In this document: in pieces, positions 1 to 44,572 of the stretch | How positions within the stretch are numbered: the first letter of the stretch is position 1 | Layout of the letters: the number at the start of each line of letters is the position of its first letter | Assembly (NCBI GenBank): GCA_024275565.1 | Contig: JAJRYY010000194.1 | Location: forward strand, 1 to 44,572 | Length of the DNA stretch: 44,572 bases | Origin: Planctomycetota bacterium | Lineage (GTDB): Bacteria > Planctomycetota > Phycisphaerae > UBA1845 | Reading direction: 5' to 3' | Translations under genes and position numbers: made by a program | Notes under the pieces: generated by a model | Seen by the model: only the letters and a program-made list of their open reading frames with translations | What the model was told of the DNA's origin: nothing | Database searches by the model: none

Positions 1-76
1 GACAGCAGATGTGTCTTGCGGATCGAATGATCTGGGTGGCTTGCCGGATGTCGCGTTGAAGCTCTTCTGAAAGCAT
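1..76 (-). CDS. 5' end of an unidentified divergent gene (partial)
   Basis: An open frame starts with ATG at 76 and runs off the left edge after 25 codons (MLSEELQRDI, then RQATQIIRSARHICC). It is divergent from the TolC-like gene, and the roughly 200 bp between them would hold both promoters. The amphipathic start ending in a hydrophobic strand vaguely resembles the N-terminus of NrnA-type DHH phosphoesterases. Twenty-five residues are too few to name it, so I leave it unassigned. Confidence 0.4.
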   Translation of the reverse strand, partial: MLSEELQRDIRQATQIIRSARHICC

Positions 77-276
77 GGGATGGTCCTGGTTTGAATTTTG
101 TAACGACATGTCTCAATTGTATCGTGACTGCTTGACAATTGCAGGGGGTGATGGAGAGTGGGGGTTTGTGAGGTGCCGGATTTATAGTTGAAGCTTCAAA
201 GCTGGCGGTATCATGGACTTTGAGGTCTGTTGTTCATCGATTCCTGAGCATGGGTATTGGCGGTATGGTTATTGGT

Positions 277-2337
277 ATGCGGTTTGGTGTCGCGGTATTG
301 GGATTGGTTTCATTGTGTGTCGTGGGTTGCACGTCGCAATGGTTTCTGGATGACGCGGACCGGGAAGTGGCGATGTTGATCGAGCTGCGCCAGCGGGCGG
401 CGCTGGGGATCGCGTCGGATGCACGTATCGGTTCGGAATCGAGCGCGATCGGTGCGCGCGGGTCTGCCTATGATTTTGTGCCCTCGCCTGTGGATTCGGA
501 AGTTCCAGAATCGTTTCGGACGGCGACGCTGAATCGCGAAGTGGAAGAGGGGGAAGTTGATTCGGTCGAGGCCGGTGATTCGGTCGAGGCTGGTGATTCA
601 GCTGATTCGGATGAGCTTGATGTTTCGGGCGAGCCTGGTGACTCGGGTGAGGCTGGTGATTCAGGTGAGCCGAGTGCTGCGGATGGGGAGGACGAATCCG
701 GCGGGGCAAGTGGATCCGGCGGGGTAAGTGAATCAGGAGGGGAAGTCGAACCAGGTGGGGTGCATGAATCAGGGGGAGCGGACGATTCTGCTGGTGCGGT
801 TGCTTCAGATGGATCCAGCGATCCTGACATTGGTTCCGGCGATCCTGACGTTGGATCAAGCGATCCTGACGTGGCGGAGGCTGAAGAGGCTGCTGCTGCT
901 GAAGAGGCGGCGGCTGGTATTGATGAAGATTCCCCATCGCCATGGACGTTGGCGGATGTGATGGCGTATGCACTTAAGCATTCGCGCCAGTATCAGTTTG
1001 AGAAGGAGCGTCTTTATTTTGCTGCCCTTGATTTGACGCTGGAGCGATTTTTGTGGACGCCTCGATTTGTCGAGAGTTCGCTGAGTCTTGAATACGAGAA
1101 TCTTGGTCAGATTACGAAATTTGACCAGGCGATGTCGGCTGTCAGCCGGTTCGCAGTTGAGCAGCGACTTCCCTACGGTGGCGAGGTGACAGCCCGTGTG
1201 ATCAGCTCGCTGGTTCGCAACCTCCGCAGCGGAACCACGACGAGTGAGACCGGTCAGGTTTCGCTGGATGCGCGCATTCCGTTGTTGCAGGGTGCGGGCG
1301 TTGTTGCTTATGAGACTCGATACCAGTCGGAACGTGAGTTGATCTACGCTGTGCGTGGATTTGAGCGGTTTCGGCGTCAGTTTCTGGTTGACATCGCTGC
1401 GGATTTTTTCAATCTGTTGAGTTTGCAGACCCGGATATACAGTGCCCGTGCCCAGGAGGCGAGTCTGACGGCGGACTATGCTCGCGACAAGGCGTTGGTG
1501 GCTGCTTCTGAGCTGCTTCCCATCGAGGCGGATCGTAGTCAGGTGAGTATGTTGAACGCGAGAAACTCGGTGGCCAACGCTGTGGTGCAGTATGAGACTG
1601 CGTTGGACTTTTTCAAGATTCGGCTTGGGATGCCAACGAGCGAAGCCATCGATGTTGTGGATACGGAGTTGAACCTCGTAGACCCTGAGGTGAGTGAAAC
1701 TGAGGCGATGAAGACGGCGCTGGCCTATCGTCTGGACCTGCTGACGACACGGAATGTGGTCGATGATGCTCGCCGTGGCGTGGTGGTTGCCCGGAATGGG
1801 CTTCTTCCCCGGATGGATTTCACGGGTGGCGTGACGCTGGATACAAATCCTGACAATCCGAATACTGGCGGATTCAACACGGATCGGACGACGTGGAATG
1901 CGGGTTTGAGTTTTGAGGTTCCATTGAATCGTCAGCTGGAGCGGAATCGTTATCGGTCGAGCTTTATCGGACTTCGCCGGGCGGAACGTGCGTACGACCA
2001 GGCGGTGGATACGGTGCGTCTGGAGGTTCGCCGTTCTCTGCGACGTCTGGAGCTGACGCGTGTGACCATGGATATCCAGAAGAGTCAGATCGACATCAAC
2101 ATTTTTCGTAAGGCGCTTGCTCGAGAGAAGTATAGTCTTGGTGAATTGTCTTCTAACCGTGACGTCGTTGAGGCTGAGGATGATCTGCGTGCAGCGCGAA
2201 ATGCGTTTGCAGACGCTGAGAGTCGTTTTCGTCAGGCTGTGCTGAATTTTTTGCTTGATACTGGGACGTTACGCGTTGCGGACAATGGTCAGTGGGTGTC
2301 GTATGAGGAGGCTGTTTCCGGGGATGGGGGGTCGTGA
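277..2337 (+). CDS. TolC-family outer-membrane efflux lipoprotein with acidic low-complexity insert
   Basis: Outer-membrane channel component of a tripartite exporter. From ATG 277 the protein has 686 residues: a short lipoprotein signal with lipobox VVGC (Cys at about 18), a linker, then about 130 residues very rich in Asp, Ser, Gly and Glu (about 90-220), then the TolC/OEP alpha-helical barrel region to the end, with the two-fold repeated helical hairpins typical of the family. Upstream in-frame starts exist (TTG 220, ATG 250, ATG 265). None has a clear Shine-Dalgarno, and I chose 277 because it gives a normal signal length. The adaptor and ATPase genes follow on the same strand. The acidic insert between the lipid anchor and the barrel is not usual for TolC. 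Lipoprotein anchoring and export are inferred from family; the substrate is unknown. Confidence 0.85.
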   Translation: MRFGVAVLGLVSLCVVGCTSQWFLDDADREVAMLIELRQRAALGIASDARIGSESSAIGARGSAYDFVPSPVDSEVPESFRTATLNREVEEGEVDSVEAGDSVEAGDSADSDELDVSGEPGDSGEAGDSGEPSAADGEDESGGASGSGGVSESGGEVEPGGVHESGGADDSAGAVASDGSSDPDIGSGDPDVGSSDPDVAEAEEAAAAEEAAAGIDEDSPSPWTLADVMAYALKHSRQYQFEKERLYFAALDLTLERFLWTPRFVESSLSLEYENLGQITKFDQAMSAVSRFAVEQRLPYGGEVTARVISSLVRNLRSGTTTSETGQVSLDARIPLLQGAGVVAYETRYQSERELIYAVRGFERFRRQFLVDIAADFFNLLSLQTRIYSARAQEASLTADYARDKALVAASELLPIEADRSQVSMLNARNSVANAVVQYETALDFFKIRLGMPTSEAIDVVDTELNLVDPEVSETEAMKTALAYRLDLLTTRNVVDDARRGVVVARNGLLPRMDFTGGVTLDTNPDNPNTGGFNTDRTTWNAGLSFEVPLNRQLERNRYRSSFIGLRRAERAYDQAVDTVRLEVRRSLRRLELTRVTMDIQKSQIDINIFRKALAREKYSLGELSSNRDVVEAEDDLRAARNAFADAESRFRQAVLNFLLDTGTLRVADNGQWVSYEEAVSGDGGS
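559..870 (+). repeat. In-frame tandem repeats encoding the Asp/Ser/Gly-rich insert
   Basis: Several short tandem arrays lie side by side inside the TolC-like gene. An 18-bp unit (559-576, 577-594, part of a third) encodes DSVEAG. A further GEPGDSGEAGDSGE stretch follows, then ESGG-like units. Near 817-870 is an SDPD/GDPD array of about 24 bp. All unit lengths seen are multiples of three, so the frame is kept. Confidence 0.75.
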
Positions 2338-2531
2338 TTGTGCCCAGGATTTCACAATTGATTACAAGTTTGTACAGGATGGTTGAACTTTATTTTGTTT
2401 GCCGACGTTTTAATACTAGAATGGTGGATTCATTGGCTCCCGTTCTGTCTGATCGTCGGGTGTGGGTATTGACTGCCTGACGATGCCAGTGTCGCTTCTC
2501 GTTTATGTTGCCGGTGTCTTTCCGAGTTATT

Positions 2532-2538
2532 GAAGGAG
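2532..2538 (+). promoter_or_regulatory. Shine-Dalgarno deciding the adaptor start
   Basis: GAAGGAG lies 8 nt before ATG 2547. An in-frame ATG at 2505 has nothing comparable, so translation of the membrane fusion protein is assigned to 2547. Confidence 0.7.
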
Positions 2539-2546
2539 TTGGAAAT

Positions 2547-4229
2547 ATGTCCTCGATCGTTGAACCCGCCGTCGGAGTTGGTGTGGCAGAGCGTGTGTCT
2601 CCATCGCGACGTGGAGCGGTTGTGTCTGCTTCCGAACATCCCAGGTCTCGGTCTGGACTTCTGGTATTGGTGTGGATTGTCGGGGGCGTGCTTCCGCTGG
2701 GTTATTTCTTTGCCCTGCCTCTGCTTTCGTCGTTACTGGGTGCGAAGGTTTCTGACTCCGGCCTGGTTTACACTGCATCGAAGCGCTCCTTCCTTGTGAC
2801 AGAAGACGTGAAGGGGGAATTGAAGGCGAAGAACACGAAGGAGATCAAGAGTCGGGTTGAGGGGCGTACGACGATCGTGCAGTTGGTTGAAGAAGGGACG
2901 ACGGTGGCTGAGGGCGATCTATTGGTGAAGTTGGCCAGCGACAAGATCGAGGACAAGGTTCGTCGTGAGGAGGCGAATCTTGCGAGCGCTGTGGCTGGTC
3001 TGGAGGCTGCTGAGAAGGACCTTGAGATTCTTCTGGACGAGAACGAGAGCAATCGTCGCAAGAAGGCACTCGAAGTGAAGATGGCTGGTATTGAGCTGAA
3101 AAAGTATATTGAAGGCGATATGAAGAAGTTGCTGATGGATGCTGAGCTTGAGGTTGAGCGTACGAAGCAGGTTCATGCGAACAAGGTGATTTCCCACAAT
3201 AATACGAAGGAGCTTTTCGCGAAGAAGTTCAAGACCAAGAACGATTTGCGCAATGCCAAGTTCAACCTGCTTGAGGCTGAGGGTGCGATGAAGAAGGCGA
3301 AGCTTGGGCTTAAGATTCTGAAGACCTATTCGATACCCCAGGAGACGGAGCGTCTGGAATCTGCATTGTCTGAAGCCGAGAAGGAACTGGAACGGGTGAA
3401 GAAAAGTGGTGAGGCGAAGGAAGCTCAGAAGCATGCAGAAGTTGAGGCGAAGCGTGCGAATTTATTGAATACGCAGGGTTTGCTGAAAAAGTTGCGTGAG
3501 CAGATGGCGTACACTGAGATGCGTGCTCCGAGTCCTGGGATTGTTGTGTACCACTCTGAGCGGTGGAACAATCAGCGGATTATGGAGGGTGCTGAGGTTT
3601 ATGAACGTCAGACGCTAGTGGATCTGCCTGATCCGTCGGTGATGATTGTGACGGTGCGTATCCATGAGGCGAAGACGCACAAGGTTCAGGTTGGTCAGGT
3701 TGTTCATGTTGAGGTTGAGGGTGTTCCTGATGAGGTATTCACCGGTCACATTACGAAGATTGCTCCGCTTGCGGATTCGAAAAATCAGTGGTTGAATCCG
3801 GATCTGAAGGAGTATGAGACGGAAATATTGCTGGACGATTTTGAGGCTGATTTGAAGCCGGGTGCGACTGCTCGTGTGGCGATATTGATCGCCGAGCTTG
3901 AGGATGTGGTTGCGATTCCGGTTCAGGCTGTCTTTTCGCGGAGTGGTCGTCATTTTGTGTTCAAGCCTGATGGTGGTGATGGTACGCCGACGCAGGTTGA
4001 GCTGGGCGAGTCGAGCGCTGAGTATACGGAAGTTGTTGGTGGTCTTGCCGTTGGCGATCAGGTGATGATGGCGATCAATGAAACTGCGCAGCGTGCTCTC
4101 GCCGACCTTGTGGATGACGAAGCCGACGCTGCTGGGGAGGTTGCTGCAGTTGCCCAGGTCGTTCCCAAGAAGAAGCGTGGTCGAAGGGGTGGTGGTGGAG
4201 TGTCACGAGGCGGGGGTCGTGGACGGTGA
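2547..4229 (+). CDS. Membrane fusion protein (HlyD/MacA-type periplasmic adaptor)
   Basis: Periplasmic adaptor linking an inner-membrane transporter to the TolC-like channel. The 560-residue protein has a cytoplasmic leader, one transmembrane segment at about 37-63, a biotinyl-lipoyl-like beta domain at about 80-125, a long Lys/Glu-rich coiled coil (about 125-310), the second half of the lipoyl domain (around MRAPSPGIV), and beta-barrel and membrane-proximal domains. It ends in an unusual basic Gly/Arg tail (KKKRGRRGGGG and a second RGGGRGR block). ATG 2547 is preceded by GAAGGAG. The stop overlaps a possible GTG start of the ATPase gene (GTGA at 4226-4229), which suggests translational coupling. 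The adaptor assignment is strong; the substrate is unknown and the basic tail is unexplained. Confidence 0.88.
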   Translation: MSSIVEPAVGVGVAERVSPSRRGAVVSASEHPRSRSGLLVLVWIVGGVLPLGYFFALPLLSSLLGAKVSDSGLVYTASKRSFLVTEDVKGELKAKNTKEIKSRVEGRTTIVQLVEEGTTVAEGDLLVKLASDKIEDKVRREEANLASAVAGLEAAEKDLEILLDENESNRRKKALEVKMAGIELKKYIEGDMKKLLMDAELEVERTKQVHANKVISHNNTKELFAKKFKTKNDLRNAKFNLLEAEGAMKKAKLGLKILKTYSIPQETERLESALSEAEKELERVKKSGEAKEAQKHAEVEAKRANLLNTQGLLKKLREQMAYTEMRAPSPGIVVYHSERWNNQRIMEGAEVYERQTLVDLPDPSVMIVTVRIHEAKTHKVQVGQVVHVEVEGVPDEVFTGHITKIAPLADSKNQWLNPDLKEYETEILLDDFEADLKPGATARVAILIAELEDVVAIPVQAVFSRSGRHFVFKPDGGDGTPTQVELGESSAEYTEVVGGLAVGDQVMMAINETAQRALADLVDDEADAAGEVAAVAQVVPKKKRGRRGGGGVSRGGGRGR

Positions 4230-4267
4230 CGGTTTTGCGCGCCTCGCCCGCAGATTGTGATGCGAAC

Positions 4268-4966
4268 ATGATTCCATTGATCGCATCTGTGCATGACCTG
4301 TTCAAGATTTATCGCAAGCCTGGTACATCTATCTCTGTTGAGGCGTTGAGCGGGGTTGATATTGACTTCCGCGAGGGTGAGTCTGTCGCGATTTGCGGTC
4401 AGAGTGGGTCTGGCAAGAGTACGCTGATGAACATTCTAGGTTGCCTGGATCGTCCGACAGGGGGTGTGTATCTGCTTGGAGATCAGGATGTTTCGCAACT
4501 GGACGACGATGCGTTGTCCTTGTTTCGCGGTGAGCGGTTGGGATTTGTGTTTCAGAATTTTAATCTGATTCAGCAGCTTACGGTTGTGGAAAATGTTGAG
4601 CTTCCGCTGTTTTATCAGGGGGTTCCGCCAGCTGTTCGCCGTGAGCGGGCGATGAAAATGGTCGAGCTGGTGGAGTTGGCGGATCGGTCAGATCACCGTC
4701 CGATGGAGTTATCGGGTGGGCAGCAGCAGCGTGTGGCCATTGCCCGGGCGCTGGTGAATGATCCGATGTTCATCATGGCAGACGAGCCGACAGGGAACCT
4801 GGACTCAGCCACTGGCGAAGTGATACTTGGTGTGTTCGATGAACTTCATGATCGTGGTAAGACGATTTTGATGGTGACGCATGAACCCGATGTCGCGGAG
4901 CGGTGCGATCGGACGATTACACTTCGAGATGGTAAGATTATTTCGGATGAGCGACGGGCTCGGTAG
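4268..4966 (+). CDS. ABC transporter ATP-binding protein, MacB/LolD type
   Basis: Nucleotide-binding subunit expected to energise a MacB- or LolD-like (FtsX-fold) permease. Visible motifs are Walker [10 protein letters not shown] at about 44-52, a Q-loop in FQNFNLIQQ, signature [15 protein letters not shown], Walker [13 protein letters not shown] and the switch histidine in MVTHEP. The DEPTGNLDS motif is characteristic of this subfamily. ATG 4268 gives the usual N-terminus ([11 protein letters not shown], 232 residues). GTG 4226, overlapping the adaptor stop, is the alternative and adds 14 residues. No permease follows: the next gene is on the other strand. The partner must be encoded elsewhere, or the ATPase serves another transporter. 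Confidence 0.9.
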
Positions 4967-5006
4967 GCTGGGGGGCGTCACACGTTATTGAATGTGTATC
5001 GCTGAT

Positions 5007-6185
5007 CTATTTGGGTCGCGTGCTGGATTTCTTTGCGTTTTGTTCTTCGAGGTGTTGCTGTCGGAGGATCTCTCCGGATTTTGCGGCGTTTGCGATGCTC
5101 TCCGAAATCGCATTCGCATGCTCCACCATCCAGACGACTTTTTTTGCGACCATGCGCAGGCAACGGTATCCGGACCATGTTCCGAATGCTCCGGTCTGAG
5201 CGATCGGGTGTGCGGTTTCTGCGATGATGGCTTCGATCATCAGGTGCGGGATGGTCTTCATTTCCAGGCTGGATAAAGCAGTGTACTCGGTGTACCCCTC
5301 GATGAACGCGGTCAGCGACTGGGCATCGACATGCTCGGGCCAATGTTCCGCCTCGGGTGCGGTTGTCATGGAGAACTGGAGGGCTCCGTTTGCGACGTCG
5401 ATGATGCGCGGGGCGAGTCGGCAGGCGTCATAGTCGATGACAGCCACCACCCGGTCGCGCTTGAAGAGCAGGTTTCCCGGATGCCAGTCAGCGTGGATGA
5501 TTAAGGGGGGGAGGGATTCATATCCAAAATCGTTGGCGGATTCGCCGGCTGACTCGTATTCACTGTACAGGCGCTGGATCAACCCCAATAGCTCTGCCTG
5601 CTGACCGACCGCGCTGTCGTGAGACGAGAGTGCAGTTGGGACGTTGTTCAGCGAGGTTCGCACGCCGACGACGTCGTGATAGGTGGTCGTTGGCGGATTG
5701 TCGGGGAGTTGGAAGTCGGTCAGAATTTTATGGAATATGGAGAGGATGCGTCCTGCGTCTTTGGCTTGTGCGGGTTCGTGTCCGAAGGGGTGTCCTGAGA
5801 CGAAGGTGAATAGTTCGTAGATGTCAGAACCGATGGCGGTGATGGTTCCGCCGTCGGTGCGGTTGGGGATGAGGTGTGGGAGCGGGAATCCTGTGGGTTT
5901 GAGAGATTCCTGGATGGCGTGTGTGAAGGTGACGCGTCGGAGGCTGTTCCTGGGGGCTGCGCGTTTTTTGAGGACGAATTTTCCTTTTTCCGAGACGATG
6001 CCCACTTTGGGGCTTTGTGTTGAGCCGCGATCGACCGGGGTGATGGATTCGATGACGCCGAGGTCGTAGTGACTGAGGACGACTGCGAGTTCTTCGTTTC
6101 CGAATGTTGGATGTTCTCGGCGTGTCAATGGTTGCCCTTGTGGTAGACTAAGCGAGTGCGTCTGCGTGCGACGCCATTTTATCAT
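5007..6185 (-). CDS. APH/choline-kinase-fold phosphotransferase
   Basis: Small-molecule kinase of the aminoglycoside phosphotransferase / homoserine kinase II fold, 392 residues. The catalytic loop HADWHPGN (about 231-238) and the metal-binding DYD (about 251-253), followed by APRIIDVA, are intact. A nucleotide-binding lysine is likely in the KGKFVLKK segment. The frame is open up to 6335, but that extension overlaps the divergent HD gene and has a Ser/Arg composition unlike a protein. ATG 6185 is therefore preferred. The substrate cannot be read from the sequence: homoserine, choline, aminosugar and fructosamine kinases share these motifs. It faces the HD gene head to head, so the two share a short promoter region. 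Confidence 0.78.
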   Translation of the reverse strand: MIKWRRTQTHSLSLPQGQPLTRREHPTFGNEELAVVLSHYDLGVIESITPVDRGSTQSPKVGIVSEKGKFVLKKRAAPRNSLRRVTFTHAIQESLKPTGFPLPHLIPNRTDGGTITAIGSDIYELFTFVSGHPFGHEPAQAKDAGRILSIFHKILTDFQLPDNPPTTTYHDVVGVRTSLNNVPTALSSHDSAVGQQAELLGLIQRLYSEYESAGESANDFGYESLPPLIIHADWHPGNLLFKRDRVVAVIDYDACRLAPRIIDVANGALQFSMTTAPEAEHWPEHVDAQSLTAFIEGYTEYTALSSLEMKTIPHLMIEAIIAETAHPIAQTGAFGTWSGYRCLRMVAKKVVWMVEHANAISESIANAAKSGEILRQQHLEEQNAKKSSTRPK

Positions 6186-6273
6186 ATCGACTGCGATGGT
6201 CGGGTCAATTGAATTGTGAGTTTGTCGTTTTGTGTATGTGCGGCGTTTGGAAGAAGCAGATCTGGAGCATGAT

Positions 6274-6867
6274 ATGATGGATCGTGATAAGGGGATGGAA
6301 CTCCTGCGGGAATATGTCCGCAGCGAGTCACTCATTCGACATATGCTGTGCGTTGAGGCGTCGATGGGGTATTACGCCCGGAAGCTCGATGAGGATGAGG
6401 AACTCTGGCGGATGGTGGGGTTGCTGCACGACTTCGATTATGAGCGCTGGCCTGACATGCCCGATCATACGCGTGAAGGTGCGAAGGTCTTGCGTGAGCG
6501 CGGCGTCGATGAGGTCATTGTCGGTGCAATACTGTCGCACGCAGAGTGGAACCTTGATGATTATCCGCGTGATACGCCGCTTCGGAAGACGCTGTTCGCC
6601 GTGGATGAACTGAGTGGGTTTATCTATGCGGTGGCGTTGATGCGACCCACGAGGATCGAGGGCATGAATGCAAAGAGCGTGCGAAAGAAGATGAAGCAGA
6701 AATCGTTTGCGGCTGCGGTGTCTCGGGAGGACATCATTCACGGAGCCGAGTTGATTGGCGTTGAACTGAACGACCACATCGGGGTGTGTATCGAAGCACT
6801 GGCTGAAATCAAAGAGGAGCTGGAGCTGGTCGCACCGGACGGGTCTGATGTTCCCGGTCAAGGCTGA
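6274..6867 (+). CDS. HD-domain phosphohydrolase-like protein
   Basis: Predicted cytoplasmic metal-dependent phosphohydrolase of the HD superfamily, 197 residues. Candidate metal ligands are His23 (IRHMLCVE), the His-Asp pair at about 52-53 (GLLHDFDYE), His89 (ILSHAEWN) and Asp111 (FAVDELSG), in the usual order. GGAG at 6264-6267 supports ATG 6274 or 6277. The frame also opens at 6232, within the promoter of the divergent kinase gene. A cardiolipin synthase gene starts 45 bp downstream and is probably co-transcribed. Homologues of this size are usually annotated only as HD or HDIG proteins, and the substrate is unknown. Confidence 0.8.
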   Translation: MMDRDKGMELLREYVRSESLIRHMLCVEASMGYYARKLDEDEELWRMVGLLHDFDYERWPDMPDHTREGAKVLRERGVDEVIVGAILSHAEWNLDDYPRDTPLRKTLFAVDELSGFIYAVALMRPTRIEGMNAKSVRKKMKQKSFAAAVSREDIIHGAELIGVELNDHIGVCIEALAEIKEELELVAPDGSDVPGQG

Positions 6868-6912
6868 TTGACCCGCAGAACGGGGTACGCTGATTATGTG
6901 TGAGAGCATTGG

Positions 6913-8355
6913 ATGTTGCTGACTGTTTTTGTTGGATTGTGGATGTCGCTTGGCGTTGTGGCTGCTGTCCACGCGATCATGTACAAGCGCGAACCCGCGT
7001 CAGCCGGGTTGTGGGCGATGCTCGTCTTCGTGTTGCCGATATTCGGACCCTGGTTGTACTGGGCGTTCGGGATCAATCGGATCGAACGTCGTGCCATGCG
7101 ACGCCTCGGTGGCCGGCAACGCCCATTCAACTCTGCTGGTGACGGTTCCTCCGGGGCGGGGGAAGATGCCGCACGCGATGTGGAAATGATACGTCGTCAG
7201 GTCGGACACCTCGTCTCACTTCAGCGCGTTGGCGATCGTGTCACGAGGTTGGCACTCGAAGACGGGAACCTTGTCGAACCTTTGTTTCACGGCGAAAATG
7301 CGTACCCTGCCATGCTGGAGGCGATCGGGTCGGCGGAGCGCAGCGTGACCCTTGCGAGCTACATTTTCGATTGGGACGAGGTTGGGCGCGAGTTCGCCCA
7401 TGCACTCAGTGACGCGGCGGACCGGGGCGTGGCTGTACATGTATTGGCCGACGGGATTGGGGCGGTGTTGTCCTTCTCAGCAATGGGGCGATACCTGATG
7501 CGTTCAGGTGCAAAGGTGGTCGCATTCTTTCCGTTGCGATTCCCACTGGGGCGGTTGCGGCTGAATCTGAGGAACCATCGGAAGATTCTGGTTGTGGATG
7601 GACGCGTCGGGTTCACCGGTGGGATGAACATTTCCGAAAAGCATCTCATGCAACACAAAGCAGCGGGGCGGTCCGAGGATGTGCATTTTCGTCTTCAAGG
7701 TCCGGTGGTGGCGAGATTGCAGCATACCTTCGCCGAGGACTGGCTTTTGGCTGCAGGACGACAGCTTCGCGGTGAAGCCTATTTTCCGAAGCTGGAGGCG
7801 GCTGGCGATGCGGTATGTCGCGGTGTCAGCAGTGGTCCGGATGAGGAATTCCAGAAGATCCACCTGATGACGCAGGCGGCTATTTCGGCGGCTGAAGAGT
7901 CGGTCTATGTGGTGACGCCCTATTTCGTGCCGAGTTCTGCCCTGATGGCTGAGATGGTCGGTGCGGCGCTTCGTGGCGTTCGCGTGAAGCTCGTCGTACC
8001 CGGCGTGGTGGACCATCCCTACATGCGATGGGTGGCTGATGCGTATTTCCGCCAGCTTCTGGAGCAGGGGGTGGAAGTGTACCGTCAGTCGGACCACTTT
8101 GTGCATATGAAACTGCTGATCGTGGATGAACGGTGGGTGTTTCTGGGGTCAGCCAATATGGATCTGCGAAGTTTCCGGTTGAATTTCGAGTTCAATGTGG
8201 AGGTGTACGATCTGTCACTGGCGCAAACACTGGCTGCCAATATTGAGGATCGTATTTCGCGGGCGCAACAGGTGACAGAGGAAATGGTGATCGCCAGGCC
8301 GGCGTTGCATCGCTTTCGGGATGGATTCCTCAAGCTCTTTTCCGCGAATCTTTGA
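6913..8355 (+). CDS. cls: Cardiolipin synthase (two HKD phospholipase D motifs)
   Basis: Membrane enzyme that condenses phosphatidylglycerol molecules to cardiolipin. The 480-residue protein has two N-terminal transmembrane segments (about 2-22 and 32-52), then two phospholipase D domains. The first HKD motif is NHRKILVVDG (His222, Lys224, Asp229), followed by GFTGGMNI; the second is VHMKLLIVDE (His398, Lys400, Asp405), followed by LGSANMDLRSF. Both catalytic histidines and the paired GG/GS segments are present, and the length matches ClsA-type enzymes. The gene lies 45 bp after the HD gene on the same strand. Assignment to ClsA rather than another PLD phospholipid synthase is inferred from the two N-terminal membrane helices. 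Confidence 0.92.
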   Translation: MLLTVFVGLWMSLGVVAAVHAIMYKREPASAGLWAMLVFVLPIFGPWLYWAFGINRIERRAMRRLGGRQRPFNSAGDGSSGAGEDAARDVEMIRRQVGHLVSLQRVGDRVTRLALEDGNLVEPLFHGENAYPAMLEAIGSAERSVTLASYIFDWDEVGREFAHALSDAADRGVAVHVLADGIGAVLSFSAMGRYLMRSGAKVVAFFPLRFPLGRLRLNLRNHRKILVVDGRVGFTGGMNISEKHLMQHKAAGRSEDVHFRLQGPVVARLQHTFAEDWLLAAGRQLRGEAYFPKLEAAGDAVCRGVSSGPDEEFQKIHLMTQAAISAAEESVYVVTPYFVPSSALMAEMVGAALRGVRVKLVVPGVVDHPYMRWVADAYFRQLLEQGVEVYRQSDHFVHMKLLIVDERWVFLGSANMDLRSFRLNFEFNVEVYDLSLAQTLAANIEDRISRAQQVTEEMVIARPALHRFRDGFLKLFSANL

Positions 8356-8361
8356 GGGGTC

Positions 8362-9105
8362 TTATTGGGACACACTGGGCGGGGATGTACGCATCCAGGT
8401 CGAAGCGACAGCGACGATGAATGCCAGAACCATGGCACTCAACGAAGTGTTTGTCGGGACGGGTGGGGCGATCGTGTCCTGGCATTGGCCTATGCAGAAT
8501 GTGGCTGATTGGAAATCGATGTCGCCCGGAGGGACGTTGCTGAGTTGGCCAAGCAGGGTGACATCGGCGAAGAGATTGTTGGCGTCAGAGAGTGCAATCG
8601 TGATAGGGACGCCGGAAGCGTTCGCAGGAGCGTCAGGATTCGGTGTCATGGGGATGCGTTCGACGAGAACCCATTCGTTGATACCGAGCGCCTCGTCCGG
8701 AGGAGCAGGCTGACATCCTCCGATTTCGTCATAGTGACCCGCCGCAGCGTCGATCGTCGGATCGACCGCATTGATCGGCAGAAGTGGGCTGTCGATCGGC
8801 TGATCGGGATCGACGAAGCCAGGGCGATCGACGTCGATATCGGCGTAGACGCATGCAAGCCCTTCCAGTGGTGGATTGGCGTTGGTAGCCCATATTTCCA
8901 GTTGAAACGTCGCATCGGGCGGTACACTCTCGACCGATTCGGGTGGATTGGGTCCGGGATGATGCATCTCGGATTCTGGGGTTGGCGACAGGCGAATGAC
9001 TGGTGCGATCTGCACAACTTGTGCGCTGGCTGCCGCAGTGATCGCCAGCGTGATACCTGCGACCCATGCGAACCCCCACTGGACGTGATGTTGGATATTG
9101 CACAT
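8362..9105 (-). CDS. Secreted protein with VPT-type C-terminal anchor
   Basis: Unrecognised exported protein of 247 residues. It has an N-terminal signal peptide (hydrophobic GFAWVAGITLAITAAASA, cleavage near ASA-QVV). The body is Pro/Asp-rich and probably beta-rich, with no domain I can name. The C-terminus is tripartite, VPTNTSLSAM, then a hydrophobic helix, then Arg, which resembles the IPTL-CTERM / VPTVSEWG family of sorting signals common in planctomycetes, though the tryptophan is replaced. Its 3' end almost meets the convergent cardiolipin synthase stop (6 bp apart). A minus-strand terminator lies between it and the dockerin gene upstream, so it is probably transcribed on its own. Confidence 0.7.
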   Translation of the reverse strand: MCNIQHHVQWGFAWVAGITLAITAAASAQVVQIAPVIRLSPTPESEMHHPGPNPPESVESVPPDATFQLEIWATNANPPLEGLACVYADIDVDRPGFVDPDQPIDSPLLPINAVDPTIDAAAGHYDEIGGCQPAPPDEALGINEWVLVERIPMTPNPDAPANASGVPITIALSDANNLFADVTLLGQLSNVPPGDIDFQSATFCIGQCQDTIAPPVPTNTSLSAMVLAFIVAVASTWMRTSPPSVSQ

Positions 9106-9212
9106 TCTTTTGCCTTATTTCCCCATGAGACGCGGATTTTCACGTCCTCGCCATATTGTAGCAGAAATGGTGCTGAAACAGCTCGTTCCGTGGAAAAACA
9201 GGTCATGCTATG

Positions 9213-9249
9213 AAAAAAGCCCCACCGCCGATAAAAGCGATGGGGCTTT
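9213..9249 (-). terminator. Rho-independent terminator after the dockerin gene
   Basis: On the minus strand, AAAGCCCCA with a further CGC pairs with TGGGGCTTT (9-bp stem, one mismatch, 3 more pairs, short loop). It is followed by a run of six T (plus-strand A run at 9213-9218). It lies about 90 bp past the stop at 9337. Confidence 0.8.
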
Positions 9250-9336
9250 GAAGTGGTACTTGAATTTGTCCTGGCAGCCTTCAGCGACAGCCAGCCATGA
9301 CACCCGCGTGACGCGAACGTTATATTGCGACGCGCC

Positions 9337-12252
9337 TTATGGCTGATCGTTGTTGAGCTGATTGCCCTGCCACGCCTGGGTCGCAGAACCCGCGCCCGTC
9401 CAGAGTTGCCTCCATCGGAGTAGGTCGAGCGCCTGGATGTTGCCATTGCGGTCGATGTCAAATCGATCGGTAAGGACACCCTGCTCGGGATCGGCAATGG
9501 CACCGGTGAGCGCCTGCCTCATGCGAAGCAGATCGAGCGGTTGCACGCGACCGTTTTGATCGACATCTGCCGGCAACGCTGCGATGCTGACGCTGTTGTC
9601 ATCGACGATTGGGTTGCCAGCCAGGTCTTCCACATTGGCGGTGACAGTCGTCCACTCCTGCAATGTAATGATCCGGTCGAAAATTACAGTGACGCTTTGA
9701 TTGTCCTCGGTTTCAATGCCTGTGATGTTTGGCGCTGCACCACCACCGGTCTGATCTACTGAAAAGGCCGACATTGAAAGTGTCTCGCTGCCGATGTCGG
9801 TTACAGGTTCTGAGAACACAAGCGTGACGCGATCAAGCCCAAGGTTGTGATCGTCCCCGTTGTTGCTTTCCCTGCGTGAATCGACGTATCCGGAGAATGC
9901 CTGAGTGCTGAAGGCTGTGTCCGGGGGTGCCTGCGGAAGGAACGGTTGAATCGTGTCTTCGCAGAGAATTACATTGACACTGAAATTGTCGATTCCTGAC
10001 TCGGTGAGAGAGTTATTGGGATTGTCGCTGACGACGAAGCGAACCTGGACGGTGGCTGTGGGGTCAACGAAATCACTGGCGAGGAAGCTGTGGTTTTCCC
10101 AGCTGCTGTTGGTGCCCATCGTGCTGCTGACTTCGACCCAATCTGTACCGTTGCTGGTTATTTCGGTGACGAGTGAGTCGATATCACCACCGCCAACCGG
10201 GTTGGAGAAGTGCCATCTCGCATAGCTGATGACAGCATCGCCAGCTGAGAGGTCGATGACAGGGGAGGTCAGGGTCGTGGGACCACCGTCAACATCGGAG
10301 GCTCCTACTCCGCCGCCAATATGTTGCTGAGTGATGTAGCACATGGTGTCAGCACCGTCGCCCGCGTCGTCTTCAGGCTGGGCCATGTTGCCACCCGTCT
10401 GCGTACCGACAGGGTTGACGCGTTGCCAGTCACCAGCCGTCAGGTCCTCAAAGTCAACAGTCCATTCGGGCGTATTTTCCTCAAATCGTTCATCGAGGAC
10501 TGTGTTAATGCCGAAAGCCGACAATACGCTGTATGTGTTCGTCGGCGCACCCGGCGGACTGACAAACTCCGCTCCACCAGTTGCGGTGATGGAGATGTAG
10601 AACTGTATGAACGAAGCGCAGTCGGCTTCTGGAAGGTTTACGACGAATCCGTCCTCCAGTTCTGCCAGGTCAGTTTCAACAAAGGCTTCGCCATTCACTG
10701 AGACGAACTGGCTGGCTGAGACGATGGCAGTATTCACAGCAAAGAGGTCCACCGGTATCTGAGTTGCCGTATCGGGTAGAACACTGTCCGGAATGCCGTC
10801 AGGGAAGTCGAAGTTGACGGCTGCGGGTTGCACATTGACCCAGACGCGTGTGGCGTTTCGTGTCCCAATGACCATATCTGGGAATCCGTCACCGGAGAAG
10901 TCAAAAATGGCGGCGTCATGCGTGTCCTGCGGCGTCCATGGGCGTGCCGAATGAAGTTCCCTGATCGTGGGGATCGGTCCGTCACCGAGATTTCGGTAAA
11001 TGTGAGCGCGACCACCACTATCGATATCGACATCGAAATCGCATATATAAATGTCTGTATTTCCGTCCTGATCGAAGTCCGCGCCCAGGTTGTTCCCGCC
11101 GAAGTTGTTATCCGTACCACCATCAGAGAGTAACTGTCGTGTCGCATAGTTGACCGTGCCGTCAGGGTTGAGGCCTGTGCTGATCATGTAGGCATCCCGC
11201 CCGTCGTCCGTGACGATGATGTCAGGAAATTCATCGTCATTGAGGAACGCGACGTTCACATGGTAGGGCAAGCTGGTGTATACGGCGTCGTAGGTTTCAA
11301 AGTGACCGGGGTTGTCGGGGTTGTTGTAGGCGGTCCCGATATACTGCGGTGCGAGCAAGGCTGAGTCTTTGACGATGTCGTTGAAGCCGTCATTGTTCAT
11401 ATCGGCGATGACATTGGCCATACCGAATGCGGAGTTTCGGAACGGAAAGTTCTGACTCACCACGGTGATGCTTCCAGAGAAGCGACTGTCGGTTTCTTCG
11501 GTGAAATTTCCGCTGCCATCGTTAATCAAAAGGATGTCATCGACATCGACGCCGAAGGGGGGTGGAGGCACTGAGGGTTGGTCGTAATCTGTAAAGTAGA
11601 GGTCCATGTCGCCATCGTTGTCAATGTCGCCGGCTGAGACAGCGCAGAGACGCGGTGCGTAAGCGGTGCCATCGGGTAATTCAGCGATGAGCGGAAAACG
11701 ATCATTTTCAAAACGGAATCCCTGCCAGACGCCGCCAACCTCACCGAGATTGATGTAAATACGCGGATGAGAGATATGCTTTGGTTGACCGTCCGAGAGC
11801 GTGGTCGCAGTGATAATGTCCAACCATCCGTCGCCGTTGACATCTGCCAGCGCAACGTCGCGGTCGTTGGTTGGTGTGTTGAAACCCTGGTCGCCCGCGA
11901 CCGTACTCTGCGTGACGAATTCGTCCGTCCGATCAACAAACACACCGTCAACGCTTCGACCATCGGCGATACCCTCATTGATCAGAAGGATGTTGACGCG
12001 CCGACCTGTCGTGGTGAGTGTTTGCTTGCGCATGACAACGATGTCAATGTCTCCGTCCTGATCGACGTCGCCCCAGGCGTAATCCACCTCGTCGGGGTCG
12101 TTGGCACCGACGCCAGGATCAGCAATAAGACGTGTGGACGTCTGATCTACAAATTCGACCCAGTCGCTACCACCAGCCAGGGCGGGTGTAGCGATCGCGA
12201 GAACAGTCAGAAGTGTGCATCGTCGCAGAAAACCTATATGCGGCTGGCGCAT
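9337..12252 (-). CDS. Secreted VCBS/FG-GAP protein with jelly-roll and dockerin-like domains
   Basis: Large exported protein, 971 residues, with signal peptide (FLRRCTLLTVLAIATPALAGG). Residues about 30-500 carry repeated FG-GAP/VCBS calcium loops (DVDQDGDIDI, DVNGDGWLDI, DIDNDGDMDL, DFDQDGNTDI), typical of a beta-propeller. A MAM/choice-of-anchor-like jelly roll follows (LDERFEENTPEW to SGIDNFSVN), then an Ig-like bacterial domain (DRVTLVFSEPV). The C-terminal dockerin-like pair is DVDQNGRVQPLDLLRMR and DIDRNGNIQALDLLRWR, two EF-hand-like calcium loops. GGAGG sits 9 nt before ATG 12252; GTG 12255 is equally possible. A terminator follows, and a 648-bp leader with 13-bp repeats precedes. Function is likely surface binding or adhesion, inferred only. 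Confidence 0.85.
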   Translation of the reverse strand: MRQPHIGFLRRCTLLTVLAIATPALAGGSDWVEFVDQTSTRLIADPGVGANDPDEVDYAWGDVDQDGDIDIVVMRKQTLTTTGRRVNILLINEGIADGRSVDGVFVDRTDEFVTQSTVAGDQGFNTPTNDRDVALADVNGDGWLDIITATTLSDGQPKHISHPRIYINLGEVGGVWQGFRFENDRFPLIAELPDGTAYAPRLCAVSAGDIDNDGDMDLYFTDYDQPSVPPPPFGVDVDDILLINDGSGNFTEETDSRFSGSITVVSQNFPFRNSAFGMANVIADMNNDGFNDIVKDSALLAPQYIGTAYNNPDNPGHFETYDAVYTSLPYHVNVAFLNDDEFPDIIVTDDGRDAYMISTGLNPDGTVNYATRQLLSDGGTDNNFGGNNLGADFDQDGNTDIYICDFDVDIDSGGRAHIYRNLGDGPIPTIRELHSARPWTPQDTHDAAIFDFSGDGFPDMVIGTRNATRVWVNVQPAAVNFDFPDGIPDSVLPDTATQIPVDLFAVNTAIVSASQFVSVNGEAFVETDLAELEDGFVVNLPEADCASFIQFYISITATGGAEFVSPPGAPTNTYSVLSAFGINTVLDERFEENTPEWTVDFEDLTAGDWQRVNPVGTQTGGNMAQPEDDAGDGADTMCYITQQHIGGGVGASDVDGGPTTLTSPVIDLSAGDAVISYARWHFSNPVGGGDIDSLVTEITSNGTDWVEVSSTMGTNSSWENHSFLASDFVDPTATVQVRFVVSDNPNNSLTESGIDNFSVNVILCEDTIQPFLPQAPPDTAFSTQAFSGYVDSRRESNNGDDHNLGLDRVTLVFSEPVTDIGSETLSMSAFSVDQTGGGAAPNITGIETEDNQSVTVIFDRIITLQEWTTVTANVEDLAGNPIVDDNSVSIAALPADVDQNGRVQPLDLLRMRQALTGAIADPEQGVLTDRFDIDRNGNIQALDLLRWRQLWTGAGSATQAWQGNQLNNDQP

Positions 12253-12900
12253 CACATTGTTCCTCCATGAGAACCCAAAAGTATTAGTGAACAGGATATC
12301 CAACAGAACCAGACGCATCCAAACGCAGAGGAAGAGGTGGCCGGGTTCAATATCACCTTATCAAATTAAATTGCGAGTAAAACCTGCGATCACAGCAGTT
12401 ACTCGCAACGACAGCTACCACACGCCGATACGGGCAGTTGATGCGGACATGGCTGAGACGTACCTCGCTTCGGTCCGCCGCCAAGGGCCGCTCTGCGCGG
12501 CAAAGATGGCGCTGATGATTGGCACTGACCTGAATGTGCTGCAGGATGTCGTCAACACGCGTCGCCAACACATGCGGTCAACACGCGTCGTCAACACCTG
12601 TCGTCAACACATGTTCATCCACGCAACGTCCGCATGAAACATGCACCCGCAAGCACATCAAGCCTCTCAGAGTATTGGTTGAGGTCCGTAATCGCAAGGA
12701 ATTACTGAACAAATACCACATTTTGAACGGAAAGTCCTTGTGTCATGGAATATTTTCAGTGAGGCATGACAGGGCGACCAGTAGCAGCGTATCGGAACAC
12801 CATTCGGGGCGAATCGCCGATGACCAGGCCAGCGCCCAGTACCCGCACATACCCGAACCGTTTCGCCAGTCTTGAGGACACAGAGATGGCGTGCCATATC
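12253..12900. other. 648-bp gene-free stretch upstream of the dockerin gene
   Basis: No convincing gene on either strand; the open frames here have no start signal or protein-like composition. It carries five 13-bp direct repeats (12546-12610). It must contain the promoter of the minus-strand dockerin gene, but no clear -35/-10 pair stands out. An AT-rich patch near 12355-12375 is the likeliest promoter site. Confidence 0.6.
12546..12610 (-). repeat. Five 13-bp iteron-like direct repeats
   Basis: Exact 13-bp periodicity over five adjacent copies (starts 12546, 12559, 12572, 12585, 12598). The plus-strand consensus is NNGTCGTCAACAC, that is GTGTTGACGAC on the strand of the downstream gene. 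The CAACAC core is invariant and the other positions vary slightly. Spacing and lack of spacers exclude CRISPR. The array could be a regulator-binding array or a slippage product. Confidence 0.8.
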
Positions 12901-14139
12901 TTACCGCGTGCGTTTTTGCCGTTGCTTCCAGAGTCGGGCGAAATGCTGGGCTTCCTTGCGGTGTCCACGGTCCAGGAGATCTTTGGCTAGACCGCGAAAA
13001 TTGCGCTTCATCCCATAATACCATCGTCCGGGGAACGGGCTGCGATCGTGATGCTGCTCCGGATGTTGACCATAGGTTGCTGCATCGGCGAGAAGCTGTT
13101 TTGTCGAGACAGGCCCCAGATAGATGATCTGAATCTGGCCGTTTTTATCAACAAGCAGGCTCGTCGGCAGCGCCATTTTGCCCGGCTTGTTGAGGACGTG
13201 TCCGATAAGTGCGTCGAGGACGTCGAGCGTAGCTTTGTCGATGGTTTCAAACGCGAAATCTGTCGCCTCACCTGGGGACGCATCCTTTGTGGCGAAGGGG
13301 AGTATTTTGCTCTTAAACAAACGCCGGGCAGCCGTGTGATCTTCGGGTTTATCCACGGAGCGCAGCACGAGGCTGAGATTGGCTGCGTTGAATTGCCCGG
13401 CATGCTTGGCGAATTCGGTCAATTCCGCCACGCACGGTGCGCACCAGTGTGCCCAGAGGTTAATCAGACGCGGGCGATCATCGGACGGTGCAGCCGGCTG
13501 AAGTTTCTCAAGCAGGCTTGACGAAAGCGGAAGCGGTACGCGGAGTACCACGCGCGTCGCGGACGGCGTTTTGACGTCCGGTGCGGGGGCTGCTTTGATC
13601 GTTATGTTTCGTGGCGCGACGGTTGCGAATTCCGAAGCACCCTGCGTGAGCTTGTATCGGCGATCGACTTCCGGACCGTCCAGCGTCTGCGTCTCAGCAC
13701 CAGGCCAGCGCACCACAATCTTGTCGATCCTGTCTGCCGTTCCAAGCCCGAAGTGCATCCACTTCGAGGATTGTGCCATGTATCCGTCGCCCGCACGAAG
13801 CTCACGGACGAGTCGTTTCCCACCGGCAAAAATCTCCACCCGGGCACCGATCGCGTCGTGGTTGCACGTCTTACCTCGCAATTTCAACGCGACCCAATGA
13901 TGACCGGAAGCGTCATCGTTACGCATGAACCGAAGCTGCGGTCCTGTACGATTCCGCAACCAGAGATCGAGATCGCCATCGCCATCCCAGTCCGTCACCG
14001 CCAACGCTCGTCCGTCATCAAGAAAATCCAGTTGCGCGACGGCAGAGATGTCAACAAATGTATTATCCTGGAGATTCAGGAATGCACAGTGTCGCTCCCG
14101 CCCGGACCACGATGCTCCAGTGTTCATAAGCTGCGTCAT
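12901..14139 (-). CDS. ASPIC/UnbV plus thioredoxin-like region (3' part of an interrupted gene)
   Basis: Read from ATG 14139 this gives 412 residues with no signal peptide. It begins inside an FG-GAP/ASPIC domain (DWDGDGDLDLWLRNR, then IGARVEIFAGGK and WMHFGLGTADRIDKIVVRWPG, the ASPIC core). A thioredoxin/TlpA-like domain follows with WCAPC in LINLWAHWCAPCVAEL, and a basic tail ends it. The frame is open upstream of 14139 for 29 more codons (SFFWRRVASESP, then NGWAAM) to a single TGA. Beyond that, the 14227-16044 ORF continues in the same frame. The ATG is therefore probably internal and this is the C-terminal part of one 1047-residue secreted protein. See the TGA/SECIS entry. WCAPC suggests thiol-disulfide redox activity in the periplasm or at the surface. 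Confidence 0.75.
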   Translation of the reverse strand: MTQLMNTGASWSGRERHCAFLNLQDNTFVDISAVAQLDFLDDGRALAVTDWDGDGDLDLWLRNRTGPQLRFMRNDDASGHHWVALKLRGKTCNHDAIGARVEIFAGGKRLVRELRAGDGYMAQSSKWMHFGLGTADRIDKIVVRWPGAETQTLDGPEVDRRYKLTQGASEFATVAPRNITIKAAPAPDVKTPSATRVVLRVPLPLSSSLLEKLQPAAPSDDRPRLINLWAHWCAPCVAELTEFAKHAGQFNAANLSLVLRSVDKPEDHTAARRLFKSKILPFATKDASPGEATDFAFETIDKATLDVLDALIGHVLNKPGKMALPTSLLVDKNGQIQIIYLGPVSTKQLLADAATYGQHPEQHHDRSPFPGRWYYGMKRNFRGLAKDLLDRGHRKEAQHFARLWKQRQKRTR

Positions 14140-14181
14140 CGCCGCCCAACCGTTGACGTAGCTGGTTTCCTCATTTTCGCT

Positions 14182-14229
14182 ATCGCCGACCGGCGATTCC
14201 GACGCAACGCGTCGCCAGAAGAAACTTCA
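14182..14229 (-). promoter_or_regulatory. In-frame TGA with SECIS-like stem-loops (candidate selenocysteine codon)
   Basis: TGA at 14229-14227 separates two ORFs in the same frame; read through, it is codon 606 of 1047 in the context NARKDDL-U-SFFWRRV. Directly 3' on the minus strand is a stem-loop, CGACGC-GTT-GCGTCG (14214-14200), with a lower TTC/GAA stem across a TGG bulge. Its loop starts with G at +19 from the TGA. A second perfect 6-bp hairpin, ATCGCC-GGTC-GGCGAT (14197-14182), has a GGUC loop at +36 to +39. Known bacterial SECIS elements lie just after UGA, with an early loop G about 16-37 nt away, and the E. coli fdhF element has a GGUC loop. Assignment as Sec is inference; sel genes are not in the window. 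Confidence 0.6.
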
Positions 14230-16044
14230 CAAATCGTCCTTTCGAGCATTCGTCAGAAACCCGTTCGGAGCGATGATGTCGTCGTATGCATCGTTGTTAA
14301 TATCAATCGTCTTCGCACCCCAGCTCCACCGCCCCATACGGATGCCGGCGACCTCACCAATGTCCTCAAACGTCCCATCGTCATTGTTACGGAACAACGC
14401 ATTCCCCAAGGTATGATGCTGCAATTCCTTGCGAATACCCTCGCCAGCCGACGCTTTGAACCGCGTCTGATAGGCTATCCGCTGACCCGCAGACGAGAAC
14501 ATGTTCGCAACATGCAGATCGAGATCGCCGTCCAGATCGATGTCAGACCACGCCACGCCCATCCCAGCCGCCTGATCCTCCACGCCCGCCTCCGGAGCGA
14601 TATCCACAAACGTACCGCCATCGTTGCGATACAGATTGTTGCGCCCAAAATCATTGGCAACATAAAGATCGAGATCACCATCGTTGTCGAAATCGCTCCA
14701 CGAGGCAGCCAGGCTGAACCGAGAGTTGTTCACATGCAGACCCACCTCACGCGTGACATCCTTGAACCCCGCAGCCCCATCATTTCTCAGCAGATGGTTC
14801 GGAGGTCCATTGTTCGCATCGTGAAACGGCATCGGGATCGACAGCCCGTATTGCTGCTTGACATACCGACAACCGTAGATGTCCAGGTCGCCATCGTTGT
14901 CATAATCTGCGGCTGATAGCGAATAAAACGCAGCATCCGTCCCTGCCCGCAGCTTCCTGAACGGTGTGAACACGCCCTTGCCATCGTTTTGGCAATAGAC
15001 AATCGTCGGACCCATCGCAAGCAGCAAATCCTGATCGTCATCGTTATCAATATCCACAAGCAGCACACCCTTCGTCGGGTCCAGCCACGGCATGCCCGCG
15101 TCATAAGCGGTATCACGAGTACTCCCGTCAGGCTGCTGGATATAAAGGCGATTGGGAAGCCCATTGCCGGCAGCCACATACACATCATCGAGATCATCGT
15201 TATTCACATCGCCCACTGCGACACCTTCATGCCCGAGGAAATTCAGCTCACCAACAGCATCGACTCGGCCATACCAGTACTCACCACCGAGCGCCATCTG
15301 AGCCTTCCACGTTTCGTCTGGCGGAATGACTGATGCAGTGCAATCGGTGAAGAGCGCACCTGCTGTCGTAATCTCCTCGAAACGCTGAAGACGGATGCTC
15401 TGAATCAGCGGGTGATCGGGGTCATGACCAGGTCGCCACGAGACCAGCCACGTCGCATTCTGCTGAATCCCGGACGGTGACGATCCACCGTCATTCACAT
15501 TGGCATACACCTGGTACAGAACGGACGTATCATAATACCCCTCAGTCTCGCCCGGATGAACACTGGTGATCTTAAACGCGAAACGAAGATTCCTGGGTTT
15601 GTTAAGTGGTGCGATCAATTCTTTCAGCGCGATGATTGGCGGCTGCGTCGGTCTGCTTGCATCCGGGACGCTCGTCCGCCGCACGCCTGGATTGGCCTCG
15701 TGGGCAATATCGAGAACCTTGGGGCGGAGGCGATGCAGTTTTGCATCTGCAGCAAAGAACGGTGTTACGCCCTGACTCAGGTCAGCCCCTTTTTCAAGAT
15801 GTTTCGCGAGTGCTTTCCCAAGGTCTTTCATCTGATGCTTGGCGTGGGAATGGTCGATCTCCGTCTGCCAGTCGTCAGCTTTGGGATTGCTTTTTTCCAT
15901 CAGCTCATCAATCTGAGCGCGTCGATCCGCCGCAGATTGTGCAAAAGCAGTCGTCGCCGAGCATAGCACGCATAAACTGAGAATGCATAAACTGAGAATG
16001 CCTAAACTGAGAATGTCTGTGTATCGCAAGGTTGTGTCCCTCAT
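14227..16044 (-). CDS. Secreted FG-GAP protein, N-terminal part of ASPIC/UnbV-thioredoxin gene
   Basis: This ORF of 605 codons ends at the TGA discussed separately. ATG 16044 is preceded by AGGAG (16054-16050); an in-frame TTG at 16062 is less likely. The signal peptide is MRDTTLRYTD followed by a hydrophobic repeat of ILSLG/ILSLC units and cleavage near AFA-QSA. A helical, charged region follows to about 130. FG-GAP calcium loops are dense from about 270 (DVNNDDLDDVYVA, DIDNDDDQDLLLA, DYDNDGDLDIYG, DFDNDGDLDLYVA, DIDLDGDLDLHVA, DINNDAYDDIIAP). The protein stops in NGFLTNARKDDL, in the middle of a propeller that resumes in the downstream ORF (DWDGDGDLDLWL). Truncation there would remove a blade, the ASPIC domain and the redox domain, so readthrough or decoding of TGA is the more natural reading. 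Confidence 0.82.
   Translation of the reverse strand: MRDTTLRYTDILSLGILSLCILSLCVLCSATTAFAQSAADRRAQIDELMEKSNPKADDWQTEIDHSHAKHQMKDLGKALAKHLEKGADLSQGVTPFFAADAKLHRLRPKVLDIAHEANPGVRRTSVPDASRPTQPPIIALKELIAPLNKPRNLRFAFKITSVHPGETEGYYDTSVLYQVYANVNDGGSSPSGIQQNATWLVSWRPGHDPDHPLIQSIRLQRFEEITTAGALFTDCTASVIPPDETWKAQMALGGEYWYGRVDAVGELNFLGHEGVAVGDVNNDDLDDVYVAAGNGLPNRLYIQQPDGSTRDTAYDAGMPWLDPTKGVLLVDIDNDDDQDLLLAMGPTIVYCQNDGKGVFTPFRKLRAGTDAAFYSLSAADYDNDGDLDIYGCRYVKQQYGLSIPMPFHDANNGPPNHLLRNDGAAGFKDVTREVGLHVNNSRFSLAASWSDFDNDGDLDLYVANDFGRNNLYRNDGGTFVDIAPEAGVEDQAAGMGVAWSDIDLDGDLDLHVANMFSSAGQRIAYQTRFKASAGEGIRKELQHHTLGNALFRNNDDGTFEDIGEVAGIRMGRWSWGAKTIDINNDAYDDIIAPNGFLTNARKDDL
15971..16015 (-). repeat. 15-bp x3 tandem repeat forming a signal-peptide core
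   Basis: Three 15-bp units (15971-15985, 15986-16000, 16001-16015), the last with one change, encode the repeated pentapeptide ILSL(G/C) in the hydrophobic core of the signal peptide. The unit is a multiple of three, so the frame is kept. Confidence 0.9.
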
Positions 16045-16174
16045 CGCTGCTCCTGAATCCAAGCCTTACCAGCCTCGAACCAGTTGTCGGCAACCCCGGC
16101 AAAAAAGTCAAGGCCCGCACCACCTGGGCGTCGTGAGTGTGCATGACAGTATTCTCGACAACACACCCAGGCTC

Positions 16175-18796
16175 TCATTGCGATCCACGCGAACTCCGGG
16201 ACCCCGAGTACCGTGTATTGTGGATACGATGACTGGCCTTCGTGGGTAATTCCGGCATCCCTCGACCATATCGCTGATGATCCATATCCCGGTATGGCAA
16301 CGGAAGAACCGTCCGCCCGCGCTCCACATGGTAATCCCCGTCTTTATCATACCCCACGCTGTAGAAGAAAAAGTCACGGGTGACACCCTGTGGCAGTGGC
16401 GGCAGGCGGTGCGCATCGAAGGAAAGTACAACTTCATCCCCACCGGCAAGAATCGCGAATTCGTCGTCTGCGTTTGACACGAGGTCAAGTACGTCGCCAT
16501 ACCGCGTGACGAACCCCGCAGGGCGACGTCGCCATTTGGGAGTATCGGTGGTGATTGAATAGCTGGGCCGATCGGGGAGGGTCACGGGATGTGGTGGGAT
16601 CACCCCATGACCATGCCATTGCAGTGTTGCTTCAGTCGGCAGCAGATGGGTCTCAGTCGAGCGATTGTGTGAAGTGCTGCTGAACAGGGCGATTCGGTCC
16701 CAGTGGATTTCGAAGGCCGTTGTGAGGCGCAATCTTTGCGCGGAGGTCGGGAGCTTACCCGTGAGATCGACGAGGATGGTCTTGGTCTTCCCAGCAGGTG
16801 CAGCCGGCGGGATGTCAATGGGCAGCCAGACGTTGTTCCCCGTGTCGCATTCCAGGGTTGGCCAGGGGTAGGGGAGGTCGGGGTGCAGGCTGGCTGCGAC
16901 GTTACCGGTTGCTCCCCCGTATTGCAGCCAACCGGTCAAGGCGAGGGTGAGCGGCTTCTCGGTGGAGAGCGCACCAAAATCGAGTGTGACTGAGAAGGGT
17001 TCGGCACTGCCTCGAAGCTGGGGAATCCTGAGTTTCTGCGGCGACACCACCTGGTCGTCAATGGATCGTAACGTGTGTGTCACATTGGTGGCACCCGCGT
17101 CGGAGGAATTGTCAACAGTGGCGTGGCGGAGCGGAATTCTGATGCCGAGGGTGACCAGTTCGCTTGGGGGGATGGGTTCCGGGCGGAGTGCGTCTGTGGT
17201 GTGGACTTCTGTCCCTGTGGGATGGTCGATGGCGACGAGGCGGACGCTGTCCAGATAGAGGATTTCGCGGAGTTCTTCCGTAATGCGGAGTTCGTAACGA
17301 TCGCCGATGGGCGGAAAATCCTCACTGCTGCCGATGCGGACGTATTCGTCGGGGTCAGTATCGACGAAGGTGTCCCGGTCACGGCGGAGTCCGAGCGGAG
17401 CAGCCCCGAGGATGTCTGTGATGAAGCGGAATTGTTCACCGTCCCACGCGTAGAGGTAGGGGCAGGATGCGGAGGAGACGCGGGGTTCCTTGAAGGTAAC
17501 CGGGTCAGTGCCGGAAAGTGACACTTCAACCTCTGCCTGCACGATTTGATCGGACCAGACGATTGTGATGGAATCCAACAGGGTTCGGTTTCCGACGCCG
17601 ATTTCGATGGGAAGCCGGTGGATGGTTCGGGCTGTCCGGAACGCACCTGCCCGGATTTCGACGAGCACGCCAAGTCCCGCATAATTCGAGCGTGTACCAA
17701 CAAGATTCATTTTCAGCAGACGATTCACGACGGAATTCTGGACACGATTTTCGAGTATATGGAGGCGTCTGTCACTTGTGGTAATGAGAAGGTCCGTGGT
17801 TCCGTCTCCGTTGAAGTCAGCCGGATGGATGGCTGTGATGGGATTCCCCGAGGTTGCGGATGCGATGCTGGACATTGCGGATGCGATATTTGTATCGCCG
17901 CTGACGTCGTCGAATTTCTGGAACCCCACATTGCGAAAGAGACGGAGCGTCTTCCCGGCTGCGGCGATGTCAAGCCAGCCATCGTTGTCATAATCGAGCA
18001 ATGCGAGTGCCCGGATGCTGAGGTTCTTCGTTTCGATCGTATAGCGTCCTGCATCACCACCAAAGACGATGTGGAGTGCGTCAGGTGCGGCGATGACGAT
18101 GTCGGCACGGAGATCGTTGTTCAGGTCGTCGATGGCGATGAGGTGTCCTGCGGGCAACTGTGGTGTGATGTCGAAGGGGGCGACCATGCCAAGAAGTTGA
18201 TTTGTGAAAAGTGTCGGTGGACTGGCACTCCGGGCGACAAAGAAGTCTATGGTTTCGTCGTTGTTGAAGTCACAGGCGATGGCGTTTGACGCACCCGGGA
18301 GGGGCGCGTCGAGCCCGGTATCGCTGGTGGCGTCTGTGAAGGAGAATGCACCGTCATTTCGGAAGAGGCGGAGTTTCCCGTCGGTGGCGATTGTGAGGAG
18401 GTCGAGCGTTCCGGTGTGGTCGAGATCGATGGGGAGCGTGGCGGTTGCGGGGGTTGTCGCGAAAGGGGTTTTAGTGGTGATGTCACTGAAAGTGAACGTT
18501 TCGTCGCCATTATCAGCCTTGTCGTCGCTCGCAGCATTTTCAGGACTCTCATCGTTTTTTGACCCGGAAAAAATGCGGACGGATGTCGGGCTTGCGGCGA
18601 TGATGTCGATGCGGGCATCGTTGTTGAGGTCAGCCACCGCCAGGTGTGTGATGGATGCTGCGTTGGGGCAGTCCGCTGTGGCGAGGGTCACCGAGGATTT
18701 ACCCCGAAACTCCAGGAGGACGAGTTTTCCGTCGGTCGTGGTAGCGAGAATATCGGCCATCCCATTTTGGTTCAGGTCCAGGGTGGCGACGGGCAC
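16175..18796 (-). CDS. FG-GAP/ASPIC-type surface protein (3' part of a TPR-FG-GAP frame)
   Basis: Read from GTG 18796 this is 873 residues. The N-terminal half has FG-GAP loops (DLNQNGMADILA, DLNNDARIDIIA, DLDHTGTLDLLT, DFNNDETIDFFV, DYDNDGWLDIAA, DFNGDGTTDLLI). An ASPIC-like segment comes next (GLGVLVEIRAGAFR to LLDSITIVWSD). A C-terminal region of about 400 residues opens with CPYLYAWDGEQFRFITDILG, seen in large planctomycete and acidobacterial propeller proteins; its function is unknown. There is no signal peptide at this start. The frame is open upstream for 43 codons to a TAA that ends the TPR ORF, in the same frame, and GTG 18796 is the only ATG/GTG/TTG codon in that stretch. The real start is therefore doubtful and the protein may belong with the TPR ORF. 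Confidence 0.75.
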   Translation of the reverse strand: MPVATLDLNQNGMADILATTTDGKLVLLEFRGKSSVTLATADCPNAASITHLAVADLNNDARIDIIAASPTSVRIFSGSKNDESPENAASDDKADNGDETFTFSDITTKTPFATTPATATLPIDLDHTGTLDLLTIATDGKLRLFRNDGAFSFTDATSDTGLDAPLPGASNAIACDFNNDETIDFFVARSASPPTLFTNQLLGMVAPFDITPQLPAGHLIAIDDLNNDLRADIVIAAPDALHIVFGGDAGRYTIETKNLSIRALALLDYDNDGWLDIAAAGKTLRLFRNVGFQKFDDVSGDTNIASAMSSIASATSGNPITAIHPADFNGDGTTDLLITTSDRRLHILENRVQNSVVNRLLKMNLVGTRSNYAGLGVLVEIRAGAFRTARTIHRLPIEIGVGNRTLLDSITIVWSDQIVQAEVEVSLSGTDPVTFKEPRVSSASCPYLYAWDGEQFRFITDILGAAPLGLRRDRDTFVDTDPDEYVRIGSSEDFPPIGDRYELRITEELREILYLDSVRLVAIDHPTGTEVHTTDALRPEPIPPSELVTLGIRIPLRHATVDNSSDAGATNVTHTLRSIDDQVVSPQKLRIPQLRGSAEPFSVTLDFGALSTEKPLTLALTGWLQYGGATGNVAASLHPDLPYPWPTLECDTGNNVWLPIDIPPAAPAGKTKTILVDLTGKLPTSAQRLRLTTAFEIHWDRIALFSSTSHNRSTETHLLPTEATLQWHGHGVIPPHPVTLPDRPSYSITTDTPKWRRRPAGFVTRYGDVLDLVSNADDEFAILAGGDEVVLSFDAHRLPPLPQGVTRDFFFYSVGYDKDGDYHVERGRTVLPLPYRDMDHQRYGRGMPELPTKASHRIHNTRYSGSRSSRGSQ

Positions 18797-18928
18797 GCGT
18801 AATGCCTCAGGAAATTTGACTTTGGTGCTTTTGAATTGAACATTGATGGGGGGCGGTGGATGATCGATTGCGGTCGCTGCCCGGGCCTGCGTATGGACGC
18901 ATTGCTCGTAGAAATATTCGGTTTTTTA
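18797..18928 (-). other. In-frame TAA between the TPR and FG-GAP frames
   Basis: The TPR ORF ends LEEHHRDL then TAA (18928-18926). The same frame then continues KTEYFYEQCV and on through a Pro-rich linker (AIDHPPPPINVQF) into the FG-GAP protein without another stop. TAA cannot be selenocysteine. A TAC/TAT to TAA change (a Tyr before KTEYFYEQ), a base-call error beside the A6 run, or true separate genes are the options. It is recorded as a possible interrupted gene. Confidence 0.5.
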
Positions 18929-19687
18929 CAGATCGCGGTGATGTTCTTCGAGTCTCGCGTGGGTCTGGAGTTCGGTGCGGGCTTCGTCGCGTTTGCCGGC
19001 GCGAGCGAGAAGTTGACCGAGCATGTAGTGGGCGGAAGGATGCTTCGGGTCGAGGGCGACGCAATCACGGAGATCCCGGATGGCGGCGTTGTTTTCCCCG
19101 ATCTCCTTGTGCGCACGCCCAAGCTGGTAGCTGACGGCTGCGATACCGGGTTCGAGCGATTTGGATTGGTCGAGGGCTTTGATGGCGGCGACAAAATCAC
19201 GATTCCTGATCTGCGCACAACCGACGATATAGTAACCAGCCGCAGATTCAGGATCGATCTGGATTGCTTCGCGGGCATGTCGGATGGCGTCGTCGAGATT
19301 GTTTGCCCGCAAATTCGTATTCGCCAGGTTAAGCCGTGTCGCAGCATCTGAGGGGTGGATACGAGCGGCTGTTGTGAAAAGCTTGAGGGCTTTGGCGAAT
19401 TCTCCCTTGTCGTAAAGTGCTTTGCCGAGATTTCCAAGCCGCGTCCATTCGTTGATATCGGTCGCTTTTTTGGAATCATCAGCCAGGACCGGTGCTACGA
19501 GTATGACCAGGACGACGATAAACGGGACGAATGGTGTCGCAAGTGTGACGTTTGATTCTGCTTTCTTCGTGATCCTCAATGCGCAGAGAAATGCCAAGAT
19601 AGTGCCAAGACATTGTACGTGTCCGGGCAACGTATCCACGGACGTATTGTCCGGATCGCCGGGCGTGTCGTTTTTTGTGTCGGTCAT
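18926..19687 (-). CDS. Membrane- or export-targeted TPR protein
   Basis: 253 residues from ATG 19687 (an in-frame ATG at 19735 is also possible). A polar leader with a first hydrophobic stretch (about 25-36) precedes a strong hydrophobic segment (ATPFVPFIVVLVILVAPVLA, about 50-69) that is either a late signal peptide, cut near LA-DDS, or a membrane anchor. From about 78 to the end come about five tetratricopeptide repeats with clear A-G-F-P patterns (NLGKALYDKGEFAKAL, NLANTNLRANNLDDAI, YQLGRAHKEIGENNAAI, YMLGQLLARAGKRDEA). TPRs mediate protein contacts. The ORF ends at a TAA after which the same frame continues into an FG-GAP protein, and TPR plus FG-GAP/ASPIC is a known architecture in Planctomycetota and Acidobacteria, so this may be the N-terminus of one gene. 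Confidence 0.78.
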   Translation of the reverse strand: MTDTKNDTPGDPDNTSVDTLPGHVQCLGTILAFLCALRITKKAESNVTLATPFVPFIVVLVILVAPVLADDSKKATDINEWTRLGNLGKALYDKGEFAKALKLFTTAARIHPSDAATRLNLANTNLRANNLDDAIRHAREAIQIDPESAAGYYIVGCAQIRNRDFVAAIKALDQSKSLEPGIAAVSYQLGRAHKEIGENNAAIRDLRDCVALDPKHPSAHYMLGQLLARAGKRDEARTELQTHARLEEHHRDL

Positions 19688-19763
19688 CAGTGTGCTAACC
19701 CATCCGTGAAAAAAAATACTAGCCAGTTCGTCCAATTGCGATTAGGTATTATGCAGCAACATT

Positions 19764-19817
19764 TTATTTGATGCATCCATGTTATCTGATGCACCCATGA
19801 ATTGTTTGATGCTATCA
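19764..19817. repeat. 18-bp x3 degenerate repeat in a divergent promoter region
   Basis: Units at 19764-19781, 19782-19799 and 19800-19817 share TTTGATGC or CTGATGC cores, and two share CCATG. They lie in the 164-bp gap between the divergent TPR gene and RNase D gene, so they may carry regulator sites for either. No firm -35/-10 pair was found. Confidence 0.65.
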
Positions 19818-19851
19818 CGCGTCTTTTGTGATGATGGCGTGAGGAGAAGCT

Positions 19852-21105
19852 TTGTCAAAGTCGTCGAAATCATCGCGTGGAAAAAAAGCGAAACAGCACC
19901 GCCCTGATCCGGTGGAGTGTAAAACGCGTATGATAGAGGATCTGGGGGAATTGGAGGAATTCTGCGAACGACTCGTCGAATCGGGGAGATTCGCGTTTGA
20001 TGCAGAGTTTGTAGCCGAAGGGTCGTATGACGCTGAGGTGAGCCTTCTTCAGGTGGCGACGGATGACGGGGTCTGGCTGATCGATCCCTACAAAGGGTAC
20101 GATCTGGGGTGTTTTTGGGACCTTATCAGCCGGGATGACGTGAAAAAGGTCGTTCACGCGGGGTTGGAAGATTTCGGCTTGTCCTGCGTGCATACGGGTA
20201 AAGCTCCACTGAATGTGTTCGATGTCCAGATCGCTGCCGGTCTGGTGGATGTGGATTATCCGATGAGTCTGCAGCGGCTGGTTCGGGCTGTCATGGGGGT
20301 CCGGCTGGGGAAATCTCAGACCCTGACGGACTGGCGGCAGCGACCGTTGTCAGCCAAGCAGATTCAATATGCGGTGGACGATGTCGCGTATTTGCTCCCA
20401 ATTCACGATAAATTGTGCGAACGACTGGAGAAAAAGGGGCGGACGGAGTGGGCGAAGGCTGAATTTGCGCGATTTTCGTCGCTCGAGCTGTACAAAGCCA
20501 AGGATGAGGAGTTGTTTCGGAAGGTGAAGGGGATCGGTGGTCTGAATGGTGAGGCGCTTTCGATCCTTCGGGAGCTGACGATCGAGCGAGATCGGATGGG
20601 ACAGCAGTTTAATCGTCCCCCACGGGCGTTGTTGAAGGATTATCTCATGGTGGCCATTGCTCGACATGGATGGCATCGACGGGATGATTTGCAGTCGCTT
20701 CGCGGGTTTCAGTTGACCGGAAACGCGCTGAAACAGGTTGGTGAGGCTGTCAAACGTGGTCTTGAGGTTCCAGAGGCAGATCGACCGCAACCGCCGGATG
20801 TGCTGGAAGAGACTGCCGACGAGGTTCTGCTGGGCAAGGTGGTTTCTGCAGTATTGCATGATTTTTGTCAGCGTGAGCGGATATCCGGTGGATTGCTGGC
20901 GACGAATAAAGACATTCGTGCCCTGGTGATGACCCATACCCGGCCCGATTCTGACCGTGTTGATGCACGTGGCTTGCAGCGTGGGTGGCGTGAGGAGGCT
21001 GTTGGGGGGTTATTGGACGAGCTTTTGTCGGGGTCTCTCGCGTTGCGCGTGGTTCAGGAGGGGAGACGTTTCCGGCTTGGTGTTGAGCGTGGGGATGGGC
21101 ATTAA
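19852..21105 (+). CDS. rnd: Ribonuclease D (DEDDy 3'-5' exonuclease with HRDC domain)
   Basis: RNA 3'-end processing exonuclease, 417 residues. The DEDDy residues are visible: Asp50 and Glu52 (FDAEF), Asp107 (HAGLEDF), and Tyr173/Asp177 (YAVDDVAYL). An HRDC nucleic-acid-binding domain follows at about 215-300 (VKGIGGLNGEALSILRELTIERD), with a second helical HRDC-like part after it. The N-terminus is Ser/Lys-rich. TTG 19852 is the start: GAGGAG lies 5 nt upstream and no better codon is near. The 3' end, including the TAA stop, lies inside a 19-bp degenerate tandem array. RNase D upstream of pnp gives a small RNA-processing neighbourhood with S15. Confidence 0.93.
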   Translation: MSKSSKSSRGKKAKQHRPDPVECKTRMIEDLGELEEFCERLVESGRFAFDAEFVAEGSYDAEVSLLQVATDDGVWLIDPYKGYDLGCFWDLISRDDVKKVVHAGLEDFGLSCVHTGKAPLNVFDVQIAAGLVDVDYPMSLQRLVRAVMGVRLGKSQTLTDWRQRPLSAKQIQYAVDDVAYLLPIHDKLCERLEKKGRTEWAKAEFARFSSLELYKAKDEELFRKVKGIGGLNGEALSILRELTIERDRMGQQFNRPPRALLKDYLMVAIARHGWHRRDDLQSLRGFQLTGNALKQVGEAVKRGLEVPEADRPQPPDVLEETADEVLLGKVVSAVLHDFCQRERISGGLLATNKDIRALVMTHTRPDSDRVDARGLQRGWREEAVGGLLDELLSGSLALRVVQEGRRFRLGVERGDGH

Positions 21106-21215
21106 GCGTGGGGATGGCGCTGGTTGTGGGGATGGGTGTTGATTTGGGGGGATGGGCTTTGAACGCTGGGATTGTCGTTGAGCGTTGAGACTGTCGTTGG
21201 GCAGGTGGTGGGGTG
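21083..21215 (+). repeat. About seven degenerate 19-bp tandem repeats across the rnd stop codon
   Basis: Units begin near 21083, 21102, 21121, 21139, 21159, 21178 and 21197 (18-20 bp). The consensus is TTGAGCGTGGGGATGGGC, with decay toward the 3' end. The rnd stop TAA is formed in unit 2, where TTGAGC has become TTAAGC. Confidence 0.7.
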
Positions 21216-21349
21216 TCGGGGGTGAGGCGTAACTTGCTTGCAACTGGTATTGTCGGTGTCTATACTCCTATGCGGGGTTTCCTGGTGGGGATTGCGTAGG
21301 CCTCGGATAGGGTCCGTATTCATCGTAAGTCATTGGTACTGGAGAAGTT

Positions 21350-21733
21350 ATGAGCAATGATACGCTTCAGGACAAGTGTATATTGATCGTTGACGACGAC
21401 CCTGATGTTGTGGAGGCGTTGAGTTCGGTTTTTTCCGACAGTGGGGCGCACGTTACGACGGCTGTGGACGGTAATGAAGCCATCGAGCGTGCTCAGCAGG
21501 ATCATCCTGATCTTGTGGTTCTGGACGCGATGCTGCCCAAGCGGAGCGGGTTTCTGGTGCTGGAAAAGCTGAAAGGTGCCGGAGATCAGCGTCCACGGGT
21601 GATTATGATAACTGGAAATCAGGGGAAGCGGCATCAGACCTGGGCTGAGACCCTGGGTGTGGACGCGTATTTTAACAAGCCGTTTCGTCTGGACCGGTTG
21701 ATGGAGTCAGTTGAGAAGTTGCTTGTGGGTTGA
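21350..21733 (+). CDS. CheY-like single-domain response regulator
   Basis: Stand-alone phospho-receiver of 127 residues with all switch residues: Asp15-Asp17 (VDDDPD), phospho-acceptor Asp59 (VVLDAMLP), Thr88 (MITGN) and Lys110 (NKPF). There is no output domain. GGAGAAG precedes ATG 21350. No histidine kinase lies nearby, so the partner is unknown. Such single receivers work in phosphorelays or bind target proteins. The last codons and the stop begin an array of ~19-bp repeats that continues 85 bp downstream. Confidence 0.9.
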   Translation: MSNDTLQDKCILIVDDDPDVVEALSSVFSDSGAHVTTAVDGNEAIERAQQDHPDLVVLDAMLPKRSGFLVLEKLKGAGDQRPRVIMITGNQGKRHQTWAETLGVDAYFNKPFRLDRLMESVEKLLVG

Positions 21734-21820
21734 AAAGTTCTGGTCGGCTGAGAAGTACTGGTCGGCTGAGAAGTTTTTGGTCGGTTGAAAGGTTGCTTGT
21801 CGGCTTGAGCTTCTCGGCTG
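21711..21820 (+). repeat. Five to six degenerate 18-19-bp tandem repeats across a stop codon
   Basis: Units start near 21711, 21730, 21749, 21767, 21786 and 21806, with consensus TTGAGAAGTTCTGGTCGGC. The first unit is the end of the response-regulator gene and the second contains its TGA stop. Each later unit repeats a TGA. It lies in the gap before rpsO. Confidence 0.75.
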
Positions 21821-21985
21821 AATCGGTTTGCTGGGGTGTGAAGTGGGGTTGCGTTTGTCTGAATCTGTTGTTACTGTTCGCAGATTCCGGTGGAGGCGTG
21901 ATGCGTTCTTCGGGATTATGCGTAGCTGGTTGTGTTGGTAATGGGTTGGATGGTTTAGGTTGGAATTGAAGTATTAGCAGGGATT

Positions 21986-22249
21986 ATGACACCAGAAATC
22001 AAATCATCGATTGTTGAGGAATATCGCGTTCACGGTGGCGACACCGGATCACCCGAGGTTCAGGTTGCGATTTTGACCAGTCGGATCCAGGAATTGACCG
22101 AGCATTTGAAGATCCACAAGAAGGATCATTCTTCTCGTCGAGGTCTCCTGAAAATGGTAGGGCGTCGCGCGAGCCTGTTGAAGTATCTGGTTGGAAAGAA
22201 TCGCCAGCGTTATAAGGACGTGATTTCGCGTCTTGGGTTGCGCAAATAG
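21986..22249 (+). CDS. rpsO: 30S ribosomal protein S15
   Basis: Primary 16S rRNA-binding protein of the small-subunit platform, 87 residues. Start [26 protein letters not shown] and the [12 protein letters not shown] and [10 protein letters not shown] segments are diagnostic of S15. The length is within two residues of the E. coli protein. The rpsO-pnp order seen here is widely conserved in bacteria. The 502-bp gap to pnp is longer than usual, so pnp may have its own promoter. Confidence 0.97.
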
Positions 22250-22751
22250 TCGCTTTCCCGCGTCGATTGGTCGTGCAAGTCAGCCGCGCAGGTTGGTTGT
22301 GCGCCGGTGAGTTGCGTCAATTGGTGAGTTGATGCGGGTGGGGCGTTTTCAGGGGCTGTCTGTGGTCTGTTTCGGGTATCCCGGGCTGGCGGCGATCTGT
22401 GGAGTTTGGTTTTACGCTTGCCGATTTTTCCCGCGTGGTATCCCGCCGAATTTTTCAATCCCCACCGCAGTTCGATGGCCAGAGGCGGGTTTTCCATTTG
22501 GTGGGCGGTTATCCATTGGGTGGGCGGTTCGCTGTTTTTGTGGGTTCCGCCTGGGGCAGGTCTGCGGCTGACTCTTCAAAGAATCATGAATCTTGAAACA
22601 ATGTGTTGAATATATGTTGGAAATGCGACGGAGGAGTCCGGTTTCATTGTGGGAACGGGCGTTTGGATCCATTGGGGGTTCGCTTCGTTGACAGTCGCGT
22701 TCTGCGCCGAGGGTCGCAGGCTGTATTGTCGGTATCGGCAGAAATGACGGG
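22250..22751 (+). other. 502-bp rpsO-pnp intergenic region
   Basis: No supported gene. It holds a 17-bp duplication (22306-22322 and 22323-22339, GGTGAGTTG core) and a 19-bp duplication (22494-22531). Near the pnp start is a possible leader hairpin at about 22689-22728 (CTGCG/CGCAG inner stem, ACAG/CTGT outer pairs). Many bacteria control pnp through a leader hairpin, so this is the place to look, but the fold is weak. No clear terminator follows rpsO. Confidence 0.5.
22494..22531 (+). repeat. 19-bp direct duplication upstream of pnp
   Basis: Two adjacent 19-bp copies (22494-22512, 22513-22531) share CCATT-GGTGGGCGGTT and differ at three positions. Nothing suggests a coding role. Confidence 0.75.
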
Positions 22752-24917
22752 ATGGATATGGAATCAGTTGTAGTGAAACGTGAAATTGGAGGCCGGACAC
22801 TCAGTATTGAGACCGGTAAATTGGCGAAGCAGGCTGCTGGTGCGGTTGTGGTTCGCTATGGAGATACGTCAGTTCTTGTGACGGTGGTGACGTCCGATCC
22901 TCGTCCGGGCATCGATTTTTTCCCGTTGACGGTGGATTACCGTGAGCGGATCTACGCAGCTGGCAAGTTTCCGGGTGGTTTTTTCAAGCGTGAAGGTCGT
23001 CCGACGACCAAGGAAATTCTGACGTGTCGGATGATTGACCGTCCGCTCCGCCCATTGTTTCCTGATGGTTACCATGATGAGGTTTTGATTCAGGCATTGG
23101 TGATGTCGTCCGATCCTGAGTGCGACCCCGACCTGCTGAGTTTGATTGGTGCGTCTGCGTGTCTTTGTATCTCGAAAATTCCGTTCGATACCGCCATTGG
23201 CGTGGTTCGCGTCGGGTTGATTGAGGGCGAGCTGGTCCTGAATCCGAGTGAAGCTCAGCTTGAATACAGCGAGATGGACATGGTTGTCGCGGGTCATAAG
23301 GACGCGCTCAACATGATCGAGGTGGGTGCTTCCGAGGTTGAAGAAGAGCCAATGGCTGACGCGTTGCAGTTTGGTCAGAAGGCGGTTGCCGATATTTGTG
23401 GAATGATCGAGGAGTTGGTTTCGCATGGTTCCTGCCCTGTGGAATGGACGCCTGCAGTCATCCCGGATTCGTTGAAATCGAATGTTCGCGAGTTGGCTGA
23501 GGCCAAGATTCGTGAAGCTCGTCGGATCAAGGGCAAGCTGGAACGTAAGGCAGCTGTCCGTGAGATTTATAATGCGACGATCGATTCGCTCATGCCGGAG
23601 GATGCCGAGGATCTTGATTTCACTCGGGACCAGGTTCGCAATGAGCTGGATAAGCTTGAGGAATCTATCGTCATGGACATGATCATGTCCGAAGATTTCC
23701 GTTCTGATGGTCGCGGGTGTGAAGATTTGCGGGCGCTGGATTCGGAAGTTGGCATCCTTCCTCGTGTACACGGGTCAGCCTTGTTCACCCGTGGTGAGAC
23801 GCAGGCGCTTGTGGTTGCGACGGTGGGTACATCGCGTGACGAGCAGCGTGTGGATGGTCTTGGCGAGGAATATAGCAAGAAATTCATGCTGCATTATACG
23901 TTCCCGCCGTTCAGTGTGGGTGAGGTGAAGCGTGTGGGTGCGGTGAGTCGTCGTGAGATCGGTCACGGTGCTTTGGCAGAGCGGTCGCTTGAGCGTGTCC
24001 TTCCGTCGCCGGACAAATTCTCTTATACGGTGCGTCTTGCGTCTGAGATTCTTGAATCCAATGGTTCCAGTTCGATGGCTTCTGTTTGCGGCGGGACGCT
24101 CGCGTTGATGGATGCTGGCGTACCGATCAGTCGTCCGGTCGCGGGCATCAGCATTGGCATGGCGAGCAAGGGCGACGATTACAAGCTCTTTGCCGACATC
24201 ACCGGTGAAGAAGATCACTTCGGTGACATGGATTTCAAGGTGGCTGGCACACAGCGTGGAATCACGGGTATTCAGCTCGATATTAAGGTTCGCGGCCTGA
24301 CGGATAAGCACATCCGTGAAGCCTTCGCACTTGCCAAGGAGAAGCGTCTCGAGATTCTTCGGAACATGCTTCAGGCGCTACCACGTCCTCGGAAGGAACT
24401 GAGCGAGTTTGCTCCACGTATTCTGACCATCAAGATCAATCCTGAGAAAATCGGGAAGGTCATTGGACCGGGCGGCAGTGGAATTCGTGGCATTGAGGGT
24501 GAGACAGGTGCTCGCGTGGACATCGACGACGATGGAACGATCCAGATTGCATCAACGAATGCTGCTGCGGCTGAGCGTGCGCTTGAGATGGTTGAGCTTG
24601 TCACGCAGGAAGTGAAGGACGGGAAGATCTACGATGGCAAGGTGACGAGCGTGAAGGATTTCGGAGCGTTCATTGAGGTTGCCCCAGGCCAGGACGGTCT
24701 TTGTCACATCAGCGAGCTTTCAGACGGTTATATCAAGAGCGTGGCAGAAGTTTGCTCTGTCGGCGACCGTATGCGTGTTAAAGTGATCGCGATCGATGGT
24801 CAAGGTCGGATCAAGTTGTCTCGTCGTCAGGCGATCATCGAAGAAGAGGGTGGTGGTGACAGCGATGACAGTGGTGATGGCGGCGACGACGATCACGGTG
24901 ACGATCAGGACGATTAG
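22752..24917 (+). CDS. pnp: Polyribonucleotide nucleotidyltransferase (PNPase)
   Basis: Phosphorolytic 3'-5' exoribonuclease and degradosome core enzyme, 721 residues. The order is standard: first RNase PH domain (about 10-145, with FPLTVDYRERIYAAGK and GGFFKREGRPT), helical domain, second RNase PH domain (LPRVHGSALFTRGETQAL, then DHFGDMDFKVAGT with the catalytic Asp pair), KH domain (KIGKVIGPGGSGIRGI), and S1 domain (GKVTSVKDFGAFIEV, then GLCHISELS). It ends in a tail of almost only Asp, Gly, Ser and Glu, 25 or so residues long. ATG 22752 and ATG 22758 are both possible. It lies downstream of rpsO and ends about 70 bp before a strong terminator. Confidence 0.98.
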   Translation: MDMESVVVKREIGGRTLSIETGKLAKQAAGAVVVRYGDTSVLVTVVTSDPRPGIDFFPLTVDYRERIYAAGKFPGGFFKREGRPTTKEILTCRMIDRPLRPLFPDGYHDEVLIQALVMSSDPECDPDLLSLIGASACLCISKIPFDTAIGVVRVGLIEGELVLNPSEAQLEYSEMDMVVAGHKDALNMIEVGASEVEEEPMADALQFGQKAVADICGMIEELVSHGSCPVEWTPAVIPDSLKSNVRELAEAKIREARRIKGKLERKAAVREIYNATIDSLMPEDAEDLDFTRDQVRNELDKLEESIVMDMIMSEDFRSDGRGCEDLRALDSEVGILPRVHGSALFTRGETQALVVATVGTSRDEQRVDGLGEEYSKKFMLHYTFPPFSVGEVKRVGAVSRREIGHGALAERSLERVLPSPDKFSYTVRLASEILESNGSSSMASVCGGTLALMDAGVPISRPVAGISIGMASKGDDYKLFADITGEEDHFGDMDFKVAGTQRGITGIQLDIKVRGLTDKHIREAFALAKEKRLEILRNMLQALPRPRKELSEFAPRILTIKINPEKIGKVIGPGGSGIRGIEGETGARVDIDDDGTIQIASTNAAAAERALEMVELVTQEVKDGKIYDGKVTSVKDFGAFIEVAPGQDGLCHISELSDGYIKSVAEVCSVGDRMRVKVIAIDGQGRIKLSRRQAIIEEEGGGDSDDSGDGGDDDHGDDQDD

Positions 24918-24990
24918 ATCTTGCGGCGGTTTGGCTGGGTTCTTATCCTCTTGAACCGTGTGACGTGTCATGCCATATAGAATAGAATCC

Positions 24991-25024
24991 AGCGGGGGCG
25001 TCCTTTCGGGCGTTCCCGCTTTTT
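24991..25024 (+). terminator. Strong rho-independent terminator after pnp
   Basis: A 13-bp stem with a few G-U pairs, starting AGCGGGGGCG and closing CGTTCCCGCT around a TTTC loop (24991-25020), is followed by five T. Part of it, GCGTTCCCGCTT, recurs just downstream at about 25032. Confidence 0.88.
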
Positions 25025-25118
25025 GGATTTTGAGCGTTCCCGCTTGCCGGTATTCGAGTCGGTGTTGCGACATGGTTGGTTCCCTGGTTCTGAGGATTTT
25101 GCATGGGTGGGTTTGGCG

Positions 25119-26492
25119 ATGAGTGAAAAGGCGTTCGTACTCATTGTCGGTAAAGAGGCGGGCGATGAGTCTGTGGCAGACGATCTGCGCAGTACCGGGC
25201 ATTTTTGCAACCGTGTCGCCGACGGCGAAGCTGCGATTAAGAGTGTGCAGCAGCGTCAACCGGATGTGATTGTGGTCGATGAGGTGTTGGCTGGCGATAT
25301 GGGCGGTGTGGATGTTATTCAGGCGTCGCGGGAAATCGCTCCGGACGTCGCCTGTGTGCTGGTGGTTTCGCCAGATCGGGAATCTGAGGCAACTGCTGCC
25401 ATCGATGGGCTGGGGGAGACCGGTCGCGATGCTTTTCTGCTGTCACCACTGGATCTCGAGCGTCTCCGGAAATCGGTAGACGCCGCCGCCGTTCGCGCTT
25501 CTGACGCGCGGGGCAAGCGGTTGATGCGTGAGCGTCTGGACAAAGCCTACAACTTTGAAGGCTTGATCGGCGTCAGCGAGTCGTTGCGGAAGGAATTGAA
25601 ACGCGTCAAAAAACTTGCTCCGACGAAAAGTACGGTTCTGGTGGTGGGGGAGTCGGGTACGGGGAAGGAGCTGGTCGCGCGTGGGGTCCATGCATTGTCA
25701 CCGAGGCGCGACAAACCGTACAAGCCGATCAACTGTGCAGCCGTGACCGAGTCGCTCCTTGAAAGTTTGCTCTTCGGGCATGTGAAGGGTGCGTTTACGG
25801 GGGCGACGTCTGACCAGAAGGGGGCGTTTGAAGCGGCGGATGGGGGGACGTTGTTTTTGGATGAAATCGGTGACATGCCGATCGCCATGCAGGCGAAAAT
25901 CTTACGCACCCTGGAAAATGGCGAGGTTCTTCGGGTCGGGTCCAACGATGTACGCTATGTGAATGTTCGGATCGTGGCTGCCACGCATCATGACCTGTTG
26001 GAGCGTATCCAGGAGGGTGCGTTTCGGGAGGATCTGTTTTATCGCCTGCACGCGCAAGGTGCGATTCGGCTTCCTCCGCTTCGGGAGCGGCGCGAGGATA
26101 TTCCGTTGCTGGTACATCATTTTCTGGAAGCGGCGACAGCGGAGTACGGCATCAGTGTCTCAGGTGTGACACCGGAAGCGCTCCGGAAAATGACGAACCA
26201 CGGCTGGCGGGGGAATGTACGCGAGTTGAAGAATGTGATCGAGCGGATGGTGATCGAGACGGACCATGACATACTGGATGTTGACGATCTTCCGGAACAC
26301 ATCAGCGGATGTACGGATATTGTACCGACCGGGACAACCAGCCTCGCAGGGCTGAGCATGGCCGACGTAGAGCGGTTGCATATATTGAACACGCTGAAGC
26401 TGACGGGTGGAAACCGGGAGCGAGCAGCCAGCATCTTGAAAATCGGTGAGCGGACGCTGTATCGGAAGTTGAAGGATTATGGCGCGACCTGA
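25119..26492 (+). CDS. NtrC-family sigma-54 activator with degenerate receiver
   Basis: Enhancer-binding transcription activator, 457 residues from ATG 25119 (the frame is open from 25023, but that part overlaps the pnp terminator). The AAA+ domain is intact: Walker A GESGTGKE (177-184), sigma-54-contacting GAFTGA (224-229), Walker B LFLDE (245-249) and the arginine-rich LRERREDIP. A Fis-type helix-turn-helix ends the protein (GNRERAASILKIGERTLYRKL). The receiver keeps the acceptor Asp54 (VVVDEVLAG), but the acidic pair usual near 10-12 reads VGKEAG, and the conserved Lys near 109 is replaced (LLSPLD). Phosphorylation control is therefore doubtful. No partner kinase is nearby. No -24/-12 promoter was recognised in the window. 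Confidence 0.92.
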   Translation: MSEKAFVLIVGKEAGDESVADDLRSTGHFCNRVADGEAAIKSVQQRQPDVIVVDEVLAGDMGGVDVIQASREIAPDVACVLVVSPDRESEATAAIDGLGETGRDAFLLSPLDLERLRKSVDAAAVRASDARGKRLMRERLDKAYNFEGLIGVSESLRKELKRVKKLAPTKSTVLVVGESGTGKELVARGVHALSPRRDKPYKPINCAAVTESLLESLLFGHVKGAFTGATSDQKGAFEAADGGTLFLDEIGDMPIAMQAKILRTLENGEVLRVGSNDVRYVNVRIVAATHHDLLERIQEGAFREDLFYRLHAQGAIRLPPLRERREDIPLLVHHFLEAATAEYGISVSGVTPEALRKMTNHGWRGNVRELKNVIERMVIETDHDILDVDDLPEHISGCTDIVPTGTTSLAGLSMADVERLHILNTLKLTGGNRERAASILKIGERTLYRKLKDYGAT

Positions 26493-26560
26493 TCTGGTGA
26501 AAAAGGACCGCTCCAGAGTTGAATGATATTTGCCGCGCCCAGCGAACTTGCCACGGGTCA

Positions 26561-27262
26561 CTAACGCAGAAAACGGAATTTGAAAATAGCCACCAGAGCT
26601 TTGACGCCATCCACCCAGGTGATCTTCTTGCCGTCCTCGTAGGTGCGTCCGGCATAACTGATTCCGACCTCGAAAATACGCCACCCTCCCCGTGCGACCT
26701 TGGCGGTCATCTCCGGTTCGATGTTAAAACCATCACTCACCAGGCTGATGGATTCGAGTACCTCGCTGCGGAACACTTTGTAGCATGTTTCCATATCGGT
26801 GAGGTTCAGATTTGTCATCATATTCGAGAGGAGTGTGATGAATTTATTCCCAATCATATGCCAGAAATATTGCACCCGATGGGCTTCTGAACCAACGAAT
26901 CGAGACCCATACACGACGTCAGCCTTACCATCGATAATGGGCTTGAGCAATTGCGGGAAGTCGGCAGGGTCATACTCCAGATCGGCGTCCTGAATGATGG
27001 CGATGTCGCCGGAGACCAGATCAAAACCCGCGCGGAGGGCAGCACCTTTCCCACGATTGACATCCTGAAGCTTGATCTTGAACGATTCCTCAGGCCAGCG
27101 CTTTTCAATCAGCGGGTAGAGTTCACGCGTCCCGTCCACGCTGCCGTCATCCACAAGAATGATCTCGCGGTCCATGCCGATATCAACAGCAATAACACGC
27201 GAAATTAACTCCAGCAGGGTCGCACGCTCGTTATAAACCGGGATAACAACGGATAGTTTCAA
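26561..27262 (-). CDS. GT2-family glycosyltransferase, DPM1/polyprenyl-phosphate type
   Basis: Soluble GT-A glycosyltransferase that would transfer a sugar from a nucleotide donor, often to a polyprenyl phosphate. The 233 residues show VVIPVYNE at the start, the nucleotide-binding DDGS (38-41), NRGKGAALRAG, the metal-binding DAD (92-94) and the acceptor-side GSRFVG. There are no C-terminal membrane helices, unlike ArnC or GtrB, so it resembles dolichol-phosphate mannosyltransferase DPM1. It is the last gene of the minus-strand run, 72 bp after kdsD, which supports a role in surface polysaccharide or lipid-linked sugar synthesis. The sugar is unknown. Confidence 0.9.
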   Translation of the reverse strand: MKLSVVIPVYNERATLLELISRVIAVDIGMDREIILVDDGSVDGTRELYPLIEKRWPEESFKIKLQDVNRGKGAALRAGFDLVSGDIAIIQDADLEYDPADFPQLLKPIIDGKADVVYGSRFVGSEAHRVQYFWHMIGNKFITLLSNMMTNLNLTDMETCYKVFRSEVLESISLVSDGFNIEPEMTAKVARGGWRIFEVGISYAGRTYEDGKKITWVDGVKALVAIFKFRFLR

Positions 27263-27334
27263 TGTGAAGAATTCCTTCTATTTCCTCGGAGACGCCTCGA
27301 ACGACCCAACCACCATAACACCGACCGCCTGCGG

Positions 27335-28525
27335 TCATCCTTCATCGAAGTGAGAGAAACCCTCAGCCAGCAGATCCTGAATATCGACCATTCCGACAAC
27401 TTTCTGATCGTCATCTACCACGAGAATTTCGTCAATACGAAGCGGCTGCATGATGCGGAGGGCATCGAGAACCAATGCATCCCGATGGACGACCTTCGGG
27501 CTTCCAGTCATCACATCGCGAAGATGCCGATCAGCCGGGTGCTCCGCCTCGCCCAGCAACCGGGAAAGGTCACCATGCGTGAAAATCCCGACCAGTTTCC
27601 CATCATCATCGACCACAGCAGCAGCACCAGCCCGCCGCGGTGCGTTCAGGACCGCTTCGCTATAATCACGAAGTGTGGCATCTGCATGCACGGTTGGGCA
27701 GTCTGAACCGGTCCGTATGATCTCGTGAACCTTCATCAGGGCACGCCCCAGCGCTCCGCCAGGATGGTTTCTCGCATATTCTTCCGGCTGCACGTTTTTC
27801 AGCCGCATGACGGTCAGAGCAATCGCATCGCCCACCGCCAGCATGGCAGCCGTCGATGAGCTGGGCGCCATGCCAAGGGGGCAGGCCTCCGGGGACGCCC
27901 CGAAATCGATCACGACGTCGCAATGCTGGGCACAGGTTGATTTTGCGTTCGCACAAAGAAGGATCAGCTTGCACCCACCCTTCGCCAGCAGCGGTAGCAG
28001 GCCGACAAGTTCCTGAGTGGTCCCGCTTTTGCTTAACGCCAGAACCACATCATTTCTCTGGACCATACCAAGATCGCCATGTAGAGCTTCGAGCGGGTGC
28101 AGAACGTAAGCGGGCGTTCCTGTGCTGGAAAGCGTGGAGTGGATCTTACGTCCGATATCACCTGCTTTTCCGACGCCCGTAACAGCCACTCTGCCCGTAC
28201 AACCAAGGATAAGCCGGACAGCGTCGCTGAAGGAACTCCCCAGTCGCTCCTCCGCAAGCTGAAGCGCCGCGATTTCCTTGCGAATGACCTCCCGCCCCTG
28301 ATCCAGTATCCACGAATCGTTGTCCGCATCCGGAATAATCGCATCTGGGGGAGTCGCGTCAGGGGTCGTCGCGTCCAGTGTTGTCGCGTTCGGGGTAGTC
28401 GCGCTCGGGGTAGTCGCGCTCGGGGTAGTCGCGCTCGGGGTCGTCGTGTCAGGTGTGGTCGCGTTCGAATCTGGTGATGTTGTCATTGTTTTGGAACTTA
28501 CATTTGTTTCGGAAACCGTCTTCAT
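27335..28525 (-). CDS. kdsD: Arabinose-5-phosphate isomerase (KpsF/GutQ, SIS plus two CBS)
   Basis: First enzyme of Kdo synthesis: ribulose-5-phosphate to arabinose-5-phosphate. The 396-residue protein has an N-terminal Thr/Pro/Ala/Asp low-complexity segment (about 15-70) built from a 15-bp DNA repeat, a SIS domain (about 90-230: GVGKAGDIGRKI, LHPLEALHGDLGMV, LSKSGTTQEL, CPLGMAPSSSTAAMLA), then two CBS domains (about 260-390: VHEIIRTGSDCP, GIFTHGDLSRLL, VVGMVDIQDLLAEG). The SIS-CBS-CBS order and the SGTTQEL motif are diagnostic. The extra N-terminus is absent from typical KdsD; ATG 28486 would remove only part of it. It lies between the YdjY gene and the GT2 gene and suggests the cell makes a Kdo-containing glycolipid or capsule. 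Confidence 0.9.
   Translation of the reverse strand: MKTVSETNVSSKTMTTSPDSNATTPDTTTPSATTPSATTPSATTPNATTLDATTPDATPPDAIIPDADNDSWILDQGREVIRKEIAALQLAEERLGSSFSDAVRLILGCTGRVAVTGVGKAGDIGRKIHSTLSSTGTPAYVLHPLEALHGDLGMVQRNDVVLALSKSGTTQELVGLLPLLAKGGCKLILLCANAKSTCAQHCDVVIDFGASPEACPLGMAPSSSTAAMLAVGDAIALTVMRLKNVQPEEYARNHPGGALGRALMKVHEIIRTGSDCPTVHADATLRDYSEAVLNAPRRAGAAAVVDDDGKLVGIFTHGDLSRLLGEAEHPADRHLRDVMTGSPKVVHRDALVLDALRIMQPLRIDEILVVDDDQKVVGMVDIQDLLAEGFSHFDEG
28350..28454 (-). repeat. 15-bp x7 tandem repeat at the 5' end of kdsD
   Basis: Seven 15-bp units; the three central ones (28395-28409, 28410-28424, 28425-28439) are identical and the flanking ones are diverged. They encode TTPSA-like pentapeptides, and the frame is kept. 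Confidence 0.9.
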
Positions 28526-28642
28526 GTCTCTTGGTCTCGCATTGATACGACCATGAACCAGCGAATGAGCAGATTCGTCTGCACTGAAAGTCCGATATTC
28601 GCCCCAATCTGCGGAAAACTATCTCCGGGTGGGGGGTTTTGG

Positions 28643-29899
28643 TCAACCTTGTCGCCCGGAATCCCCGGATTTGGGCGACTTATCTGGTTCTGACTGGGAG
28701 CTTCGGGGACGTTTTCCTGTCTCACGATTGGGTGCCTCTCGATTCGCAGTCTCGCGATCCGCAATCTTTCGACCCGCAGCCTCCGGTTTCGCACCCTCCC
28801 GTTTCGTAGCCTTCGGTTTCGCAGGTTCCCGTTCCGAAATCGTCCGTCTGGTGGTCTTTGGTCTGGCAGGTGTCCGATGCACGGTTGCTCGATCGCCGAC
28901 GGCGATGCGGACGGCGTTTGTGATGCGCTCGACGATATGCTCGGGGGTGCTGGTGGCGGGTCGGACCTCGATCGAGGCATAGGGAGCGGTTTTGAGGAAA
29001 ATCTCCATCGCGTTGAGCAGGCGTCGCATCGATACGCCAGTTTCAGGGCGATCGCCCGATTTCAGGGGATCGCCCGATTTCAAGGGATCGCCCGAAACGT
29101 AGCCAATTCCACCCTCAACATTGATTTGTATCGTGAATTGCTTCAGCTCGACCGGTGAGATGAGGAGTGTGATTTTTGTGCCAAGTGGTGGGATGTTGTC
29201 TGAATTTGTGTGTAACCAAAGTCCGAAATTATCCGCCGTATTGAGCTGTGGCAGGGCGATCAGAGCCGACGGAAAATCGACAACAGAAATCACGGTACCT
29301 TCAAGATCAGCCTGGAATGCTCCACCCTCGTCACGGGCTGACCCGGCGAAAACCCACGCCCGTGTCGGCAGCGGTTTGCCCGTGGCCGCGTTGAGCATCC
29401 ATTGGCCGATGTCGGATATTGTCTCGCCAGCGTCATGCTCACCGGTTGCTTTGTTTTTGGCGTTTCGCTTATCAGCCGAATGTCTGCCGCCGCGATCGTT
29501 CCATCGTACCTGGATTTTGAGCGGATCACCGGTGGGTGGGGTCCATTGTTGTGTTTTATTGTCGAAGCTGATTGGAGAACCTGGTTTGAGTCCGATAAGC
29601 CCGAGCGCTTCGAAGATTCGGAGCGGGCGAGCTTCGACGACGACGATACTCTCGTGCTCGCGGGTCTGGGCGATGCAGGCGAACAGCTCAAGCGCACCTT
29701 CGCGGAGTGTGATAATACCGTCGATTTCGACGCGAGGGTGTTTGAAATCGATGCGGAGACCGGGGGCGTATTCGACTATCCCTTTTCCCGCAACGGCTCG
29801 GTTCTGATCGGGGGATGGATCCTGCGCTGGCGGCGGAGTCAATCCGACGACAGCGAACCATATCCATGCTGGCAGGGTCGTGCATATGACATTCAACAA
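28643..29899 (-). CDS. Exported YdjY-domain protein with charged repetitive tail
   Basis: 418 residues, beginning with a hydrophobic signal segment (PAWIWFAVVGLTPPPAQD). Residues about 40-235 match the YdjY domain common in planctomycetes (VEIDGIITLREGALELFAC, then HESIVVVEARP, RAWVFAGSA, GTVISVVDFPSALI). No enzymatic role is established for this domain. A Gly-Asp-Pro repeat (GDPLKS, x3) follows. Next is an ExbD-like short segment (YASIEVRPATSTPEHIVERI), a resemblance I infer only. The tail of about 70 residues is rich in Arg, Lys, Glu and Pro. It lies 67 bp after the secretin gene and 117 bp before kdsD on the same strand, so it is probably part of the pilus/secretin operon. Confidence 0.72.
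   Translation of the reverse strand: MLNVICTTLPAWIWFAVVGLTPPPAQDPSPDQNRAVAGKGIVEYAPGLRIDFKHPRVEIDGIITLREGALELFACIAQTREHESIVVVEARPLRIFEALGLIGLKPGSPISFDNKTQQWTPPTGDPLKIQVRWNDRGGRHSADKRNAKNKATGEHDAGETISDIGQWMLNAATGKPLPTRAWVFAGSARDEGGAFQADLEGTVISVVDFPSALIALPQLNTADNFGLWLHTNSDNIPPLGTKITLLISPVELKQFTIQINVEGGIGYVSGDPLKSGDPLKSGDRPETGVSMRRLLNAMEIFLKTAPYASIEVRPATSTPEHIVERITNAVRIAVGDRATVHRTPARPKTTRRTISEREPAKPKATKREGAKPEAAGRKIADRETANREAPNRETGKRPRSSQSEPDKSPKSGDSGRQG
29050..29103 (-). repeat. 18-bp x3 tandem repeat in the YdjY gene
   Basis: Units at 29050-29067, 29068-29085 and 29086-29103 (the last diverged) encode GDPLKS hexapeptides between the YdjY domain and the tail. Confidence 0.85.
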
Positions 29900-29966
29900 T
29901 CGTATTCCCCGCTAGCTGCGTTCGACATGGCGACCGAATCTGGCTGGCGGCCTTGGCGGACGGGTG

Positions 29967-32900
29967 CTAATTCTGGCTGAAGGAGGGGAATGCCTCCTGT
30001 TCCGCTTCTGTGCGGATGATGATCTTTGGTTTGACCAGGATCAGCAGTACCTGCTCATCCTTGACAAGCGTTTTTGATGAGTAGAAGCGTTTGAGTATCG
30101 GGATTTTGGAGAGTACGGGGACGCCAGCTTCGATCTCGATTTCGCCCGCGAGCTTCTGGCCGCCGATGAGCAGGGTTCCGCCATCAGGTACCGAAACCGT
30201 GGTACGCACGACCTGTCGGGAGATGCTCGGCAGCTGGACGAAAGCGCCCGAGCCAGCGGCTGCACCTACCGTGAAAGCGAATGTCTGGATGCCAAGGAGT
30301 CGTCCGACTGATGGGCGAAGTGTCATGGTGACGTAGCGACGGTCAGCGGACACGGTGGCTTCGACGTCGAGGACTGCCCCCGTTTCGATGTTGCTGATGA
30401 GTGGTGCCTGCCCGGTCGCGTCGACGACGGGTTGAAGCGAGCTTACGAAGGACTGCTGGTTGACGATTGCGGACCATGCTCTCTGGCCGTTGAAGAGTAC
30501 GAGGCGTGGGGCGGTCATGGTGGTTGTGCGTGAATCTGCCTCGGTTGCTCTGATCAGGAAGTCGACCTGTATGTTGTCGAGGAAGCTGCCAAAGAGGTTG
30601 AATGCCGGCTGGGCTGTGGGGTTACCCGCAAATGATCCGGGCAGGTCGGTGGTCAGCTTTGCGGGGTCTGTAAAGCTCAGGATGTTGTTGATGAATGGGA
30701 TGGGTGTGGTATTTGCGCTTCCGCCGAACGCGTTGCCCGGGCTTGGAACGAGTCCCGGTGCTGTAAAGGGCTGAGCGAGTGCTGCAGCACCTGCTTCAGG
30801 CGCCAGCGCGTTTCCAAAACCCGGCGTTGCGGGTGTGAACCCGACGCGCGAAAATGAGCGTGGCAGCAGCAGTCGCGTGCCCTGGACCGGGTCGAATACT
30901 GTTGACCCACCTGCTCCGGGAATGAAGTCGAACCCGGCGTTTCCACTGTTGAGTACGATGTCCAGATCCATGCCGAGTTCTTCAAGGTAGTTGCTCTGGA
31001 CTGTGAGGAATCGTGCTTCGACCGCGATCTGAATGGATCGTTGCTCTCGGAGTTTTTCGAGCAAACCACCGATGCGTGCCTGACCGCTGGGTGTCTGCGT
31101 GATGACCAGTTGACCGTTGATTTCCGTGATGGATCCGACGGTTCCGCCCGATCCTCGCCAGCTTTCGGGGTTGATGGTTTTTGTAATGAGGGCGATCAGA
31201 TCGTTTGCATGGGAATGCGTGAGCTCTTCGAGGAGTTCGTCGTTGTCTGATGTGATGAGTGAATCCAACACGTTTCCATCCACCCTGGGGTCGCTGTAGA
31301 CGACAAAGTTCGAGGGATCGTTGAGGTCCATGCTGGGGGCGTCGTCGAAGTCGGGGATGGGCATCAGCAGGTCTGACACGTCGTAGACTTCATCGTAGGT
31401 GTGGCGGTCGAGGAGTTCGCGTGTACCGATTTTGACGATGCTGTCGATTGGTAGAAAACTAAGCTCGGTGCGGTTGTCGGAGACCTGATCCAACACTTCC
31501 TGCAGGGCGACGCGTAGCGGGACAGGGTTGGAAAGTCTGACGTGGACGGGTGTGTCACGTTTGATGCCAGCGGCTGCGAGGTCGTTCCAGGCGACGGAAA
31601 TATTGGCTTTATTAGCGTCCGCCAGCCTCGTGATGACCTCGTGGAACGGTTCGCCCTGAAAGTCAATTCGGACGGGCTGATCGAGGCTGGAGTGCAGATC
31701 GGCGTCGCGTCCCTCGCGGTACTCGCTTCCGGGTTGTACGCGTGTGGGGCGGCTGATGATTTCTTTCCAGTTTTTGGGGTAGACGAGGTCTGCCCACCAC
31801 GGAATCTTGGATTCATCGACGTCGGTCAGAACCTGCAGGGAATTGACCTCGATTTCTCCGCGGATCTTTCGCTGACGATCGTAGATCAAACGGTCTTCGA
31901 TGGTGTCCAGCATCCAGCGTGCGTTGTCATTGTTGCCATCGACGGCGAGTACTTGTTTCAGGACCTGTTTTGCTGAGTCATAATCGCGATCCTTGCGATG
32001 CTGGATGGCGAGATCCATCAGGCCACCGATACGCTCGCGTTTGGCGTCGCGTGCTCGTTTGGCGCGATCGAGATTTTCGCGTCTTGCTTCCTCACGCTGA
32101 CCGGCGATCTCTCTTTCGTTGTAATCTCGTTCTTCAGATTCGACGTATCTTTGAAGGGCATCGGCGTCGTGGCGGAGCTGTTCATATCGTGCGATGGGGT
32201 ATGCGAACTGCTTGCCCTGTTCGATGATCTGGCGTGCCCGGAGCAGTGTCTGGAGGGCATCCTGGAAGCGGTTGTTGAGGACGTGCTGCTGGGCTTCGCG
32301 CTCAGCCGACCGGTATGTGGTGACCGTGCGCTGCCACGCGATGGCGTTGCGATCCTGAATCCGGTCGATCAGGCGTTCGCCATCATCCTCCACCATGGCG
32401 TGTTTGCCGAGTCTTTCGATACCGGCGACTGCCTCGGGGAATCCGGGAACCTGCTGGATGGCTTTGTGGAACAGGGAGCTCGCCAGGAGATGGTCGCCCG
32501 CATCGAGGGCTGCGTATCCTTCCCGCGTCATTGCCTTTGCGCGAAGCGAACGAAGCTGCGTTGCCTGCGCGTCACTCATGGGGGCGATCGCGGCGTCGCC
32601 AGTCATGGCTGCTGAATCGGCATGAGTCCCTGAGTCGCCATGAGTCCCTGAATCGCCATGCGTTCCTGAATCGGTATGCGTTCCAGCGTCGGCATGCGCT
32701 CCTGGGGCTGACCGGTTTATATTTCTAAGATCAAGTCTCGCCTCTTCGCGGATGTTCCGAGATGCGTACTCGTTTTCGATGACGTCCTGGTACAGTCGCT
32801 TCGCGTCATCGTATCGACTTTCTGAGGCAGCCAGCTTGGCAGCGTCAAGGTCGAGGCGGGATTTTTCCTGCATCGAAACAGCCAATGCGACGCGCTGCGT

Positions 32901-33122
32901 GTATTCGGCGTGTTTTGCCCGCTCATCCTCAGACAGTCGGGATGCGTCGAGCTGGTCGAGCAAATGCCCGGAACCAACGTAGTCGCCCTCGTCGAAGCGC
33001 TGAACAGCTTCTATGAGGGTGTCGGCAGGCGTCTGATCCTGTGCCCACGTCTGTAAACCACCCATCGTCAATGCCGAAAGCAAGACGACCCACTGCACGC
33101 TCTTGAAGGGCGTTCGCGTCAT
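29967..33122 (-). CDS. Secretin (PilQ/GspD superfamily) with N-terminal helical repeats
   Basis: Outer-membrane secretin for a type IV pilus or type II-like system, 1051 residues. Start is ATG 33122 or GTG 33125, with AGGAG 8 nt before the GTG. The signal peptide is cut near TWA-QDQ. TPR-like helices follow (about 30-130, and again 190-420). An 18-bp-repeat region encodes GTH-x-DS hexapeptides (about 141-171). An STN/secretin-N-like domain sits near 490-560 (PVRIDFQGEPFHEVI). The C-terminal secretin domain contains ARFLTVQSNYLEELGMDLDI, TTMTAPRLVLFNGQRAW, VPDGGTLLIGGQK and VPVLSKIPILKRFYSS, which are canonical. The pil-type genes upstream give context; a possible terminator lies between, so it may have its own promoter. 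Confidence 0.9.
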   Translation of the reverse strand: MTRTPFKSVQWVVLLSALTMGGLQTWAQDQTPADTLIEAVQRFDEGDYVGSGHLLDQLDASRLSEDERAKHAEYTQRVALAVSMQEKSRLDLDAAKLAASESRYDDAKRLYQDVIENEYASRNIREEARLDLRNINRSAPGAHADAGTHTDSGTHGDSGTHGDSGTHADSAAMTGDAAIAPMSDAQATQLRSLRAKAMTREGYAALDAGDHLLASSLFHKAIQQVPGFPEAVAGIERLGKHAMVEDDGERLIDRIQDRNAIAWQRTVTTYRSAEREAQQHVLNNRFQDALQTLLRARQIIEQGKQFAYPIARYEQLRHDADALQRYVESEERDYNEREIAGQREEARRENLDRAKRARDAKRERIGGLMDLAIQHRKDRDYDSAKQVLKQVLAVDGNNDNARWMLDTIEDRLIYDRQRKIRGEIEVNSLQVLTDVDESKIPWWADLVYPKNWKEIISRPTRVQPGSEYREGRDADLHSSLDQPVRIDFQGEPFHEVITRLADANKANISVAWNDLAAAGIKRDTPVHVRLSNPVPLRVALQEVLDQVSDNRTELSFLPIDSIVKIGTRELLDRHTYDEVYDVSDLLMPIPDFDDAPSMDLNDPSNFVVYSDPRVDGNVLDSLITSDNDELLEELTHSHANDLIALITKTINPESWRGSGGTVGSITEINGQLVITQTPSGQARIGGLLEKLREQRSIQIAVEARFLTVQSNYLEELGMDLDIVLNSGNAGFDFIPGAGGSTVFDPVQGTRLLLPRSFSRVGFTPATPGFGNALAPEAGAAALAQPFTAPGLVPSPGNAFGGSANTTPIPFINNILSFTDPAKLTTDLPGSFAGNPTAQPAFNLFGSFLDNIQVDFLIRATEADSRTTTMTAPRLVLFNGQRAWSAIVNQQSFVSSLQPVVDATGQAPLISNIETGAVLDVEATVSADRRYVTMTLRPSVGRLLGIQTFAFTVGAAAGSGAFVQLPSISRQVVRTTVSVPDGGTLLIGGQKLAGEIEIEAGVPVLSKIPILKRFYSSKTLVKDEQVLLILVKPKIIIRTEAEQEAFPSFSQN
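32614..32703 (-). repeat. 18-bp x5 tandem repeat in the secretin gene
   Basis: Five 18-bp units, each with two to four changes, encode GTHADS-type hexapeptides in the linker between the first TPR block and the rest. His, Asp and Ser at fixed positions could bind metal, but this is unproven. Confidence 0.88.
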
Positions 33123-33125
33123 CAC

Positions 33126-33510
33126 GAATGCATCTCCTGCTATTCCCAAATTCTGGGAGTCCCAAATTGGGAGTCGATGGAATGCCCGCTTGGATCTCGC
33201 CACGGTTGGGCGGGGGAGGGCGGGACCGTAATACGACATATCAGTCGGCGCATCACACCGCCAACCAGTACGTGCGGAGTTTAGTGGCAGCGTCCAGCCA
33301 CCGCAAGGCCGGGAAACACAACGATTTAACCCCCAAACACCTCATATCAGAGCTGTCGAAGCTCAGCTTTTGGCGATTGCAAAAAAGGGCGTCCGGGCAG
33401 GTGTGCGACAATACGCCCGGAGAGACAAAACGCCTGTTATATCAGACGCAAATGTTAGAGAATGGGCGATCTGCCGGGGTTAGGGGGACTGGGCCTCCTG
33501 TCACGGAAGC
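33126..33510. other. 385-bp gap before the secretin gene
   Basis: No gene supported. Two near-identical palindromic pieces, CCCAAATTCTGGGAGT and CCCAAATTGGGAGT (about 33143-33173), lie in the secretin leader just upstream of its Shine-Dalgarno and could be an operator or a leader hairpin. A candidate terminator lies at 33381-33418. The rest shows nothing recognisable. Confidence 0.5.
33381..33418 (-). terminator. Candidate minus-strand terminator between the 629-residue gene and the secretin
   Basis: GGGCGT (33418-33413) pairs with ACGCCC (33392-33387) on the minus strand, with an alternative inner CCGGGC/GCCCGG pairing, followed by TTTTTT (33386-33381). The loop is large, so efficiency is uncertain. 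Confidence 0.5.
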
Positions 33511-35400
33511 TCATCGCCCTTTTTCAAGTCGCGATACAAAATCTTTTTTCTGCGGACCGTACTTGTCTTCTTCCATGACCTTTTGACGCAGGATGCCGTC
33601 CGAAGTCACATACATCACCGCAATCGTGCGACGAGGATTCTGCAATTCAAAGCTGTGCCCGCGTTGCCTCTTCCGGCGATATGTGTAGTCGTAATCGATG
33701 TCGATGACCGTTGCACCGGTGGAAAAGTCCACCTGTGGGCGATCGTGTCCTCCGTCAGGAAGCTGCCTTCCCGTAGTCCGCTTGCGTTTCCCGATCGTTT
33801 CTCCAGGGACGAGTCCGAAAGGTTCGCTGACCCACATGCCCTCGAACCATTTGAAGACGGTGGCTTTTGCTCCGCGCCCCAGCGATGGGTTTCCATGGGT
33901 GATGAAGAATGCGACGTCCTCGGCGATGTGTACGTCGTCGCCTGGGGCTGACCATTCGCCCAACACAACGATGCGTTTTGCGTCCTCGGCGTCGGCAAGC
34001 TCGCTCGGAGCACCGCAGAACCTGTTGTAGAGGCGAAATCTCGCTCGGTACTGGTAGGTCATGCCCGACTGGGCGCCGCCGCCAAGCTCATCGGAGAGAT
34101 CGTGTACCCAGGCAACCTGGTAGCGCGATTTGCGTTGAGCGCGGTCGTCTGCCGTGGTATCGGAGGGATTTTTCGCTACATCTGCGCCCCGCTCCGCATC
34201 CCGTTTACGCTGCCTGGCGTCCTCGATGATCTGCTTCACCTGCTGCAAGTGGTTTGAACGGACGCCTTCCATGGTGTTGACATCCTCAGCCGTCTCGATC
34301 GCACGGTCATAATCACCACGGTCAAAGTACCGCATGGCCTCCTCCAGTGTTGCTTCTACGAGTGCAACACCGGTTTTTGGAGCTTCCGTCACCGGAGCGA
34401 TGTCTGACTGGGCAGGGTACGGTCTTGGATCGCCACAGTCTGTACCGTCCTCAGGACTGCACAGTTCCCAGTCGAGGTCTTCGACACGGATATTTTCCAC
34501 ATCGAGGTATTTGGGGTAAAGCCAGTCACTCCCGAATTGAATCTCAGGAAAAAGAGGTCGAAACACATTGGCCTGGAAGCGCTTGAGCAGGCGGAAAAAG
34601 TCTCGGAGATCAGTCTCAGTGTCAATGCTTGCGATGAGTGTCTGGTTCGGTCCTGGAATAAGTTCGACAGTCGGAGGGGTGGGTAACACCGTAGGATTGT
34701 ACGTCTGAACCTCTGCCCAGGGAGTGTAGGTTCCGTTTGGATTTTTACGCCGGCGTTCGAGGTCCACGCCGAGGAGGTAGGGGGACTGTCGCCCGGCTTT
34801 GTATCCTGCCTGCTGGTGTATCGAAATCTGTTCTTTTTGGTCAAAAAGGCACCCTACGGTGACCCAGTTGACATCCACGCCCTGCCCGAGGCCTGAGGAC
34901 TGTTCGAAGTCCGGATCGGGTGCAAAGCCGCTCTTCTTCGTGTCTCCGAGGACGATCGGTGGTTGGATGAAGACTGTGGATCGCCCCTGGGTGACCCGTA
35001 GCCTGGATGGTTTGATGACCTTGGCCAATCGGATTTCACCCTCGATCGGTACGTCGTCAATCACGTCCGGTACAGGAGGAAGCCAAGGGACGGATATCGG
35101 CAGGAGGGGTTCGATCGAAGCGTATCTGAGCGGACTTAACGCATTTTCGAATTCGGGTACAAATTCGGCGATGTCCGCTTCTTCGGGGCGGGCATTGCGG
35201 AGTCGATCGCGAAGCTGGTTGGCTGCGTTCAGCGCCCGATCGTCGATTTCGCTCGGACCGACAAGATCCCCTCCGATTTCGATCTTGTTGGGCGATGAGA
35301 CCAGAAAGGTGACGATCGACCCGATGAGGACGGCCACACACAGGCCAAGAATCCCCTTTTCCAAATGCCGCTCAACTACATTGACTGCTTGTTTCGCCAT
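33511..35400 (-). CDS. One-TM protein of the pil-type operon, unrecognised
   Basis: 629 residues. One transmembrane helix near the N-terminus (GLCVAVLIGSIVTFLV, about 16-31) follows a short basic cytoplasmic leader, so most of the protein is periplasmic. I recognise no domain. A mid region (about 350-430) has a short TPR-like helix pair (AMRYFDRGDYDRAIETAEDV), and the end is beta-rich and basic. Its place between the one-TM gene and the secretin suggests it does the work of PilP or PilO, linking the inner-membrane complex to the secretin. That is position-based inference only. The gap to the upstream gene is 72 bp. Confidence 0.65.
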   Translation of the reverse strand: MAKQAVNVVERHLEKGILGLCVAVLIGSIVTFLVSSPNKIEIGGDLVGPSEIDDRALNAANQLRDRLRNARPEEADIAEFVPEFENALSPLRYASIEPLLPISVPWLPPVPDVIDDVPIEGEIRLAKVIKPSRLRVTQGRSTVFIQPPIVLGDTKKSGFAPDPDFEQSSGLGQGVDVNWVTVGCLFDQKEQISIHQQAGYKAGRQSPYLLGVDLERRRKNPNGTYTPWAEVQTYNPTVLPTPPTVELIPGPNQTLIASIDTETDLRDFFRLLKRFQANVFRPLFPEIQFGSDWLYPKYLDVENIRVEDLDWELCSPEDGTDCGDPRPYPAQSDIAPVTEAPKTGVALVEATLEEAMRYFDRGDYDRAIETAEDVNTMEGVRSNHLQQVKQIIEDARQRKRDAERGADVAKNPSDTTADDRAQRKSRYQVAWVHDLSDELGGGAQSGMTYQYRARFRLYNRFCGAPSELADAEDAKRIVVLGEWSAPGDDVHIAEDVAFFITHGNPSLGRGAKATVFKWFEGMWVSEPFGLVPGETIGKRKRTTGRQLPDGGHDRPQVDFSTGATVIDIDYDYTYRRKRQRGHSFELQNPRRTIAVMYVTSDGILRQKVMEEDKYGPQKKDFVSRLEKGR

Positions 35401-35472
35401 ACGACAGAGAATCCTTACCAGTTATTCTTTATACGAATGCGACGATAAACCCTGTACCGATCACTAGGTCGC

Positions 35473-36756
35473 TCAGCTTGCGTCATCCTCATCCTTGGGG
35501 CGTTCCTTGCCAATTTTGCTCAGTACGGAGTCCGGCATCAGTCTGCGATAGATGTCGCCGAACATGATGGTTTCAAAATCGAGCACGACAATCGCGGTCG
35601 GTTCAGATCCGAAAATCTTGCCTTCCATGTCGAGGTTTTCGAGATATTTGCGATCGTAGACATATCCCACGTTCAACAGTGTGTGGAAACGATCCCTGCT
35701 GATTCCGTCAATGATGACTTCCAGGTCTCGAAGATCGACCACCATTTTCACCGTGAACTGGATGACTTCGTAAAGATCTGTTGAATCCGTCTTTGTGAAG
35801 ACCGATGCGCTGCTTCCGGCGGGCAATGGAACAACGCTTCCAAGCAGTCGGCTTTCATTTGCAGGGGTTTTCTCTTCTCCGGGAAGATAATCCGATGTGC
35901 GGATCGAGATCAGCTCTTTCACCGGGAGGACACCAACCCACGCTTTCCCGCCCTCCACTCGGACATCCTTCACTGCCTGGTCGTTGATCCGGGCGATGGA
36001 ATGTACAACATCCTGCTGAATAAACAGAGACAACTGTGCGGCCCACATGTCGTCAACATTCGGCGACATCCCGGCGAACATCGCTCGGCGTATATCGAAG
36101 GACTGCAGGCTTGCATAGCAGCGGCCGCGTTTGGCGATTCGTATGCTGGCGCGTGCTTCGGCAGATTCCATCGCGCCAGCGTAGGTGATGAGTCCCGAAG
36201 GATGCTTGGTGGCCGTGTCACCACCGCTTTTTCCGCGCTTGCCCCTGGTACCGGATGAACCAGGCTGATCCGAATCGAGATTGAAGCTTGCTTCGGCGCG
36301 TTTTTCCTCGCTGATGATCTCCTCTTCTCGCTCAATCTCCAGCTCACCGGGCGGTTGGCAGGCTCCGAGTTCCAGCAGCATCGCATCGAAGGCTGACATA
36401 TAGACCCGCTCAAATGTCAGCGGACCATGACGCGTCGGTGTCGGGAAGAACTGCTCTCCTGGTGGTGGCTTTAGTGGCTCGTATCGATTGATCTCGTAGG
36501 CTTTTTCGATGAGTGCATTGTAATAACGCTTCACCGTTTCAACGCGGGCTTTTTCCGACTTGATGGTTAGATAGTTGGTCGGTTTTCGACTGGCTGGTGC
36601 AAACTTGCCATGGAGAGCCTTCACCTTTTCAAGCTCAGTCACAACGTCCGACATCTTGCCCATTCCCACCACGCCAAGCGCAATGGCGGCGACGACGCAC
36701 AGACCACATGCGATGTTGAAGATATGTTGTTTCAGGATTGCCAGGGCAGCTTTCAT
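35473..36756 (-). CDS. One-TM pilus assembly protein, possibly PilO/PilN-like
   Basis: 427 residues with a short cytoplasmic start, one membrane helix (NIACGLCVVAAIALGVVGM, about 14-32), and a following amphipathic helix (MSDVVTELEKVKALHGKFA). The body is alpha/beta. This topology, and the position straight after pilM, match PilN/PilO in standard pil operons, but I see no clear family signature. A Lys/Gly-rich linker is near 165-180 (SSGTRGKRGKSGGD). The gap to pilM is 80 bp and holds a 20-bp duplication. Confidence 0.6.
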   Translation of the reverse strand: MKAALAILKQHIFNIACGLCVVAAIALGVVGMGKMSDVVTELEKVKALHGKFAPASRKPTNYLTIKSEKARVETVKRYYNALIEKAYEINRYEPLKPPPGEQFFPTPTRHGPLTFERVYMSAFDAMLLELGACQPPGELEIEREEEIISEEKRAEASFNLDSDQPGSSGTRGKRGKSGGDTATKHPSGLITYAGAMESAEARASIRIAKRGRCYASLQSFDIRRAMFAGMSPNVDDMWAAQLSLFIQQDVVHSIARINDQAVKDVRVEGGKAWVGVLPVKELISIRTSDYLPGEEKTPANESRLLGSVVPLPAGSSASVFTKTDSTDLYEVIQFTVKMVVDLRDLEVIIDGISRDRFHTLLNVGYVYDRKYLENLDMEGKIFGSEPTAIVVLDFETIMFGDIYRRLMPDSVLSKIGKERPKDEDDAS

Positions 36757-36781
36757 GGTTTGCTCGTCTATCAGGGCGATA

Positions 36782-36822
36782 TTATCTCAGGATCCACAGC
36801 CTTTATCTCAGGACCACAGCCT
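36782..36822 (-). repeat. 20/21-bp duplication between pilM and the next gene
   Basis: TTATCTCAGGATCCACAGCC (36782 onward) is repeated from 36803 with one base missing. It lies in the 80-bp spacer of an operon. Confidence 0.8.
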
Positions 36823-36836
36823 TCGTGCTTCGCCGT

Positions 36837-38909
36837 CTAAGACTCTGTCTCCTTCTCGGGTGCAGGATAGTCATGAAGTAACACGTCAAACTGTAGCTCG
36901 AATACCCAGTCCTCGTCCATGGATTCATCTGTGACCGGGTCAATCATTCCGGGTTTGCTTGTTGTTGGCGGCGGGGTCGATTTGCGACCACCCCCACGAC
37001 CGCCCCTTCCACCTCCGCGACCGGGCGATCGTCCGCTCTTGCCACTACCGGAAGAGGAACCCGACTTGGTCGAATAGAGACCACCCTTGGTCAGTACCAC
37101 GCGATCAACATAAAAACCCGCACCAACTTTGCGGCATTCGGTACGAAGACTCGCCTTGAACGTGTCGGATACGAAACGAAGCTGATCTGCATGGGGGGTG
37201 CGACATCGAATCGTTACCAGGAAACCTTTCTTGTCGCTCGTGTCTGGGTCTTCAACAGTGTCACGCGGAACACCCTCCACTTCATCAAGAAGGTCGAATT
37301 CGCTGACATCATCAGAATATTGCGAAAACAGCGATTCAATGAAAATCTGACGTCGCTTTTCACGCGACAGCGGGCCATCTTTAGAATCCGACGTTGCACT
37401 CATATATTCCATGCAGTCCTTCGCGTTGCAAAGTGCGTCCTGAGGTCGCGGAAGTGCAGCATGGATCGATTGCAGGATTCGAGGCCAGACTGATTTGTTA
37501 CGTTGCAGCTCGATCAACTCCTCAGCCGTCTCCTTTTCAACGATCCCCTCACGACTGTATTTGCTCGTTTCATTGCTGAACGACTGTGCAACCGCAAGCC
37601 ACAACGACGCCTGCTCGCGCTTGGGGGGTGATCCGGGGATGCCGTTTTTGAGGATCTGCTCGGCACGCGCAACATTCACCATGCCAGGTGATTGGCCAGC
37701 ATTCGCTTGCAATGCACCCATGTCGGCGTTGTATCGGAACCACACAATGCCAGCCGCGAGCGCCAGACATGCGGCTGACGCCACGAAAAACGGCTTTTTC
37801 TTTCTCCAGATGACTTGTCGCACAACCTCGGGCGGAAGAAGATTGCTCTTGACCAGGCCTTCGATCGCCATCGATTTGGTCTGATCGAGGCCCTGCAACG
37901 CAAGTCCATATGACACCAGGAAGCTTGGCAGCTGATCGTTAAGCTCTGACGCGTTGCGCGCTTCGCTCAAGTTGGCCATCTTAAACGTCGTCGGACGCTC
38001 GACCGGCATTTGAAGGTTCTGCTGTAAATATTTCTGCAGGCCGGGAAGCGCGAACGCGTCACCCATTCCGACAATACGCTTCAAATCTGCTTCACGGTGT
38101 GTCGAACGATAAAAACCCAGCGAACGGGACAATTCCTGCACAAGCTCGGAAAATACAGGACGCATCGCCTGAAAAACCTGACGGGCGTACTTACTCGATG
38201 CAGCGGTACGTTTGAGATTCTCCGCTTTGGGGAACGATAATTTAAAACCCTTGACCAGGGCATCCGTAAATTTATTGCCACCAAGCGGAATGGTTCGCGT
38301 CCACAACCCATGCTTCGTCGCGACGATCAGGTCCGTATTCTCAGCTCCAAGATCAAGCAGAATGCTCGCATGCTCATCAAGTCGCTGCTCAAATCGCATC
38401 GCATTATACAACGCCAGCGGCGTCGACTGCACTGCGACCGGCTCTATCCCTGCCTGCTCGAACGGTATCAGATATTCGTGGATCAACTCACGCTTCATTG
38501 CGAAGATGCCGACCTCAATGTCCGGTGAATCCTCCTCCTGAAACGTTTGGAAATCCCAGATCACCTCATCAAGATCGAACGGTATCTGCTGGTCGGCCTC
38601 ATAACGGACAATGTCAGGGATCTTCTTGGCGTCGACGGGCGGGAGTTTGCTGAATCGAGACAGCGTGTGCTGCCCGGGAACGGCCACCACAATCTTATCC
38701 TTGGAAATGTCGTTTCGACTCAGGAACTTCTCGAGGGCTTCCATGATGAGTGCGTGACGGTTCCCCTCAGCCTGTGAGAGCATCGTCGAATGTTCGATAT
38801 ACTCAAATGCGAGTACATCGACCTGACCATCCGCCCCCGGGCGCAATCGGATCGCTTTCAATGCACATCGACCCAGGTCGATACCCCATACGGCTGCTGG
38901 TCCTGCCAT
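36837..38909 (-). CDS. pilM: PilM-type actin-like ATPase fused to a PilN-like membrane part
   Basis: Cytoplasmic platform protein of type IV pili. From ATG 38909 (GGAG 6 nt upstream; GTG 38927 rejected) it has 690 residues. The first 340 or so are the PilM SHS2/actin-like fold: phosphate loop WGIDLGRCALKA, KIVVAVPGQHTLSR, YEADQQIPFDLDEVIWDF, LLDLGAENTDLIV and RIVGMGDAFALPG are all typical. A membrane helix follows (FFVASAACLALAAGIVWF, about 375-395), then about 290 residues that would be periplasmic, with a Gly/Arg/Ser-rich stretch (about 620-655, RGGGRGGRGGGRK). Standard PilM lacks this second half, so I read it as a PilM-PilN fusion. It heads the minus-strand run ending in the secretin. Confidence 0.85.
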   Translation of the reverse strand: MAGPAAVWGIDLGRCALKAIRLRPGADGQVDVLAFEYIEHSTMLSQAEGNRHALIMEALEKFLSRNDISKDKIVVAVPGQHTLSRFSKLPPVDAKKIPDIVRYEADQQIPFDLDEVIWDFQTFQEEDSPDIEVGIFAMKRELIHEYLIPFEQAGIEPVAVQSTPLALYNAMRFEQRLDEHASILLDLGAENTDLIVATKHGLWTRTIPLGGNKFTDALVKGFKLSFPKAENLKRTAASSKYARQVFQAMRPVFSELVQELSRSLGFYRSTHREADLKRIVGMGDAFALPGLQKYLQQNLQMPVERPTTFKMANLSEARNASELNDQLPSFLVSYGLALQGLDQTKSMAIEGLVKSNLLPPEVVRQVIWRKKKPFFVASAACLALAAGIVWFRYNADMGALQANAGQSPGMVNVARAEQILKNGIPGSPPKREQASLWLAVAQSFSNETSKYSREGIVEKETAEELIELQRNKSVWPRILQSIHAALPRPQDALCNAKDCMEYMSATSDSKDGPLSREKRRQIFIESLFSQYSDDVSEFDLLDEVEGVPRDTVEDPDTSDKKGFLVTIRCRTPHADQLRFVSDTFKASLRTECRKVGAGFYVDRVVLTKGGLYSTKSGSSSGSGKSGRSPGRGGGRGGRGGGRKSTPPPTTSKPGMIDPVTDESMDEDWVFELQFDVLLHDYPAPEKETES

Positions 38910-38964
38910 GTCACACTCCGAGTCCACTATTACAAAAATCGCCCAGGCATCCTGAACGGGTCAG

Positions 38965-39006
38965 TCAGGTGTCCCAGGCCTGCCATCAGGTGTCCCAAGC
39001 CTGCCA
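38965..39006. repeat. 21-bp direct duplication
   Basis: TCAGGTGTCCCAGGCCTGCC plus one base, at 38965-38985, is repeated at 38986-39006 with one change. It directly adjoins the REP-like hairpins. Confidence 0.85.
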
Positions 39007-39012
39007 TGTAGC

Positions 39013-39061
39013 CCAGCCGCCCTCGGCTGGAAAATTCACATAGCCCAGCCGCTCACGGCTG
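39013..39061. repeat. Pair of REP-like palindromes (CAGCCG/CGGCTG)
   Basis: The first hairpin is CCAGCCG-CCCT-CGGCTGG (39013-39030, 7-bp stem). The second is CAGCCG-CTCA-CGGCTG (39046-39061, 6-bp stem). Both follow a TAGCC start and are 15 bp apart. The layout resembles dispersed extragenic palindromes. There is no T run, so terminator function is less likely. Confidence 0.65.
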
Positions 39062-39285
39062 AGTTGCACATAAGCGGCGAGAGTATCCCGGATCGCCCCC
39101 CGGCTGTAAAGCAAACTGCAAAGCAATACGTAGAGAGACACGAGCAACGTCCTCTCGCCAGGAGGGTACACCTTACCAGATGTGACCCTGCTGGATGATT
39201 ATTGTGGTCGTCTGACGGTGATCGCGACCGATTTCTCTCAATTGAGGACGATGAAGCACCGGTTCATTCCGGAATGTGTGACCTT

Positions 39286-39329
39286 AATACCTCGATCGGA
39301 TACCTGAAATACTTCGACCGGATATCTGG
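39286..39329. repeat. 22-bp degenerate direct duplication
   Basis: Adjacent copies at 39286-39307 and 39308-39329 share AATAC-TCGA-CGGATA-CTG and differ at four positions. Confidence 0.75.
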
Positions 39330-39351
39330 TCTCCGGGGGACCATTGTCAAT

Positions 39352-39421
39352 GTCAATGGAGAGAAGATAAGTCAATGGAGAGAAGATAAGTCAATGGAGA
39401 GAAGATAAGTCAATGGAGAGA
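39352..39421. repeat. 19-bp x3.5 perfect tandem repeat
   Basis: Unit GTCAATGGAGAGAAGATAA at 39352-39370, 39371-39389 and 39390-39408, plus a partial fourth copy. The copies are identical, so the expansion is recent. Confidence 0.92.
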
Positions 39422-39538
39422 ATAACCAACCCTGCGGCTGGTGTAGAAATGGGGACGGGACAGGATGCGGACATCCCATGGGCATATGGGCAGCGAACGA
39501 TGGAAAGACCGCGTTTTCTGGCCGGAAACGCAATAAAC

Positions 39539-39629
39539 CGGAGAGGGCGGGATTCGAACCCGCGGTACCGGTTTAAACCAGTACGACGGTTTAGCAAACC
39601 GTTGCTTTCAGCCGCTCAGCCACCTCTCC
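39539..39629 (-). tRNA. tRNA-Ser (anticodon GCU)
   Basis: On the minus strand the acceptor GGAGAGG pairs with CCTCTCC. The D-arm is GCTGAGCGG..., and the anticodon stem-loop AACGGTTTGCTAAACCGT has GCT at 39595-39593, which reads AGC/AGU codons. A long class II variable arm follows (CGTACTGGTTTAAACCGGTACC), then the T-arm GCGGGTTCGAATCCCGC and a G discriminator. The length is 91 nt with no encoded CCA. The long variable arm confirms serine. Confidence 0.95.
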
Positions 39630-39941
39630 AAATCAATGAATCAAATGAATCACATGTCCATGATACAAATGAACTTACGCACACCGGGACAGAGATCGTC
39701 GATGCCGCCGAAGCAGCAGGCCGACCCACCGGGTGTCGCGCTTGACGGGGGAAACGTATCAGAGAGGGGGTGCATGGTCAAGGATGGCTGCAACGCCCCT
39801 CAAGACGATATTCCCCATGTCGGTCGAATTAACCCATGTCGGTCGAATTAAGTTGACACCGGCCGCTGTACCGATAGAAATGCAAGAGTGCGTGAGTGTC
39901 GGACGGACAGGCAATATTTGCGCGTGCAGATTGTGAATCGC
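39630..39941. other. 312-bp stretch between tRNA-Ser and a small membrane protein
   Basis: No gene supported. It contains a perfect 19-bp duplication at 39815-39851. It should hold the tRNA promoter (minus) and the promoter of the following plus-strand gene, but no clear box was found. Frames starting before 39942 look non-coding in this stretch. Confidence 0.5.
39815..39851. repeat. 19-bp perfect duplication
   Basis: CCATGTCGGTCGAATTAA occurs at 39815 and again at 39834 (period 19), about 90 bp before the membrane-protein start. Confidence 0.88.
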
Positions 39942-40466
39942 ATGAACAGCAGGATCGACAACAGAGGGTATCGTTGGATGGCGGCGCGCACGGTCTGGTT
40001 CGCGATGTTCGCCATGCACGCGTTCTGGTTCGTTCGGTCGCTGGGTAGCGCTGATGTACTCATGGCCACGCGGTTGTCGCTCATTGCGGCCATCGTCCTG
40101 TTTGCGCTCAAGGCGATCGATGTGTCGTTCCTCCGCGTACGCTGGACGCGCCGAAGCGTGGTGTCAGCCTGTCTGATTGTCTTACTCCTGCATGGCGGTG
40201 CGATCAACCGTTCGCTCGATGCAACAGCAGATAGTTTCTGGTTGTGGTTGCCGGTTGCACTCACCATTCCGGTGATTGGCCGACCCGCCTGCCTGGGTTT
40301 GTACCGCTGGATCGTGGGCCAATGGGCACGGTTGGCGGCCTCTCTTCGCGGCGTACTCCTGCAGTTGCATGGGTTCCTCTACGCCCGCATAAAAACGCTT
40401 CTCATCAAGCGGTATCGCCGCACACAAGCACCCCTCCGCGCTCCTCCGCGCATTGTCATCGCCTGA
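39942..40466 (+). CDS. Small four-helix membrane protein, unrecognised
   Basis: 174 residues from ATG 39942; the frame is open from 39888, and ATG 39978 is also possible. Four hydrophobic segments fall at about 15-33, 40-60, 72-90 and 95-115. A basic, presumably cytoplasmic C-terminal helix and tail follow (RIKTLLIKRYRRTQ). I recognise no family. The neighbours (tRNA upstream, secreted dockerin protein downstream) give no hint of function. The even spread of hydrophobic segments and basic loops supports a real protein. Confidence 0.6.
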   Translation: MNSRIDNRGYRWMAARTVWFAMFAMHAFWFVRSLGSADVLMATRLSLIAAIVLFALKAIDVSFLRVRWTRRSVVSACLIVLLLHGGAINRSLDATADSFWLWLPVALTIPVIGRPACLGLYRWIVGQWARLAASLRGVLLQLHGFLYARIKTLLIKRYRRTQAPLRAPPRIVIA

Positions 40467-40712
40467 CGTACAGCCACGGTTCAACCAGCGGCAACGATGA
40501 GCAACAGTCTCTTTATATCGCCTGCTTATAAGACGTCAGGTTCACTTACGCTTTGACATCCAGATTTTGTACTGGCGTGCGTTTGCCATGCGCACCCACA
40601 CGCCACGGTTCCGCGATCGCCGACAACGATCCGCGATCGCAAGTGATGGAATCCCGTCCAGTCGTAGAGCAAGTGATATGACAGATGTATGACAATGTAG
40701 GAGCAGTACAAC

Positions 40713-41858
40713 ATGTTCACTCAAAGAGGTGCAGCCCTGTGCGCTGCGCTGTTGCTTCCTTACGCGCTTCTGACGCCCTGTGCGTTCAGCGCAGATTACT
40801 CATTTGACACACCCGGCGATGACCGCTGGCAGTATCCATTCAATTTTACGCCGGGTCCGAGGCCTTTCGCATCGACCTTTGGGTCTTTCGGCATGGATGG
40901 ATTTAATGATCGCGACGGGATGTTTATCGTCGCATGGGAGACAGCCAGCATCATCCCACCGGGGCTTGGTGCAGAAAGTTACAATGTCGCATCGCTCACC
41001 GTCACGCTGACCAACCGGGAGGCTGCCATCTGGGAGGTCGATCTTTCTCCGGATGAGTGGTTCACATTCGACATCAATCAGGACGATTTTCTCAACGGAG
41101 ACGGAATTCCCCGGGGTGAACCCGGCGACACGGACGGCGAAAGCGACGATCCCGACCCCGGGCGAGCGCTCGAACTCTTCGGGGTGGGGGCTGGTCCGAT
41201 CTTCACATTGCAAAGCTGGAACGAGACCAGCCTCTACGTCGGTTCTGACAGCCTAGAGAACATCGCCCGCGACCCATTTCCCTTTGTCTTTCAGGAATTC
41301 TCGGGTGAACCGCTGCACGTCGAGGACAACATCAAGGGGTTACACAACGAGGCGATGGGGGTATTTGAATTTACACCAGTCCCATGGTCCGTCGGTGTGC
41401 CAATCGGCTATACACCCGGAAACCAGGGCGTACCGTTTGACGTCATTTTTTCGGTCGATCTGTCAATGTCCAACTTCGCAGTCAAACGCTATTTCGCCGA
41501 GCAACTCAACGAAGGACGCGTTTTTGTCGCAATCTCCGCCCATACCGAAGCTTTCCAGGAAGCACCGCAGGAAGGCTTTCCAACATACTTCACCAAGGAA
41601 GCGGTCGGCCTCATCCCAGACGCCAAAGCACCACTCATGGAGATGAGCGTCATCGTCGGAGCACCGGGCGATTTCGATACCGACGGCGATGTGGACCTGA
41701 GCGATTTTGCACGCTTTCAGGAATGTCTTGATGAAGCAGTTCCGCAGGTGGATGCACCCTGCGACATTTTCGATGCAGAACCGGACGGCGACCTCGACCT
41801 GCTGGATTTTGCGAGATTCCAGCGAAATTTCAATCCAGTTCCCGACAGTGAGGAGTGA
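40713..41858 (+). CDS. Secreted protein with C-terminal dockerin-like calcium motifs
   Basis: 381 residues. The signal peptide is [20 protein letters not shown], cut near AFS-ADY. The body (about 30-320) is probably beta-sandwich and acidic, with no named domain. The C-terminus has two EF-hand-like, dockerin-type loops, [20 protein letters not shown] and [23 protein letters not shown] (40699-40703) precedes ATG 40713 by 9 nt. It is the first gene of a probable three-gene operon: the pseudopilin-like gene starts 4 bp after its stop, and a VP-anchor protein follows. The body might bind a ligand or polymer at the surface; this is inferred only. Confidence 0.8.
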
Positions 41859-41862
41859 TGCA

Positions 41863-42687
41863 ATGCTGACCCCAACACACAAACTCAGTCGCAAGCACAG
41901 CCGACGCGGATTCACGCTGATCGAGCTGCTCGTCGTCGTTTCCATCATCGCGCTGCTCACCGCCATCCTGCTCCCATCGCTCCGCAGTGCACGCGAGCAG
42001 GCGAAGATGGCTGTCTGCCGCAACAATCTTCGCGGCATCTGGACCGGCGTACTCATGTACGTTCTGGACAACCGGGATCGCGTCCCGTTCCTTGAAGACG
42101 CGACCATCACCGACCCGGACGCAGACCCCTTCGACCCACAATATCCCACGTCCGTCGGCGTCGTCATGCAGGGATACATCGAACAGGGAAGCTGGGTCTG
42201 TCCATCAGCCATACGCGGATACCCTTACAATGCAGGACGTGGAGCGTGGAAGATGACGTATTACTTCAATGCCTGGCCCATCGGCGAAGGTGAACCGTTC
42301 GACTCATCCAAAAACACAACCTCCGCAGGCGGCGTTTTCGATCCGACCGTAAGCAATTACTACCTCTTCGATGGCCGCCCCGTCCGTTTGCTCGATGGGC
42401 GACGATACGTCTCGTGGGGGCTCAACCAGAACAGACGTGGATACTGGAACGTCCGAAGACCACTGGTGTCCGACCTGCTCGGCGGCGAATACGAACAGGG
42501 CAGACCAAAATATCCGCACCGGGGAAAGGTCGCAGCCCGTACCGATCTGCAATACGCACGCGACCAGTTCGAGACCAACTCCGGCGGACCCGGAAAAAAA
42601 CCAGCCTATCTCGAGCTACACGCAGACGGCGAAAGAACGGAGATATTCTTAACCAGATATTGGAAACCCCATTGGCCGGGATATTGA
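41863..42687 (+). CDS. Type II pseudopilin-like protein (GFTLIE prepilin cleavage motif)
   Basis: 274 residues with a class III signal: a basic leader, then GFTLIE at 16-21 and the hydrophobic helix [19 protein letters not shown]. Prepilin peptidase would cut after Gly16 and methylate Phe17. The body resembles the large planctomycete prepilin-like family ([23 protein letters not shown], a conserved CPSA, then a C-terminal domain). AGGAG overlaps the end of the preceding gene 7 nt before ATG 41863. An in-frame ATG at 41707 inside the previous gene is rejected. It could be assembled by a pilus or secretion apparatus such as the pilM-secretin system in this window. Confidence 0.85.
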
Positions 42688-42805
42688 GACGCTGCGATGT
42701 GATTGCAGGGTCCGCTCTACGGACCATCCGGCAGCAGGTATGACACAGGACGTTCGACAAACAGGCGAAAAAACATCAGAAACCAGACAATTGAAAGGTG
42801 ACCCA

Positions 42806-43549
42806 ATGAACACAATACACGCTTATAGAACCGCTACACTGCTGGCTGCGATCTTCGCAACAACCGCAGCAGCAGCCACCATCCCCTTCACCGAAGAATT
42901 CACCACCGACAATGCAGACTGGCGCGATGCGGTCGGTTTCTCACCCGTTGAATGGGTTCCAGGTGGTGGTCCGGACGGAAGCAGTTATGTCTCCGACACA
43001 TTCAACTTCGCTGCATCACAGGTAGAGGACGCGCCAGCCATCTTCCGTGGTCAGGATGAGTATGGCACCAGCGGTTCCAGCGGCGGAGCGTTCGTAGGGA
43101 TGTGGCTGGAGGAAGGCGTCGGCACTTACAGCATGTTCGTCCGCCACGACGCTCCATTTCCCATATCGATCTTCGTGCGATTCTCAGGTCCAAACAATTT
43201 TCCAGCGGGCGTTGCACTTGAATTTGTACCAGTATTCCCGAACACCTGGACCGAAATCACGATCCCCATCGATCCCGACAACCCGCAATTCGTCACCTTC
43301 GAGGGTTCCGATTTCCAGACAGCCTTCGCAAACACGGGTCACATTCAGATCGGACCCTTCGTGGACGCAAACCTGGCAGGCCAGAACATCGATGTGCGCT
43401 TCGACCTCGACAAGGTCGCCATCGCACCCGTCCCGGTTTCAGGACCGCCGGTTCCTGCTGCAAGTGCTTATGCGACGATAAGCATGGCATTGATCCTGGC
43501 GATCGCAGCCACAGCAGCATTGAAACGCCGTACTACGCTTACTGCGTAG
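42806..43549 (+). CDS. Secreted beta-sandwich protein with VP-x-x-S C-terminal anchor
   Basis: 247 residues from ATG 42806 (AAAGGTG upstream; the frame is open from 42740). It has a signal peptide (TATLLAAIFATTAAAA). The body looks like a carbohydrate-binding or laminin-type jelly roll (ITIPIDPDNPQF, IQIGPFVDANLAGQNIDVRFDLDKVAI). It ends in a tripartite anchor, PVPAASAYATISM, hydrophobic helix, then KRR. The anchor resembles PEP-CTERM/IPTL-CTERM signals and that of the protein at 8362-9105. It is the last gene of the three-gene operon. Confidence 0.78.
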   Translation: MNTIHAYRTATLLAAIFATTAAAATIPFTEEFTTDNADWRDAVGFSPVEWVPGGGPDGSSYVSDTFNFAASQVEDAPAIFRGQDEYGTSGSSGGAFVGMWLEEGVGTYSMFVRHDAPFPISIFVRFSGPNNFPAGVALEFVPVFPNTWTEITIPIDPDNPQFVTFEGSDFQTAFANTGHIQIGPFVDANLAGQNIDVRFDLDKVAIAPVPVSGPPVPAASAYATISMALILAIAATAALKRRTTLTA

Positions 43550-43936
43550 GGTCTGCTGTCGCGGACCCTGGTTCAAATCAAGTAGTTCCCCTATTCCGGG
43601 AGGGCGAGGATTCTGTCCAACTGCGACAGTCGGCACGCGACACACTTGCCAACTGCTTCAGCAAACACCTCGCCCTCCCAATTGCATGCACTTGCCCTCC
43701 CCATAATCGTCTCGCGCGAACCATACTCCACACGCGGTTCGCCTCAGCGTTGCACTCGCCAGCATTCCACATTATCCTCGACATATGGCTTCCAGACCCG
43801 TAGGGCGCGTCCCGGTCGAACCTTCTTTTTGCCGTCATTCAAGAGCCATACAAGATCGGGCACTGACCGACGTTACTGGTTCAGGTGGGACCACGGGGCA
43901 ATGCACGCCAATGCGGTGTATTCTTGGCAGGTGGGA
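43550..43936. other. 387-bp stretch after the secreted-protein operon
   Basis: No gene supported; the ORF running in from 43646 is not protein-like before about 43900. A 12-bp perfect inverted repeat (43598-43679) is the main feature. Small hairpins lie at about 43532-43548 (CTACGC/GCGTAG, at the stop codon) and about 43549-43570 (GGGTC/GACCC) without T runs. Transcription of the operon may end here. Confidence 0.5.
43598..43679. repeat. 12-bp perfect inverted repeat with 58-nt loop
   Basis: GGGAGGGCGAGG (43598-43609) and CCTCGCCCTCCC (43668-43679) are exact reverse complements. The loop contains AACTGC twice and further short pairings. It may be a structured RNA, a terminator-like element or a small mobile remnant. 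Confidence 0.7.
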
Positions 43937-44311
43937 ATGATGAACAGCAAATCCAGACACCCGGTTTCATCATCGTTGTTCGGAGTAGCTGCGATCCAGG
44001 CGGTCGTCGGATTCCTCGTGTGGAGCATACACAGTCCTGCTTTTGCACCCATCGACTGGGTAATCACCTTCAGTTTTGCAATATTCGCGGCGCTCGCGAT
44101 CCTTGCACGATGGGCACGCATTCCCGCTGCTACCATCGCCACAGTCATCTACGCATCATTCCTCCTCATGCAGGCGTCCATCAGCACTGAACTCCTCATG
44201 GCGGGGTTGATATTCAAAATTCCGGTCGTATTGCTTCTTCTCATCTCGATGGGTTTGGCATTAAAACCACGCGCAACCCGCAGCACACCGGATGGCGACA
44301 TCAGCCCATAG
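43937..44311 (+). CDS. Small membrane protein, unrecognised
   Basis: 124 residues from ATG 43937 (or 43940), with AGGTGGGA just upstream. Hydrophobic segments fall at about 10-28, 32-52, 56-78 and 82-104 (four short helices), followed by a polar tail. No family is recognised. It is separate from the preceding operon by the gene-free stretch. The composition supports a real integral membrane protein. Confidence 0.6.
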   Translation: MMNSKSRHPVSSSLFGVAAIQAVVGFLVWSIHSPAFAPIDWVITFSFAIFAALAILARWARIPAATIATVIYASFLLMQASISTELLMAGLIFKIPVVLLLLISMGLALKPRATRSTPDGDISP

Positions 44312-44435
44312 TTGCGGGCAGGTACGACCTCCAGCATTCGCATACCCCAGCCAGACCCTTGCAGCACAGGCCCGCCAGCCGTATCTTCTCATCCCGAGCA
44401 ACCAGGATACACCCAGCATGAAAGGACCATGACCC

Positions 44436-44572
44436 TTGGCACACATCTCCCCCTTCAAAGCACTGCGATACGACTTCGACGCCCTCAACGGCGATCTTTC
44501 CACCAGCATCGCACCACCTTACGACGTCCTCACCAGGGCCGACAAGGACGCACTCCTCGCCGTCAACGCAAA
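44436..44572 (+). CDS. DUF1015-family protein, 5' end only
   Basis: TTG 44436 opens a frame to the window end (45 codons): LAHISPFKALRYD, then LNGDLSTSIAPPYDVLT. The SPFKALRYD and IAPPYDV motifs are characteristic of DUF1015 (COG4198) N-termini. An in-frame stop lies just upstream, and AAAGGA is 9 nt before the TTG, so TTG is the likely start. The family function is not established. Confidence 0.8.
   Translation, partial: MAHISPFKALRYDFDALNGDLSTSIAPPYDVLTRADKDALLAVNA

Follow-up and report, generated by a model that had tools for sequence, protein, structure and literature searches.

A conserved in-frame UGA, very probably read as selenocysteine, in a CRTAC1-type propeller protein of Planctomycetota

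The window, that is, the whole stretch of DNA analysed (44,572 nucleotides of contig JAJRYY010000194.1 from the Planctomycetota bacterium assembly GCA_024275565.1), carries on its minus strand a single frame of 1,047 codons (16044-12901) that is broken by one TGA alone, at codon 606 (14229-14227). Mechanical ORF calling divides this frame into two minus-strand ORFs, 14227-16062 and 12901-14139; directly 3' of the TGA the sequence reads SFFWRRVASESP, and the next ATG is the start of the second ORF. The original prediction had taken the two ORFs, parted only by TGA, for one split protein with an FG-GAP propeller, an ASPIC core and a thioredoxin domain, and the order of Pfam domains along the joined protein, which holds them all, agrees: FG-GAP_3 (1.1e-33), UnbV_ASPIC (1.3e-20, residues 731-797) and AhpC-TSA (7.1e-8, residues 857-972). 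The coordinates of these and the other features are collected in Table 1.

Table 1. Features of the read-through gene and of the hairpins downstream of its UGA, in window positions.
Feature	Position	Strand	Remarks
Probable read-through selenoprotein gene	12901..16044	-	1047 codons, UGA at codon 606, TAA end; homologues of the same length
UGA, very probably read as selenocysteine, codon 606	14227..14229	-	TGA at the same column in 104/121 distinct ORFs
Probable signal peptide, about residues 1-36	15937..16044	-	judged by eye from the sequence
FG-GAP beta-propeller region, about residues 275-700, holding Sec606 in predicted helix 605-616	13945..15222	-	Pfam, AlphaFold2, CRTAC1 (9etn) fold match
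UnbV_ASPIC domain, residues 731-797	13654..13854	-	Pfam
TlpA/ResA-like thioredoxin domain, residues 857-972, CxxC formed by Cys868 and Cys871	13129..13476	-	Pfam, fold and profile matches
Putative SECIS, hairpin 1	14199..14215	-	family stem 14215-14210 with 14204-14199; conserved, covarying
Second hairpin (GGUC loop), ATCGCC-GGTC-GGCGAT	14182..14197	-	not conserved, probably not functional

The protein shares its propeller and ASPIC domain with the CRTAC1 / ASPIC-UnbV family (Pfam PF07593, PF13517), and both domains score above their Pfam cut-offs (116 bits against 26.9 and 73.5 against 23.4). An AlphaFold2 model of the joined protein, built on a 38-sequence alignment, has a mean pLDDT of 89.4 and places residue 606 second in its predicted helix. 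Murine CRTAC1 (9etn) comes first among the PDB fold matches (E 1.5e-26, TM 0.73 by target length) and is also found as a profile match at 1.3e-21, although that match has neither selenocysteine (Sec) nor a thioredoxin domain and its profile alignment does not cover the Sec segment. ResA is also among the fold matches, and the C-terminal part of the protein gives profile matches to the thiol-disulfide oxidoreductases TlpA and ResA, with which it has its CxxC in common.

Two neighbours lie on the same strand. Downstream, an FG-GAP protein (9337-12318) ends in a C-terminal dockerin type I domain. The upstream neighbour (16175-19735) consists of a TPR ORF (18926-19735) and an FG-GAP ORF (16175-18796) in the same frame; this split was considered as a second Sec gene and rejected, because the stop that parts the ORFs (18928-18926) is TAA, and the pair may be a unit of two genes or what is left of a fusion that has decayed.

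The codon aligned with the UGA was compared across homologues gathered at several depths. A species-wide scan, with one genome per GTDB species and the best 80 loci kept, returned records titled Planctomycetota, Verrucomicrobia, Acidobacteria, Gemmatimonadetes and others among the matches listed; in this unfiltered set, 121 ORFs among the matches listed have hits spanning the column, and at the 70 of them scoring at least 300 bits the codon is TGA in 62, the other eight having S, S, D, D, N, C, A and F. A broader set, assembled in part by selection, has TGA at the column in 104 of 121 distinct ORFs, and the 17 remaining residues among the matches listed are five Ala, four Glu, three Asp, three Ser, one Asn and one Cys, the last in L036. 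This set consists of all UGA rows scoring 200 bits or more, without L029, which comes from the record of L080; of seven non-UGA relatives chosen by name; and of the 40 UGA ORFs and ten ORFs without UGA from order-wide and phylum-wide searches, less two duplicates. It leaves out the non-UGA rows of the species-wide scan, of which only L120 exceeds 300 bits; L120 has Phe at the column, lacks part of the segment and has, by eye, a thioredoxin site without CxxC, and counting it the TGA share among the matches listed becomes 104/122. Non-UGA rows below about 250 bits are mostly gapped at the column and represent distant CRTAC1 proteins among the matches listed. UGA homologues were found in Planctomycetota, Verrucomicrobiota, Acidobacteriota and Gemmatimonadota.

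The codon is embedded in a motif, D-L-U-S-F-F-W-R, whose flanks are nearly invariant: among the matches listed, Asp604 occurs in 104/104 UGA rows, Trp610 in 102 and Arg611 in 101. The proposed homologue comparison thus gave TGA at the aligned codon with SFFWR conserved downstream; it had been expected to yield Cys or TGA at codon 606, and the TGA part of that expectation stood, whereas Cys appeared in a single homologue. Among 100 relatives, 27 match at 1e-40, each match listed having one TGA or none, and in an alignment of 30 loci 16 have TGA at one column, seven have an amino acid there (C, N, S, S, D, D and A), and the remaining seven have a gap or fall short of it. A draw across the phylum found matches at 1e-120 in 68 of 392 genomes, giving 101 rows: 85 with one TGA, 11 with none and five with further stops, the UGA rows whose sequences were not retrieved being read here by the number of stops and not by their position. 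One stop-free row, in G132, ends short of the column, and in the other ten the residue is E, D, S, E, A, E, A, A, A and E, respectively. Six genomes (G205, G309, G464, G472, G480, G492) carry a non-Sec form plus a UGA copy, so non-Sec forms appear often to stand beside Sec forms, as paralogues would; in G353, G442 and G453, which have a non-Sec form, no UGA copy was found at the 1e-120 threshold.

Several side observations accompany these searches. A tblastn search against plasmids returned 17 records, none covering 80% of the query. One homologue (L228, in G133) carries, besides the canonical TGA, a second and a third in frame that follow it by 21 and 25 codons; L089, L127 and L129 are loci with two UGA-bearing homologues each in the same orientation; and L035 and L087 are longer homologues with a C-terminal TPR region after the thioredoxin domain.

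The conserved column bears on two alternatives. If the UGA were a normal stop, the locus would hold two separate genes, or translation would restart at the downstream ATG; mechanical ORF calling does yield two ORFs, and UGA is also an ordinary stop in the window, since TGA ends 10 of 20 hand-picked long ORFs. However, a restart would leave the most conserved motif, W610-R611-x-V613, untranslated between the UGA and the next ATG, and neither homologue set (62/70 and 104/121, among the matches listed) has TAA or TAG at the column in any row, so that there is only a very slight chance that this reading is correct. A pseudogene or a sequencing error at codon 606 might be suspected in a draft, metagenome-type assembly of 236 contigs, but the same TGA recurs in about 100 distinct ORFs from many assemblies among the matches listed. 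Moreover, the part downstream of the UGA appears to be translated, because dN/dS there is low in the two of seven pairs for which values were obtained both upstream and downstream: about 0.14 in L028/L080 (upstream 0.07) and about 0.12 in L122/L142 (upstream 0.10). Decay or error is, on these grounds, scarcely credible.

The original prediction had described two hairpins 3' of the TGA as a candidate SECIS, and both are present at the positions it gave; the first stood up in the family and the second did not. Hairpin 1 (CGACGC-GTT-GCGTCG, 14214-14200) starts about 12 nt after the UGA. When counting starts at the U of UGA, positions 15-20 pair with 26-31 in the family stem; in the window variant two Gs face each other at the outermost position, and a pair C14209-G14205 makes up for this, so that the loop is GUU. 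In PMC13188914, bacterial SECIS elements are constrained to a loop of 3-9 nt, a stem of 4-16 bp, a G in loop positions 1-2, a UGA-to-loop distance of 16-37 nt and a minimum free energy of -7.5 or lower; the window hairpin agrees with these published values (a 6-bp stem and a GUU loop, the latter 18 nt away from the UGA), with a folding energy of -10 kcal/mol for the 36 nt that contain it and -8.8 for the hairpin alone. Taken by itself, the 36-nt segment of the window does not fold more stably than expected by chance (z -0.67, with an equal or better fold in 46 of 200 shuffles), which bears out the earlier caution that hairpins alone prove little.

From the matches listed, 68 UGA ORFs were read codon by codon, and the six stem pairs form in 361/408 cells across all 68 rows and in 344/354 cells across 59 of them, the nine omitted rows (L122, L124, L142, L129 twice, L145, L152 and L127 twice) forming the stem in a different register or having a different hairpin; the corresponding figure for seven near relatives that lack UGA is 24/42 cells. 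When L029 and both L127 rows are set aside, the remaining 65 rows show 25 cells changed on both sides, whereas shuffles give 5.7. Pairing occurs in 89.7% of their cells; shuffles reach 82.4%, and sliding the stem gives 67.7% at most. These figures hold for the matches listed and are inflated by kinship, and the stem was itself drawn from the same sequences. L094, which has a further stop, was omitted from the stem analyses. An example is provided by L103 and L105, in which C16-G30 becomes A16-U30 through an Arg AGG codon together with a Pro CCT codon. To judge from these alignments, hairpin 1 is a SECIS of the bacterial kind that is conserved and covaries in the family. It shows no fundamental difference from the bacterial model in PMC13188914, lying likewise in the coding region right after the UGA with a G at the start of the loop and, in many rows of the family, GGUC; its six-pair stem is common to most of the family. 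The second, GGUC-looped hairpin was not seen in the other homologue sequences compared, and as a SECIS it was dropped for want of conservation.

For the machinery of selenocysteine insertion, a search of the genome had been proposed. That search returned selB and selA, adjacent on contig C91 of the window's genome, and selD on contig C180 (locus L160). The selD gene has an in-frame TGA in ASCAG-U-AGK, at what we take to be the usual Sec site of SelD; given this UGA, the SelD of this genome is probably itself a selenoprotein. It is a protein unrelated to the one described here and comes from a known selenoprotein family. The remaining component, tRNA-Sec, was not found in the draft assembly, and cmscan and ARAGORN detected no tRNA around selA-selB. 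This counts against the selenoprotein reading, although an assembly that is 94.95% complete and in 236 contigs may well miss a gene of 95 nt. Among the 21 genomes searched, the window's own included, tRNA-Sec scored above cut-off in 17 and was not found in G000, G020, G023 and G029, the last of which has a UGA copy; its flanks in six relatives held no gene of note. As a separate observation, ARAGORN reports on contig C76 of the window's own genome (L072) a tRNA-Stop with anticodon tta, possibly a suppressor-type or misread tRNA.

Across genomes, selA occurs in 85 of the 100 nearest relatives. In the phylum draw it is present in 66 of the 68 genomes with matches compared with 176 of the 324 others (Fisher p 1.7e-13, uncorrected for kinship, the overlap being read off lists by eye). 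UGA matches without a selA match occur in G005, G049, G263 and G393, drafts that are 79-89% complete (G263 84%, G393 87%); G005 and G049 nevertheless have tRNA-Sec.

A third alternative is readthrough of the UGA, or its reassignment, with insertion of another amino acid such as Trp or Cys, and indeed the conserved column by itself does not name the inserted residue. Against this stand the use of UGA as an ordinary stop elsewhere in the window, the covarying hairpin 3' of the codon, the company that the matches keep with selA, and the residues found at the column among the matches listed, where Trp TGG occurs in no row and Cys in one only; there is next to no likelihood that this is the explanation. 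Selenocysteine decoding of UGA codon 606 is instead almost certain on the combined comparative evidence: the protein reads as a selenoprotein because the UGA lies in a conserved motif, the hairpin behind it covaries, and SelA, SelB and SelD are encoded in the genome. The prediction of a candidate Sec at U in DDL-U-SFFW was, by these lines of evidence, largely right.

The likely role of the residue is suggested by a second pattern. Among the matches listed, the thioredoxin CxxC is kept in 95 of 97 scored UGA rows and in the one Cys row, but in only two of the 14 scored rows in which neither Sec nor Cys stands at the column; there the changed sites are often D-x-x-S (Fisher p 2e-12, uncorrected; nine of the 121 rows not scored). 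The scored UGA rows without an intact CxxC are L107 and L211. On a tree built without either site (one quick tree and one FastTree were used), agreement is seen in about three independent pairs and disagreement in none, while about three others show no difference (sign test p 0.25), so the joint loss of Sec and CxxC appears as a strong pattern on few events, about three independent losses.

Because homologues without UGA mostly lack CxxC, it seems probable, by a fair margin, that Sec606 and the fused CxxC thioredoxin form a redox couple. In the mechanism that would follow, SelB with Sec-tRNA would bind hairpin 1 and Sec would be inserted at the UGA, giving one exported, CRTAC1-type propeller protein of 1047 residues; Sec606 would be the reactive group that meets the substrate, and the fused TlpA-type CxxC domain would return it to the selenol, the last two steps being suggested by the co-loss. 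A peroxidase- or reductase-type activity can be put forward tentatively, at somewhat less than even likelihood. Conserved propeller cysteines were considered as partners of Sec and set aside, since Cys392 occurs in 74/106 and Cys653 in 65/106 UGA rows among the matches listed, each in part of the rows and thus not as a general partner.

A different function for the same selenoprotein would make Sec606 a ligand, to a metal or a substrate, rather than a redox centre served by the thioredoxin. The Asp or Glu at the column in seven of the 17 non-Sec rows among the matches listed would suit a ligand, as would the UGA proteins L127 and L129, which have no thioredoxin domain; yet 12 of the 14 scored rows with neither Sec nor Cys have an altered CxxC, as against two of 97 UGA rows among the matches listed, and the Cys row retains it, all of which leaves a ligand role unlikely. 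At L127 two UGA genes stand in tandem and a redoxin gene with WC..C lies further downstream, beyond an acyltransferase gene; at L129 no redoxin was found among the three neighbours scanned. The overall reading of the gene as that of an exported selenoprotein, with the type of reaction left aside, is very likely.

Why the family should be almost exclusively Sec-containing is an evenly balanced matter: the chemistry may depend on selenium to such a degree that Cys almost never takes its place, and a lineage that loses Sec may give up the whole redox function with it, leaving acidic or small residues at the column and a dead thioredoxin site. PMC12013277 describes almost all selenoproteins as having many Cys homologues.

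A Sec-bearing TlpA family, UGC-containing, appears in PMC13188914, and in Sec-bearing TlpA/ResA the Sec lies in the thioredoxin site, whereas here it lies in the propeller; the NCBIfam model NF041054 (ResA-like WAxxUGC) matches L087 at 33.6 bits, far below its cut-off of 300. At the curated cut-offs, none of the models in NCBIfam release 20 matches the window protein, and no selenoprotein model matches any of four relatives. Table 1 of the 2026 catalogue PMC13188914, which lists 119 selenoprotein families, has no CRTAC1, ASPIC, UnbV or FG-GAP family in its available part, and no mention of FG-GAP, UnbV or, where checked, CRTAC1/VCBS was found in the available parts of PMC12013277, PMC9312934 and PMC2398784. 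A literature search with few subscription journals and preprints found no bacterial selenoprotein paper of this kind and none joining selenocysteine and FG-GAP. Planctomycete selenoproteins are reported in a supplementary table (S9) of PMC4807772, which may already list the family; on present evidence, the large family described here would be absent from the catalogues checked, as far as their available parts go.

If this reading is true, it would add a common, uncatalogued selenoprotein of Planctomycetota and Verrucomicrobiota, present in at least four phyla, with Sec in a propeller-borne helix and not in a thioredoxin-like site. Such a family would have escaped notice because searches rely on Cys homologues and gene annotation breaks off at the UGA; discovery methods that begin with Cys forms would have a blind spot here, and the genes of the family in public genomes are likely annotated as two pieces. 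The built-in pair of Sec606 and CxxC 868-871 is testable, with natural non-Sec relatives as controls, and the protein would point to an extracytoplasmic reaction that depends on selenium and takes place on a propeller of the CRTAC1 type.
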